Virus record (IMG/VR): IMGVR_UViG_3300022745_000048
Coordinates: 1-47,275 of that record
Direction: 5' to 3' (one strand)
Source: a virus
Length of the DNA stretch: 47,275 bases
Shown: one piece after another, positions 1 to 47,275 of the stretch
Layout: every line of letters starts with the position of its first letter
Position numbering within the stretch: the first letter of the stretch is position 1
Position numbers and translations under genes: made by a program
The notes under the pieces: generated by a model
What the model saw: the letters and a program-made list of their open reading frames with translations, nothing else
Told to the model about the DNA's origin: nothing
Database searches by the model: none

Positions 1-383
1 ACGTACAGTCGATTGATAACCTGAGCCTGTCCGGTTCGGCGTGGGTGTCCGATCAGGCGCAGGTGTTCGGTTCGGCGCAGGTGTCCGGTTCGGCGCAGGT
101 GTTCGGTTCGGCGCGGGTGTCCGGTTCGGCGTGGGTGTCCGGTTCGGCGCGGGTGTCCGGTTCGGCGTCAAAAACACCGCTCCATCTGACAGGACTCCGT
201 TGGCCCGTGACTATCGCTGACGACACGATGGCAATCGGCTGCCAATTCCACGCACTCAGCCAGTGGTGGCGGTTCAGTGATGCGCAGATCGCTGCGATGG
301 ACTCCGATGCACCCGAGTTTTGGGCAGTATATCGGACGGTGTTGCTGGATTTGTGCCGTGGGACTGGTCGGGAGTCGGAATGA
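1..383 (+). CDS. Left-handed beta-helix repeat phage protein (5' end cut by window)
   Basis: The reading frame is open to the left edge, so the gene starts outside the window; the GTG at 45 is internal to the repeat and not a credible start. The N-terminal part is eight hexapeptides of the type V-[SF]-G-S-A-[QRW], the pattern of left-handed parallel beta-helix (LbH) folds. The remaining ~70 residues, from position 171 on, contain the G-C-x-F-H, W-W-x-F-S-D and A-x-[MD]-x-x-x-A-x-E-F-W elements that follow such repeats in small phage proteins of unknown function. It is the first visible gene of the left operon and overlaps the next by 4 bp (ATGA). Function unknown; a structural or scaffold-like role is only inference. 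Confidence 0.75.
   Translation, partial: VQSIDNLSLSGSAWVSDQAQVFGSAQVSGSAQVFGSARVSGSAWVSGSARVSGSASKTPLHLTGLRWPVTIADDTMAIGCQFHALSQWWRFSDAQIAAMDSDAPEFWAVYRTVLLDLCRGTGRESE
27..170 (+). repeat. Eight 18-bp tandem repeats encoding hexapeptides
   Basis: Eight consecutive 18-bp units of the form gtgtccggttcggcgcag, with point variation (tcc/ttc, cag/cgg/tgg). Each keeps the reading frame and encodes one LbH hexapeptide rung. The low divergence suggests recent expansion by slippage or unequal recombination. Confidence 0.9.
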
Positions 384-697
384 TGAATATTCCTGAGAAC
401 GAACGCATGACGTGGGAAGAGGCGATGAAGATGGCGTGTGAGGAAGTAGATGGGACGAGGTATCGCCTCGGCGGCTGCTATTCCGAATCTCTGAAAGCCC
501 TCGCCCGCCGCATCCAGCGCACAGAGCCGCGCCCGGTCGATCCGGTGCTAGTGGAGGTACGTAAGATCGTGGCGGAGGCGTATCGAGCCTACGATTTCCG
601 TATGACTGCGGCTTCCGTTGCATCGGGCGAGGCAGACAACGGGCCGACCATGAAAGCCGCCCTCGCCTGCTTCCGTCGCGGCATGGAGTGGAAGTGA
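380..697 (+). CDS. Hypothetical phage protein, 105 aa
   Basis: Starts at the ATG overlapping the stop of the preceding gene (ATGA); a longer upstream extension would lie inside that gene and is not needed. The product is soluble and charged, with no membrane segment. A central P-R-P-V-D-P-V-L-x-E-V-R-K-I-x-A-E-A helix and a C-terminal A-L-A-C-F-R-R-G segment resemble the many alpha-helical early proteins of alphaproteobacterial phages. I do not recognise a named family. It is the second gene of the coupled left operon. Confidence 0.7.
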   Translation: MMNIPENERMTWEEAMKMACEEVDGTRYRLGGCYSESLKALARRIQRTEPRPVDPVLVEVRKIVAEAYRAYDFRMTAASVASGEADNGPTMKAALACFRRGMEWK

Positions 698-894
698 TGG
701 GACGAGATTTTACTGAAGGCCAAGGTTGCCCCCTTATGTCGCTAGACGACGAAGATACACCCTGCCCGGGTCACTTAATTTGCCCACCAGTCGAGAACTG
801 CTCCTGTCATATCAGTCCGCCGTGTGGGGCCTGTATCAGCCTTACGTTGGAATGCTCTGTATGTGGTCGGGGCGTGGAGGATTTGATCCAATGA
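697..894 (+). CDS. Small cysteine-rich (zinc-ribbon-like) protein, 65 aa
   Basis: ATG at 697 overlaps the preceding TGA by one base. The product has nine cysteines, clustered as C-P-G-H-x3-C, C-x-C-H, C-G-A-C and a C-terminal C-S-V-C-G-R-G, which suggests one or two zinc-binding knuckles. It ends in an ATGA overlap with the next gene. No family assigned; nucleic-acid or protein binding is possible but not shown. Confidence 0.6.
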   Translation: MGRDFTEGQGCPLMSLDDEDTPCPGHLICPPVENCSCHISPPCGACISLTLECSVCGRGVEDLIQ

Positions 895-1268
895 CCGACC
901 TATCCACACTAGCCGCCGGCCTGACGGATGCGCAGAGGGTAAAGCGCAACTGGCGTGGGCAGTTCGTGAAGAAGCTGCGCCACACCGAACCTGACAGTCG
1001 GGAATGGTTGATCTGGTCGCGCTATCACCGGGCATGGCATCGCCGGGACATCGAAGGCCGGGCCTGTGGCTATACAAGCGACATCGCCCAAGCAGGTGTG
1101 TTCAGTCGTTCTAAGGCCGAGGCTTACAACGATGGCGACAGGAACGAGGCGTTCCATGTGTCCGAGCGGATCGAGCAATTGACCGCCGTCAAGAAGCAGC
1201 ACCTCGACGCGATTGAGAACCTCGATTTCGCCCTCCGCGCCTACCTCGAAAGGAACCCCGAACAGTGA
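891..1268 (+). CDS. Hypothetical phage protein, 125 aa
   Basis: Starts at the ATG overlapping the previous stop (ATGA). The product is highly charged and helical, rich in Arg, His and Trp in its first half, with a C-terminal helix (I-E-Q-L-T-A-V-K-K-Q-H-L-D-A-I-E) that could form a coiled coil. No membrane segment or recognised domain. It ends in a GTGA overlap with the next gene. Confidence 0.65.
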   Translation: MTDLSTLAAGLTDAQRVKRNWRGQFVKKLRHTEPDSREWLIWSRYHRAWHRRDIEGRACGYTSDIAQAGVFSRSKAEAYNDGDRNEAFHVSERIEQLTAVKKQHLDAIENLDFALRAYLERNPEQ

Positions 1269-1450
1269 GTGCGCATACCGACGCATCACATGATGGCTGG
1301 CACGTTGTTCCAATGGATGATCTCCGCCCCCACATTACCTCGCGCAAGTGTTGGTGCAAGCCGACGCAGGACGAGGACGATCCTAGCGTATGGGTCCATC
1401 ACAGCATGGATGGGCGCGAACACACCAAAGAGAAGGGAATTGTTCAATGA
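1265..1450 (+). CDS. Small conserved phage protein with W-H-V-V-P-M-D-D-L-R-P-H motif, 61 aa
   Basis: GTG start at 1265 overlaps the preceding stop (GTGA). The W-H-V-V-P-x-x-D-L-R-P-H segment, C-W-C and V-H-H-S-M-D-G-R-E match a short protein often seen in accessory operons of proteobacterial siphophages; its function is unknown. The C-W-C and H-H pairs could bind a metal. An alternative ATG frame at 1269 gives a basic composition unlike a real protein and is rejected. Confidence 0.75.
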   Translation: MSAHTDASHDGWHVVPMDDLRPHITSRKCWCKPTQDEDDPSVWVHHSMDGREHTKEKGIVQ

Positions 1451-1686
1451 CTAATGCAATCCACCCCGCCCCGGCAGAGTTTACCGCCGAGCAACTGACC
1501 ACCGACGCGATTCTGCATTATTTTCACTATTCGCACCTGCCGCCGGTACTGCAAGGCGCATCCAAGCCCTTCTGCGATCTGGCACGGCACATTGTCGAGA
1601 CGCTGCCCCGCAACGCCGAACGCACCGTGGCGCTCCGCAAGCTACTGGAAGCCAAGGACGCGGCTGTTCGCGCGAATGTCACATGA
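1447..1686 (+). CDS. Conserved phage protein (E-R-T-V-A-L-R-K-L-L-E-A-K-D-A motif), 79 aa
   Basis: ATG at 1447 overlaps the preceding TGA. The product has a Y-x-H-L-P-P-x-L-Q segment, S-K-P-F-x-D-L-A and a strongly conserved C-terminal helix (L-P-R-N-A-E-R-T-V-A-L-R-K-L-L-E-A-K-D). It belongs to a widespread but uncharacterised family of small prophage proteins. All-helical, soluble. Followed closely by a Lar/DUF551-type gene. Confidence 0.8.
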   Translation: MTNAIHPAPAEFTAEQLTTDAILHYFHYSHLPPVLQGASKPFCDLARHIVETLPRNAERTVALRKLLEAKDAAVRANVT

Positions 1687-1697
1687 AAGGAACCCCG

Positions 1698-2405
1698 ATG
1701 ACTGATGAACTGATCGAGCGAGTGGCGCGGGCAATCAAGATCGTATGGGACAAGCAGCGCCAAGCAGAGGCCGACGCGTCGAATAGTCTGTTCGACTATG
1801 AGCCGGGGCCTTGGGAAGAATGGATACCTGAGGCAACCGCCGCCATCGCCGCAATGCCGGGGTGGCAGGGTGTGGCGATGAAACTGCACCACGCGCTTGC
1901 GCTGCACACGGCAGAAGGGTGCCCACGCTGTCCCGGTGATTGTAGCGCCTCTAATCCGCCGATGCACAGTTGCCCGTTTTGTGGGGGTGAGGGCGTCAAG
2001 GCATCGACGTATGCGTCAGTTATCGGTGTATCAGAAGATGCCGCGCCTAATATCTGGATGGTCCATTGCGACGAAGATCAAGGCGGGTGCGAACTTAACA
2101 TCATCCGATCCACTAAGGACGCCGCCATCGCCGCATGGAACACCCGCGCCGCCATCGCCGCAATGCCGGGGTGGCAGGGGATCGAGAGCGCGCCGAAGGA
2201 TGGAACGGACATTCTACTCTACTTCCCGCACCGTGACTTGGTAATCCGAGGTTCATGGGGTTGGCAGGGTGAAGGCGATTGGGAAAGCGGAACACAAGAC
2301 TGGTGCGACTGGAATACCGACGACGGAGTAGTCGTTCAAGAAGAACCGGATTTATGCCCCTCCCACTGGATGCCCCTCCCACCCGCACCGGAGCCAAAGC
2401 CATGA
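1698..2405 (+). CDS. Lar-like restriction-alleviation domain plus DUF551 domain protein
   Basis: 235 aa. ATG at 1698 is chosen over ATG 1683 because AAAGGA lies correctly spaced before it; 1683 overlaps the previous stop and remains possible. The middle contains C-P-F-C-G-G-E-G-V...C...W-N-T-R-A, the Lar-family zinc-ribbon signature; Rac prophage Lar modulates type I restriction of phage DNA. The C-terminal third has I-E-S-A-P-K-D-G-T-x-I-L-L and H-W-M-P-L-P-x-x-P, the DUF551 signature. The A-A-I-A-A-M-P-G-W-Q-G linker appears twice through a 33-bp DNA repeat. A link to restriction defence is inference from family. Confidence 0.75.
   Translation: MTDELIERVARAIKIVWDKQRQAEADASNSLFDYEPGPWEEWIPEATAAIAAMPGWQGVAMKLHHALALHTAEGCPRCPGDCSASNPPMHSCPFCGGEGVKASTYASVIGVSEDAAPNIWMVHCDEDQGGCELNIIRSTKDAAIAAWNTRAAIAAMPGWQGIESAPKDGTDILLYFPHRDLVIRGSWGWQGEGDWESGTQDWCDWNTDDGVVVQEEPDLCPSHWMPLPPAPEPKP
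1838..2179 (+). repeat. 33-bp exact direct repeat within the Lar/DUF551 gene
   Basis: Positions 1838-1870 and 2147-2179 are identical. Both encode the same A-A-I-A-A-M-P-G-W-Q-G segment, one before the Lar domain and one before the DUF551 domain. This suggests the two-domain gene was made by duplication or recombination at this linker. Confidence 0.85.
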
Positions 2406-2590
2406 GTAAGATCGGAAATGCCCTCATAGAAATGCAGGAAACCGAAGATTTTCAGTTCGGTTGGGAAAGTGCTGAATGTGGCGCGCCCTACCCAGACTGG
2501 GAAGGCGAGATACCCCCATCCGCGAGATCGCGCAGTTTACAGCGCCTCGGTTGGAACGCCTACCACGCATGGGAGGGGGTAAAGCCATGA
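2402..2590 (+). CDS. Small hypothetical protein, 62 aa
   Basis: Starts at ATG 2402 in an ATGA overlap with the previous gene. The product is acidic at the N-terminus (E-M-Q-E-T-E-D-F) and has a C-terminal R-L-G-W-N-A-Y-H-A-W-E-G. That arrangement recalls ribosome-modulation-factor-like small proteins (G-x-x-A...P-Y...R-x-x-W-x-x-G-W), so a loose link is possible; I would not assign it. Stop overlaps the next ATG. Confidence 0.65.
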   Translation: MSKIGNALIEMQETEDFQFGWESAECGAPYPDWEGEIPPSARSRSLQRLGWNAYHAWEGVKP

Positions 2591-2781
2591 CCCTCCCACC
2601 CCTAAACGTATGGATCGAACACGACGGCTCTGCGCAATGCCCGCTGCCCGTGGGGACGGGGCATTATTGGCGGGGTAAGCGCACGGCAGCGCATGACCAC
2701 TGTGAATGCGTCGTCCGGGCAGGAGAAAGCTGGCGGATGGTCGCCCGCTACCGCGTCACCAGCTACCCGGAGGATGTGTGA
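2587..2781 (+). CDS. Small hypothetical protein, 64 aa
   Basis: ATG 2587 overlaps the preceding TGA. Contains a G-T-G-H-Y-W-R-G stretch and H-D-H-C-E-C-V near its centre, which could form a metal site. No recognised family. It ends one base into the next start (TGATG). Confidence 0.6.
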   Translation: MTLPPLNVWIEHDGSAQCPLPVGTGHYWRGKRTAAHDHCECVVRAGESWRMVARYRVTSYPEDV

Positions 2782-3200
2782 TGGATGATCTACCCGAGAG
2801 GCTGGAATGCCTGTACGTCTGGCCGCAGTCAATTGCTGATAACCATGCCGATATTCTCACCCCGCGCCAGATTGAGAAGCTGTACGAGGTTGGCAATGTC
2901 GCTGAACGAGCCGCCGCCGAAATCCGCGCCCTCCGCGCCAAGCTAGCAGAGGCAGAGGGTGAGCAGCTTATACGAACAACCGTGGAACTGCTCAGGGCAC
3001 AGCGCAGTTACAGCATATCCGGCAGCACGATGTACGAGTGGATCAACCCGGACGGACCGCCTGCTGCCAATCTGATCGAGGCCCAAGCCTCCGAAATCCG
3101 CGATCTCCGTGCCCAAGTAGCGGTCGCCCTCGACACCATCGCAGACTACATACACATAATGCACACTCTCATGTTCCCAACAAAGGATATACCCCAATGA
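2781..3200 (+). CDS. Hypothetical coiled-coil phage protein, 139 aa
   Basis: ATG 2781 overlaps the previous stop. Two helical stretches (E-R-A-A-A-E-I-R-A-L-R-A-K-L-A-E-A-E and I-E-A-Q-A-S-E-I-R-D-L-R-A-Q-V-A) have heptad-like Leu/Ile spacing and similar composition, so the protein probably self-associates. Family unknown. It overlaps the MazG-like gene by 4 bp. Confidence 0.7.
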   Translation: MDDLPERLECLYVWPQSIADNHADILTPRQIEKLYEVGNVAERAAAEIRALRAKLAEAEGEQLIRTTVELLRAQRSYSISGSTMYEWINPDGPPAANLIEAQASEIRDLRAQVAVALDTIADYIHIMHTLMFPTKDIPQ

Positions 3201-3730
3201 CATTCGCAGGACTCGCCCAAGAAATCCACGCCGCAAATATCGCCGCAGGCTGGTGGAAACAGATCGACGGCGTAACCCAACCAAGGAATATCGGAGAACT
3301 CCTATGCCTCGTGCATTCGGAAATCTCGGAATCTGACGAAGGCAGCGACGGCTGGAAGATGGATGACAAGCTACCCCACCGGAAGATGTCGGAAGTCGAA
3401 CTGGCAGATGTCGCCATCCGGGTTCTCGATATTCTCGGATATTACGGGGTCAATGTTTATCCGGTCGAAGGGATTCCGCGCCGTATGATGTTCGCAGACT
3501 GGTTGGCCCTGATGCACAGGATCACGTCGGAAGCGATGGAAGGATTCCGCAAGGGGCGTGATGATCGTGGATGCCAGTCACTCGTGCGCCTACTGTGGGT
3601 CGTCGAGGCAGCGGCAGACGATTACAAATGGGATCTGATGGGCGCAATTGCCGAGAAGCGGGCATTCAATGCGCAGCGGGCCGACCACCGCCCGGAGAAT
3701 CGGGCTGCCGAGGGCGGTAAAAAGTTTTGA
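3197..3730 (+). CDS. MazG-like all-alpha NTP pyrophosphohydrolase
   Basis: 177 aa; ATG in an ATGA overlap. Metal-binding acidic motifs of the all-alpha NTP-PPase fold are visible: E-L-L-C-L-V-H-S-E-I-S-E around residues 34-45 (ExxE) and E-V-E-L-A-D-V-A-I-R-V-L-D around 66-78 (ExxD). Phage members hydrolyse (d)NTPs or (p)ppGpp-type nucleotides; the substrate cannot be read from sequence. ThyX and a dNMP kinase lie downstream in the same operon, pointing to control of the nucleotide pool. Followed by a 52-bp gap holding an operator-like palindrome. Confidence 0.85.
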   Translation: MTFAGLAQEIHAANIAAGWWKQIDGVTQPRNIGELLCLVHSEISESDEGSDGWKMDDKLPHRKMSEVELADVAIRVLDILGYYGVNVYPVEGIPRRMMFADWLALMHRITSEAMEGFRKGRDDRGCQSLVRLLWVVEAAADDYKWDLMGAIAEKRAFNAQRADHRPENRAAEGGKKF

Positions 3731-3741
3731 CGTGACGATGA

Positions 3742-3758
3742 ATCACGTTATTGTTGAT
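3742..3758. promoter_or_regulatory. Operator-like palindrome, site 1 (ATCAC-N7-TTGAT)
   Basis: One of twelve WTCAC-N7-KTGAW elements in the window. It lies in the only sizeable gap of the first part of the left operon. The right half could serve as a -35 (TTGATT, 3754-3759), but the hexamer 17 bp later is poor. It supports the GTG at 3783 as the next gene's start. Confidence 0.6.
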
Positions 3759-3782
3759 TGTCGAATCGAAAGGGGAAATACC

Positions 3783-3953
3783 GTGGGACTTCCACAGATG
3801 ATTTTGGTGGCGTGGTTCGGAATCCGGGCAGGCGCTGGGGCAATGAAATCGCATGAACGGGGAGTGCCGCTTGGGCTTGCTGCGATCATGGAGATCAGCA
3901 TTCTGGCGGCAATTCTCGGGCTGCTGAATGCAGGAGGTTTCTTCCATGGATGA
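3783..3953 (+). CDS. Small membrane protein, 56 aa
   Basis: GTG start at 3783 is preferred because AAAGGGGA lies 7-14 bases upstream and the operator-like palindrome lies further 5'; an in-frame ATG at 3738 would run through both. Two hydrophobic stretches (P-Q-M-I-L-V-A-W-F and I-M-E-I-S-I-L-A-A-I-L-G-L-L) predict one or two membrane passes. Function unknown. Confidence 0.6.
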   Translation: MGLPQMILVAWFGIRAGAGAMKSHERGVPLGLAAIMEISILAAILGLLNAGGFFHG

Positions 3954-4107
3954 CTCCGATCAGCCGACCGCCACGCAGCTTCTGATGGCCCTGCTCGACG
4001 GGGCCACGGAGGTCGCGGAAACCTTGGGCATGGCGGCAGCCGCATTGCACCGCCTGCTCGACAGTAATTCGGGCGATCAGCCTGACGATCAGAAGACAAG
4101 GCACTAA
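3946..4107 (+). CDS. Small hypothetical protein, 53 aa
   Basis: ATG at 3946 sits just after GCAGGAGG, a strong ribosome site inside the end of the previous gene, and overlaps it by 8 bp. The product is acidic at both ends with a central amphipathic helix (L-L-M-A-L-L-D-G-A-T-E-V-A-E-T-L). No family recognised. Confidence 0.6.
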   Translation: MDDSDQPTATQLLMALLDGATEVAETLGMAAAALHRLLDSNSGDQPDDQKTRH

Positions 4108-4109
4108 CC

Positions 4110-4331
4110 ATGGCCGCAAACATCCAAGACAAAGCGGTTCAGGCCGTCACGGAATTCCGCACTAAGATCGCCCGAAACGGTGGCCGCAACCCGGCAGAAC
4201 TGCTCGTGGCAAACCGGATCTACGCGGCTGTCCATGCCTACCCCGAACTCGAAGATGCCCGGAAGGCCATCGGCGGGGGATACGAAGGGACTGTAGCTGA
4301 TTGGATCAGGGGGATGAAGGATGCACAGTGA
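4110..4331 (+). CDS. Small hypothetical protein, 73 aa
   Basis: ATG at 4110, two bases after the previous stop. Soluble and helical: an N-terminal V-Q-A-V-T-E-F-R-T-K-I-A segment and a C-terminal G-G-G-Y-E-G-T-V-A-D-W-I-R-G-M. No domain recognised. Overlaps the next gene by 11 bp. Confidence 0.65.
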   Translation: MAANIQDKAVQAVTEFRTKIARNGGRNPAELLVANRIYAAVHAYPELEDARKAIGGGYEGTVADWIRGMKDAQ

Positions 4332-4653
4332 TCACCGTGATTTCTGCCTCTGGCATGTCGATCAGCGGGAGTCCGACTGTACGTGTATTGGGCTGTGGGG
4401 GAATCCGCCAGTCCACCACCAGCAGTCCCGCATGGACAGCTTCATGGAATCCCTGACCAACACGGCCATCGGTTTCGTGCTGTCGCTCATCACATGGCAA
4501 CTGGTCGCCGGGGCGTATGGCATTCCGATGCCGATTGGTCTGAATATTCAGATCACGCTGATTTTCACTATCGTGTCGATTGCACGACAATATGTTTTGC
4601 GCCGGACGTTCGATGGTCGTTCGCCGCGGCAATGGTTGAAGGGGAAGTTGTGA
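4321..4653 (+). CDS. Two-pass membrane protein with N-terminal Cys/His knuckle (DUF7220-like)
   Basis: 110 aa from ATG 4321. Residues ~1-30 carry H-R-D-F-C-L-W-H...C-T-C, a possible zinc knuckle. From Met38 the sequence (M-E-S-L-T-N-T-A-I-G-F-V-L-S, then F-T-I-V-S-I-A-R-Q-Y-V-L-R-R-x-F) matches the short two-helix membrane proteins common in phages and named DUF7220. The conserved part begins at an ATG at 4432, so the N-terminal knuckle may be a separate module fused in frame. Function unknown. Confidence 0.7.
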   Translation: MHSDHRDFCLWHVDQRESDCTCIGLWGNPPVHHQQSRMDSFMESLTNTAIGFVLSLITWQLVAGAYGIPMPIGLNIQITLIFTIVSIARQYVLRRTFDGRSPRQWLKGKL

Positions 4654-4823
4654 TGACGAGAGATGAGGCGCGGGAGTATTTGAGGCCGTTCGTAGATGCA
4701 CATAAGGTTGAGGGTTATTCGACTTTCAAAGGTGTCGTTGAAGGTGCGGTCGATGCTATCATGGCCCTGATGACGCGGGATGTCGCCCGTCCGCTCCATA
4801 TGTACCTTGGAGAAGACGCATGA
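4653..4823 (+). CDS. Small hypothetical protein, 56 aa
   Basis: ATG 4653 overlaps the previous stop by one base (TGATG); GTG 4650 is an alternative. Acidic and helical with no recognised motif. Ends in an ATGA overlap with thyX. Confidence 0.6.
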   Translation: MTRDEAREYLRPFVDAHKVEGYSTFKGVVEGAVDAIMALMTRDVARPLHMYLGEDA

Positions 4824-5479
4824 ACACTCGACTGATCGGCATCACGAAACCCGTGATTTCCGACGTTCCCGGTCCTGCTGAACTGTTGGCATACTGCGCA
4901 CGGGTGTCATCCACTGCTAACCAGTTGAACCACGAGACGGGCGGCAAACTGCTGCGGTCGCTCGTGCGCCGGAAGGAATGGTCGCCGCTCGAAATGGTCA
5001 GCCTGACAATCGAGATTTCGACCACGCGGGACATCGCCCGCCAGATTCTGCGCCATCGTTCGTTTTCGTTTCAGGAGTTCAGCCAGCGGTATGCCGAGGT
5101 TGATGATCTTCCGATATTCCGGGAAGCACGGCTTCAGGATACGAAGGATCGGCAGAACTCGCTGGAAACGGATGACCTCAATCTGGCCCAATGGTGGCAG
5201 GAGGAACAGGCCGATGTCGCACGCAACTGTACTGCGATATATCAAGCCGCCCTTGATCATGGCATTGCCAAGGAAGTTGCCCGTGCCGTTCTCCCAGAGG
5301 GCATGACACAAACCCGGATGTTCATGGCGGGTACGCTCCGAAGCTGGCTGCACTACATCTTTCTGCGCTGCGACCGGAAGACCCAGAAGGAACACCGCGA
5401 GGTAGCCGAGGGTTGCCGGGACATCTTGATCGCAGAGTTCCCGGACCTTCAGGATCTCATCATGGGGGAACTCGCATGA
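4820..5479 (+). CDS. thyX: Flavin-dependent thymidylate synthase ThyX
   Basis: 219 aa, a normal ThyX length. It methylates dUMP to dTMP using methylenetetrahydrofolate and FAD/NADPH. The family motif R-H-R-x-x-S-x(4)-S-x-R-Y is intact at residues 78-91 (R-H-R-S-F-S-F-Q-E-F-S-Q-R-Y). The C-terminal half has the conserved G-T-L-R-S-W-L-H-Y-x-x-L-R segment and Q-K-E-H-R-E-V-A. ATGA overlap with the gene before. Together with the MazG-like enzyme and the dNMP kinase it probably supplies dTTP for phage DNA synthesis. Confidence 0.95.
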   Translation: MNTRLIGITKPVISDVPGPAELLAYCARVSSTANQLNHETGGKLLRSLVRRKEWSPLEMVSLTIEISTTRDIARQILRHRSFSFQEFSQRYAEVDDLPIFREARLQDTKDRQNSLETDDLNLAQWWQEEQADVARNCTAIYQAALDHGIAKEVARAVLPEGMTQTRMFMAGTLRSWLHYIFLRCDRKTQKEHREVAEGCRDILIAEFPDLQDLIMGELA

Positions 5480-5553
5480 GGGCCTTGATGCTGTTCGGCG
5501 TCCCGACGCTCCTCTGGACCGTCATCATAGCGACCATCGTGAATGTCCTATAG
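5476..5553 (+). CDS. Tiny membrane peptide, 25 aa
   Basis: ATG in an ATGA overlap with the end of thyX. The whole peptide is one hydrophobic helix (L-M-L-F-G-V-P-T-L-L-W-T-V-I-I-A-T-I-V). The coupling and composition make it likely to be translated, though its size leaves doubt. Confidence 0.45.
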   Translation: MRALMLFGVPTLLWTVIIATIVNVL

Positions 5554-5884
5554 CCCGCGCTCCGAACTCCTGTGGAAGATCGACCCACTGGTGGAGGCTG
5601 CCCGTAAGCTGCCCGAATGGAAGGAATTCCACCGGCTCTGCGGACGGGCAACCCTGTGTTTCGACCACATCGAACGCGCAGGCCGTGGGGCATTCGGATG
5701 CACGGCGTTCACCACCGAAAAGCGCGGCGAGAATTGGGTGTTCGTCCACCGGGCAGACGGTCGGGGAAATACAGTGATTGCCGCGCTGACCGATGCCTAT
5801 GAGAAGTCAGGAATCATGGTCCCTGGAGCGCCAGAAATGCTGGCGCGTGGGCTGTCCGGTTTCAGTTATGAGGATTTGATATGA
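5543..5884 (+). CDS. Hypothetical phage protein, 113 aa
   Basis: ATG 5543, overlapping the tiny membrane peptide by 11 bp. The sequence is a mixed alpha/beta soluble protein with a G-C-T-A-F-T-T-E-K-R-G-E-N-W-V-F-V-H core, and it ends in F-S-Y-E-D-L-I. I do not recognise the family. It lies between ThyX and an exonuclease, so a nucleic-acid role is possible but unsupported. Confidence 0.65.
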   Translation: MSYSPRSELLWKIDPLVEAARKLPEWKEFHRLCGRATLCFDHIERAGRGAFGCTAFTTEKRGENWVFVHRADGRGNTVIAALTDAYEKSGIMVPGAPEMLARGLSGFSYEDLI

Positions 5885-6429
5885 CACATATTATGGTTGA
5901 TCTGGAAACGTGGGGACTCATCCCCGGATCTGATATTCGCAGCATCGGCGCAGTTGTGTTCGATCCTGCTGCCGGGACTCTGGGTGATGAGTTCTATGTG
6001 AATGTTTCCGGGGGTGGTGGCATCGGGCTGACTCGTGATCCGGCCACTGCTGAGTGGTGGTCCGGCCAGAGTGATGTCGCACGCCAGCGGCTTGATGTCG
6101 GGGTACTTGGGTTGTGGTGGGGTCTGGCACAGTTCTCCGACTGGTGGACCGAACGTGATCCGCGCCATCAGCCTGACGGGAAATATGCAACCTTCTGGGC
6201 GCATGGTCCGCATTTCGATGAGGCAATCCTCAGTGCCTGTTACCGCGCTGCCGGGCAGACCGCCCCGTGGCATTACCGCGCCCCGCGAGATTGCCGGACG
6301 ATCTGGGAGGCCGCTGGCGGGATCGACCTTCCGTTCGAAGGCGTACAACACGACGCGTTGGACGATGCCAAGCATCAGGCTCGCTGTGTGATCGAGGCAT
6401 ACCGTAAGCTGGGAGTGTCTGCGGCATGA
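5881..6429 (+). CDS. DEDDh-type 3'-5' exonuclease
   Basis: 182 aa; ATGA overlap at the 5' end. The four acidic positions and catalytic histidine of the RNase T/ExoVIII-like DEDDh fold are visible: D-L-E at 7-9, H-F-D at 111-113, and H-D-A-L-D-D-A at 157-163. Short phage and mycobacterial proteins of this class are single-domain exonucleases acting on DNA or RNA; substrate unknown here. It could process phage DNA ends or recycle host DNA into nucleotides for the adjacent kinase. Confidence 0.85.
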   Translation: MTHIMVDLETWGLIPGSDIRSIGAVVFDPAAGTLGDEFYVNVSGGGGIGLTRDPATAEWWSGQSDVARQRLDVGVLGLWWGLAQFSDWWTERDPRHQPDGKYATFWAHGPHFDEAILSACYRAAGQTAPWHYRAPRDCRTIWEAAGGIDLPFEGVQHDALDDAKHQARCVIEAYRKLGVSAA

Positions 6430-7067
6430 CGACCCCACCAATCGGTATCAGCGGATACGCAGGCTCGGGCAAGACCACCGTGGCCGACTACATCACCAGC
6501 CGTTACGGCTACCAGAAGCGCCACATTGCAGAGCCGCTGCGCCGGATGCTGCGGTCGCTCCTGACCGACTTCGGGATGGCACCCGAGGAAATCACGGAAT
6601 ACCTGACGGGCAGCCTGAAAGAGCAGGTTATCCCATGTCTCGGCGTCACGTCACGCCGGGCACAGATCACGCTGGGAACCGAGTGGGGGCGCAAGCAGGT
6701 GCATCCCGACCTCTGGGCAAGCCTGTGGTCCCTACAGGCCGAAGGTAAGGCCGACATGAACGACTCCGTGCGCTTCCCGAACGAGGAAGACGCCATTCGT
6801 CGTTCCCACGGAATCACCATTCTCGTGACACGCCCCGGCACCGGGCCTGCGGCATTCCGATGGGGGGCATTCGGGCGGTGGTTACACCGTACATTCGGGA
6901 TCATGTGGGGTGTCCACGATAGCGAGCGGGTTGATCGCCTGAACCCGGACTATGTGATCGTGAATGACGGTTCGCTCGAAATCTTGCGGGCAAAGGTGGA
7001 TTCGGTGATGACGGACATCGCGTTTTCACCTATTACGTGGTCCCCCACGAAAACGGAGACTGTATGA
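6426..7067 (+). CDS. Deoxynucleoside monophosphate kinase
   Basis: 213 aa; ATGA overlap. A P-loop G-Y-A-G-S-G-K-T is at residues 10-17, followed by the L-G-T-E-W-G-R-K segment (around residue 84) and late R-F-P-N-E, typical of phage T4/T5-like dNMP kinases. The enzyme phosphorylates dNMPs to dNDPs. Following ThyX and an exonuclease in the operon, it would lift dTMP and salvaged nucleotides towards dNTPs. Confidence 0.88.
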   Translation: MTTPPIGISGYAGSGKTTVADYITSRYGYQKRHIAEPLRRMLRSLLTDFGMAPEEITEYLTGSLKEQVIPCLGVTSRRAQITLGTEWGRKQVHPDLWASLWSLQAEGKADMNDSVRFPNEEDAIRRSHGITILVTRPGTGPAAFRWGAFGRWLHRTFGIMWGVHDSERVDRLNPDYVIVNDGSLEILRAKVDSVMTDIAFSPITWSPTKTETV

Positions 7068-7237
7068 CAGCGGATGAACGGGGCGAATCTGTCGCCCACT
7101 GGCTCGAAACTCTGGCTGACGCGCACGACCACTTGGCGGAAACTGAGATGGGCGGCAACGAGGACCAGAACCGGATGATCGCCATCCACTATCGGGCACG
7201 CGCGACCGACATCCGGGCTGAAATGGACATCCTGTAA
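7064..7237 (+). CDS. Small hypothetical protein, 57 aa
   Basis: ATG 7064 overlaps the kinase stop (ATGA). Short acidic helical protein (V-A-H-W-L-E-T-L-A-D-A-H-D-H-L, then A-T-D-I-R-A-E-M). Its stop overlaps the start of the sigma-factor gene by one base, so it may be translationally coupled to it. Confidence 0.65.
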   Translation: MTADERGESVAHWLETLADAHDHLAETEMGGNEDQNRMIAIHYRARATDIRAEMDIL

Positions 7238-7725
7238 TGACTTTCGAAGAGGCATACCGGAAGCACCGAACTGGGATGCTCCGGTATGCCGGGCGCTGGT
7301 GTGAAGACCGTGGGATCGACCCGGAAGACGTGGTGCAGGATGCGTTTCTGATCGCGTGGCGGAAGTGGTCAGCAGCCGGGGAAAACGTGTTCTCGTGGCT
7401 GCTGGGGATCGCCCGGAATGCGTTCTACCACTTGCTGCGTGATGGCCTGCACAGGACGCGCGGCGGTCGGCCCACAGGGTTTGCCGTGGTCGAATGGAAT
7501 GCCGATGCTGACGAGCGCCAAACGCCTGCCACGCAGGAACTGACGGTGTGGCTCGATCAGTTGCGCCAGAAGTTCGAGACGTTGGGGCCGTCGCAGGCCG
7601 ATGCGCTCCGGGGTGTGTCCTGTGGGCTGTCCGTGGGCGATATTGCCGACCAGACGGGGCGCACGCCCGCCTCCGTGTCGATGGCCCTGACATTGGGCCG
7701 CAGAAGGCTGTTGACCATGGTGTGA
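7237..7725 (+). CDS. Phage-encoded ECF-like sigma-70 family factor
   Basis: 162 aa. N-terminal half matches sigma region 2 (R-Y-A-G-R-W-C-x(6)-P-E-D-V-V-Q-D-A-F-L-I-A-W-R, then F-S-W-L-L-G-I-A-R-N-A). The C-terminal half is a region-4 helix-turn-helix (L-G-P-S-Q-A-D-A-L-R-G...G-L-S-V-G-D-I-A-D-Q-T-G-R-T-P-A-S-V-S). Regions 1 and 3 are absent, as in ECF factors. It lies just upstream of the gapR operator. It would redirect host RNA polymerase to phage promoters, perhaps those of the late operon; targets are not known. Confidence 0.88.
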   Translation: MTFEEAYRKHRTGMLRYAGRWCEDRGIDPEDVVQDAFLIAWRKWSAAGENVFSWLLGIARNAFYHLLRDGLHRTRGGRPTGFAVVEWNADADERQTPATQELTVWLDQLRQKFETLGPSQADALRGVSCGLSVGDIADQTGRTPASVSMALTLGRRRLLTMV

Positions 7726-7742
7726 ATCACCGTATGGTTGAG
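7726..7742. promoter_or_regulatory. Operator-like palindrome, site 2 (ATCAC-N7-TTGAG)
   Basis: In the 43-bp gap between the sigma-factor gene and gapR. Matches the shared WTCAC-N7-KTGA element. No convincing -10 hexamer follows. Confidence 0.55.
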
Positions 7743-7768
7743 TCGTAACGTTTAAGGGGATTCGGAAG

Positions 7769-8008
7769 ATGAGCATATCGAACACGGATGAGCGGCTGGC
7801 GTTGCTGATCTCTCGCATTGAAACGCTGACCGAAGAGAAGAAGGGCATCTCGGATGACATCAAGGATGTCTTTCTGGAAGCCAAGGCTGTCGGATATGAC
7901 GTGAAGATCATGCGGAAGATCATCCAGCTTCGGAAGATGCAGGCCGACGACCGCCGTGAACAGCAGATGCTGCTGGACACGTATATGTCCGCGCTGGGTC
8001 TGGAATGA
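7769..8008 (+). CDS. GapR-family (DUF2312) DNA-binding protein
   Basis: 79 aa; AAGGGGA lies upstream of the ATG. It shows the DUF2312 layout: R-L-A-L-L-I-S-R-I-E-T-L-x-E-E-K-K-x-I-x-x-D-I-K-D-V-F-x-E-A-K-A-x-G-Y-D-V-K-I-M-R-K-I-I. In Caulobacter, GapR is a nucleoid-associated protein that binds overtwisted DNA ahead of replication and transcription and is almost confined to alphaproteobacteria and their phages. The phage copy may support phage replication or transcription. Its own operator-bearing gap suggests separate regulation. Confidence 0.9.
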   Translation: MSISNTDERLALLISRIETLTEEKKGISDDIKDVFLEAKAVGYDVKIMRKIIQLRKMQADDRREQQMLLDTYMSALGLE

Positions 8009-8286
8009 GCCTCGAACAGTCTATCCGCCAGTTGGCCACGGAAGATAACATCCAGATCAACCTGTGGCGCACGGCAGCCGGGTATCAGGCCAACGTGAAA
8101 GAGACAGCCGCGAAGGGCTGGACGTGCGTGACGGCGGGCGACGTGATCGAAGCCCTCGGCACAGCGCTCCGACAGCGTGTTGCCCATGTGCCCGACCGGC
8201 TAATTATCTCAGAAGACGATATGCAGTTGGATCTCGAAGACGCCATTGCCGCTGCTGCCGATAGTTTTGAGGATTTGTTGGGATGA
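8005..8286 (+). CDS. Hypothetical phage protein, 93 aa
   Basis: ATGA overlap with gapR. Contains N-I-Q-I-N-L-W-R-T-A-A-G-Y-Q-A-N-V-K, then a strongly acidic C-terminal tail (S-E-D-D-M-Q-L-D-L-E-D-A). No family recognised. It overlaps the methyltransferase by 4 bp. Confidence 0.65.
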   Translation: MSLEQSIRQLATEDNIQINLWRTAAGYQANVKETAAKGWTCVTAGDVIEALGTALRQRVAHVPDRLIISEDDMQLDLEDAIAAAADSFEDLLG

Positions 8287-8909
8287 GTTTTATTGCAAGC
8301 GGGCCGTTTGCTGGCCTGCTCAAGAACGGCTACGGCTGCATCGAAGCAGATCCGGCTTGGGGATGGACATCCTATTCAGGCACCGCCAGCGCGCCGCACA
8401 GGACCAAGGAAGCCCCATACCCTGTGATGACCATCGCAGAGATGCAGGCGCTCCCCGTGGCCGATCTGGCGGCAAAAGACTGCCTGCTCAACATGTGGGT
8501 GATCGGCAGCCACCTCGACCAAGCTATTGAACTGGGTCGTGCATGGGGCTTCACGTTCAAATCGGACGGCTTTGTCTGGGTGAAGACCGGCAAGCATGAT
8601 CCTGCTGTGCGACCAATCAGCATGGGCAAGTGGGTACGCAAACAGGTCGAATACAGTCTGTTGTTCAGTCGAGGCCGTCCGTCCCGCATCGAAGCCGGGG
8701 TTCGGCAACTTATGGAAACAGAGTGCATTATTTATGCCCCGAAACGCGAGCATAGCCGTAAGCCCGAAGAACGCTATGCTCGAATCGAGCGACTCGTGGG
8801 CGGGCCGTATGTCGAATTGTTCTCACGCGAGCGGCGGGATGGCTGGCACAACTGGGGCAATGAGACAGGGAAATTCAGCCATGACGAATTCGCAGACGTA
8901 ATCGGTTAA
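8283..8909 (+). CDS. MT-A70 family adenine methyltransferase
   Basis: 208 aa; ATGA overlap. The MT-A70 fold is indicated by an N-terminal I-E-A-D-P-A-W motif (residues 20-26; the family norm is DPPW), L-L-x-M-W-V at the next strand, F-V-W-V-K-T-G-K, and the C-terminal R-E-H-S-R-K-P-E-E-R-Y-A-R-I-E...Y-V-E-L-F-S-R segment. Phage members probably N6-methylate adenine in DNA, which may shield phage DNA from restriction or mark it. The Pro-to-Ala change at the catalytic tetrad is uncommon and leaves activity uncertain. Its stop codon lies inside an inverted repeat. Confidence 0.88.
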   Translation: MSFIASGPFAGLLKNGYGCIEADPAWGWTSYSGTASAPHRTKEAPYPVMTIAEMQALPVADLAAKDCLLNMWVIGSHLDQAIELGRAWGFTFKSDGFVWVKTGKHDPAVRPISMGKWVRKQVEYSLLFSRGRPSRIEAGVRQLMETECIIYAPKREHSRKPEERYARIERLVGGPYVELFSRERRDGWHNWGNETGKFSHDEFADVIG

Positions 8910-8929
8910 CCGTCAGATTTAACCGATTA
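8899..8929. repeat. 11-bp perfect inverted repeat at the end of the methyltransferase gene
   Basis: TAATCGGTTAA (8899-8909) and TTAACCGATTA (8919-8929), loop of 9 bases. The left arm carries the gene's TAA stop. The stem is AT-rich and no T-run follows, so an operator or regulatory RNA hairpin is at least as likely as a terminator. The remaining gap to 8982 is AT-richer than its surroundings. Confidence 0.8.
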
Positions 8930-8982
8930 GAGTCACGCTGTCGATTTTATACGCATTGCCAACGCATATTTCAGGGGACGAT

Positions 8983-9294
8983 ATGCTGAAGATTGAAACG
9001 CGCGAAGACGGCGATGTCGTTGTCTTCCCAAACAAATGCTGCGCGCGCCACCTTATCCGGCATGACGGAACCCGCGAGGTTCTGGAATACTGGCATCCGA
9101 TTCGCACAGGGCAGTGGGGGCGAGACTGCCAGACCGGACGGGACTACGCGATCCACGTCGTCCAGTACATGCGGGATGAGTCTGATCCACTGCTGCTGAC
9201 GAAGATCATGCAGGACATGACGCTGAAAGCGGTATTCGGCGGCGTCGAAACCGGATTCTGTACGGCTATTTCCGAACTGGTCGCCAGTGGGTGA
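8983..9294 (+). CDS. Hypothetical phage protein, 103 aa
   Basis: ATG 8983 is preceded by CAGGGGA at normal spacing; an upstream TTG at 8956 is less likely. Contains C-C-A-R-H-L-I-R-H-D-G and a G-R-D-C-Q-T-G-R-D-Y-A segment; soluble, family unknown. Last gene of the left + strand operon; its final 29 bp overlap the end of the convergent late operon, with no terminator between them. Confidence 0.7.
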   Translation: MLKIETREDGDVVVFPNKCCARHLIRHDGTREVLEYWHPIRTGQWGRDCQTGRDYAIHVVQYMRDESDPLLLTKIMQDMTLKAVFGGVETGFCTAISELVASG

Positions 9295-9517
9295 GTTCCA
9301 CCGCGTTCCCGTTCTTATCCAGCCACCGATCTTCGTAGTCCCCGGCAGCCCAATAGGCTACGGGAACCAGACGCGCATCGACTGATAGCCCCTCAATCAG
9401 CACGGGGACAGCCTCGACCACCAGCTTGCCAGCAGAGTTCCGCCCCCATATCTCCCGTACTGCCAGCGGGGCAGTCTTGATGGGCAGCCAGCGGAGCGAT
9501 GCGTGCAGCGTGGTCAT
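9266..9517 (-). CDS. DUF551-like small protein, 83 aa
   Basis: Starts in an ATGA overlap with the preceding metallophosphoesterase gene. It has L-P-I-K-T-A-P...I-W-G-R-N-S...V-P-V-A-Y-W...T-H-W-R-P-V, the pattern of DUF551-type phage proteins (compare the C-terminal part of the gene at 1698-2405). Last gene of the - strand late operon. Function unknown. Confidence 0.7.
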   Translation of the reverse strand: MTTLHASLRWLPIKTAPLAVREIWGRNSAGKLVVEAVPVLIEGLSVDARLVPVAYWAAGDYEDRWLDKNGNAVELTHWRPVRK

Positions 9518-11097
9518 GCGCGGTATTTCCCGTCGATGAGAGTCACGAGCGTTCGTTTGGAATTCGGGTAAATCAGCCCGTGGGTGTGCGACCACCCGGA
9601 CGGCCCACTGTTGTAACTCTGGTCGAGCAGGCCAGACAGGCCCGACGTATGCACGCCGTCCAGAATGCCCGGTGAATGTGCATGGCCGACGTTCATACGC
9701 ATCGCCACGCGGGTCAGCCCGAGCGCACTGCCACGCGCACCGTTCGGCCCCTCGTCGCCGTGCATCCCGATCTCGATGCCACCATGCGCCTGACAGACCA
9801 TGTATGAGCCGTTGCGCGGCACGAACACCACGTCGTCCAGCGCACGGCCCAGCGGGTCATGACGGGATAGCGCCCATTGGATGATGTCGAAGTCCGGTCG
9901 GCCCGTTTCGATCTGCCGGTATAGTTCCGCGTTCAGTTCGCACCAATAGCGGGCGTTCGTCACGTCGAGCCGTGGGTCGGCCTCGCGCAGCCAGCGAACC
10001 AGCGCCTCGTTGTGGTTCGACGCGACCATCACGCCCGTCATCCAGTCGAACGCCATCGCCCGCAGGAACCGTGCAGATGCCCGAACACCGTCTTCCACGT
10101 GGTCGGACCCGTTGCAGAGCATCCTGAACGCGAAGTGGTGGTCGCCGCGCCGATGGTGATTCCGGGGTGTGAAGTCGAGAATGTCGTGCCATGCGGCGTG
10201 CCGTGGGCGCAGGGTATGCACGAGAGAAGTTTCAGATGTAACTTCCTGCCGCTCGATGTCATAGCCGAACGACGCCATGAACACCTCGGGGTCGGCCTTC
10301 TCAATATGCAGATCGCCCGCACAGATGGCCTCGATCCGATTACCGAACGTCACGGTACGGTTCCGTACCACCGCATCAAGGTCTTGGAAGCTGCCATCCG
10401 CCGCCGCGCCGATCTGGCGGCAGAACACGCGGCTCTGTTCGTCCACCTCCACGATGGTCGCGCCGATGGTGTGGTGGAACTCGGCCTTCAGCCCGGCTTT
10501 CTTTTCGATGTAGTTCGGGAGCGTGCAAGCCCCGGTCGTCATCACCTGCGCGGGCCGACCGCCCGGTAGCGCGGGAACAGACACGAGTTGGGTCTTGGCA
10601 TGGGGGAACACAGCCCACGCACCTCGACTGTACGTCTCAAGCCCGGAGAGCGGGCGAACAGCAGTCGGGAGGATATTCATTTTGGCCGCGAACAGCAGCG
10701 GGCCAAGCATTTCGTTTTCGTGCCGCAGGAAGGGCCTCACGGATTCCGCGAATACCGCCGACCGACTGGCGTGGTCCTCAAACAGACCCTTCTGGTAGGT
10801 GAACCCGCCGACCATCAGTTCTGCACCGATGGTCATGGCGTAGTGGTTCAGGTTCGCCCAGAATGCCTCGTGGATCGGGGTATCATCCTGTGCGGCAGTC
10901 AGGAGCCAGCGGCGAACGGACTTCGGGGCGGCGGGGACTTTCTGGCGCAGCGCAACCAGTGCGCGTTCGAGCGTCCGCAGATTCACACCGAGCGCCGCAG
11001 CGGCAGCCTTGTGTGTCCCGTGTTCGTTTACCGCGTCAACGTACCGGGCCTGTGCGTCTGACGCCCACTGCTTCAGCGCAGGATCTATTTTTGCCAT
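9514..11097 (-). CDS. HTH-metallophosphoesterase protein, phage T5 A1-like
   Basis: 527 aa. Residues ~22-52 form a helix-turn-helix (H-K-A-A-A-A-A-L-G-V-N-L-R-T-L-E-R). From ~255 on, calcineurin-type metallophosphoesterase motifs appear in order: C-A-G-D-L-H (259-264), S-N-H-N-E (360-364), M-H-G-D-E-G (445-450) and V-G-H-A-H-S-P (470-476). The layout resembles the T5 A1 (DNA transfer) family, whose founding member is needed for host DNA breakdown. Here it sits after the lysis genes at the end of the late operon. DNA binding plus metal-dependent nuclease activity is inference; a packaging- or host-DNA-directed nuclease is my best guess. Confidence 0.7.
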   Translation of the reverse strand: MAKIDPALKQWASDAQARYVDAVNEHGTHKAAAAALGVNLRTLERALVALRQKVPAAPKSVRRWLLTAAQDDTPIHEAFWANLNHYAMTIGAELMVGGFTYQKGLFEDHASRSAVFAESVRPFLRHENEMLGPLLFAAKMNILPTAVRPLSGLETYSRGAWAVFPHAKTQLVSVPALPGGRPAQVMTTGACTLPNYIEKKAGLKAEFHHTIGATIVEVDEQSRVFCRQIGAAADGSFQDLDAVVRNRTVTFGNRIEAICAGDLHIEKADPEVFMASFGYDIERQEVTSETSLVHTLRPRHAAWHDILDFTPRNHHRRGDHHFAFRMLCNGSDHVEDGVRASARFLRAMAFDWMTGVMVASNHNEALVRWLREADPRLDVTNARYWCELNAELYRQIETGRPDFDIIQWALSRHDPLGRALDDVVFVPRNGSYMVCQAHGGIEIGMHGDEGPNGARGSALGLTRVAMRMNVGHAHSPGILDGVHTSGLSGLLDQSYNSGPSGWSHTHGLIYPNSKRTLVTLIDGKYRA

Positions 11098-11100
11098 ATG

Positions 11101-11373
11101 TCACGGTCGAACCTGCTGTTGGGCTTCGACTTTGGCCGCGAGGGCTTTCATCGCTGCCTCGTTGGCGTCAAACTGCGCGTGGGCGAGGAAGCCCAGCAAC
11201 GTGATAATCACGGTAAAGCCGAAGCCCCCGGCCCACTTCAGGATCGACTTGATCTCATCCATGGTCTTGTTGATGCCGTCGTATCGTTCAGCACAAATGT
11301 CCTCGTGCTTTTCGATGTCGCGGTTAGCCTGACGGGCGAGGGTGAGGGCTTGGTACGCCACGTCTGAAGTCAT
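11101..11373 (-). CDS. Single-pass membrane protein of the lysis region, 90 aa
   Basis: ATG 11373 lies in an ATGA overlap with the o-spanin gene. It has an N-terminal soluble helical part (D-I-E-K-H-E-D-I-C-A-E-R-Y-D-G-I-N-K-T-M-D), then one hydrophobic helix (F-G-F-T-V-I-I-T-L-L-G-F-L-A) near residues 50-63. H-E-x-x-C-A-E-R-Y is common in small phage proteins next to lysis genes. It may be a second holin or an antiholin; not proven. Confidence 0.7.
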   Translation of the reverse strand: MTSDVAYQALTLARQANRDIEKHEDICAERYDGINKTMDEIKSILKWAGGFGFTVIITLLGFLAHAQFDANEAAMKALAAKVEAQQQVRP

Positions 11374-11645
11374 TTGCACCCTGCCACAATCGGTTCGAGT
11401 TCGTTCAGACGCGCGATGCGCAGCTTCCGACCGGCGTGTTCAAGCTGATAGCGAACTGCCCCATCAGGCGCAGCCCGGAGCGCAGCATCCGTGTCGGGAT
11501 ACGTCGGGGCAGGCTGGACGTTCGATGGCAGGCACGACCGGGATACCGGAATGTACGTCTCAATGGGCGTCAGGACGGTACGGGGCACGGGAGTCGAGCA
11601 GGCACCGAGGGCCATCGGCAGCAGGAGGATTGCAGGCAGTCTCAC
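11370..11645 (-). CDS. o-spanin (Rz1-like) lipoprotein
   Basis: 91 aa with a signal peptide (M-R-L-P-A-I-L-L-L-P-M-A-L-G-A-C) ending in a lipobox L-G-A-C, so Cys16 would be lipidated and the protein anchored in the outer membrane. A proline-rich segment follows, as in Rz1 proteins. Its start overlaps the i-spanin stop (ATGA): the pair is adjacent rather than nested as in lambda. Together they would fuse inner and outer membranes at lysis. Confidence 0.82.
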   Translation of the reverse strand: MRLPAILLLPMALGACSTPVPRTVLTPIETYIPVSRSCLPSNVQPAPTYPDTDAALRAAPDGAVRYQLEHAGRKLRIARLNELEPIVAGCK

Positions 11646-12010
11646 TTCAAGTCCTCCATGACGCGCGCATCCACGGACTCGTAGCGTTCGAGCAGCGTCT
11701 GTCCGGCAGGCGGAACCGACAGGAATGCACCGACCGACCGTTCGGCTGCCGTCCGTGCGGCGCTGGCCGACGTGTACGCGCGGGTGATGTCTGCGATCTT
11801 GGCAGCGTCCGCGTCAGACTGCGCCTTGAGAGCCGCGTTCTGCCGGACGATCTCAGCCTTGCAGGTTTCGGTATTCGCGGCAGACAGGGCTGCCAGCGTG
11901 GTCTGCTCTTGGAGCCGCCGAGCCAGATGGGTGTTCTGCGTTTCGACAACGATCAGCCCCGTCAGCAGGACGACCGACGTGACGCCGCCAGCGATTGCGA
12001 GGATATTCAT
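11642..12010 (-). CDS. i-spanin (Rz-like)
   Basis: 122 aa: one N-terminal membrane helix (I-A-G-G-V-T-S-V-V-L-L-T-G-L-I-V-V) followed by a long coiled coil (A-A-L-K-A-Q-S-D-A-D-A-A-K-I-A-D). The N-in, C-out topology and the partner lipoprotein downstream fit an inner-membrane spanin. ATGA overlap with the endolysin. Confidence 0.82.
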   Translation of the reverse strand: MNILAIAGGVTSVVLLTGLIVVETQNTHLARRLQEQTTLAALSAANTETCKAEIVRQNAALKAQSDADAAKIADITRAYTSASAARTAAERSVGAFLSVPPAGQTLLERYESVDARVMEDLK

Positions 12011-12648
12011 GCCCAGCCTCCCACGAGCAGCGCTGCCTGAAACCCGACCGCGTAATCTGCGATGTCGTCGGCACGGTCATGACCGTTGATGATCGCCCGC
12101 GCGCCCCAGAAGTTGCCGTGGACCAGCACCGAATTGATCGTCTTGCCCGACAGGAACGACGAACAGCCGCGCCCGGTGAACGACCCAGCTTCCATGAATG
12201 CGATCATCACCTTGGCGGCGACGGACGAGTCCAGCATCAGGTCGGGGTCAGCGAGCAGTCTGCCGCCGAGGTTCAGGAACTTGTCGGCCTTGGCGTAATT
12301 CGTGCGGCCCGTGACCTGCGGATAGCCACGCCCGCAGAACTTCACACCATCGCCGGGTTCCGTATTGCCGAGCCGTGCTGCCACTGCTGGCCGGTTGCCC
12401 TTGGGGTCGTACATGCGGAAGAAATAACTGTCGCCGCCATGCTCCTTGATCGGCTGCATGGTGTGCGCCGTCTCATGGTAGGCCGTGGCGAGCGCGTAGG
12501 CTGCCCATGCAATCGGCCAGTCGGCACCCCCGGCAGCGCCGAGGATCGTGCCAACGCCGTCAACCTCGGCCTGCGTAAGCGTGGGGCCGAGGAGACGATC
12601 TTTGCGCAGCACGTCGTAAAACGCACCGGCATTCTTGAGGGAGGTCAC
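12007..12648 (-). CDS. Endolysin, glycoside hydrolase family 19-like
   Basis: 213 aa from a GTG at 12648 in a GTGA overlap with the holin; a longer in-frame extension has out-of-frame composition and is rejected. A-T-A-Y-H-E-T-A-H-T-M-Q-P-I-K-E carries the catalytic glutamate (Glu59), and C-G-R-G-Y-P-Q-V-T-G-R-T-N-Y (105-118) is the second conserved segment of GH19 chitinase-type phage lysozymes. It would cleave the peptidoglycan glycan strand. No signal peptide, so release depends on the holin. Confidence 0.9.
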   Translation of the reverse strand: MTSLKNAGAFYDVLRKDRLLGPTLTQAEVDGVGTILGAAGGADWPIAWAAYALATAYHETAHTMQPIKEHGGDSYFFRMYDPKGNRPAVAARLGNTEPGDGVKFCGRGYPQVTGRTNYAKADKFLNLGGRLLADPDLMLDSSVAAKVMIAFMEAGSFTGRGCSSFLSGKTINSVLVHGNFWGARAIINGHDRADDIADYAVGFQAALLVGGWA

Positions 12649-12815
12649 TCGGCGGCACCCGTGGTCGGGGCAAGGACGCCCAGAATACCGGCACCGATGG
12701 CGAGCCACGAATACGGGGTGGACAGAGCCGCGCCGCCCGTGATGGCGAGGACCACACCGGCCCACGTCGAACGCTCATTGAGGCGGGCCTTGATATACGT
12801 AAGGACTTTCACCAT
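12645..12815 (-). CDS. Putative holin, 56 aa
   Basis: ATG 12815 with GGAG upstream. A positively charged N-terminus (V-K-V-L-T-Y-I-K-A-R-L-N-E-R) is followed by two hydrophobic helices (W-A-G-V-V-L-A-I-T-G-G-A-A-L and W-L-A-I-G-A-G-I-L-G-V-L-A), a class II holin topology. It directly precedes the endolysin with a GTGA overlap. First gene of the lysis cassette and preceded by an operator-like palindrome. Confidence 0.8.
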   Translation of the reverse strand: MVKVLTYIKARLNERSTWAGVVLAITGGAALSTPYSWLAIGAGILGVLAPTTGAAE

Positions 12816-12827
12816 CGTACTTGCTCC

Positions 12828-12844
12828 GTCACCAATTTCGTGAT
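12828..12844. promoter_or_regulatory. Operator-like palindrome, site 3 (GTCAC-N7-GTGAT)
   Basis: In the 43-bp gap between the tail fibre gene and the holin, 13 bp upstream of the holin start. No clear -35/-10 pair flanks it, so it might stop or gate read-through transcription into the lysis genes rather than block a local promoter. Confidence 0.55.
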
Positions 12845-12858
12845 CCTTACCACGCCGG

Positions 12859-13962
12859 TTACGCGAGGGCAACCGCTGACCACGATAGCAGATCGAGTTC
12901 CTGTCCCAGATCAGTGCCGCCGTTATTGTTCGTATTGTACCCGAAGCCGATATGCGTGGCAGGATTCGTCAGGAAACCCCACAGGCCGGTGCCCGTGTAT
13001 TTCTTGGCGACGGTCCAATAGACGCCATCCATCGACTGCCAGAACGTGCAGTCCGTGCCGTCGTAGGTAATACGGAGCCAGATGTCAGACATCCACGGCA
13101 TCTGGTTGCCACCGAAACTGGAAAACCCGCTGTACGTCGTGTCATTCGTGAACTGAACAGCGGTGATACCGTTGGCTTCATTGCTGAAACCGAGGATCGC
13201 GGACTTACTGCTCGCGGAGTCCCGGACGACCAGTCCCCACGACATATATGAGGTCAGGCGGGTGTGGCGGCGCAGCCGGGTCTTCACGTCCCAATGTGCA
13301 CCGGGGATCGCCTTCAGGGCATATCGGATGCTGTTGACGTTACCGTAGGCATACACGTCTTCATAGATCCGCACGCCGGAACAGGGGCTGCTGAAATCGA
13401 CCAGATGGGTCTTCGTACTATCGAAGTTCTGCTTGGTCCACGTCGAGGCAGCAGGCGGTGCGGTGAACGCACCTTCCAGCGTAGCCCCGCCACCACCCGT
13501 GGCACCCGGAATCGTCACCGTCGCATGGCCTGAACCATCCGTGGTCGTGGCCACACCAGCCCCCACGAAGTCGAACGACGTGATCGCGCTATCCACGACC
13601 GAACCTTCGTCCTTGGCCACCAGCGTCGAGCCGCCCGTGGCAGCCCACGTCGAGCCGCCAAAGCGCAGTTTCGCACCGCTGTCGATGGCGTAGGCTTCCA
13701 TGCCCGTGGTCGGCGTCAGATAGACCCACGCCCCGTTGTCACGGATGGCGATTTTGTTGGGGTTCGTGCCTGCGCCCGATGGGACGATGTAGATATCACC
13801 GTTGATCGGGCTGCCGGGCAGCGCCGTGGTCGAGGACTTCACGACCAACTGAACCAGTGCCGACAGAGTCAGCAGGTTCGTGTCCATGGCATCCTTCCAG
13901 CCCCCGGCATGAAGATCCCAGAAGCCGGTCAGCCCGAGGCCGGGGAGAGTGCGAGCAGTCAT
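12859..13962 (-). CDS. DUF2793 tail fibre / receptor-binding protein
   Basis: 367 aa. The N-terminus (L-G-L-T-G-F-W-D-L-H-A-G-G-W-K-D-A-M-D-T-N-L-L-x-L-S-A-L-V) is the DUF2793 signature found in alphaproteobacterial phage tail proteins. The C-terminal ~180 residues (W-D-V-K-T-R-L-R...L-R-I-T-Y-D-G-T-D-C-T-F-W-Q-S-M-D-G-V-Y-W) look like a concanavalin-like jelly-roll of the LamG/DUF1349 type, a common carbohydrate-binding fold. It follows the tail-tip gene by 11 bp. Likely attached to the tail tip for host binding. Confidence 0.8.
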   Translation of the reverse strand: MTARTLPGLGLTGFWDLHAGGWKDAMDTNLLTLSALVQLVVKSSTTALPGSPINGDIYIVPSGAGTNPNKIAIRDNGAWVYLTPTTGMEAYAIDSGAKLRFGGSTWAATGGSTLVAKDEGSVVDSAITSFDFVGAGVATTTDGSGHATVTIPGATGGGGATLEGAFTAPPAASTWTKQNFDSTKTHLVDFSSPCSGVRIYEDVYAYGNVNSIRYALKAIPGAHWDVKTRLRRHTRLTSYMSWGLVVRDSASSKSAILGFSNEANGITAVQFTNDTTYSGFSSFGGNQMPWMSDIWLRITYDGTDCTFWQSMDGVYWTVAKKYTGTGLWGFLTNPATHIGFGYNTNNNGGTDLGQELDLLSWSAVALA

Positions 13963-13973
13963 TCAGGAAACTC

Positions 13974-16694
13974 CTAACCAAAATTCCAGCGGGGCGGGAA
14001 TGCGCCTCCGGTCCATGTGTAAATGGGATCAGGATCGACCACGGGCGGCGGGGCCGCTGGCGGGATCGTGACCGTGCCGCCGTAGTCATCACCGTAGAAA
14101 TCACCGTATCCTGCCGGGGCCACCCGAACGCGGCGTGTCGCCCCCATCAGCGATTCCAGACCGTCGCGCACGGATACAACCTGCACGTCGGCCTCAATCT
14201 CCGAACCCCAGTCGCTTACAGGCAGCGTGAACGACGTTCCGGCGATCCCGGCGTGGGTGGCCAGCACAGTTCCGTTGGTATGGATGACCCTGATCGTCGT
14301 CGTCTGCCCGGTTTCAGGCACGATGGTCGCCTCACCCCAGCGAACTATTGTGCCATCCTCCATAGTTCGATTGCGGTTCGACCACGTAACTACGACGGTG
14401 GATGGCGGTGACGATGACAGATCGACTGCCCCGAAAGCCACGCCCGCAACCTTCACATTGGCCGGGCGCAGCGGCAGATGGGGCCGTGCAGTCAGTGTTG
14501 CGCCCTGAACGGGGGCATCATCCATTTCGAGCCGACCGAGCGACGTGATCGTCAGCAGCTTGTACGCGACCGTTTCACCCGCACTGTGGGCAGTCGGATC
14601 GAAGAAGTTGTTCCGAATGTCGCAGAACCAGACGGGCGTATTCGCGGGCCACGGGCGCGGCACCGTATCGAGAACCCCGCGTGCGATGGTCCAGACGCCC
14701 GTGGTCGCATCACGCGATTCGATCAGGGCGATCTCTTGGATCTTCTCACCGATATTCCCGATGAACATGAAGGTCGCAGGCCCCGGTGCTACACCGCCAA
14801 GGACGGTCGGGAAACTGGTGAGCGTGGTCGTGGCCTCGTCTGCCAGTGCGTCGGGGAGGACGGCATAGCCCAGCAGCCCCTTGGTCCCGCGCTCCTGCGA
14901 TACGGTGTCGCCATTCGGTAGGACCGTGCGCCCGACCACTTCGTAATAGGAGGCATCCGTGTTCGACGTGGCGCTGAGAATGCTCGCGTACACGTCGGGA
15001 TAGACCAGCGCCGCCGCATCGCCCGCCGACAGATAGCGAGACGTAAAATAGGCCGGGGCCGTGATGATCTTGGTGAGGTCCATCGGCGTCGGATCATGAG
15101 CACCCGAGATGCCGCCGCCGAGGGCTGAGTCGCTGTACGTCGCCTCGTCAATGCTGAAAATATCTTCCAGCAGAGTCACGGTGATGTCGGGTTCACCGAT
15201 CTTGCCGTAGTCGATATTCGTCACGCGCATGACGATGTTTTCAATGTCGTATTCGGGCCATGTCATACGGACCAGCGAGCTGGGCTTCAGGTTCCAGTTC
15301 GCCCGGTCGAGCAGGGCCTCGGCACTGGCAAGCGGGGCGGAGGACTGCCGAACATCCCGCATGGCGATGCGACTGGCCAGTGAGGCCGAGCGGATGCCGT
15401 AATAGTTTCGGCTATCGGATACGACCCCAGACTGGACGGTGATGTTGCCAAGATCCTGATAGGTGATCGTTTCTTCTTGTTCGTTCGTCGGGTTCGTCCA
15501 CGTCACGACGACTTCATTGATCGTCTCGCCCCACAGCTTGCGCTGGAAGTTATCCAGCACCGCATTATCGGGTGTGATCAGCGGCAGCGTATCGGGCGCG
15601 TAGTCTTCCCGCAGCAGTTTGATCGTGAGTTTCCCGGTTTCCGGGTCGAGGAAGATCGCCGCCTGAATGTGGTCGAGGATTTCCCCGATGAACGTCTCGA
15701 TAGACTGTTCGCGCGTCCACAGCATCGACAGGCCGAAGCCCTCGTGGAAGAGGGTCTGTGCGACATCCTCGAAGTTCGCACGGTCGATCACGTCGTCCGT
15801 CGCGCCCATGCCCCATGTCTGGTTCGTCAGGCATTCGTAAATCATGTGGGCCGGATTGGCGTCGGTACCCACGCTGCCGAACTGGATGCCGATCACGCCG
15901 CCGATCAGCGTCACGGTTAGACCTGCCAGCGTCACGGACTCACCGACGATTCGGCCAGTCTCGGCACCGTAATCGACCGTCCACCCGCCAAGCGTGATGC
16001 CGTCCACCACCTTGTTCAGCGTGAGCGTGACAACGGTACTATCGAGCGCCACGGTCCACGAGAGTTCGTGCGTCGTCGTCACTGCGCGCGACAGCCGGAC
16101 AGCATATCCGGCTATGGTCGTCGGGATGGAGTCTGTCAGCGTGGCCGACGTTCCGCCCACCGTGGCCAGATACGTCGCCGTGTTGATCGTCACGGAAACC
16201 GGGGTGCCGAGCAGCGCATATTGGGAGTCGAGGCCCTTGGGTGCCCGTTTGCCCTGAATCCAGACGCCCTGCATGTACGGGGTTGCACCCCAGTAGAAAC
16301 CGGAGCGCGTGGTTGCGTAGTAGGCATTCCACGGGGATACCGTTCCAACCGTGGCTGTGCCCGATCCCGTGAAATAGACGCTCGCCAGCCCCCGATATGC
16401 CGGGTGTGTGGTCGGCGTCAGTCCTCGGCGTGCTGCGAGGTCGGCGGGCATCTGCTGCGTAGGGCCGCCCGGTAGGAACGTCACATACCCCCGGACGCCG
16501 CCTTCCTTCTTGGGTCCACCGAACAGATTGGATTTATCTACGAAGAACGTAGAGAGCGTGCTGACGTGACCTGCCCACGCCTGCTTCTCACCGACGTAGA
16601 AGCCCGTCATTTCGTCCATCTCGGCACAGATGCCGAAGTGGATGGACATATTGTATTCGTTGACCTGTTGTTTGGCCGAGCCACCCTTACCCAT
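13974..16694 (-). CDS. Tail tip / host-specificity protein (gpJ-like)
   Basis: 906 aa. It lies where lambda gene J lies, with the small N-terminally membrane-anchored assembly protein upstream and a fibre gene downstream. Features include an N-terminal tail-tip part, W-T-R-E-Q-S-I-E-T-F-I-G-E-I-L-D-H (residues ~330-345) and D-P-E-T-G-K-L-T-I-K-L-L-R (~352-364) typical of the phage tail-tip module, and C-terminal fibronectin III-like beta segments ending in a proline-rich tail. It would cap the tail tube and carry receptor specificity. Its start overlaps the stop of the 63-aa gene by 8 bp. Confidence 0.85.
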   Translation of the reverse strand: MGKGGSAKQQVNEYNMSIHFGICAEMDEMTGFYVGEKQAWAGHVSTLSTFFVDKSNLFGGPKKEGGVRGYVTFLPGGPTQQMPADLAARRGLTPTTHPAYRGLASVYFTGSGTATVGTVSPWNAYYATTRSGFYWGATPYMQGVWIQGKRAPKGLDSQYALLGTPVSVTINTATYLATVGGTSATLTDSIPTTIAGYAVRLSRAVTTTHELSWTVALDSTVVTLTLNKVVDGITLGGWTVDYGAETGRIVGESVTLAGLTVTLIGGVIGIQFGSVGTDANPAHMIYECLTNQTWGMGATDDVIDRANFEDVAQTLFHEGFGLSMLWTREQSIETFIGEILDHIQAAIFLDPETGKLTIKLLREDYAPDTLPLITPDNAVLDNFQRKLWGETINEVVVTWTNPTNEQEETITYQDLGNITVQSGVVSDSRNYYGIRSASLASRIAMRDVRQSSAPLASAEALLDRANWNLKPSSLVRMTWPEYDIENIVMRVTNIDYGKIGEPDITVTLLEDIFSIDEATYSDSALGGGISGAHDPTPMDLTKIITAPAYFTSRYLSAGDAAALVYPDVYASILSATSNTDASYYEVVGRTVLPNGDTVSQERGTKGLLGYAVLPDALADEATTTLTSFPTVLGGVAPGPATFMFIGNIGEKIQEIALIESRDATTGVWTIARGVLDTVPRPWPANTPVWFCDIRNNFFDPTAHSAGETVAYKLLTITSLGRLEMDDAPVQGATLTARPHLPLRPANVKVAGVAFGAVDLSSSPPSTVVVTWSNRNRTMEDGTIVRWGEATIVPETGQTTTIRVIHTNGTVLATHAGIAGTSFTLPVSDWGSEIEADVQVVSVRDGLESLMGATRRVRVAPAGYGDFYGDDYGGTVTIPPAAPPPVVDPDPIYTWTGGAFPPRWNFG

Positions 16695-16878
16695 CGGTCA
16701 GGCTCCGCTTTCGGTTCACGACTTCCTGCGCCCGTGCGTCACCCGTGGCGAGCATTGCATCTTCCGAGATGCCGTTCTCCATGAAGTCGCGGAAGTCGAG
16801 TCCATGTGCTTCGAACCAGCGGCGCGCACCGGACGCGCAGATCCCCGCATCCCGAATGTCCTGAATGGTGATAATCAC
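16687..16878 (-). CDS. Conserved tail-region protein, 63 aa (G-A-R-R-W-F-E-x-H-G-L-D-F motif)
   Basis: GTG start at 16878 is chosen because it overlaps the stop of the 22-aa membrane peptide (GTGA); a GTG at 16893 with AGGGG upstream is the alternative. The sequence I-I-T-I-Q-D-I-R-D-A-G...G-A-R-R-W-F-E-A-H-G-L-D-F-R-D-F...L-A-T-G-D-A-x-A matches a small protein that regularly precedes the tail-tip gene in related phages. Function unknown; probably tail assembly. Confidence 0.8.
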   Translation of the reverse strand: MIITIQDIRDAGICASGARRWFEAHGLDFRDFMENGISEDAMLATGDARAQEVVNRKRSLTDG

Positions 16879-16943
16879 TGGGTCAGCAGCCACCAGAATA
16901 CCCCTGACAAGAGAACGCCCGCAGTACCGAGACGCGCAATCAC
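16875..16943 (-). CDS. Tiny membrane peptide in the tail-tip operon, 22 aa
   Basis: GTG start overlaps the stop of the upstream gene and its own stop overlaps the next GTG, so it sits in a GTGA/GTGA chain. Translation gives a single hydrophobic helix (L-G-T-A-G-V-L-L-S-G-V-F-W-W-L-L). Exact coupling on both sides argues that it is translated. Function unknown. Confidence 0.5.
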   Translation of the reverse strand: MIARLGTAGVLLSGVFWWLLTQ

Positions 16944-17176
16944 GATGCTTCGATCTCGTACGTGCGGATGGATTTGTCACAGAAATCGAGGACGTTGATG
17001 CCCTTGATCGTGACGCTCCCGAAGATCACGGGTATCTCTTTCCCCGCCTCCGCAGTCGGGTTATCTGCGTCCTTGGCCGAGTCAGGCTTGGGCTGCTTCG
17101 GCTTGGGCATAAGCAGATACGCCACGACGTTCAGGACGACGGCGACGAGAAGTGCGACGAGGAATTGGAACACCAT
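16940..17176 (-). CDS. Tail assembly protein with N-terminal membrane helix, 78 aa
   Basis: N-terminal hydrophobic helix (F-L-V-A-L-L-V-A-V-V-L-N-V-V-A-Y-L-L-M-P-K-P-K), then P-T-A-E-A-G-K-E-I-P-V-I-F-G-S-V-T-I-K-G-x-N-V-L-D-F-x-D-K-S. This layout is common in proteins immediately upstream of the tail-tip gene in alphaproteobacterial phages, where the C-terminal part resembles the start of gpJ-like proteins. Its start is 12 bp from operator site 4. No good ribosome site is visible. Confidence 0.75.
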   Translation of the reverse strand: MVFQFLVALLVAVVLNVVAYLLMPKPKQPKPDSAKDADNPTAEAGKEIPVIFGSVTIKGINVLDFCDKSIRTYEIEAS

Positions 17177-17187
17177 GGTGGTGACGT

Positions 17188-17227
17188 ATCACGAATCTGT
17201 TGACAAGGCCAGACTCGGTAGTATGTG
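17188..17227 (+). promoter_or_regulatory. Moron island 1 promoter with operator site 4
   Basis: ATCAC-N7-TTGAC operator (17188-17204) whose right half forms the -35 TTGACA (17200-17205); 16 bp later comes TATGTG (17222-17227). The block is near-identical to that at 21587-21626, including a shared leader up to the ribosome site. It drives the + strand genes 17260-17944 and lies between divergent genes. Confidence 0.75.
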
Positions 17228-17259
17228 TTGACGGAGTTTCAAGTCGAAGGGATTTTGCG

Positions 17260-17517
17260 ATGATTGATTATGTTCCGGGTCCGTCGCTCGACTGGACCAA
17301 GCCGATTGAGACGGTGCCGGATGTGCGGAATCCGGTGGCGATGCCGTGTAGGGTTGTCGGGGAGATTCCCCACGGGGAGTGGAAGGTGCATATTATCGGA
17401 AAATGGTTCCCGCACGGGGATTCACTGAATACCGTCTATGCGTGGGATTATTCGCCCGATGGTACTTCGAACTCGTGGCTGCCGGTGCTGCGGAATGTGG
17501 AGAATTGTGATGATTGA
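17260..17517 (+). CDS. Moron island 1 gene A, D-W-T-K-P-I-E protein, 85 aa
   Basis: ATG 17260 follows AAGGGA. The protein contains D-W-T-K-P-I-E, V-V-G-E-I and Y-A-W-D-Y-S-P-D-G-T-S motifs of small accessory phage proteins of unknown function. It is a partial paralogue of the next gene (both begin with an I-D...D-W-T-K-P-[IL]-E unit). Opposite in strand to the surrounding tail genes and with its own promoter: a moron-type insertion. Confidence 0.7.
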   Translation: MIDYVPGPSLDWTKPIETVPDVRNPVAMPCRVVGEIPHGEWKVHIIGKWFPHGDSLNTVYAWDYSPDGTSNSWLPVLRNVENCDD

Positions 17518-17944
17518 TTGGACCAAGCCGCTCGAACTGATGGATGGGACGCCGATGATATTGGACCCCACAGCCCTTCATAACCCTGATCTTATTACGG
17601 GCAATTACCATTTGATCCTAGAAAATTGGCAGACCCTTGATGGTGATCGACTGATTGTCCGCCCTGACGGCACTAGATGGAGTGGCCTTCGCCATGTCGT
17701 CATCGTCCGCAATCGCCCTGCTGAACCCGAGCCGCTCGCCAGCGTTAACACCATGGCGAAGGTTGAGGGATGGTCCACGGCCTTCACAAAAACCCTGCGC
17801 GACGAATTCGCCATGGCTGCGCTGACGGGGTTACTCGCTAACGCAGAGGCAGTGAATGCTGATAACTGGTCATACCGTACCGGAACACTAACGGGCGATG
17901 CCTTCATGTTTGCAGACAACATGCTCGCCGCTCGTGATCAATAA
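17510..17944 (+). CDS. Moron island 1 gene B, 144 aa
   Basis: ATG 17510 overlaps the previous gene by 8 bp. Residues 1-75 repeat the D-W-T-K-P-L-E and G-D-R-L-I-V-R-P-D-G-T-R theme of gene A. The C-terminal part (F-A-M-A-A-L-T-G-L-L-A-N...A-F-M-F-A-D-N-M-L-A-A-R) is a separate module widespread in small phage proteins, so the gene looks like a two-module fusion. It converges on the BR0599 gene with 7 bp of overlap. Confidence 0.7.
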   Translation: MIDWTKPLELMDGTPMILDPTALHNPDLITGNYHLILENWQTLDGDRLIVRPDGTRWSGLRHVVIVRNRPAEPEPLASVNTMAKVEGWSTAFTKTLRDEFAMAALTGLLANAEAVNADNWSYRTGTLTGDAFMFADNMLAARDQ

Positions 17945-18789
17945 TAGTTATTCACCAGCCCAATCGGGTTCTTGAACGGAATCCACGGCTGCCCACCGAA
18001 GTTCAGGATGTTCCCAAAGACCGGGCCGCAGTCACCGTCAGGTTGCGCTGCGATCCCGGCTTTGTGGTTGCACCCCGGCACCACAGACACGGTATGTCCA
18101 ACATACAGTTCACGCGGGATGTACGACAGCAACAGGGTGGTCCCATCACCTTCGACCCGTTTGATCGTGCGAACTTCTCTGTTGCCCGAGTCATTCGTCC
18201 ACTCGACCAGCCCGTCCAGATATTTCGCCGGATCGCGTGAGGTCCATCCAGCGGGCAGGGCAATCCGGCTTCCCGAGATCGCTGCCACAGTGGTCGATAC
18301 GGAGAACGCGGCTTTCGATGCCTTACAGTCCGGGCCGTACAGAACGAACGGGCAACCAAACTGATAGCGCCGCCGCAGCCCGTTCCGCTTCATCGACGTG
18401 GATATTGGCTCGCACGTCAGTTCGGCAGTCGTTTTCTTCCGTGAGCAGGACAGCACGCGGCCAGTCCAGACGACCTTGAATTCTCCGTCCGGGTCGTCGG
18501 CATGGCCACCCCAGACTTTCAGCGTCACGATGTCGGACGGCGGGGCTGCCAGAAATAGGTTAGCGATCTCGACGGTATGTGGAAAGCCCACCTGCATGGT
18601 CTTCTTGTCCATCGTCCCCGACTCCGTGATCTTGCCACGGTCGATGGGAATCGGAACAAAGGTTTCACCTGCCAACACCACGGCAAACTCATGGTCGGTG
18701 TAGCGGAATGCCAGTGTGCCGCAGGTGAACTTGTACAGGTTGATCGGAGCGCCGAGAGTGCGGCTGCCCTCATATGCGGCGTACGTCAT
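17938..18789 (-). CDS. BR0599-family (DUF2163-type) tail protein
   Basis: 283 aa. C-terminal G-C-N-H-K...C-G-P-V-F-G-N-I-L-N-F-G-G-Q-P-W-I-P is the diagnostic segment of this family; internal F-G-C-P-F-V-L-Y-G-P-D-C also matches. These proteins form part of the tail tip or baseplate between the distal tail and tip proteins. ATGA overlap with the 610-aa gene upstream. Confidence 0.85.
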   Translation of the reverse strand: MTYAAYEGSRTLGAPINLYKFTCGTLAFRYTDHEFAVVLAGETFVPIPIDRGKITESGTMDKKTMQVGFPHTVEIANLFLAAPPSDIVTLKVWGGHADDPDGEFKVVWTGRVLSCSRKKTTAELTCEPISTSMKRNGLRRRYQFGCPFVLYGPDCKASKAAFSVSTTVAAISGSRIALPAGWTSRDPAKYLDGLVEWTNDSGNREVRTIKRVEGDGTTLLLSYIPRELYVGHTVSVVPGCNHKAGIAAQPDGDCGPVFGNILNFGGQPWIPFKNPIGLVNNYY

Positions 18790-20618
18790 GCGATCTCCGG
18801 GTAACGGTCATTCACCAGATAGTCGAACCTATCGGGCGCATCGGTGAACATCAGGGGGCCAAACGCGAATTCGAAATTCACGAGGTCATCGAACCTGTCG
18901 ATGGTCGGGATGAACGCCTGCCCCCATGCCTCAAGGAACCACTGCGCCGCCTCGTCATATGTGGGGGCATTGCCTTCGGGTGTAAGGTCTTCCAGCGTCA
19001 TGATCGCTGGGCTGGTCTGCGCGATGCTGTCCGTCACCCACTCGATTGTCAGTTCATCGCTGGCAAACCGGCGCACGGGCATCCACGCAATGTCGATGAT
19101 CTCATCCGTGGAAATGTCGCTCAGGAACGCCTGCGAAAACTGGATGCCGGTATTTCCGCCTGACACGTACATCGACCGGATGCTGCGGTAGATCCGTCGC
19201 CCATCGACCGTGCGGATGCAGACCGCCCGATTCACCGTATCGTCGGCATAATCGTCATACGTGGCGGTCCCGGCCACGGTGATCGTGTCTGTGCCGACCG
19301 AGATGTTGTTCAGCGGGGTGAGATCCTGCTCGAACGTCGGCATATAGAATTCGCCGCGCTTGCCCTTGGCCCGGTCGAACATCCGCCGAATGTCGTCAGC
19401 CATGGTGGCCGAGCAGGAGAGATACGTGGCCTTCTGGGTCCGCGTAGCGAATGCGACAGGCCGGAACGTCTGGATGACCCCACGCCCGAAGTCCACCTGT
19501 TCGATCTGGCGGAACCAGTCGTTGCTGACGGTCTGCCCCCAGTTCGGACGCAGCGTGAACACCTCGCGCCCGTTGTGAAGGTCAATCGGCCATTCGAAAT
19601 CGGTGATGGGTTCAGACGCCGGGGTGACGTTGAAACTGATCTTCGCCTGTGCGACAGCGCTGGTCGGCGTCGTCACGGCCTGCGGGATCTTCATCAGACC
19701 CTCGATAGACGGGCGAATGGCCGTGCCGACTGGATAGGTGATGGTATCACCCGTGAACGCCACGGGATCGACAGCCGAGATGACCCGCTGCGCACCGTCG
19801 ATGATTACCGTTCGCCCGACTGCCAACCAGTCCGGGATTGAGTCTACCTCGACGCTTCCGTCAGACCGATTTTCCAGCACTGTGACGAACCGTGTCGGAT
19901 CAGCCATGATGATCGAGTTGCCCGACCACTTGGTCAGCAGCCGGTTCATCGCCCGATATTCGTCGCCTTCCAGCAGGATCGAGAAATCGAGCGTCTTGCG
20001 CGGCGTGATGCGCTGAGCGCGGCGTTGCTCCTTGCCCGACCGAGATGCCGTTACGTCGGTCTTGTAGGCATAGGTGATATCGACACTACCGGACCACGTT
20101 GGTTCGAACGGCCACAGCCGCGACCGCTGGCCCGTGACGGTCAGGGTGACAATCTGCCCGTTGTCTGCGTGGTACGTGACCGTGCCGTTAATGTCGGCAG
20201 GCCCGCTCTCCCCGACCTTCACGTTGTACGTCAGTGTGGACAGAGGGGGCATCACGGCAGGTGCAGAATGTCCGACCAGCGTGACCCCGGTAAGGCCGCT
20301 CTGCGCAATCGAGTCGATGGTCCGTGAAACTGTCCATGCCGACCACAGCACGGCCACCTTGGTCACGACGCCCGACACCGACCCATAGCGGAGGTGCGCA
20401 GGCAGCAGGTGGAAGCGGTTGTAGTAGTCCTCGAAGAACGATGCCGACCGTTGACCCGTCCGCGACAGCGAGCGGATGCTGATCGGCTGCGAACTGCCGA
20501 ACGTCCCGCCGAACGTCGCCAGCAGATCACGGGCAACCCATGTCTGTTGGGCAGACGGATGCACGACAGAGGGATGCCCTGCGTATTCCGTCGTCGGGAG
20601 GATATATCCGGTCGTCAT
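18786..20618 (-). CDS. Distal-tail / baseplate-like protein, 610 aa
   Basis: It lies between the tape measure region and the BR0599 gene. The segment F-D-R-A-K-G-K-R-G-E-F-Y-M-P-T-F-E-Q-D-L (about residue 414 on) resembles the G-K-R-G-x-F-W-x-P element of phage distal tail proteins, and much of the sequence is beta-rich. A second domain near residues 150-210 holds many V-x-V-x-G repeats. Role inferred from position: a hub linking tail tube and tip. Confidence 0.7.
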   Translation of the reverse strand: MTTGYILPTTEYAGHPSVVHPSAQQTWVARDLLATFGGTFGSSQPISIRSLSRTGQRSASFFEDYYNRFHLLPAHLRYGSVSGVVTKVAVLWSAWTVSRTIDSIAQSGLTGVTLVGHSAPAVMPPLSTLTYNVKVGESGPADINGTVTYHADNGQIVTLTVTGQRSRLWPFEPTWSGSVDITYAYKTDVTASRSGKEQRRAQRITPRKTLDFSILLEGDEYRAMNRLLTKWSGNSIIMADPTRFVTVLENRSDGSVEVDSIPDWLAVGRTVIIDGAQRVISAVDPVAFTGDTITYPVGTAIRPSIEGLMKIPQAVTTPTSAVAQAKISFNVTPASEPITDFEWPIDLHNGREVFTLRPNWGQTVSNDWFRQIEQVDFGRGVIQTFRPVAFATRTQKATYLSCSATMADDIRRMFDRAKGKRGEFYMPTFEQDLTPLNNISVGTDTITVAGTATYDDYADDTVNRAVCIRTVDGRRIYRSIRSMYVSGGNTGIQFSQAFLSDISTDEIIDIAWMPVRRFASDELTIEWVTDSIAQTSPAIMTLEDLTPEGNAPTYDEAAQWFLEAWGQAFIPTIDRFDDLVNFEFAFGPLMFTDAPDRFDYLVNDRYPEIA

Positions 20619-21574
20619 GCCCTACGGTAAGCGTAGCCGATCATGCCGCTCGACTCGTTGGACCCCCATGAGGCCCCGCGCGCGACAGACGTGGACGTGG
20701 ACTTTCGGAAGGCCGGGAAGCACTGCCACTCGTCCGTCCCGATGGTCAATGTGGAGTCGGGATCGAGGTCGGTCATGTTGACTAGACGGACGCCAGCGGG
20801 ATGGCCGAGTTGGGCGAACTGGACAGTCGAACCAGAACCCTTGGCCGCATACAGATTCACGGGCGTCAGTATCGCCGTGCCCGCGTAGCTGGACCGACCA
20901 CGGGCCACGTAGCCGTCGTTGACATCATCCGTGAAGCCGCCGATGGCCTCGTTGCCGTCGAATGCGTTCCATCCGCCGTACGACAGTGATGCCGCCCGGA
21001 AGCGCCGCCACGTATTCGGGTTGCTGCCGTGGACGATCCGGGTGCCGCCACAGTCGGCGTTCGCCCAATAGCTTTGGTGCGCGGAGAACAGATGCTGGTG
21101 GCGGGTATCCCGGTAGTCGAGCGGATAGTCGGTGCCCGCATTCGACTGGAAGAAGTTCGCCCCGGAAATTACCTCGCCGCCCGTGAAGGACGACGACGGC
21201 ACCAGATTGCCCATGTAGAGGTGGCGGTACAGGTTGTACCCGTATTCCACCACGATCACCATGTACGGCGCGGGGGTCAGCGCGGCGAACAGAATCACCT
21301 TTGTCGGGGCGAGCGTACCGCTGTCACGAACGGGCGACCGGAGCCGCGCAGTCCCGGTGATCGAGGACGTGTCGGTCTGAGTCCAGAACAGTTCGTCATA
21401 TGGGCTGACGTTCACGCGAGTCAGGCTGAACGTCGCACCGCCCGAGTAGGACGGGTGTTTGAGCGTGGGAGCCGAAGTCGTCCCGCCCACCGTAAAGCCG
21501 ACCGTAGTGGCGAAGGATCTCACGAGCGGGGGAATGTCACCCAGAGAGGTGATCGTGTTCTGCTGCCATGCCAT
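20615..21574 (-). CDS. Minor tail/virion protein, 319 aa
   Basis: Beta-rich protein with aromatic-rich segments (Y-M-V-I-V-V-E-Y-G-Y-N-L-Y-R-H-L-Y-M-G-N-L-V) and a C-terminal W-Q-C-F-P-A-F-R-K. Similar G-N-L/G-G-S and H-x-H-x-F elements occur in the protein at 22704-23696, so the two may be distant paralogues. No strong ribosome site; start is 13 bp from operator site 5. It is separated from its neighbour by moron island 2. Confidence 0.65.
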   Translation of the reverse strand: MAWQQNTITSLGDIPPLVRSFATTVGFTVGGTTSAPTLKHPSYSGGATFSLTRVNVSPYDELFWTQTDTSSITGTARLRSPVRDSGTLAPTKVILFAALTPAPYMVIVVEYGYNLYRHLYMGNLVPSSSFTGGEVISGANFFQSNAGTDYPLDYRDTRHQHLFSAHQSYWANADCGGTRIVHGSNPNTWRRFRAASLSYGGWNAFDGNEAIGGFTDDVNDGYVARGRSSYAGTAILTPVNLYAAKGSGSTVQFAQLGHPAGVRLVNMTDLDPDSTLTIGTDEWQCFPAFRKSTSTSVARGASWGSNESSGMIGYAYRRA

Positions 21575-21586
21575 GCCGCGTGGTGT

Positions 21587-21626
21587 ATCACTATTTGGTT
21601 GACAAGGCTAGGGTCGGCGGTATGTG
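21587..21626 (+). promoter_or_regulatory. Moron island 2 promoter with operator site 5
   Basis: ATCAC-N7-TTGAC operator (21587-21603); -35 TTGACA 21599-21604, 16-bp spacer, TATGTG at 21621-21626. Nearly the same as the block at 17188-17227, with the same downstream leader tgttga-ggagtttcaagt. Confidence 0.75.
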
Positions 21627-21659
21627 TTGATGGAGTTTCAAGTGAAAGGTGATTTTGTG

Positions 21660-21989
21660 ATGGCGAATATCAAAACATGGCTTACAGAAGATGTTGCTGC
21701 GGATGGCCAGACTTTGGAAGGCATCGTATTTGGGAGGCACTATAACGACTGGATTGACGACTATACCCCGCATCCCGCCGAAGACACTCTGGTAGAACCC
21801 GAGGTAGGGCTGGCAGTTCTGGATGAAGAATTCCACTGCGGTCACGGTGGTGCAGACTGCCGACCGATGTTCGCATGGACTGCTACGAAGGTCTATTTCA
21901 TCCATGAGTATGATGGGGCAACGACACTTGTGTGGGTTCCGCGCAACCCCACGTCCATCGCGCCTGAATTCGGAGGGCAGTGGAAATGA
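21660..21989 (+). CDS. Moron island 2 gene A, 109 aa
   Basis: ATG 21660 follows GAAAGGTGA. Soluble acidic protein with C-G-H-G-G-A-D-C (possible metal site), T-A-T-K-V-Y-F-I-H-E-Y-D-G and T-L-V-W-V-P-R-N-P motifs; unknown family of phage accessory proteins. First gene of a four-gene + strand island inside the - strand tail operon. Confidence 0.7.
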   Translation: MANIKTWLTEDVAADGQTLEGIVFGRHYNDWIDDYTPHPAEDTLVEPEVGLAVLDEEFHCGHGGADCRPMFAWTATKVYFIHEYDGATTLVWVPRNPTSIAPEFGGQWK

Positions 21990-22159
21990 TCTGTTTCCGC
22001 GACCGCACATATTGCGCGGCGCAGTGCGCGAACAAGGAATGCCCCGCCCGACTCACGGATGAGGCGCGCGAGGCTGCTGCGAAGTGGTGGAATGGCGCGG
22101 ATGCACCGATTGCACTGGCCGATATGTCCGATGCCTGCGGGGCGTATGTGAAATGCTGA
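21986..22159 (+). CDS. Moron island 2 gene B, small Cys-rich protein, 57 aa
   Basis: ATG 21986 overlaps the previous stop (ATGA). Has I-C-F-R-D-R-T-Y-C...C-A-N-K-E-C near the N-terminus and D-M-S-D-A-C...K-C at the end, a recurring phage small protein with six cysteines, probably zinc-binding. Function unknown. Confidence 0.75.
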   Translation: MICFRDRTYCAAQCANKECPARLTDEAREAAAKWWNGADAPIALADMSDACGAYVKC

Positions 22160-22365
22160 TCGTCACATTCCAAGGTGGCCCGATGCACGGCAAGGTTTCT
22201 GACGACCCCATCCTGAATACGGTGCGGTTCGCAGAGACTGCCCCGATATGCGTGACATCGAAGCCCCCGCCGCCATGGAACGCAGGGTTGCCGCGCGTCC
22301 GGCAGCACACCTATGTCAGATCGCCTGACGACAGGACGGTGTTTGTTTATCGGGGGAGCGACTGA
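22153..22365 (+). CDS. Moron island 2 gene C, 70 aa
   Basis: ATG 22153 overlaps the previous gene by 7 bp. F-Q-G-G-P-M-H-G-K near the N-terminus and H-T-Y-V-R...V-F-V-Y-R-G at the C-terminus match a short conserved phage protein (G-G-P-x-D-G type) of unknown role. Confidence 0.7.
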   Translation: MLIVTFQGGPMHGKVSDDPILNTVRFAETAPICVTSKPPPPWNAGLPRVRQHTYVRSPDDRTVFVYRGSD

Positions 22366-22366
22366 A

Positions 22367-22789
22367 ATGACCGAGTGTATCAATTGTCGAAATACGGCTG
22401 CCAAGGGTAGTTCTTATTGCCGCCCCTGCGAAGATGCGATGCTGGGTATTACTCGCCGCGATCAGCGCTTCTATGAGTTGGAGAGTGCTATCGATGAACT
22501 CGAAGATGCTGTCCCTGCCACTAAGGCAATCAAGATCCTGCGCAACCTTATGCGGGATTTGTCCGTAAAGGTTGTGGGGCGGGATCTCACTGAGATGCGG
22601 GAATCACTGGGTCGCAGGCACGAGATCGCTCGTGCGTTCTACTTTTCGACCGGCGATGCTGATTACCTGTCAGGTAATCACGGAGATCGTCGCTACTTTC
22701 CCATCAGCCCAACGCCAACGCCCAATAATTCCCAACCGAAGTCCGAAATGCATTCTGCACGACCAGATGGTTCACACCGCCTGCCGTGA
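22367..22789 (+). CDS. Moron island 2 gene D, N-terminal zinc knuckle, 140 aa
   Basis: ATG 22367, one base after the previous stop. N-terminal C-I-N-C-R...Y-C-R-P-C is a four-cysteine knuckle, followed by an amphipathic helical region. The last ~28 residues are proline/serine-rich and encoded wholly within DNA that is antisense to the 3' end of the converging tail gene. That tail was probably acquired when the island inserted and the original stop was lost. Confidence 0.65.
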   Translation: MTECINCRNTAAKGSSYCRPCEDAMLGITRRDQRFYELESAIDELEDAVPATKAIKILRNLMRDLSVKVVGRDLTEMRESLGRRHEIARAFYFSTGDADYLSGNHGDRRYFPISPTPTPNNSQPKSEMHSARPDGSHRLP

Positions 22790-23696
22790 TGATATTCTCA
22801 GACGAGTTCCCATTCCCCGGCACCCGATACACGCCATCAAGGATGCCGTACGTCTGGTCTGCCGGGGATTGCTGGGTGAGGGTGATCGGCATCAGGGCAT
22901 ATGAGCCATCGAACGACGGACCCATCCGCTGCCGAACAGAGTCGTAACCCCAGACGCCGTTCGCATCCGTGGTCCGGTTCACGCCCATGCCGTCACCGAA
23001 CGCTTCCGGGCCGATGAACACCTTGGGATTGCCCGGATCACTGCCGTTGTTCCAGCACCTGATCCACTGTCCGGTCGGGTCGAGCATCCATGCGGGCGAC
23101 TCGTTATTCACGGCATACCCGTAGAACGACGTATACGGGCTGACGAAGTGGGTGTGCCCGTCTGACGTGCTGCGCCAGTCCTGCCCGCCCGTCTGCACCT
23201 GACCCCGGCTGCCACCGATGAACATCGGATAGGCATATGTGGTCGGCGGGGCGTACGGCAGGAAGAACCCTGCATAGCACGATTCAAACACCGTCGAGAT
23301 TTTCACGACCACGGAGAACCTACGACCGCTGGCGACGAACCAATAGGTCATCGGATTGCTGTCGAGGTACATCGCCACGGGCGGGCTGGGCAATAGATGT
23401 TCAGAGATCGAGTTCGCCGTCAGCAGCGTGCCCGTCATCCCGGTCAACCACAGCTTGTAGCTGTCTGCGCCGATGTTCGAGTCGAGGCTCAGGCCGACGT
23501 AAATGTTGTCCGTCCCACCAGTACCGGGGCCTTTCAGCACGATGTCCGTGGTGTTCGGTGCGCCCGTGGGAGCAGTCCATGCAGTCGTCCACTGCTGCCC
23601 CGCAGCCACGAGCGTGGAGTTCATCGTGAGGAACGTCTTGAGGGCGGCGAACAGGGCAGCGGCGTTGCTGGCGGTTCCGGTGGCATATGCTGTCAT
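22704..23696 (-). CDS. Minor tail/virion protein, 330 aa
   Basis: First gene after the tape measure in the direction of transcription. N-terminal half (A-L-F-A-A-L-K-T-F-L-T-M-N...W-T-A-P-T-G) followed by a beta-rich region with Y-P-M-F-I-G-G-S-R-G and G-H-T-H-F-V-S-P. It may be a distant paralogue of the 319-aa protein. Its 3' end is overlapped by 86 bp of the opposing moron gene. Role in the virion inferred from position. Confidence 0.65.
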   Translation of the reverse strand: MTAYATGTASNAAALFAALKTFLTMNSTLVAAGQQWTTAWTAPTGAPNTTDIVLKGPGTGGTDNIYVGLSLDSNIGADSYKLWLTGMTGTLLTANSISEHLLPSPPVAMYLDSNPMTYWFVASGRRFSVVVKISTVFESCYAGFFLPYAPPTTYAYPMFIGGSRGQVQTGGQDWRSTSDGHTHFVSPYTSFYGYAVNNESPAWMLDPTGQWIRCWNNGSDPGNPKVFIGPEAFGDGMGVNRTTDANGVWGYDSVRQRMGPSFDGSYALMPITLTQQSPADQTYGILDGVYRVPGNGNSSENIITAGGVNHLVVQNAFRTSVGNYWALALG

Positions 23697-23707
23697 ATCT
23701 GATCCTT

Positions 23708-26700
23708 TTAGCCCAAAGCCGCCTTGAACGCACCCGGATTATTCTTCACCCAGTTCAGCAGGGCCTTCTCGCCAGTCTTCGTGTTTAGCGCCGCAGACAG
23801 GGCTTCCGAACCATCGAATGCATTGACGATCTTGATCGACCCCATGCCGCCACCCGATGCGCCCATGCCGCCGTTTGCACGGTGGCGAGGATCGCTGGTC
23901 GTCAGGACTTCCTCGCCTGTCTTGAGGACCGTCGCCACTTCATCTGGGGCAAGTCCTGCGATGCCGCCAGTGTGGTAGCGGATCGCATTGTTGAACCACG
24001 CCGGGGATACAGCTTTCGATTGCGAGGCAGACCCGGCAATACCCCCGTTGTGGAACATCGAAATGATGGCAGTTGAGATCATGCCGCCCAAGCCACCGCT
24101 GCCGTCGCCCTTACCGCCACCGATGGCGTTGAATACCAACTGCTTGATAATCATCTGGGCAATCTGACGGAGGAAGTCAGACGCAAATTGCAGGAAGGCA
24201 TCACGGAGCGACTTGAATACGTTCTTGCCCTGCGCAACACCCTGCGCGAATTTGTCAATCGCACTAGCAACGCCATTGGCGAACGTTTCATTGAACTGCC
24301 GACCAGTCGCAATGAACTGGTTCTTCGTCTCGACAACCGACGACTTGATGCCCTGCAACTTGGCACGGGCAGCCTCTGCCTCCGGGCCGCTCATGGAAGA
24401 CAGCGCCTTCAATGCATTATCTACCATCTGCCGAAGCTGATCGTTGATCCCGATCAGTTGCGTCTGAAGTGCGCCGAAGCCCTGCGTGTCACCAACCTTC
24501 TGGGCAATCTCCAACTGCCGCTGGATCGCCTCACGCTGGCTAACCAGTGCGTCTACACCCGGCTTGTTGCCCGCCTGATCGACATCAGCCTGAACGTACT
24601 GCTTCTGGTGGCTAGCATTGAACTCATTGCGGATTTGAGCCTCACGAGCCAGAACCTGACCCGAACTCAGTTCGACTCCGTCCTTCCGGGCCTTCTCACG
24701 AAGGTCGGCAATTTCCTTTACGACCTGACGTTCACGCTGGGCGTCCAGAAGCTGCCGTCCGGCGATATCACCCTCAATCCGCATGGCCTCGGCAACGTCT
24801 TGGTGGCGATCAGTTCCCGCCTGTACCTCAGCATTGTACTCGGTCTGCTTTTTCTTAAGATCCTCAGATGCCTTCTGCTCATCGGCATAGACCTTGGAAA
24901 TGTCGGGTGCGCGGCGAATATCGAGAACGTCCGATGCAGGGAAGGACTTCGTATTCACCCCGTTGGACTGGTTGCCGCCCAAGACCTTGACATTGCCGTT
25001 ATCATCGTAACCTTGGAAGAAGCCCACATGCCCTTGGGATGTGTTCCGTCCTCGCTGCATGACAACAATATCGCCGTTCTTTGGGTCAGACTTAGACGAC
25101 GTGCCGTAATCGAGGAATGACCGGGCTGCCAGCGAACCCGTCTTCGGGAGTCCATTGGTCCCAAGCACGGCATTCACAAATGCAGCACACCACGCGGTCA
25201 TCGTAGGATCGACGTTGATCCCATTCTTATTGAAGAACGACTGAAGGCTTGCACTGCCCTCCTGCTGACCCGCATACTCCTTGGCCGTGTTGACCAACTG
25301 ATCACGACGACCCTGCTCAATGCTTTCGGGAATACGCTTGAGACGGGCCTTCTGGATGGCCTCATTCTCTTTATCAATCGCAGCCTGCGCCTCAGCCACA
25401 GCGCCATTAATCAGGCCGGTGGTATCGGCATGACCGTCACCAATCTTAGAATACTTCTCCCGTGCTTCGGTACGCGCGATCTCAAGACGCAACGACTTCT
25501 CACGCACCGAGATCAGATCGTCCTCATGCCGCTTCTGCTTGATCAGTTGAAGTTCTTGCTTCTTCTGTTCGAGGGTCAGCACCTCATTGACCTTCAGGCC
25601 CTTCTGGGACTCCTGTGTCAGTTCAGCCGGGGCAAACTGATTAGGATTGCCAACGGGGTCAGACGTTCGGGAGAACTCTTCCTTCCGTGCGGTGGCGTCC
25701 TGTGCATCCTTTAGTTTGGCCCGCAGGTCCGCCAGAATTTTCTCATTGGCTGCAATCGCGCCGCCATTGACATCAAAACCAAAGTTCTCATTCTGCGCCC
25801 GCATACCCGCAATGCGCTGTTCAACGGTCGCAATGTCATTGAGGATAGTCGATACGTTAGATACGCCGCTAATGCGGTTAAGCAGGCCCGCAATACTACG
25901 GGTCAGCGCATCAATTCCGTCAGCAGCGCCCTTGATGATCGTCGTATGCGATAGCCAGTCAAGGAACCCCTGCCACGCTCCGCTCAATGCCCGCGTGGAG
26001 GACGTAAGCGCCGACTGGTTCTGCCCGGCCTTGTCGGCATGGGTGTTGTAGATCCCCATCGCATACGCAACGGCATCAAGTTCCTTGCCCTCGTTGGCAA
26101 GTTCTATGACATGATCACGCTGCTTGGCGGTGAGGAAATTGACCTTCGTATCGTAGTCCAGAACAGCCTGTGACCCATGACCAAACGCCTCGGTCAAGGT
26201 CTTCATGGCGTCCACGAACTTCACGCCCGTAACGTCAGCCACTTCCTGCGCCGTGCGCGCAAACCGGGCGAACTGATCCTGCGGAAGTCCGGTCTGAACG
26301 AACTGCTTGAACGCCGTTGCTGCCTCATCAGCCGAGATGCCGAACTGACGGAGTGCTTTGGCCGACTCTTCGAACTTCTTGGGGTCGTACAGCCCGCCGT
26401 CCGCCGAGAGCGTCAGGTTATTCGTGATGTCCCGAAGTCGCTGCGCCTCATCGGCAGCGTGCATCAGGCCGAGGACCAGCGGCGTAGCAGCCGCCGCAAT
26501 GACGGCAAGCGTCGGTGCGATTGTCAGCAGCGCCGGGCCGATCCGGTTCTGGAAAATCTGGAAGATCTGCCCGCCCTGTTGGGCGAGCGTCTGACTCAGC
26601 GACGTGCCCGAACTAAGCTGGGTGATAACGTCATTGATCTGATATGCAAGGTTCTGCGTCTCGTACGGCGCGAGGCCGAACAGCGAGACTTTCGGGGCAT

Positions 26701-27805
26701 TCGCACGGCTGCGGGCCATTCCCTCGACAGCCTTCTTTTCCTCGGCTGCGATGTGGGCCTGCGTTGCAGCGTATTCTTCCCCACTGATCTTCCCGGCCTT
26801 GTGCAAACGGGTTGCCTCAGCCAGCGAGGCGTTGAACTGCCGCTGGATCGCTGCTGTGGGGTCGAGGGCGTCTTTGATACGCTGGACGGCCTGCGCATCA
26901 GCCTTGGCGGCGTCGGCTTCGACCTTCATCGCTGCCGCGCCCTCGCGGACCTTCGCCTCGAACAGCGAATGTGCGAAGGCAGCTTCACGGGCAGCTTGGG
27001 CTTCCCCTGCGAGGTTCTGCGCCTTCTGGGCGACCTCGGCTTCCTTCATCGCTGCCGCGCCCTCGCGGACCTTCGCCTCGAACAGCGAATGTGCGAAGGC
27101 AGCTTCACGGATGGCAGCCGACTCCTCACGGGCAGCCAGTGCCGAGAACGTCGCTACGTTCCGCGTGCCGTCAGCCTTGACCTCCGTGCTTTCTGTTGCC
27201 CGAACACCCGTGACGCCCGTGGATGCATTCACCGACGCTGCAACAGACGCAGCCTGCTTCTGGCGGGCGAGGGCAGCAGTCGTCTCGTCAATGCTACGGC
27301 GGGCAGCAACCTGCGCCTCAGCCAGTGCGAGCGAACCCGAACCAAGCTGCTGCAACGACGACCGCATTCCCGACTGCTGGGTTTCCAGACCTGCAATCGT
27401 CGTGCTGGTGCGAGCAATCGACGCCTGAAGCGAAGGGAGGGCTGCCTCAAGTTGCTTGATCTGATTCAGACGTGTAGACTGGTCGCGACCTGCGCCAACA
27501 ATCGCATCAGGACTCTTGAGCGACGACAGTGTCCGCTGGGCGGCCTTCAGTTCGGCAGTATAGCGCGCAAGGTCGTCCCGCTTGGACGAAATCGCCGTGC
27601 CGACCTTATTGAAGGACGCCTCGGCTTTATCGGCAGCAGTATTGACCGTGGCAAGGGTCTTGGCGACTTGGGCAAATTCGCCGCTGGTAACACTCGCACC
27701 CGCCCCCAGCTTTTCAAGGACAGCCGAGATTGACTGAAGCGCGCTGGTCGCCTCATCCCGAGCCTTGATGACTAGATTGATATCGCGCGAGTTATTACCT
27801 GCCAC
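23708..27805 (-). CDS. Tail tape measure protein with embedded cysteine peptidase domain
   Basis: 1365 aa, by far the longest gene. Long coiled coils fill residues ~1-370, hydrophobic helices occur near 440-460 (A-L-L-T-I-A-P-T-L-A-V-I-A-A-A), and a lambda-type C-terminal segment (A-R-A-K-L-Q-G-I-K...F-L-Q-F-A-S-D-F-L-R-Q-I-A-Q-M-I) precedes a glycine-rich end. Between about 830 and 960 lies an NlpC/P60- or CHAP-like domain with W-C-A-A-F-V-N (Cys near 872), G-H-V-G-F-F (His near 926) and L-G-G-N-Q-S. That domain would cut peptidoglycan during DNA entry. The coil region contains a 40-residue duplication. Preceded by the gpG/gpGT chaperones. Confidence 0.93.
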   Translation of the reverse strand: MAGNNSRDINLVIKARDEATSALQSISAVLEKLGAGASVTSGEFAQVAKTLATVNTAADKAEASFNKVGTAISSKRDDLARYTAELKAAQRTLSSLKSPDAIVGAGRDQSTRLNQIKQLEAALPSLQASIARTSTTIAGLETQQSGMRSSLQQLGSGSLALAEAQVAARRSIDETTAALARQKQAASVAASVNASTGVTGVRATESTEVKADGTRNVATFSALAAREESAAIREAAFAHSLFEAKVREGAAAMKEAEVAQKAQNLAGEAQAAREAAFAHSLFEAKVREGAAAMKVEADAAKADAQAVQRIKDALDPTAAIQRQFNASLAEATRLHKAGKISGEEYAATQAHIAAEEKKAVEGMARSRANAPKVSLFGLAPYETQNLAYQINDVITQLSSGTSLSQTLAQQGGQIFQIFQNRIGPALLTIAPTLAVIAAAATPLVLGLMHAADEAQRLRDITNNLTLSADGGLYDPKKFEESAKALRQFGISADEAATAFKQFVQTGLPQDQFARFARTAQEVADVTGVKFVDAMKTLTEAFGHGSQAVLDYDTKVNFLTAKQRDHVIELANEGKELDAVAYAMGIYNTHADKAGQNQSALTSSTRALSGAWQGFLDWLSHTTIIKGAADGIDALTRSIAGLLNRISGVSNVSTILNDIATVEQRIAGMRAQNENFGFDVNGGAIAANEKILADLRAKLKDAQDATARKEEFSRTSDPVGNPNQFAPAELTQESQKGLKVNEVLTLEQKKQELQLIKQKRHEDDLISVREKSLRLEIARTEAREKYSKIGDGHADTTGLINGAVAEAQAAIDKENEAIQKARLKRIPESIEQGRRDQLVNTAKEYAGQQEGSASLQSFFNKNGINVDPTMTAWCAAFVNAVLGTNGLPKTGSLAARSFLDYGTSSKSDPKNGDIVVMQRGRNTSQGHVGFFQGYDDNGNVKVLGGNQSNGVNTKSFPASDVLDIRRAPDISKVYADEQKASEDLKKKQTEYNAEVQAGTDRHQDVAEAMRIEGDIAGRQLLDAQRERQVVKEIADLREKARKDGVELSSGQVLAREAQIRNEFNASHQKQYVQADVDQAGNKPGVDALVSQREAIQRQLEIAQKVGDTQGFGALQTQLIGINDQLRQMVDNALKALSSMSGPEAEAARAKLQGIKSSVVETKNQFIATGRQFNETFANGVASAIDKFAQGVAQGKNVFKSLRDAFLQFASDFLRQIAQMIIKQLVFNAIGGGKGDGSGGLGGMISTAIISMFHNGGIAGSASQSKAVSPAWFNNAIRYHTGGIAGLAPDEVATVLKTGEEVLTTSDPRHRANGGMGASGGGMGSIKIVNAFDGSEALSAALNTKTGEKALLNWVKNNPGAFKAALG
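26923..27110 (-). repeat. 68-bp exact direct repeat inside the tape measure gene
   Basis: 26923-26990 and 27043-27110 are identical, offset by exactly 120 bp (40 codons). Each encodes R-E-A-A-F-A-H-S-L-F-E-A-K-V-R-E-G-A-A-A. The in-frame spacing adds whole heptads to the coil, so it probably changes tail length without breaking the protein. Confidence 0.9.
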
Positions 27806-27809
27806 CGGG

Positions 27810-28519
27810 TTATTCTCCGTTCAAACTTGCGATGAAACCCTGCATCACTTCCTCACCGCGTTCGACTCGGGCCGATACATACGCAGCTTGGAAGCCCAAT
27901 GCGGCGGTGATCGACTGACTGTTCAGCCGGTCGATCACCAATCTCGCCTCATCGTCCACCAGTCCCAGTGGGTATTCCCATGCTTCGGGATGGCCGTGGT
28001 CGAGCAGCATGTTCACCATGCGCCGAATGCCCCACAGCCAGTCCTTCAGCGTTGGAGGTACGGTTGGATCGCGCTGGTCACGCTTGTTCCCTGCTTTGCG
28101 ACCAGCGCCACGAACTTTCCCACCGGCATCTCCGACGTGAACGTCAGGTTGCCGATCTTTTCGAGCGCATCCGCCTGCACGGGGAATGTGAGTTCGCGCG
28201 CGATGGCAACGGACTCGTACCAGTCGCTCTCTTCCGAGGGCTTCGCACCTGCCGCCAGTGCGATCAGTTCTGCCACGATCAGCGGGGACTGCCGCAGCAC
28301 CGACAGCAGGGCCGAGGCGACATCGACGCTATCAACGCCTTCGCCACCTTGCGCCATCGTGACGAACTGCTGAAACAGATCCCCGACTTCGCCTGCATGA
28401 CGATAGTAGAGACTGAACACGTCCACGGGGTTCAGGCCCCGGACAACGAAACCTTCGTCATCCGAAACCTGAACGACCGCTTGCGGCGTGGGCTGCTTGA
28501 GTTTGGTAAGGCTCGACAT
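27810..28519 (-). CDS. Tail assembly chaperone gpGT (product of -1 frameshift)
   Basis: About 236 aa: 135 codons of the gpG frame, a -1 shift at GGGAAAG (28121 to 28115), then 101 codons to the stop at 27810. The shifted frame is open throughout and contains P-T-L-K-D-W-L-W-G-I-R-R-M-V-N-M-L-L-D-H-G-H-P, the typical T-domain of such chaperones, which would have no credible start on its own. In lambda the minority GT product recruits the tail tube subunit to the tape measure. Conclusion rests on sequence; the shift has not been measured. Confidence 0.85.
28046..28519 (-). CDS. Tail assembly chaperone gpG-like
   Basis: 157 aa, the zero-frame product. Soluble helical protein (F-V-V-R-G-L-N-P-V-D-V-F-S-L-Y; L-L-S-V-L-R-Q-S-P-L-I-V-A-E-L-I-A-L-A). 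It lies between tail tube and tape measure genes, as in lambda. It should coat the tape measure before tube assembly and be absent from the finished virion. Confidence 0.85.
   Translation of the reverse strand: MSSLTKLKQPTPQAVVQVSDDEGFVVRGLNPVDVFSLYYRHAGEVGDLFQQFVTMAQGGEGVDSVDVASALLSVLRQSPLIVAELIALAAGAKPSEESDWYESVAIARELTFPVQADALEKIGNLTFTSEMPVGKFVALVAKQGTSVTSAIQPYLQR
28115..28121 (-). other. Programmed -1 frameshift site GGGAAAG
   Basis: On the - strand the gpG frame reads GTG GGA AAG, giving G-GGA-AAG, identical to the lambda G-T slippery heptamer and in the correct phase. It is 69 bases before the zero-frame stop codon, and the -1 frame runs on without a stop. Confidence 0.88.
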
Positions 28520-28540
28520 TTGGTGGTCCCCGTCTTCCTA

Positions 28541-29326
28541 TTAGGCCGTGTAAGGCTGGCCGTTGGCGTAGATCGACTCGAGGCCGGGTGCGCGCAGGAT
28601 TTCCACGGTGAACGGAAGCTGCTGCCACGCATTGTCGGACTTGAGGGCGAAGTCGCCGTTCGGGATCAGACGGACGTAGCGCATCATGTAGTCGATGTTC
28701 GCGCCTTCCGGGTTGTCCGCGATGTACTGGATCGCACCAGTCACCGGAACGTGGCCCGAGATGACCTGATCGTAGCTGGTGGCCACGAGGTCATACGTCA
28801 GGAGCAGCGTGTCGCCCGAAGCAATGCCGCCGCCAGCGAGGACGGTGACGATGCCGCGTGCCGTATCGACCACGTAGTCCGTGCCCGCGACCTTGGTGGC
28901 AGTCAGCACCTTGACGACGAGATTGGCGATGCCCTTGACACCGGCAGGGCGCGTCGAGGAGATGCCAAGCTGATACGACAGGCCCGGCGTCACGGCAGTC
29001 AGGGTTTCGGTGGTGCCGCTGCCGACCAGCGAGGTCTGCGACACGGTGGCCGAGGTGCCGAAGAAGAACAGCGCGAGGTTGTCCAACTGGATGTCGTCCA
29101 GATCGAACTTGCCCGAGCGGTTGACTTCCACGGGAACCGACTTGTCCTTCTCACGGATGCCGTGATCCGACGAATAGTGGTCGAGGTTCGTCACAGCGTT
29201 CGTGATGGCGAAGCTGGTCGAGTTGCCGACATAACGGAAACCGTCAGGAATATACGTGCCCGACTTCAGGCGGCTGAAACGGACTTCGCCGCGACCGAGG
29301 GTCTGATTACCGTACGAGATGGCCAT
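28541..29326 (-). CDS. Major tail tube protein
   Basis: 261 aa; AAGGAG ribosome site upstream. N-terminal R-F-S-R-L-K-S-G-T-Y-I-P-D-G-F-R-Y-V-G-N-S and beta-strand-rich body with a possible Ig-like insertion (V-V-K-V-L-T-A-T-K-V-A-G-T-D-Y-V-V-D). It lies between tail terminator and chaperones, the position of lambda gpV. Assigned as tail tube from composition, strong expression signals and gene order. Confidence 0.85.
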   Translation of the reverse strand: MAISYGNQTLGRGEVRFSRLKSGTYIPDGFRYVGNSTSFAITNAVTNLDHYSSDHGIREKDKSVPVEVNRSGKFDLDDIQLDNLALFFFGTSATVSQTSLVGSGTTETLTAVTPGLSYQLGISSTRPAGVKGIANLVVKVLTATKVAGTDYVVDTARGIVTVLAGGGIASGDTLLLTYDLVATSYDQVISGHVPVTGAIQYIADNPEGANIDYMMRYVRLIPNGDFALKSDNAWQQLPFTVEILRAPGLESIYANGQPYTA

Positions 29327-29350
29327 TGCTATTCAACTCCTTGTTGATTG

Positions 29351-29367
29351 TTCACGACTATAGTGTA
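29351..29367. promoter_or_regulatory. Operator-like palindrome, site 6 (TTCAC-N7-GTGTA, one mismatch)
   Basis: In the 50-bp gap upstream of the tail tube gene, 25 bp from its start. On the - strand a TATAGT lies inside it and could be a -10, but no good -35 is spaced correctly. The weakest of the twelve sites. Confidence 0.4.
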
Positions 29368-29376
29368 TTCTGGCCC

Positions 29377-29943
29377 TCAATCATAGGGTGCATCAGCGTG
29401 GTCCACGAGTCGCACATGGACAACGATCCAAAAGTATGCGTGCGCCGATACGTCGTCAGCCGGACGCACGACGCCCGGACCCACGCGCAGATCGACCACC
29501 CGGTTGCGGGAAGTCGGCGTCCACAGTCCCAACGGGTCGAGGCCGTTACGCCCGCTCGCCAGCGGATAGCGGCGCTTCCGTTCGGCAGCTAGGCGGCGGC
29601 GCACGTCGGCCATCAGCACATATGCCGGGTCAGTCGGATTCAGTTTGTCGTCATTGACGAACCCCTGCACCAGCAAGGACAGGTTGTATTCGCCCGCCTG
29701 CGTCTCGAACGGTTCGTCCTCGACGGAGTCCGCTGGCGTCGAGCCTTCCAGCACGCTCACCATCGGCATCGGGTCGCTGTCACCGAACCATGCGCGGCCA
29801 CGGTAGACGCGGCTCATCGGCGTACCGTCGCCCGGATCGAAGTCGGCCAGATTGGACACGTACCCGTTGGCCGGGGTGATTTCCTTGATGGCATCCGTAA
29901 CAGCGTGGAGGATGCGCAGACGGAACGGCGTGGTAGCGGTCAT
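29377..29943 (-). CDS. Tail terminator protein (gpU-like)
   Basis: 188 aa. The position after gpZ-like and before tail tube matches lambda gpU. N-terminal helix (F-R-L-R-I-L-H-A-V-T-D-A-I-K-E-I) followed by alternating strands (S-L-L-V-Q-G-F-V-N-D-D, V-D-L-R-V-G-P-G) fits the terminator fold. It would cap the finished tube and join it to the head. ATGA overlap with gene Z. Confidence 0.78.
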   Translation of the reverse strand: MTATTPFRLRILHAVTDAIKEITPANGYVSNLADFDPGDGTPMSRVYRGRAWFGDSDPMPMVSVLEGSTPADSVEDEPFETQAGEYNLSLLVQGFVNDDKLNPTDPAYVLMADVRRRLAAERKRRYPLASGRNGLDPLGLWTPTSRNRVVDLRVGPGVVRPADDVSAHAYFWIVVHVRLVDHADAPYD

Positions 29944-30584
29944 GAAAGGCGGTCCAACTGACGGAGGAATTCAGTTTCGAGGAAGTCCGAAGTGTCGGGC
30001 GCGATGTCCTCGCGGACGGTAGCGAAAGCCTGATCCACACTCGGCCCGTACAAAAGGTATAGATTGCCCTTTAACTTTCGGAAGGAGTGCTTCCCGGTAA
30101 TCGTTTCGCCGGGCTTCAGTCGAATCGCCAAACCCAAGTTCGTTGGGTTGTCCTGACCATCCTCGCCACCCCGACTTCCCGCAGGCAGTCGGATCAGGAA
30201 CATCCGACGCCGTTCCTTGCTGGTGCCCACATGGATCGACAGTGTGACGGGCGTGGGCGGATTCCCGCCCTGCGCCGGACGACCACTGGTGACGAACCGA
30301 GCCAGCATGGTCGGACGCTTGCGGGCCGTAATCACAGCCTCCGTGTCACCCGCCGTTGCCTGCTTGGAGATCCACAGGCGGTTCGGAAGATCCAGATACG
30401 ACGACTTGAGGTTGATCTGTGCCATGATCGCCCGCTTGGAGGCAGTACGCGCACGGATAGCCGTCTTATTCACGGACATCTGCGATGCAGCGGCGATGAT
30501 CTTGGGGTCAATGGCTTCGAGTGGGCGGTGTTCAGATAGCCCTTCAATCGCTATCACGTACTCTGGGTCGTACCGACTGCTCAT
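29940..30584 (-). CDS. Minor tail protein gpZ-like
   Basis: 214 aa. I-M-A-Q-I-N-L-K-S-S-Y-L-D-L-P-N-R-L and, near the C-terminus, L-Y-L-L-Y-G-P-S-V-D-Q-A-F are features of the lambda minor tail Z family. Position between connector and terminator is as in lambda. It probably helps position the tape measure or DNA end at the head-proximal tail. Confidence 0.82.
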   Translation of the reverse strand: MSSRYDPEYVIAIEGLSEHRPLEAIDPKIIAAASQMSVNKTAIRARTASKRAIMAQINLKSSYLDLPNRLWISKQATAGDTEAVITARKRPTMLARFVTSGRPAQGGNPPTPVTLSIHVGTSKERRRMFLIRLPAGSRGGEDGQDNPTNLGLAIRLKPGETITGKHSFRKLKGNLYLLYGPSVDQAFATVREDIAPDTSDFLETEFLRQLDRLS

Positions 30585-30955
30585 TCCGGCACCGGAAGGT
30601 TTGCCGCATCGGCAGCCGACAGCCGCGTGACTTCCGCAGTGATCGACGTATCATCCGCAGGCTTGGCGAGTTCAACGCTGTAAGCCTCACCGGCTTCCAC
30701 GGAAACAATCGCACCATTGCGGATGAAGGTGATTTCGGACGTGCTGAAGATCAGCTTGGGCTTGGCTTCTTCGCGCTCGCTCCATTCAGCGGCATTCCGT
30801 CCGATGGCTCGACCGATAGCCCCGAACTCGGTCCATACGCGGACGGTCACAGGGACGGGAGTTGCACCGGACGTAGCAATATAGAGGGCTGGCACCGCAC
30901 GATCCTTGTGCAGTGCCAGCCTCGCCGCCCGTCGTTGGTCACGCGCGCGGCTCAT
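30581..30955 (-). CDS. Head-tail joining protein (gpFII position)
   Basis: 124 aa. Contains V-R-V-W-T-E-F-G-A-I-G and S-T-S-E-I-T-F-I-R-N-G-A-I-V-S-V-E-x-G-E-A-Y-S-V, a beta-rich core. Assigned by location between the FI-like gene and Z, where phages of this type encode the stopper. ATGA overlap with Z. Confidence 0.65.
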   Translation of the reverse strand: MSRARDQRRAARLALHKDRAVPALYIATSGATPVPVTVRVWTEFGAIGRAIGRNAAEWSEREEAKPKLIFSTSEITFIRNGAIVSVEAGEAYSVELAKPADDTSITAEVTRLSAADAANLPVPE

Positions 30956-30960
30956 CGGGT

Positions 30961-31188
30961 TCAGCCGATCACGTCGTCAGAGGCAGGGGCAGTGGTGCGG
31001 CCCTTCTTCGGGGCAGCGGCAGCCTGCTGCTGTGCGAACACAGTTGCCTCGGCGTCCGACAGTTCACGGATGGCTTCGAGCGCAAGCAGTTCATCGCGTT
31101 CCTGCTGGGTGTTCGGAACGAAAATCTGGTCGGGCTGGATGGTGAAGTTGATGCAGTGGAGTGCGTAAGCGGGGGCAACATCGGCCAT
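30961..31188 (-). CDS. Small head-region protein (gpFI position), 75 aa
   Basis: ATG 31188 preferred, with GAGG about 9 bp upstream; ATG 31203 is possible but lacks a ribosome site. N-terminal beta part (A-L-H-C-I-N-F-T-I-Q-P-D-Q-I-F), then an Ala/Gln-rich helix and a Lys/Pro tail. It may help packaging or head-tail joining, as lambda gpFI does; that is positional inference only. Confidence 0.6.
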   Translation of the reverse strand: MADVAPAYALHCINFTIQPDQIFVPNTQQERDELLALEAIRELSDAEATVFAQQQAAAAPKKGRTTAPASDDVIG

Positions 31189-31211
31189 GGTGTCAGTCCT
31201 CATTAGGGAAA

Positions 31212-31239
31212 GGAGGGTGAACCCGAAGATCCACCCTCC
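31212..31239 (-). terminator. Hairpin between major capsid and downstream genes
   Basis: GGAGGGTG / CACCCTCC, 8-bp perfect stem, 12-base loop, followed on the - strand by TTTCCC. A weak intrinsic terminator or attenuator that could lower transcription after the abundant capsid gene. Confidence 0.55.
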
Positions 31240-31248
31240 CGGTTTGCG

Positions 31249-32361
31249 TTAGGCCGTGGCCGTCAGCTTGAACGTGGCGTTCGGGTTGATCGGAACCATC
31301 AGCGGAGCGGACTCAGCCGAAAGGTTCTCGACCTTGACACGCTCGCCGGTTTCGAAGTTCTTCGGGAAGATCGGGAGCGCCTGATACTGCGCGTCCTTGT
31401 CCACGATCATGCCGAAGCACTGGTAGCCCTTGATCGCCTCGGGGGTCGAGCAGAACACGACTTCGTTGGAGGCAAGGTAACGGGTCGAGGTGCCGTCGTC
31501 GGCGTCGTAGGTTTCGTTGTTGACCCACAGTTCGACACGCTGGCCGCTCGCGCCGCCGACGAGGAATTCACCGAACTTGTAGACCTTGCCGTTGCCACGG
31601 GTGCCCGAACCGCCGACCACGCCGCGATCAACGCGCATCGTGCCGCCATCGACGAAGCGGTCCATGTGCGACAGGATTTCCGCGTCCTTGCGAACGACGC
31701 CCGCCACGGTGCCGCCCATGTACAGGCGAACCGGAAGACCGCCGAACTGTGCGTTCGACATGGTGTCGAAGATCGACTGGATCGAGTCGACAATCGACAC
31801 GCCCGAGTCGCCCCAGCGGCTGCCCGCAGTCAGCGTGACGGTGTGACCCGAAGCGCGCTGGAAGTCCACGAGGACCGAAGTACCGTCGCGGTAGCTGAGC
31901 GTGACCTTGCCGTCGATGATCGCCTTGGCAGCGAGCCATTCCCAACGACGCTGAACCGAGATCAGCATCTCGTTCATCATCTCGACCTTGATGAGTCCGA
32001 GGCGGGTCATCGGGTCCATCGGGGTCGGCATCAGCATCGACGTGTCGATACCGGGCTGGAAGGTCAGCGGGCGCAGCGGGTCAACGCTGTCCTCGACCAC
32101 GGTGTTCGCGGGCTTGAAGCGATAGCCCTGAACCTTGTCGGTAAAGACGCCGTGACCACGGCCCATCGGCTTGACGAGCGGCGACAGCTTCCGGCTGCGC
32201 ACGGGCAGCTTCTCGAAGTCGATCCATTCGTCGGTCGAACGGTACTGGTTGGCGAAGTAGTCACCGAACACCCACGTCTCGGGGCGTTCGTCGCGGAACG
32301 TGCCGAGGAGTTCGTGGGAAGTCCAGAGTTCATACGGATTGGCGGCTGCATAGGTCGTCAT
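31249..32361 (-). CDS. Major capsid protein (lambda gpE family)
   Basis: 370 aa, near the lambda gpE length (341). Conserved features of the gpE family include a P-L-V-K-P-M segment, P-x-x-P-x-D-P-M-T-R-L-G-L-I-K-V-E-M-M-N-E-M-L-I-S-V-Q-R-R-W-E-W, A-K-A-I-I-D-G-K-V-T-L, and a late F-P-K-N-F. HK97-fold shell subunit. Ribosome site AGAGGTG overlaps the palindrome at 32368. Flanked by hairpins on both sides. Confidence 0.95.
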   Translation of the reverse strand: MTTYAAANPYELWTSHELLGTFRDERPETWVFGDYFANQYRSTDEWIDFEKLPVRSRKLSPLVKPMGRGHGVFTDKVQGYRFKPANTVVEDSVDPLRPLTFQPGIDTSMLMPTPMDPMTRLGLIKVEMMNEMLISVQRRWEWLAAKAIIDGKVTLSYRDGTSVLVDFQRASGHTVTLTAGSRWGDSGVSIVDSIQSIFDTMSNAQFGGLPVRLYMGGTVAGVVRKDAEILSHMDRFVDGGTMRVDRGVVGGSGTRGNGKVYKFGEFLVGGASGQRVELWVNNETYDADDGTSTRYLASNEVVFCSTPEAIKGYQCFGMIVDKDAQYQALPIFPKNFETGERVKVENLSAESAPLMVPINPNATFKLTATA

Positions 32362-32367
32362 TGTGTT

Positions 32368-32384
32368 TTCACCTCTTTAGTGAA
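32368..32384. promoter_or_regulatory. Operator-like perfect palindrome, site 7 (TTCAC-N7-GTGAA)
   Basis: Seven bp upstream of the capsid start and overlapping its ribosome site. Perfect 5-bp arms. It could act at DNA level as for the other sites or as an RNA element; part of the match may be dictated by the ribosome site. Confidence 0.45.
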
Positions 32385-32385
32385 A

Positions 32386-32407
32386 CGACGGACCCGAAAG
32401 CCCGCCG
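32386..32407 (-). terminator. GC-rich hairpin between gpD and gpE genes
   Basis: On the - strand RNA the arms CGGCGGGC and GUCCGUCG pair over 8 bp with two G-U pairs, loop UUUCGG, followed by UUUCAC. Attenuator-like; it may set the gpD:gpE transcript ratio or protect the capsid mRNA 5' end. Confidence 0.5.
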
Positions 32408-32421
32408 CTCACAGAACCCGG

Positions 32422-32895
32422 TTACGCCTTGATCAGACGAGTGCGGAAGATCAGGTCAGGGTTGCCGTTGTAGACGGGCAGACCCGGCCACGTCGTCTTC
32501 TTGGCCAGCGTGTCGAACGACGCATCCCAGACGAGCGGGCTGTCGGTGCCAGCATCGTCTGCGCCCGCGTTGAAGCAGCCTTCGAGGAACACTTCGCCAT
32601 AGACGGTAGTGTTCGACACGCCCGAGGTCGCAGCGTGGGCGAGAACGCCGATGGCCTTGACGCCCGAAGCGACGGTCGCGTTATACACGGCGGGGACCAG
32701 ATTGCCCGAAGCATCGAAGCCGACCACGGTGAACTGCGCCAGCGTCTTGGACGACGCGAGCAGCAGGCGTACCGGCTGTGCGATTTCGGGATCAGAACCG
32801 GCAACGAGGTTGCTGTCGATGAACGTGTCGAGGACTTCGAAAGCAGCGACGCCGCGAACGTCCGCGTTCTTGTAGGAGGTGTTGATGTTCGCCAT
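32422..32895 (-). CDS. Head decoration protein (gpD family)
   Basis: 157 aa. G-V-K-A-I-G-V-L-A-H-A-A and V-Y-G-E-V-F-L-E-G-C-F-N segments match the lambda D-type decoration proteins, which bind capsid three-fold axes as trimers. The position between protease/scaffold and capsid is as in lambda. Preceded closely by the scaffold stop. Confidence 0.88.
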   Translation of the reverse strand: MANINTSYKNADVRGVAAFEVLDTFIDSNLVAGSDPEIAQPVRLLLASSKTLAQFTVVGFDASGNLVPAVYNATVASGVKAIGVLAHAATSGVSNTTVYGEVFLEGCFNAGADDAGTDSPLVWDASFDTLAKKTTWPGLPVYNGNPDLIFRTRLIKA

Positions 32896-32901
32896 GTCGG
32901 C

Positions 32902-33312
32902 TTACTCCTTGTTCTGGGGCTTGAAGCCCTTGATGCCGAGAGCCGCACCGGCAGCCATCACGGCAGCAACGCGATTCGGACGTTCGGTTTCAGCACCAGC
33001 ATTGACGCTGGGGTTGTCGGAAGCGTTCATGGCTTCGGTGAACGACGGGGCAGCGGCAGCCGGGGCGACCACGGGAGCCGCTGCGAGGGGGGCTTCGGCC
33101 AGTGCAGCCACGGCGTCTTCAGCCGACATATCGGTCTTGAACGCGAAGAAGTGCGCCTGCTTTTCACGGCCCTTGGCTTCATCGCTGCCGAGGATCGCAC
33201 CGATGCGGGCCTTGGTGTCAGCAACGCCGCTTGCGTGGCCTTCGTTACGAGCCGAGGCAACTGCCTGCTCGTGGACGGCCTGTTCGACCGTCGAACTGTC
33301 CTGTGTGGACAT
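32902..33312 (-). CDS. Internal scaffold protein (Nu3-like), 136 aa
   Basis: In-frame ATG at codon 301 of the protease gene, preceded by GGAGAT at a good distance, exactly where lambda Nu3 is nested in gene C. The product is helical and Ala/Glu-rich (V-E-Q-A-V-H-E-Q-A-V-A-S-A-R-N-E-G-H-A-S-G-V), typical of scaffolds. Inferred from the ribosome site and the lambda precedent. Confidence 0.7.
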   Translation of the reverse strand: MSTQDSSTVEQAVHEQAVASARNEGHASGVADTKARIGAILGSDEAKGREKQAHFFAFKTDMSAEDAVAALAEAPLAAAPVVAPAAAAPSFTEAMNASDNPSVNAGAETERPNRVAAVMAAGAALGIKGFKPQNKE

Positions 33313-34212
33313 TTCGTTATCTCCATCTTCGATTTCGGACTGGTCGTCCAGACACGCCGCGAATGCGGCAGTTGCATCCTCAAGGGTGCCGATCATGTCG
33401 GCCAACCCATTGGATACTGCTTGCGTGGCCGTGTAGCAGTATGCCTTCAGGTTATTCCTGACTGCATCCTCCGACAGACCACGGCTCCCCGTCACCGCAG
33501 CGACGAAGATTCCGTACAACTCGTCAATACGAGTCTGAATTCGTGCCTTCGCATCAGGCGAAAGCGGTTCGTACTGGTTGCCCTCAACCTTCGATGGGTC
33601 GCTGGCAATGTACGTGAACTTCAGTCCAGCCTGCGCCATGGCACCCGATACGTCGAGATGCCCGGTAACAACGCCAATGCTACCGACGCCGCCCGTGCGG
33701 GACACAGCGATCTTGTCGGCCACCGTGACCATGGCGTAGCCCGCTGAGTACGCAGACTCATGCGCAAAGCCCCACACCGGAACGCCCGTTTGATCCTTCA
33801 GCGCGAGCATCTTGTCGCGCGCATCGAAACAGCCTGCGACCATGCCGCCCGGCGTATCGCAGATCAGCGCGATGCCCTTGATCGCACCGATGCTGAAATC
33901 CGCGCAGCCACGCTTGAAGGCTTCGAAGATATACTCGTACCCGGTCGCCCAATCGTAGAGCGCATACGGGAAGTTGTTCAGCAGGACGCCCTTGATGGGG
34001 ATCTGAAGAATACCATCGGCCACGGTGTACGGGCGGCACCAACCGCCGTCCTCACACCAGAAGTCCTGACCCGTGGCGAACTCGCCCGACAGCAGTTCCT
34101 GCCCACGGGGATGCGCAGCCACGGCATTCAGGTTCGCCTCGAACCTCTGCGCGTGGGCCGGTTCGACCAGTGCGGGTTCGCCTGCAAAACGGGCGATCAG
34201 CGGATTACTCAT
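32902..34212 (-). CDS. Head maturation protease of the S49 family, with C-terminal scaffold (gpC-like)
   Basis: 436 aa (lambda gpC is 439). ATG 34212 overlaps the portal stop by 8 bp. The SppA/S49 core includes C-D-T-P-G-G (118-123), nucleophile Ser156 in A-Y-S-A-G-Y and general base Lys208 in D-P-S-K-V-E; the 52-residue Ser-Lys spacing matches lambda gpC. Residues 301-436 are Ala/Glu-rich and scaffold-like and can be made separately from an internal start. It cleaves scaffold and itself during prohead maturation. Confidence 0.92.
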   Translation of the reverse strand: MSNPLIARFAGEPALVEPAHAQRFEANLNAVAAHPRGQELLSGEFATGQDFWCEDGGWCRPYTVADGILQIPIKGVLLNNFPYALYDWATGYEYIFEAFKRGCADFSIGAIKGIALICDTPGGMVAGCFDARDKMLALKDQTGVPVWGFAHESAYSAGYAMVTVADKIAVSRTGGVGSIGVVTGHLDVSGAMAQAGLKFTYIASDPSKVEGNQYEPLSPDAKARIQTRIDELYGIFVAAVTGSRGLSEDAVRNNLKAYCYTATQAVSNGLADMIGTLEDATAAFAACLDDQSEIEDGDNEMSTQDSSTVEQAVHEQAVASARNEGHASGVADTKARIGAILGSDEAKGREKQAHFFAFKTDMSAEDAVAALAEAPLAAAPVVAPAAAAPSFTEAMNASDNPSVNAGAETERPNRVAAVMAAGAALGIKGFKPQNKE

Positions 34213-35995
34213 TGGGACGGCGCTCCTCGGGTTCGTCAGCGGGGGCGTCGAGGAACAGGTTCTCAGCGGAACCACCATTCTTCTTACGCGGTGCGCCCGA
34301 TGCGGCGTTCATCTGGTTCGTCGTGTCGGTCGGAACGTCCATGGCGAACGGCAGTTCGAGTTCCTTGGCCATCTTCCGTTCGCGCGCCATCTGGCGGAAC
34401 ATCTTGCGCCAGTCGCCGCCAAGCCGGGCGATTTCAGCCTCGTACGTCGAGAGGCCGTTCTGGACGCGCAGCACGGCAGCCTGCGTTTCCTTCAGTTCGT
34501 CAATCTGGCCACGCGATGCACCGATCCAGTCGCAGCGGGACAGGGCCTCCCACTTCATGTTCAGCGGCATCTGCCGAGTCCCGTCGCCGTTGCCGTACAG
34601 CATGGCTGACTTCGACGCGGGGAACGTCTTGAGCATGTCGCGCCCGATGATCTCTTCCAGCCACAGACGGTAAATCTGCGTGGCGAACCGATCAGCGCCC
34701 TCTTTCTTGATGGCCTGCATGGCCTTCCACGTCTCGGTCATCGCAGCACGGGCCGACGAATAGTTCGTCTGGGTGTAATCCCGGCTGAGTTGTTCATACG
34801 AGACGTTCAGCGTGGCAGCGATATACCGCAGCAACGACTGTTCGAACTCCATGCCGAGCGGACCACCCTTGCCGGGCGTGATGATGTCCAGCTTCGTGCC
34901 GGGCGGCAGGTGCGGGATACGCACGCCGTCCACATGCAGGTTCTTCGAGTTGCCGACGAACTCACCGATGACCCCATAATAGCCGCGCATGTAGTTCGAG
35001 ATCGCGGCCTGATAGTCATCGGCGGTCGAGCCTGCGCCGAGGCGCTGGAACACGGCTTCCGTGTCGAGGTCGGACGTGATTGCCGCCGCATAGAGGGCCT
35101 GCGTCACCGCGTTCTGCAACGTCACGTCGCGGAACTTGTGGGTAATATGCATCGCCTTCAGGGCAGCCACCATGGCCGATACGCCGCGAGTCTGTGCCGC
35201 GCGCATCTGCGAGAAGATATGGATGACCTGCAAACGGCCCCACGGCTTGCGCGCAGGCACTTCGGTCCACGTCCACGTTTCCATCGGGTTCTGGAATGGA
35301 ACCTTCAGGTCGTTCGGGTGCGTGTTCTTGATGAAGTACGACAGCGGGACGCCGTAGTTGTCCTTGCGGATGCCGCCCCGAATGTTCGGGTCCATACGCA
35401 GAGCATACGGCATCATCGGCATCGACAGGCGGTCGGGATCGACCATCTGGATTGCCGTGCTGAACGGGCGACCGTCGTTGTTCCGCCACTCGACAGTCGC
35501 AAGGATCTCGCCGCCCATGACGTTGATCCCGACCGCCAGACGAACCATTTCCGTGAAGCTGTTGATCCGGGCTGCGTCGAACAGGTTGTCCGGGCTGTCG
35601 GCGCAGAGGTGGAACAGTTCTTCCACTTCCTCTTGGAACGCCGCTTCCCATTCTTCGTCCACCGCGCCGAACAGCGCGAGCGACGACGGCTTGGCATTCA
35701 GGACGAACTGCGCCCCGACGATGTTGTCCTTGTGGAGCGATGCACCGCCCTGCACGAAGGCATCGTTGCGCAGCATGTCGCGCGCACGGGCGTCACCGAT
35801 GACCTTCTCAGGGATGATGTCGAGGTCGGCAGAACCGAGCGTCGGTGTCCAGTCACGAAGCTGGTGGTTGAACCGGGTCGCGCCTTCGTAAGCACCGATG
35901 GCCGACTCGCCCCCTGCCCCAGCGGGGACCAGTTCTGCGACAGGGGGCGGCGCGACCGGACTTGCGCCCAGAAGATCGTCGTAATTGTCCAGCAT
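34205..35995 (-). CDS. Portal protein (lambda gpB family)
   Basis: 596 aa (lambda gpB is 533). Conserved elements include L-N-V-S-Y-E-Q-L-S-R-D-Y-T-Q-T-N-Y-S-S-A-R and F-E-Q-S-L-L-R-Y-I-A, plus P-P-G-T-K-L-D and the middle R-D-M-L-R-N-D-A-F-V-Q-G-G. It forms the dodecameric DNA gate. The start abuts the gpW stop (one base shared); the C-terminus carries R-K-K-N-G-G and an acidic tail. Confidence 0.95.
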   Translation of the reverse strand: MLDNYDDLLGASPVAPPPVAELVPAGAGGESAIGAYEGATRFNHQLRDWTPTLGSADLDIIPEKVIGDARARDMLRNDAFVQGGASLHKDNIVGAQFVLNAKPSSLALFGAVDEEWEAAFQEEVEELFHLCADSPDNLFDAARINSFTEMVRLAVGINVMGGEILATVEWRNNDGRPFSTAIQMVDPDRLSMPMMPYALRMDPNIRGGIRKDNYGVPLSYFIKNTHPNDLKVPFQNPMETWTWTEVPARKPWGRLQVIHIFSQMRAAQTRGVSAMVAALKAMHITHKFRDVTLQNAVTQALYAAAITSDLDTEAVFQRLGAGSTADDYQAAISNYMRGYYGVIGEFVGNSKNLHVDGVRIPHLPPGTKLDIITPGKGGPLGMEFEQSLLRYIAATLNVSYEQLSRDYTQTNYSSARAAMTETWKAMQAIKKEGADRFATQIYRLWLEEIIGRDMLKTFPASKSAMLYGNGDGTRQMPLNMKWEALSRCDWIGASRGQIDELKETQAAVLRVQNGLSTYEAEIARLGGDWRKMFRQMARERKMAKELELPFAMDVPTDTTNQMNAASGAPRKKNGGSAENLFLDAPADEPEERRPNE

Positions 35996-36213
35996 CAGAA
36001 CCGCACCCGGAGCGGGCCAAGTGGGCTGGTTCCGGTCGATTGGGCGATTTGGGCCTTGAGGTCCGAGATATAGGCATTCAGTTCGCGCCGGTCGGCCTGC
36101 GAATATCTGACGACTTCGCCCGATTGGTCACGGAACTCGGCAACCGCCTTCCCGATCAGAAGATCGTGATAAGCAGACTGTGCTTCAATCAGCAGTTCTT
36201 GGAGTGTTGCCAT
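35995..36213 (-). CDS. Head completion protein gpW-like
   Basis: 72 aa. M-A-T-L-Q-E-L-L-x-E-A-Q-S-A-Y-H-D-L-x-x-G-K-A-V-x-E-F-R-D-Q-x-G-E-x-V-R-Y matches the gpW connector family. It binds under the portal to stabilise packaged DNA. In lambda it directly follows the terminase gene; here it is separated from it by six kilobases of fibre genes and has its own promoter region. Confidence 0.88.
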   Translation of the reverse strand: MATLQELLIEAQSAYHDLLIGKAVAEFRDQSGEVVRYSQADRRELNAYISDLKAQIAQSTGTSPLGPLRVRF

Positions 36214-36225
36214 CCATGCGGAATT

Positions 36226-36242
36226 ATCACGACTCGCGTGAA
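36226..36242. promoter_or_regulatory. Operator-like palindrome, site 8 (ATCAC-N7-GTGAA)
   Basis: Lies 13 bp upstream of the gpW start, downstream of the candidate promoter at 36250-36278. Fits the shared consensus. Confidence 0.6.
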
Positions 36243-36249
36243 ACAACAA

Positions 36250-36278
36250 CCGTTAGTTGACTATTGAAGTAATGTCAA
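36250..36278 (-). promoter_or_regulatory. Candidate promoter for head genes, with inverted GTTGAC repeat
   Basis: On the - strand TTGACA (36278-36273), 17-bp spacer, TAACGG (36255-36250). GTTGAC at 36256-36261 and GTCAAC at 36274-36279 form an inverted repeat, so a weaker outward -35 also exists on the other strand. It would start head-gene transcription after the tailspike cassette. Confidence 0.5.
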
Positions 36279-36296
36279 CCTTGAGTTGTGGGAAGT

Positions 36297-37166
36297 TCAG
36301 AAGTCTGTTTCCACACCGCACAGGAGCAGGTCCATCGACTGAACCGCCGCCGCTGTATTATTTGTCACCCAAGCCTGCGGATAGAGGATCGTGCCGCTGG
36401 TCGGGATATTCGTAGTCAGTGTACCCGTACCAATATCGGCGGGGGTGCCATAACCAACCGTGACAGATGTCTGCCAATAGACGTTTGTACCGTCGCTCCA
36501 CAGCACAAGGTCGTAAAGATTATTAATATCGTTCGGGACATACCGGCCAGAAGCAGAGAATGAACTAAGGCTAGTTGCTGTACGAGCCGTGCCGGTGACA
36601 TTGCGGACAAGCTGGAGACTGTTCACAGCAGCATTGATCGCCATACCGATTCCACCCGGCGTCGAGGCTGTCACCGGATCGACGTTGGTAGGAACAGTCG
36701 TAACATCGAGCATTCCGACGAAGGCGCGAAAAGCGGTCTGGTTCGTAGTCGGTAGGGCAAACCGGAAAAACGCCATCCACGGTTGCCCCATGATGACGCC
36801 GCCGCTTGTCACGCGATACGATGCGATAATGCCTGCCGTAGAGGTCGTAGCAATCGTTGACCGATAGGCGGGTGACGTTGTTGTTGGGGATACGATGACG
36901 GGTGCGGTACCGCTGACACAGGTGTATGGCAATACGCCTACCTGCTGCGCCAGTGTAGTGACAGACGTGCCCGCACCAAACCGCAGATACCGCAGGTTTC
37001 GGTGAATCGGGTGAGGCGCGAGCGCATATGCCATACCCGAAGGCTCACGCATGATCGGCACCGACTTCCCAGCCAACTGCTTACCATAGAGCAACGCCCC
37101 GGCAGTTGGTGCAGTAAGGTCGGCGGTCGATCCCGCTGGCAGTTCCAGCCCCCGAAGAGTCTTCAC
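36297..37166 (-). CDS. Tail fibre/virion protein, 289 aa
   Basis: Last gene of the inserted fibre cassette. Beta-rich, Thr/Ser/Gly-rich with P-I-H-R-N-L-R-Y-L-R-F-G-A-G and L-V-L-W-S-D-G-T-N-V-Y-W-Q-T-S segments, the latter typical of lectin- or fibre-like domains. No enzyme motifs. Starts four bases after the preceding stop. The exact partner is unknown. Confidence 0.6.
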   Translation of the reverse strand: MKTLRGLELPAGSTADLTAPTAGALLYGKQLAGKSVPIMREPSGMAYALAPHPIHRNLRYLRFGAGTSVTTLAQQVGVLPYTCVSGTAPVIVSPTTTSPAYRSTIATTSTAGIIASYRVTSGGVIMGQPWMAFFRFALPTTNQTAFRAFVGMLDVTTVPTNVDPVTASTPGGIGMAINAAVNSLQLVRNVTGTARTATSLSSFSASGRYVPNDINNLYDLVLWSDGTNVYWQTSVTVGYGTPADIGTGTLTTNIPTSGTILYPQAWVTNNTAAAVQSMDLLLCGVETDF

Positions 37167-37170
37167 CAGA

Positions 37171-37965
37171 TTACCCCACGATCATGAAGCGCAGGGCATT
37201 CGAGGCAGGCGCAACGGCAAACGTGAATGTAACAGTGTTCGTGTCAGTCGCCACCCAATCGGTTAGGATTGCCACCTGCGACGACACTTCACGCAGGCTG
37301 ACGGTCACATCCTGTGTACCGAGGTTATGGGTCACAGCGATGGATGTGGAAGATCCATTGCCGAGATTGCCTGACACCTTCGTTGCGACAACGGTGGTAT
37401 CGACCTTAAACCCCGCCGAGGTGACAAGAATACCCGCCCGTGCAGCAGGATCTGCCACGCCGGAAATGACAGTACCGGTGACATTGACGCCATTCTGCCC
37501 GGTGTATGCTGTACCCGTGCCCCCGAGCAGGCCCCACGTCTGCGAGGTCGTGCCAATCGTGATCGCCGCGTCCGAAATGATCTGGTAGACCTTATCGGCA
37601 TTGGTCGTGCCTTCGGTGATCGTGACGGCAGTGCCCGGCTGCAATTCACCTGACGTGTCAGCATCCACCGCACGGGTCAGCGGTGACGATGCGCCCGCCC
37701 AGACATAGATGCCGTTCTGAGAGGCGGTGGACTGGTCCTTGAGCAGAACACGGTCATTCGTCGCCATCGTCACGCCGTCGATGGTCGCGCCCGGCGTTGC
37801 TATGGTGAGGTTCGTGGTCGAGGCCGCACGAACCGGGAACTTCCACGAGATACCACGCGATGCAGCATCAAGCTGGCCCTTGTTCACGGCATCAGTGACT
37901 GCCGAACCGTCTGCGACATTGACGATCTTCTGGCTTTGAAGATCGAGTCCGTTCATTACCTTCAT
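37171..37965 (-). CDS. Tail fibre-type protein, 264 aa
   Basis: Begins M-K-V-M-N-G-L-D-L-Q-S-Q-K-I-V-N-V-A-D-G, followed by a widespread fibre module: T-I-D-G-V-T-M-A-T-N-D-R-V-L-L-K-D-Q and Q-N-G-I-Y-V-W. The C-terminal A-V-T-H-N-L-G-T-Q-D-V-T-V-S-L segment also recurs in phage fibres. It is probably a fibre shaft or tip. Confidence 0.75.
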   Translation of the reverse strand: MKVMNGLDLQSQKIVNVADGSAVTDAVNKGQLDAASRGISWKFPVRAASTTNLTIATPGATIDGVTMATNDRVLLKDQSTASQNGIYVWAGASSPLTRAVDADTSGELQPGTAVTITEGTTNADKVYQIISDAAITIGTTSQTWGLLGGTGTAYTGQNGVNVTGTVISGVADPAARAGILVTSAGFKVDTTVVATKVSGNLGNGSSTSIAVTHNLGTQDVTVSLREVSSQVAILTDWVATDTNTVTFTFAVAPASNALRFMIVG

Positions 37966-37980
37966 CTTCGAAAACCCTTG

Positions 37981-38382
37981 CTACGTCGCAATCACATACC
38001 CGGTCTGGGGGTTTGCGAAAGTGACAGTGATATGAATGTCGTCGCAGAAGATGTCCGCAATCACGGACTCCCCGCTTGCGAGGAATATCTGTGCACCGGG
38101 CGACCGACCGAGGCCATGCAGAATGATCCACGTTGCGGCGGGCGATGCGATGTTGAACCGGACAGAACTTCCACCGCCACCGCCGCTTCCGGCAGGCCCC
38201 TGTGGTCCCGGAACGTGAACCTCGACCGTGCCGACGACGGGCGCAGTCAGTGCCAGAGACACGGACTGTTCGGTCGTGGTGATAGATACGTCCGTCGCGG
38301 TGACATTCACCATGCCCGGAGTCGCAGTCTCCCGGACTACGACGACAGCATCTGTTTCAATGACAACGACCGAATCCGTCAC
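37981..38382 (-). CDS. Collagen-motif virion protein, 133 aa
   Basis: N-terminal V/T-rich strands, then V-P-G-P-Q-G-P-A-G-S and a poly-glycine run, then a compact domain with W-I-I-L-H-G-L-G-R-S-P-G-A-Q-I-F. That last part resembles the H-N-L-x-x-x-P module of the neighbouring fibre gene. A short collagen-like linker joining two fibre domains is likely. ATGA overlap upstream. Confidence 0.65.
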   Translation of the reverse strand: MTDSVVVIETDAVVVVRETATPGMVNVTATDVSITTTEQSVSLALTAPVVGTVEVHVPGPQGPAGSGGGGGSSVRFNIASPAATWIILHGLGRSPGAQIFLASGESVIADIFCDDIHITVTFANPQTGYVIAT

Positions 38383-38723
38383 CGGGTATAGCCCCGTTCC
38401 AGTTTCGCTGCACCGCGTAACCAGTAGTCGCTGGTGGTATCGGGCTTTGTGACCAGCACGTCGTACACGCCGTCACTCGTCATGGCGCGCGTTTCAGCAG
38501 CCGACAGCGAGAGCGTGCATCGACCCGTAGTCCGATCAACCCAAGTAACTGTCATCGCGGTAAGTTCGGATTCCGCGCCCACGGTATTTCCGGGCAACCA
38601 CACCTGTGCGGCCACCGTGTATCCCGTCATGTTGAGGGCCACGCCAGCGCCGTCCTTGAATTGGAGCGGCAGGCTGAACGTGGCCCCCTGCGGGATCGTA
38701 ATGTCGTACTTCTTCGGTGTCAC
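38379..38723 (-). CDS. Beta-sandwich fibre-associated protein, 114 aa
   Basis: GTG start in a GTGA overlap with the 33-aa gene. Sequence D-I-T-I-P-Q-G-A-T-F-S-L-P-L-Q-F-K-D-G-A followed by L-N-M-T-G-Y-T-V-A-A-Q-V and C-T-L-S-L-S-A-A-E-T resembles BppU-like or Ig-like modules of phage baseplates and fibres. Function inferred. Confidence 0.65.
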   Translation of the reverse strand: MTPKKYDITIPQGATFSLPLQFKDGAGVALNMTGYTVAAQVWLPGNTVGAESELTAMTVTWVDRTTGRCTLSLSAAETRAMTSDGVYDVLVTKPDTTSDYWLRGAAKLERGYTR

Positions 38724-38821
38724 GACTGAAGCAGAGCCTTGAGCCGAAGCACGAGACTCAGCGGGAGTGAAACGGCCCGACGCGCGACATCACGCAGAGT
38801 CAGACTCACTGGGGTGGTCAT
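38720..38821 (-). CDS. Short paralogue (33 aa) of the 109-aa fibre-cassette protein
   Basis: ATG 38821 with AAAGGAGA upstream. Its first residues (V-S-L-T-L-R-D-V-A-R-R-A) match those of the 42166 gene (A-S-L-T-L-R-D-I-A-L-R-D-A), and the ~60 bp upstream of both genes are clearly homologous. The rest was lost, leaving a short coupled leader ending in GTGA. It may be a decayed remnant or may still serve to start translation of the following gene. Confidence 0.65.
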   Translation of the reverse strand: MTTPVSLTLRDVARRAVSLPLSLVLRLKALLQS

Positions 38822-38842
38822 CGAACAATCTCCTTTCGTCGG

Positions 38843-38871
38843 GACATATCACGAATACCGTGATTATCCAA
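38843..38871 (-). promoter_or_regulatory. Promoter with operator site 9
   Basis: - strand TTGGAT (38871-38866), 17-bp spacer, TATGTC (38848-38843). The perfect palindrome ATCAC-N7-GTGAT (38848-38864) fills the spacer. Same geometry, 27 bp from the start codon, as at 42188-42216. Confidence 0.7.
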
Positions 38872-40407
38872 TCAATAGGCCAGCGCCATGAGACGCAGGT
38901 GATCCCCGGCAATCGGGGCGGCGATAGCGCCTGCTGCATCGTAAATCGCCATGACTGCCGTAGTGGCTGTCCCGCCGATCTGCTTGAGCATGTACACCGT
39001 TGCCGACTGCGTGGTGATGTCGCTGCCGGTGACAACCCAGCCATTCGTTGCGGCTGTGCCGAACGTGACGGTAAACGATGCTGCGGCAGGCGACGTGCCG
39101 ACCGTAATATCCATTGCAGCCGTGCCGTTGTTCGAAACGGTTGGACCAGTGCCGAGGCCAGTGCCGCTCACAGCCACGGTATAGTTTGCCATGGCGACTT
39201 TGCCGCCCGTCAGGAGCAGCGACGTTGGTGCCATGCGGACATCGTTCTGTCCGCGCTCCACTGTACCCCAGAACTGCGTTCCGAGTGTCTGGTTCATGTC
39301 GATGCCGGACGGATGCCCCGAGTACGTACCTGTGGTGCGGTACTTGGTAGGGTCATCGAACATCGGGGTGCCCGCCGTATGCGGATAGCCCATGCGCGCG
39401 TTGAACCCCTGAAGGATTGCATTGCCCGTCACATTGCCCGTGCGAGTGAAACAGGCCGTATATGCCTGCGAGTTATTTTCAATCCACGTCAGACCATAGA
39501 TATTCGGCGTGCTGCTTGCGGGGCCGTCAAGCGTGATGGCATAGGCCATCCGGTTGTAGTCCTCGAAGTGCAGATCCAGATACAGATCGGTCGTGGGATA
39601 CGAGCCGCTGGACCACAGGGTCAGCCCGGTCCCAACGCCTGATGCGCCGCCGCCAGCAACCGTTGCCCATGAGGCAATGAACCGATGGCGTGAGGTGCAG
39701 CCCATCCAGATGGCGCTGTTCGGCGCACTCGAAATGATGGTTGCACCGATGAAAGTGTTTTCGTTGAAACTGGCGACGGTATCGACAGCCGCCGTCACCG
39801 CGATGAACGCGCTCGTGACGCCCCAGTGATTCAGGCCGTCCTGAATCAGAGCATATCCGCTTCCGCCCACGGCGAGGTTCTGAATGTACGGATGGTCAAA
39901 CGTACACGTCTCGCTGGCGAAGTTATAGAGCGCCGTTCTGGTGAAGTACCCCCGGATCGTCAGGCCGACGAAAAGGTGCTGATCACAGACGGGGATGTCA
40001 TTGCGACCAATCTGCATACCAACATCGGGGCGGGTACTCTGCACCGTCTGTTCCAGATGCAGGTTATACACCTTGAGGGAGCGCGAACCGAGGAAGTCGA
40101 TGGCCACACCACTCGCCATGTGGGCGTCGATCACCGCACCGTCACAGATGATGGTGCCGCCTTCGGCACGAATGCCGGTGAAGTCCAATCCCGAGGTCGT
40201 CTTGTACGTGCCCTTGGGGAAGTACAGCGTGGAAGGCAGCGTCAGATACCCCGTGGGGGACGTATAGATAGTTGCCTTCCACGCTGCGATGGCCGCGTTG
40301 ATCGCAGCCGTATCGTCCGTGGTGCCGTTGCCAGCAGCACCATAGGACTTTACGTTGATCGACGTGCTGCGCCCGACTGCCAGCTTGCGGGATTTTGCGT
40401 CCTTCAT
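38872..40407 (-). CDS. Tailspike, pectate-lyase-superfamily beta-helix
   Basis: 511 aa. After an M-K-D-A-K-S-R-K-L-A peptide comes V-K-S-Y-G-A-A-G-N-G-T-T-D-D-T-A-A-I-N-A-A-I, the hallmark of the right-handed beta-helix pectate-lyase-3 superfamily, and L-Y-F-P-K-G-T-Y. Such spikes bind and often cut surface polysaccharide. A Gly/Thr-rich C-terminal module (residues ~400-511) may trimerise it. No specific catalytic pair can be named. Confidence 0.82.
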   Translation of the reverse strand: MKDAKSRKLAVGRSTSINVKSYGAAGNGTTDDTAAINAAIAAWKATIYTSPTGYLTLPSTLYFPKGTYKTTSGLDFTGIRAEGGTIICDGAVIDAHMASGVAIDFLGSRSLKVYNLHLEQTVQSTRPDVGMQIGRNDIPVCDQHLFVGLTIRGYFTRTALYNFASETCTFDHPYIQNLAVGGSGYALIQDGLNHWGVTSAFIAVTAAVDTVASFNENTFIGATIISSAPNSAIWMGCTSRHRFIASWATVAGGGASGVGTGLTLWSSGSYPTTDLYLDLHFEDYNRMAYAITLDGPASSTPNIYGLTWIENNSQAYTACFTRTGNVTGNAILQGFNARMGYPHTAGTPMFDDPTKYRTTGTYSGHPSGIDMNQTLGTQFWGTVERGQNDVRMAPTSLLLTGGKVAMANYTVAVSGTGLGTGPTVSNNGTAAMDITVGTSPAAASFTVTFGTAATNGWVVTGSDITTQSATVYMLKQIGGTATTAVMAIYDAAGAIAAPIAGDHLRLMALAY

Positions 40408-40408
40408 A

Positions 40409-41833
40409 TCAGTACGTCGTGACCGTACCTGCGCCGGTCAGCGTACTGCGGGGCGGCGGGGCATTACGATAATAGATCGTGGCAGTCGCGCTCGCGTTGT
40501 AGACCATACCAGTGGCGGGCATGTCGTACACCGGGCTGTCGATCCAGTATTTCGCCGTGTCGTTGGCTACCCACGCCGCAGGCCACTGCGCGCCGCCCTG
40601 CGTCAGATCGCCCTGATCGTCGCGGACGATGGGATTGACGAACCAAGACAGCGTTGTGTTGATCGACCGGAATGTGCCGCCACGGTTGTTGCGGTAGATG
40701 CCAGCCACGTCCAGACCTACGCAATCCTCGTGGCTGGTCCAGCCATTGTTGGACGTGCTGGGGGCGCGCCCGTTGTCATAGGCCGTGCAGTTGACCGTGA
40801 CCATGTGCGACTTGGCACCAGTCACAGACGAGCGGTGAATATTGAATCCATCCGAATAGTTGGCGTCTGCCTCGCATTCGAAGAACGCCGCAACGCCGTG
40901 AAGATTATCAATCTTCACCCCCGCCGCGCCGGTATCGTTGACGCCGCCCGCATACTGGAATGTGCATTTGTTCGCCAAGACGATCTTGAACGAGGATGCG
41001 AGGCTCGGGGCAGAATAGTTCAGGCACGCCGACGTGTTGCCGCCCTCGAACGCCCACATGGACGACGCATCGGCCACGGAGAAGCCGATGTTGATATTGG
41101 CAGTGATCTTGGCGTTGCCCGTGGACGACCGATAGTAACGGGTATTGGCGTTCGTGACCAGAACACCATCGGCCCGGTTAATGTAGAGTTTCGTGCCGTC
41201 GTAGTGCCAACTGTTCGGCGTGCGATTGCAGATCGCTGGCGATGACACGTTCATCAGGTCGAGCATGTTGCCGTAGCGGTCGCTGGCCAACCGATCCACG
41301 ACGCGGTTGATATTGCTCGTGGCAACAGAATAGGTGTTCGTGTACGTCGCGTCAGCCGTCAGGTTGGCGAAATCGTCCCAAGTGCCTGTGACGACTCGCC
41401 CAGCACTGGCGACGAAGAAGCAATCCTGCGTTGGGAAAACGCTATTGCCGTTGCTGATATTGTTGGCACGCGGGTAACTGCCCGCCGCCACGATCACCTT
41501 GAACGGCGCACCGGATGCATTGCCCAGCGTGACACAGGCATGGATCGACTTCTTCGCGGTGCCCGCCGTCAGCCCGTTGCCGGTGTCGTCAGCCTTGGCG
41601 GCATCCGCATAGTACGTATTGGCTGGGGCCGAACGCGCGGTGCTGAACAGATCGAACAGCGCATCTGCCGTAATGCCCACCGAACCGTACGGAGCCATGC
41701 TATCCCGATGGACATACGGAGCCGGGGTCCACGTCGTGCAGGCCCATGCTGCCGACCATGCAGTCGGGGCAGGCGGATAATACCGGGCATAGGTGACACG
41801 TCCGGCCAGCTTGCGGGATTTGGTGTCCTTCAT
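40409..41833 (-). CDS. Second tailspike-type beta-helix protein
   Basis: 474 aa. Starts with M-K-D-T-K-S-R-K-L-A, the same leading peptide as the other spike. Y-Y-A-D-A-A-K-A-D-D-T-G-N-G-L-T-A-G-T-A precedes a parallel beta-helix with S-D-G-F-N-I-H and D-N-G...W-T-S-H-E-D-C-V-G-L-D, typical of right-handed beta-helix repeats. The two spikes are adjacent (one base apart) and may form a branched or alternative adsorption apparatus. Confidence 0.8.
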   Translation of the reverse strand: MKDTKSRKLAGRVTYARYYPPAPTAWSAAWACTTWTPAPYVHRDSMAPYGSVGITADALFDLFSTARSAPANTYYADAAKADDTGNGLTAGTAKKSIHACVTLGNASGAPFKVIVAAGSYPRANNISNGNSVFPTQDCFFVASAGRVVTGTWDDFANLTADATYTNTYSVATSNINRVVDRLASDRYGNMLDLMNVSSPAICNRTPNSWHYDGTKLYINRADGVLVTNANTRYYRSSTGNAKITANINIGFSVADASSMWAFEGGNTSACLNYSAPSLASSFKIVLANKCTFQYAGGVNDTGAAGVKIDNLHGVAAFFECEADANYSDGFNIHRSSVTGAKSHMVTVNCTAYDNGRAPSTSNNGWTSHEDCVGLDVAGIYRNNRGGTFRSINTTLSWFVNPIVRDDQGDLTQGGAQWPAAWVANDTAKYWIDSPVYDMPATGMVYNASATATIYYRNAPPPRSTLTGAGTVTTY

Positions 41834-41836
41834 CGG

Positions 41837-42166
41837 TCAGAAACCCCCGCGCACGGTGACATCGGCAGAGAACGTCAGATAGGCACTGCCATCGACCGAC
41901 CAGATGCCCGGAGTCCCCGCAATGTTGCTATCAGTGCCACTGCCATATGCGCCCTTGGAGTCAAGGACAGGCCAGTTGACATAGGGCTGAATTCCGTCGA
42001 GCGACCGGGTAACAGTCACAGTCCCGGTGGTGAACTGGAACTCCACGTCACCCAGTAGGCGGGCATCGAACGGAGTGTTCGCAGGCCACGTCGAAGCAAG
42101 GGCAACACGCAGAGCGGCGTCACGGAGGGCAATATCACGCAGAGTCAGGCTGGCGGGACCGGGCAT
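41837..42166 (-). CDS. Fibre-cassette first protein, 109 aa
   Basis: AAAGGAGA lies before the ATG. N-terminal helix (L-T-L-R-D-I-A-L-R-D-A-A-L-R-V-A-L) followed by a beta-rich part with R-L-L-G-D-V-E-F and G-S-A-Y-L-T-F-S-A-D-V. First gene of the spike cassette. Its N-terminus and promoter are duplicated at 38821. Confidence 0.65.
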   Translation of the reverse strand: MPGPASLTLRDIALRDAALRVALASTWPANTPFDARLLGDVEFQFTTGTVTVTRSLDGIQPYVNWPVLDSKGAYGSGTDSNIAGTPGIWSVDGSAYLTFSADVTVRGGF

Positions 42167-42187
42167 CGAAGGTTCTCCTTTCGACGG

Positions 42188-42216
42188 GCTATATCACGAA
42201 AAAAGTGATTATCCAA
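42188..42216 (-). promoter_or_regulatory. Promoter with operator site 10
   Basis: - strand TTGGAT (42216-42211), 17-bp spacer, TATAGC (42193-42188), with ATCAC-N7-GTGAT (42193-42209) in the spacer. The -35 overlaps the last codons of the terminase gene. It drives the spike cassette. Confidence 0.72.
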
Positions 42217-44395
42217 ACTGTCCCGCAATATCGGCCATCGACGTATCTGCGGGCCGTTCAGGAACAACGGGTTGCCCGCCCTCACCGAATACCATGTCAT
42301 TGCGATCCCACTCGTCTGCCCATCCCGGAGGGTTCTCCCACCGGATCTGTGGCAGCCGGATCGACGGATGCTGGAAGAACGCCACGCAGTACGCCAGAAG
42401 GTCGAACGCTTCGTTCCGCTTGCGGGCCGTGTTCTTCCACCCCGCAGGCAGTCGGACTTCTGCCGTAAGCTGGGTGTACAACCAGTCGATGTTCTCCGTC
42501 CGGCCTTCGTCGTCATACCAGACCGGATATTGGACAGCACCGCCCGTCGTTTCGCGGTCGCGCAGGGCGGCAGCTTGGTCCTTCACCACGTTCGAGTTGA
42601 TCGCCCACACCGGAACGTCACCGCGCGCGATGGCGTGGCGGTCCTTCTGCTGGCTATCTGGATAGGTGATATGGATCGACGGAGCCGAACGTGACGGCTC
42701 ACCTTTCAGCAGGTGGAACCGCTGCTGGTAGCCCCGTCCGTCGTCCCGCAGGAAGCGCCAGAAATCGTAGGCGTTCGAGGTCACGGAAACCGTGGGGCCG
42801 TCGAGCGCGGCATTCAGGCGAGCGGCAGTCGTGCTGGCGGCACCACCGGAGTCGCAGGCCACGAGTTTCACGCGCATCTGACGCCCGGAGCCGTCGTCCA
42901 GTTCGTATGTCCGTTCGATCACCTCATCAATCAGGAGGTGCCAGTCTTCCTTGTATGCTGCCGGATCGAGCAGCTTGGGATGACCGTCCTCATCGACACG
43001 CCGGGATTTCGTGATCTTCCACATATCAACGTGATAGATGTCAGCCGACCACGCGCCGCCCTCCAACTGTACGGGCGCGATGCCGTATGTGTGGCAGACG
43101 AACGACGGACGCCCGCCCGCCTGAACGTCGATGGTCGTGATGAGGAACCGAACGCCCTGCGGTACGGTGCCCCGGCGATTGTACGGACGGGCACGGGCCT
43201 TCAGTTCTTCCGGCAGTCGCCCGGCTTCCAGCGCCTTCGGGGTATACGGCAGCCCTTGGTCAACGTTCGTCGTGGACTTCAGCGCCGTCTCTTCGCCCGT
43301 GCGCTCGAAGTGGTCCATCGCGTTCAGGTATTTCAGGACCAGTTCGGGCCACGTCATGAACCCGGCAGCAGGGCCTTTCAGCCAGAACGACGCGATATTC
43401 GAACGGCGAGCCTGACCGACGATGCTGCCGTCTTCCAGCCACTGCTGACCTTCGGCTATCCAACGACCACCGAGGTTCAGTTCGTACTGCATATCGGGCG
43501 TCATCGGGAACCCGTCGTGCGGGCAGATCAGCGTGACCTGTTCCGCCGACTCCATAGGGTCCGACGATTTCGGATAGTTCAGCAGGTGGAAGTCCGGTTC
43601 GAACTTGCCGTTGCACTGCGGGCAGCACCACTGCCAGCGGCGGCGGTCGCCCGTATTGTAGATCGACAGGATACCGCCCGTTGGCGGGGCCTCGTGGGGT
43701 GACGTGGCCAACCACTTGGCATCGGTGACTGGGCGGCCCGGACTGGATTCCGCGACGTTCATTGCGTAACGTCCGAGCGTGGTTGCACGCTTGCTCATCA
43801 AGGTAAAGAGATCGCCTTCACCATCAACGTCGTCATCCACGCGGTCATAATCCATCGACCAGTTCCGACCCGAAGTCTTACCCGATAGTTCGTTGATCGA
43901 CGGATACACGATGGTCGCGCGCATCCCTGACGTGAATGATTTATCAAACACGTTGTCGTTCTGGCGACCGGGGGCAAGCCTGTTCCGAACCTCGGGACTG
44001 TTCCTGATCAGTTTGGCGAGGTCAGACAGGCTGAACTCGCGCGCACGGGCCATCGACATCTGAACCAACATCATATCAGTTGGATCACAAATGGCAGTGT
44101 GAGCAAGCCAGTTCAGCCACATTTGGCTCTTCCCGGTACGGGCAGGCCCAACAAAACACATGCCCGTATGATCGAGCGAAGTCAGGATCTCCTGTGGTTC
44201 ACACACATACGGCGTCTTATCCGCCTTCCACGGCCCAGAGTACGACTTCTCCTTGATGTAGACGTACTTCTGCGCGGCCTCCGTTACTGTCAGGCGCTCC
44301 GGTGGTCGGATCGCCTCAGAGGCCGCAACCAGCATCTCTTCGAGCGTACGGAATGATGGCAGTCGGTCGCGCAGGGATTGGTTGGCTGCGACCAC
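42209..44395 (-). CDS. Terminase large subunit (GpA family)
   Basis: 728 aa; GTG start. ATPase: Walker A G-P-A-R-T-G-K-S at 83-90 and an acidic Walker B-like stretch near 180-190 (M-D-Y-D-R-V-D-D-D). A zinc-ribbon insertion has C-C-P-Q-C (257-261) and C-P-H-D-G (~291). The nuclease half contains T-T-I-D-V-Q, V-A-C-D-S-G-G and N-E-A-F-D-L-L-A-Y, the acidic residues of the RNase H-like fold. It packages DNA and cuts at cos-type sites in relatives. Longer than lambda gpA (641). Confidence 0.95.
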   Translation of the reverse strand: MVAANQSLRDRLPSFRTLEEMLVAASEAIRPPERLTVTEAAQKYVYIKEKSYSGPWKADKTPYVCEPQEILTSLDHTGMCFVGPARTGKSQMWLNWLAHTAICDPTDMMLVQMSMARAREFSLSDLAKLIRNSPEVRNRLAPGRQNDNVFDKSFTSGMRATIVYPSINELSGKTSGRNWSMDYDRVDDDVDGEGDLFTLMSKRATTLGRYAMNVAESSPGRPVTDAKWLATSPHEAPPTGGILSIYNTGDRRRWQWCCPQCNGKFEPDFHLLNYPKSSDPMESAEQVTLICPHDGFPMTPDMQYELNLGGRWIAEGQQWLEDGSIVGQARRSNIASFWLKGPAAGFMTWPELVLKYLNAMDHFERTGEETALKSTTNVDQGLPYTPKALEAGRLPEELKARARPYNRRGTVPQGVRFLITTIDVQAGGRPSFVCHTYGIAPVQLEGGAWSADIYHVDMWKITKSRRVDEDGHPKLLDPAAYKEDWHLLIDEVIERTYELDDGSGRQMRVKLVACDSGGAASTTAARLNAALDGPTVSVTSNAYDFWRFLRDDGRGYQQRFHLLKGEPSRSAPSIHITYPDSQQKDRHAIARGDVPVWAINSNVVKDQAAALRDRETTGGAVQYPVWYDDEGRTENIDWLYTQLTAEVRLPAGWKNTARKRNEAFDLLAYCVAFFQHPSIRLPQIRWENPPGWADEWDRNDMVFGEGGQPVVPERPADTSMADIAGQFG

Positions 44396-44398
44396 GGG

Positions 44399-44545
44399 TT
44401 ATCCCACGTCCTCTGCGAAGCACCATTCGGCATTGCAGACGGGGCACAGGAAATACTCGGCATCGGCAGGAACAGCATCACCACCCCGGCATCCCGGACA
44501 ATCGGGATCGGCGTAACGGTTGGCGTCTTCGTATTGGTCTTCCAT
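44399..44545 (-). CDS. Zinc-ribbon peptide between terminase genes, 48 aa
   Basis: ATG overlaps the terS stop by one base. Two CxxC pairs (C-P-G-C and C-P-V-C) about 15 residues apart, with an extra Cys soon after, form a classical zinc ribbon. Placed between the terminase subunits, it may help DNA packaging; that is inference. Confidence 0.7.
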   Translation of the reverse strand: MEDQYEDANRYADPDCPGCRGGDAVPADAEYFLCPVCNAEWCFAEDVG

Positions 44546-45285
44546 CAGTCGTCATCCTCATCAAAATCAGGGATCGTGGGGTCGAACTCTTCCCCGGCTA
44601 CACCGAACATCGGCTTTTCAAACATAGATGATGTTCGGGATTTCGCAGGCATCTCGACCAGTTTCTGCCGCAGTTCGTCGCGCAGTTCGTTGATCGTTTG
44701 CTCAAACATTTTGGATTGTTCGTCGGTGAGTTTCGCCTTGATCCGCATCTCCTCAATCGAGGCGGTCAGGACTTCCTTGATCGTCATCGCAGCATCACCG
44801 AAGATGCGGAGAACGTCTTCCGTCTCCCACGCTTCCTGCGACTCGATCTTGTATTTCACGCGGCTGCGCTGGCTGTCCCAGAACGCCTTATTGATTTCGG
44901 GCGGAAGGTCGGCCTTATTCAGTGACCGGGCAAACTGTTCCGCCGTCCACTTAGGCTTCACCAGATGCGGCAGAACCTCGTGGAAGTAATATACCGGACG
45001 CCCACCGCCCAGCATCTGCGCAGGACGGACATTCGCGAGTCGCTTCTTGATCGTCTGCACGTCGATCCGCAGCACGCGATGCAGCCAGTTCGTGCCGACC
45101 GGCAGCAGGAAGTCACCTTCGTCCAGCTTGGTCTGACCAATGGCTGCCTTACGGATCTCGGCTTGGTGTGCCTCGGCTTCCAGCTTCGCCACACGGCGTT
45201 CCTCGGCTTCCTTGCGCGAGGGTCGTCCGGTTTTCTTGCGAGGCGGCGGTGGACTGCCGAGCAGGTCCTCGAATTCATCGGTCAC
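44545..45285 (-). CDS. Terminase small subunit (DUF1441/Nu1-like)
   Basis: 246 aa; GTG start in a GTGA overlap. A basic N-terminus (R-K-K-T-G-R-P-S-R-K-E-A-E-E-R-R) and a winged-helix-like region (L-L-P-V-G-T-N-W-L-H-R-V-L-R-I-D-V-Q-T-I-K-K-R-L) would bind the packaging site. A long helix (I-K-A-K-L-T-D-E-Q-S-K-M-F-E-Q-T-I-N-E-L) and an acidic C-terminus follow. It lies just upstream of the large subunit, as for Nu1. Confidence 0.85.
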   Translation of the reverse strand: MTDEFEDLLGSPPPPRKKTGRPSRKEAEERRVAKLEAEAHQAEIRKAAIGQTKLDEGDFLLPVGTNWLHRVLRIDVQTIKKRLANVRPAQMLGGGRPVYYFHEVLPHLVKPKWTAEQFARSLNKADLPPEINKAFWDSQRSRVKYKIESQEAWETEDVLRIFGDAAMTIKEVLTASIEEMRIKAKLTDEQSKMFEQTINELRDELRQKLVEMPAKSRTSSMFEKPMFGVAGEEFDPTIPDFDEDDD

Positions 45286-45404
45286 TTCATCCGCACCCGC
45301 AGACGGGCGACCCGATGCTTACCAGCCCAGAACTCGGCACTCTCGGGACGCGGATATGCCGGTCCAATAGAACCATCGTCGTACAGATTGACGTACCAAA
45401 TCAT
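45282..45404 (-). CDS. Small protein before terS, 40 aa
   Basis: ATG 45404 has GAGGTAAG upstream and overlaps the previous stop (ATGA); its own stop overlaps the terS GTG. Compact with W-Y-V-N-L-Y-D-D-G-S-I-G-P-A-Y-P-R-P and a basic end. No family recognised; coupling supports translation. Confidence 0.6.
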   Translation of the reverse strand: MIWYVNLYDDGSIGPAYPRPESAEFWAGKHRVARLRVRMK

Positions 45405-45580
45405 TTCTTACCTCGCATCTTCGAACCAATATGCCAATTCGGGCAGCACGAACACCTATATAGGTTCAGTGGTTCAGTGTTGTTATCGTATTTCCGAATG
45501 CGGTCAATTGCCCGTTTACCCTCTGGGTACGATGCGAATGCCTGCTTCCCATGGCAGCCATACAGTTCAGCCGACCTCAT
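45401..45580 (-). CDS. Small zinc-finger-like phage protein, 59 aa
   Basis: ATG in an ATGA overlap with the AlpA-like gene. K-R-A-I-D-R-I-R-K-Y followed by L-N-L-Y-R-C-S-C-C-P-N-W-H-I-G matches a recurrent short phage protein with a Cys/His site. DNA or RNA binding is plausible. Confidence 0.7.
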   Translation of the reverse strand: MRSAELYGCHGKQAFASYPEGKRAIDRIRKYDNNTEPLNLYRCSCCPNWHIGSKMRGKK

Positions 45581-45786
45581 CCCAGAATATCCTCATCCGA
45601 GCATCCGAGTTGATCGGACTGCCACTGGCTGATCTCAGTCGAGAGCCAGAACCGCTTGGTCGGGGCGTCCTTGTATGGACGCGGCGCAGGGAACCGCTTC
45701 TCGGCCACGCGCCGGTAGATTTCCGACTTGGATAGCCCGGACGCCTTCATGACATCGGGCAATCGTAGGAACTGAAATGCTTGCAC
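45577..45786 (-). CDS. AlpA-like HTH regulator / excisionase-type protein
   Basis: 69 aa. F-L-R-L-P-D-V-M-K-A-S-G-L-S-K-S-E-I-Y-R-R-V-A-E-K-R-F-P...K-R-F-W-L-S-T-E-I-S-Q-W is the AlpA/MerR-type winged helix layout. Such proteins regulate prophage genes, including integrase, or act as excisionases. It is the first gene of the late operon, behind two operator sites and close to int. It might be both excision factor and late regulator; not shown. Confidence 0.88.
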   Translation of the reverse strand: MQAFQFLRLPDVMKASGLSKSEIYRRVAEKRFPAPRPYKDAPTKRFWLSTEISQWQSDQLGCSDEDILG

Positions 45787-45815
45787 TGCACATGGGCCTC
45801 CGTGGACGTGGTAGG

Positions 45816-45844
45816 AAGTTAAATCACCTTTTTGTTGAATGCAA
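45816..45844 (-). promoter_or_regulatory. AlpA/late operon promoter with operator site 11
   Basis: - strand TTGCAT (45844-45839), 17-bp spacer, TAACTT (45821-45816). The ATCAC-N7-TTGAA element (45823-45839) fills the spacer, as at sites 9 and 10. Main candidate promoter for packaging genes. Confidence 0.7.
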
Positions 45845-45863
45845 GGGGGTGTTCGGTGGCTGT

Positions 45864-45904
45864 TTCACGTTTTTGTTGACACGACTCGGACAGTTAGGTT
45901 AATC
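45864..45904 (+). promoter_or_regulatory. Operator site 12 with + strand -35/-10 pair
   Basis: TTCAC-N7-TTGAC (45864-45880). TTGACA (45876-45881) and TTAATC (45899-45904) are 17 bp apart. No + strand gene is credible downstream, so it may make an antisense transcript across int or simply be a second operator near site 11. Confidence 0.5.
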
Positions 45905-45912
45905 GGCGGTCG

Positions 45913-45964
45913 TTCCCACGAAGAACGGCGGTGGCTCGTCGGTTTCGAATATAGCCTGTGGGAA
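45913..45964. repeat. Inverted repeat downstream of int
   Basis: TTCCCAC (45913-45919) and GTGGGAA (45958-45964) are perfect inverted copies 38 bp apart, just beyond the int stop. Possible terminator arm or recombination-directionality site. The rest of the 186-bp gap to 45787 holds operator sites 11 and 12. Confidence 0.4.
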
Positions 45965-45972
45965 CACCACCA

Positions 45973-47115
45973 TCACCCAATCAGATCCTCGTAGTCCGGT
46001 CGTATGATGTCAGCCCAAGCCTGCATCAGCCGCGTCCGTTCGGCCAGCCACTCGGCGGCATTGTAGACGCCCCGGACTCCGCCATCGACGTGAGCCAGCG
46101 ACATCTCGATCCAGTCACGGTTCCACCCGCGTTCGTTCATCACAGTCGAGAACAATCGCCGGAAGCCGTGGACCGTCTGCTGCCCGCCAAACCCGGCCCG
46201 GCGTAGCGCCATCAGCATCGCCGTCTGTGACAGCACCCCGAACCCGCCGCGCCCCGGAAATATGAACCCAGTGGTTCCCGTGCCGATCACTGCCCGCGCC
46301 TGACGGGAGAGCGGAACCAGATGCTCGCGGCCCATCTTCATCCGTTCCTTCGGGATGCGCCATAGGTCGCCCTCAATCTCCTCCCAGCGCGCGAATCGGG
46401 TTTCGCTGGTCCGTACTGCTGTCAGCAGTGTGAACTGCAACGCGGCCTGTGTGGACTGATCGCCGTGGTATGCCCAGACAGCCTTGACCAGTGGGTCTAT
46501 GGACCGAGTACCGACCATAGCCATGTGCTGCACGCGCGGGCGCGGACGGAGCGCCCGACCTATCGACAGCGTGGGGTCAACGGTCGCCCTGCCCGTGGCA
46601 ATCGCATAGGCAAACACCTCCGAGCATTTCTGTTTCAGGCGGCGAGATACGTCGAGCGCCCCACGCTCCTCGATCCTGCGGACCATCGCTAGGATTTCCT
46701 GCGGGGTGATCGCTGCCACGGGTCGCTGTCCGATTACCGGAAGGCCGTCACGCTCCATGCGGGACCAAACCCGTTCGACGTGGGTGAGGTTCTTCCCGAC
46801 CTTCCAGATGGCGTGATGCTCGCGGGCTATCGTTTCGAACGTCGCGCCATCTGGGACGACTGAACGGACGATGGACGGGTCCAAGCCGAGGCCGAGCGTA
46901 TCGCGGGCAGCCATCCGCTTCTGGCGGGCGTCAGCCAGCGTGACCTTCGGGTAGATCCCCAGCGCGAGGGTCTTCTGTTTCCCTGCGAACCGATAGGCGA
47001 GCCGCCACAGCTTCGAGCCGTTCGGGTTGACCAGCAGGTGCAGGCCCTTGGAGTCGCTGATCTTGTAGGGGGTCGGTTTGGGGGCCGCATGGCGGCAGGC
47101 GAGTTCCGTGAGCAT
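45973..47115 (-). CDS. int: P4-type tyrosine integrase
   Basis: 380 aa from ATG 47115 with AGGGG before it. N-terminal arm-binding domain (A-C-R-H-A-A-P-K...K-G-L-H-L-L-V-N-P-N-G-S-K-L-W-R) of the DUF4102 kind, core-binding domain, then the catalytic domain with Arg235 (T-A-V-R-T-S-E), Lys near 257-261, H-G-F-R-R (His316, Arg319), His342 and nucleophile Tyr351 (G-V-Y-N). All key residues are present, so it is probably active. Gene end faces the late operon. These enzymes usually integrate near tRNA ends, but none is seen. Confidence 0.95.
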   Translation of the reverse strand: MLTELACRHAAPKPTPYKISDSKGLHLLVNPNGSKLWRLAYRFAGKQKTLALGIYPKVTLADARQKRMAARDTLGLGLDPSIVRSVVPDGATFETIAREHHAIWKVGKNLTHVERVWSRMERDGLPVIGQRPVAAITPQEILAMVRRIEERGALDVSRRLKQKCSEVFAYAIATGRATVDPTLSIGRALRPRPRVQHMAMVGTRSIDPLVKAVWAYHGDQSTQAALQFTLLTAVRTSETRFARWEEIEGDLWRIPKERMKMGREHLVPLSRQARAVIGTGTTGFIFPGRGGFGVLSQTAMLMALRRAGFGGQQTVHGFRRLFSTVMNERGWNRDWIEMSLAHVDGGVRGVYNAAEWLAERTRLMQAWADIIRPDYEDLIG

Positions 47116-47124
47116 TTTTACCCC

Positions 47125-47169
47125 TGTTGGTATCGCCGGGCGATCATACACCAACGGTCGATACCAACA
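47125..47169. promoter_or_regulatory. Inverted repeat flanking the int promoter
   Basis: TGTTGGTATCG (47125-47135) and CGATACCAACA (47159-47169) are perfect 11-bp inverted copies with 23 bp between. On the - strand a TATGAT lies between them with TTGTTG 16 bp upstream, a fair promoter for int. A dimeric regulator, or Int arm-type binding, could act here. Confidence 0.65.
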
Positions 47170-47275
47170 ACTGAGGGGCTTCTCTGGGACGGTGTTAGAC
47201 CCGCCTATCGGAATTCGTGAGGGATTTCAGTGGGTTTGGGCTGGTGTTGGACTGTGGATGGTAGCGGAGGAGGGA
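47170..47275. other. Region upstream of int, no gene seen
   Basis: No credible ORF or tRNA. GT-rich with two similar 10-mers (ggtgttagac and ggtgttggac). The attachment site or host DNA junction may lie here, but no direct-repeat partner elsewhere in the window was recognised. Confidence 0.4.

Follow-up and report, generated by a model that had tools for sequence, protein, structure and literature searches.

The window analysed here is the whole of the IMG/VR virus record IMGVR_UViG_3300022745_000048 (47,275 bp, 60.1% GC), which may be incomplete. It encodes an integrase, a GpA-type terminase, a lambda-type portal, an S49 protease and an E-type capsid protein, and the phage is presumably a temperate, integrase-bearing siphovirus. 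The + strand carries the early genes, which extend to about 9.3 kb, and the - strand carries the late genes. As a sequence-only reading had proposed, the run of - strand tail genes is broken by two islands of + strand genes: island 1 (iA-iB, two genes, 17260-17944) between T4 and Tm, and island 2 (iC-iF, four genes, 21660-22789) between T1 and T2 (T1-T6, Tm and Tn are labels of our own). All six island ORFs appear to be coding, with the + frame outscoring every other frame over the same interval, and PHROGs and Pfam place the - strand genes on either side among tail or structural genes, with T1-T4 assigned by PHROGs to structural or tail assembly proteins. Within each island the start and stop codons of successive genes overlap or nearly abut, and the GC content (54.8% in island 1 and 55.8% in island 2) is below that of the window. 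The features are listed in Table 1.

Table 1. Tail genes, island genes, promoter-leader blocks and selected dyads in the window
Feature	Position	Strand	Remarks
Dyad AATCACGTTATTGTTGATT	3741..3759	+	upstream of early + strand ORF, start 3783
Dyad AATCACCGTATGGTTGAGT	7725..7743	+	upstream of early + strand ORF, start 7769
Tm, small tail-operon gene	16940..17176	-	start codon abuts block 1; tblastn homologues in most relatives
Promoter-leader block 1	17181..17250	+	leads to iA start codon; ribosome-binding site region 17245-17259
Operator-like 19-mer TATCACGAATCTGTTGACA	17187..17205	+	0 mismatches to pattern; overlaps -35-like TTGACA
iA, 85 aa	17260..17517	+	N-terminal DWTKPIE motif; no Pfam/PHROG match
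iB, 144 aa	17510..17944	+	C-terminal domain phrog_2201 / phrog_20565 / phrog_30599; 3' end overlaps T4 by 7 bp
T4, tail assembly gene	17938..18789	-	phrog_778; Phage_BR0599
T3, tail assembly gene	18786..20618	-	phrog_1082
T2, structural gene	20615..21574	-	phrog_687; start codon abuts block 2
Promoter-leader block 2	21580..21649	+	leads to iC start codon; 80% identical to block 1
Operator-like 19-mer TATCACTATTTGGTTGACA	21586..21604	+	overlaps -35-like TTGACA
iC, 109 aa	21660..21989	+	phrog_21631
iD, 57 aa	21986..22159	+	six Cys; phrog_23031
iE, 70 aa	22153..22365	+	weak phrog_1619 match
iF, 140 aa	22367..22789	+	CINC-N11-CRPC zinc-knuckle-like N-terminus; 3' end overlaps T1 by 86 bp
T1, structural gene	22704..23696	-	phrog_687
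Dyad TATCACGACTCGCGTGAAA	36225..36243		11 nt upstream of small - strand gene preceding portal; no cargo
Palindromic dyad TATCACGAATACCGTGATT	38847..38865		upstream of - strand late gene, start 38723
Palindromic dyad TATCACGAAAAAAGTGATT	42192..42210		upstream of - strand late gene, start 42166
Two dyads (45822, 45863)	45822..45881		upstream of AlpA-family gene

Each island is preceded by a putative promoter-leader block, and the homology between the two blocks runs from beside the start of the adjacent - strand tail gene (Tm or T2) to the start of the first island gene. The blocks had been described as almost identical, which was too strong for the 80% identity returned by a repeat search; their homology itself is clear, with 52/64 core positions shared (BLAST E ~1e-12) compared to 32/64 for the runner-up 64-mer on both strands of the window. 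At the core of each block is a 19-bp operator-like dyad, TATCAC-N7-TTGACA (general form TNTCAC-N7-KTGANA), which overlaps a -35-like hexamer and whose TATCAC half-site may resemble the lambda operator; conservation extends about 45 nt past it on the cargo side. The 19-mer lies 10 nt from the Tm start codon and 54 nt from iA in block 1, and 11 nt from the T2 start codon and 55 nt from iC in block 2. Both blocks carry TTGACA and a leader, and a clear -10 element is absent: this position is poorly conserved (TATGTG in the window, TATTGG in the nearest relative, and poor in two further relatives, G005 and G007), and a scan for consensus promoters did not pick up the blocks. No terminator closing either island was found, the sole + strand candidate sitting within iF, and no terminator stem-loop was found near the blocks. 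The idea of a promoter serving the tail genes on the sense strand was rejected, as no usual hexamer spacing fits when judged by eye.

The genes behind the two blocks differ, as had been noted from the sequence, and they are unrelated between the islands, with only a weak N-terminal similarity between iA and iB inside island 1. None of the island proteins has a Pfam match above the cut-off, and iB-iE match small PHROG families that are nearly all function-less (one iB match is named 'transcriptional regulator'). The suggestion that these proteins act in superinfection exclusion or host takeover found no backing in iA-iF, for which no membrane segment (no 19-residue stretch above 0.94 mean hydropathy) and no PADLOC defence family match were detected. 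Cys knuckles had been attributed to several of the proteins; as a remark on cysteine-rich proteins this holds for iF, with two CxxC pairs, and for iD, with six cysteines. Searches of phage records by tblastn returned nothing for iF and two weak matches for iB, both to its C-terminal part. The last gene of an island in the nearest relative resembles iF, but this was set aside as at least partly an artefact, both genes overlapping the conserved T1 3' end.

The nearest relative found (L006/L080, contig IMGVR_UViG_3300050196_000104, 7.3 kb), whose T1 and T2 proteins are 78% identical to those of the window, has two blocks, which match each other at 62/64 positions (97%) and the window blocks at 75-84% (84% and 81% for block 1). 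One of these occupies the T2 site, where island 2 of the window lies, and the six genes behind it, one of them a glutaredoxin gene, are not those of island 2. The second block sits at the T1 site; in the window this site carries no island, and only about 15 bp separate the tape-measure gene from T1. In most other relatives the T1-T2-T3-T4-Tm junctions are short and island-free, and in two at ~37-47% identity T1-T2-T3-T4 (L003) and T4-Tm (L004) are contiguous, so that by junction comparison the extra genes sit between genes adjacent in related phages. This comparison agrees with the earlier proposal that the promoter-operator cassette is the shared part and the cargo is swapped behind it; the same genes are not always present and co-linear, given the different T2-site cargo and the T1-site copy in the nearest relative and the absence of islands from most others.

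Further relatives were found by a scan with the 19-mer core TATCACKAWTYNGTTGACA, which recurs beside tail-gene starts in more distant phages; the block 2 19-mer is itself present in three of them (L007/G001, G004 and G006). In G001 (L007, 53 kb) islands precede T3 and Tm, in G005 (L104) about six genes precede T1, and in G007 (L088/L101) two genes precede Tm. In G004 and G006 the core lies before Tm within only 65-68 bp and with no cargo. The G001 T3-site island and the G005 T1-site island begin with homologous genes (34%, E 1e-9), which indicates the same block-plus-gene unit at different sites; cargo is otherwise unrelated between genomes. A stringent promoter-block pattern had no match in IMG/VR, and a looser one matched a single contig (L077), which was rejected as unrelated. 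A 60-nt consensus block had no match in phage records, and the 19-mer was absent from 398 Pseudomonadota genomes, which gave no lead to a host.

The dyad is not confined to the islands. When TCAC-Nk-[GT]TGA was counted for k = 0 to 20 and k = 7 was compared with the other spacings, the window contained 19 sites at k = 7 (mean 1.75 and maximum 5 elsewhere) and G001 contained 22 (mean 1.9, maximum 7). Twelve of the 19 window dyads are intergenic on a hand-made gene map, compared to 4.3% intergenic DNA (P ~1.6e-12), and a reversed-sequence control of the window gave one site, with none intergenic. The excess over other spacings is independent of the hand-made map. The late-region dyads are 19 bp long, partly palindromic, and found on either strand. 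In G001 the asymmetric form TCAC-N7-TTGA precedes ordinary genes (34165, 35244 and 35739), the gene for AlpA (52039) and one for a small HTH protein (39459), pointing in these cases at a start codon 48-56 nt downstream, and two of the early blocks there (34215 and 35294) are long duplicated promoter-leader blocks themselves. The operator-to-start gap of the window islands is close to that at one G001 island (52 nt) and at ordinary G001 genes (48, 49, 49, 54 and 56 nt), with the same orientation.

What might bind such sites is suggested by G001, where a 109-aa HTH-like protein adjoins two back-to-back dyads (39516 and 39538). A homologue in G004 (41%, E 7e-15) adjoins the same dyad pair, 23 bp apart, and weaker homologues occur in G009, G011 and G012; a profile search found no homologue in the window, and the G001 protein has no PHROG match. 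From its position and sequence pattern, this small HTH protein is a candidate dyad-binding regulator in G001 and G004. A phage sigma factor (window 7237-7725) was rejected as a common activator, since G007 alone, of the 10 motif-bearing or related records tested, has a homologue.

We propose that the islands are probably displaced, operator-controlled early-gene cassettes in which cargo is exchanged behind a conserved regulatory block. This proposal draws on the block homology, the replacement and presence or absence of cargo, the dyad family in two genomes and the common spacing, all of which are read from sequence; the absence of the 19-mer from the Pseudomonadota genomes also speaks for it. 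Counting against it are the poorly conserved -10 position, the missing island terminators, the cargo-free operators of G004 and G006, the fixed distance of the operator from tail-gene starts and the lack of a regulator homologue in the profile search of the window. A cassette would comprise the 19-bp dyad overlapping the -35 element, a leader of about 50 nt, a ribosome-binding site and then one to six interchangeable small early-type genes, and it would be inserted antisense between two late tail genes, reaching from the preceding stop codon to about 10 nt before the next start codon. The block would act as a promoter and the dyad as the binding site of a phage regulator, so that the cargo would be expressed together with the early genes, upon infection or induction, and kept low in the lysogen, while late antisense transcription of the tail operon would later read through the cassette and limit its expression. 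The block may even serve as a capture platform, with junctions gaining it 10-11 nt before a tail-gene start and cargo then being exchanged through recombination between homologous blocks, an extension that we put forward tentatively, as a less probable idea.

The sequence-only reading had called the islands morons, and in the classical sense they would be transcribed independently from a repressed prophage and benefit the lysogen through exclusion or conversion. The upstream block of their own, the GC content below the surroundings, the presence or absence among relatives and the position between late genes of an integrase-bearing phage are all consistent with this. However, the dyads of the blocks are part of a set that is spread over the genome and stands before early genes too, so control would be shared with lytic genes, and there is neither a terminator nor a membrane or defence-type protein among the features found. 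We therefore retain the description of the islands as accessory insertions in the tail operon, and consider lysogen-expressed morons unlikely compared to early-regulon cassettes, because the operator is part of that set and resembles the phage early promoters.

The operator lies 10-11 nt from a tail-gene start codon at nearly every measured site, with or without cargo, and this fixed distance suggests an additional role on the sense strand. It is possible in principle that the 19-mer serves the downstream tail gene, as a roadblock (stoperator-like) or as a leader translation element, and that cargo merely arrived beside it. The distance is kept at the cargo-free sites of G004, G006 and window position 36225, and other relatives have an ordinary ribosome-binding site at that place. 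As there is no cargo behind it in G004 and G006, the operator before Tm in these genomes may indeed serve the tail gene, or may be a relic. As an explanation of the islands as a whole this seems quite unlikely, since the conservation beyond the operator runs toward the cargo, in DNA with no tail-gene role, and since the G001 early element points to genes that start about 50 nt away on its TTGA side, with a start codon mostly absent on the opposite side. A single local island duplication within the window phage, followed by gene loss and replacement and involving no general cassette behaviour, would account for two blocks of 80% identity in one genome but is highly improbable given the comparative data, as at least seven contigs carry homologous blocks or cores, at several sites and with different cargo, and block 1 is closer to the nearer block of the L080 contig than to block 2.

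Among known systems, those nearest to the proposed early-gene cassettes in their working would be PeSL cassettes, morons, SAS/ESAS repeats and stoperators. The PeSL (promoter early stem-loop) elements are mobile regulatory cassettes of T4-like phages (Arbiol 2010 and Comeau 2014, as cited in PMC4503421), and in that summary they are linked to the shuffling of non-structural genes between related phages. The likeness to them is a repeated early-promoter element beside exchangeable small genes (PMC4503421), with early activity predicted in our case. As far as this summary describes PeSLs, the window blocks differ in having a dyad operator and no terminator stem-loop, in belonging to an integrase-bearing siphovirus, and in lying antisense inside a tail operon instead of hyperplastic regions. 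Morons of lambdoid and Mu-like phages are likewise extra genes of differing base composition that have their own upstream signal and lie between genes adjacent in relatives (PMC4378225), whereas each window island has several genes, no terminator, a promoter block common to the islands and a predicted operator also found at early genes. The SAS/ESAS elements of Cluster K mycobacteriophages are short dispersed repeats by the start codons of unrelated genes, and the ESAS inverted repeats are thought to bind protein (PMC3203893). SAS are found in the non-structural half only, 3-7 nt from the start of the gene served (PMC3203893), while the asymmetric dyads here mostly aim at a start about 50 nt away and also occur in the late operon. 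Stoperators of mycobacteriophage L5 and Cluster A resemble the dyads in being a set of more than 10 sites in short intergenic gaps across the genome of a temperate phage (PMC9283540), but each stoperator is an asymmetric site of 13 bp to which a repressor monomer binds (PMC9283540), and not a 19-bp dyad acting as a predicted operator. We have filed the islands under none of these systems, because the terminator of PeSLs and morons and the 13-bp asymmetric site of stoperators are missing.

How temperate phages gain, and at once regulate, accessory genes in packed structural operons is largely unexplained, and the acquisition mechanism of morons has been called mysterious (PMC4378225). In the phages studied here the conserved part is the regulatory block and not the cargo, and this block belongs to a dispersed operator set. 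With 19 and 22 sites in the two genomes, the set is large enough for a direct test of the binding protein and of the responding sites, and the dyad offers a short DNA motif by which accessory genes of this uncultured phage group can be searched for. If the block does act as a capture platform, accessory genes would come under the phage's own early control as soon as they entered a compact late operon.

In the window, the tail-operon structural genes on either side of island 2 (T1 and T2) look like paralogues, because both match phrog_687. Two adjacent genes have a common N-terminus, MKDxKSRKLA, which corresponds to a 29-nt repeat (D10). Besides the promoter-leader blocks of the islands, a second stretch is duplicated (99 nt, 76% identity between copies); it contains a palindromic dyad together with a ribosome-binding site, and each copy lies upstream of one - strand late gene. 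At the left end, 18-nt tandem repeats (D1) could give a hexapeptide-repeat stretch if translated.

Two other window genes had counterparts in more distant relatives that carry the 19-mer operator core. The product matching phrog_1745 ("DNA transfer protein") has a weak N-terminal HTH and a counterpart of 54% identity in G001, and the phage-encoded sigma-70 family protein (162 aa, Sigma70_r2) has a 39% homologue in G007 and none in the other nine of 10 related records searched.

Among these relatives, G001 carries a long promoter-leader block twice in its early region, and the genes behind the two copies are unrelated to each other. In G004 and G007, the operator occurs with TTGACA-N17-TAGATA/TAGGTA between two terminator-like hairpins spaced roughly 130 nt apart, a unit that is possibly a small RNA gene. 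A family of small HTH-like proteins in G001 and G004 had no PHROG match; its genes adjoin two back-to-back dyads, and the protein is a candidate phage repressor or Cro-like protein.

Coordinates of the features in the window and relatives
Feature	Location	Position (nt)	Strand
D1 repeats	window	10-185	
Sigma-70 family	window	7237-7725	+
phrog_1745 match	window	9514-11097	-
T2	window	20615-21574	-
T1	window	22704-23696	-
99-nt copies	window	38773-38871, 42118-42216	
MKDxKSRKLA genes	window	38872-40407, 40409-41833	-
Early-region block	G001, L094	14215, 15294	
HTH-like gene	G001, L094	19133-19459	
HTH-like gene	G004, L105	1492-1869	
Hairpin-flanked operator	G004, L097	~1553	
Hairpin-flanked operator	G007, L100	~2148
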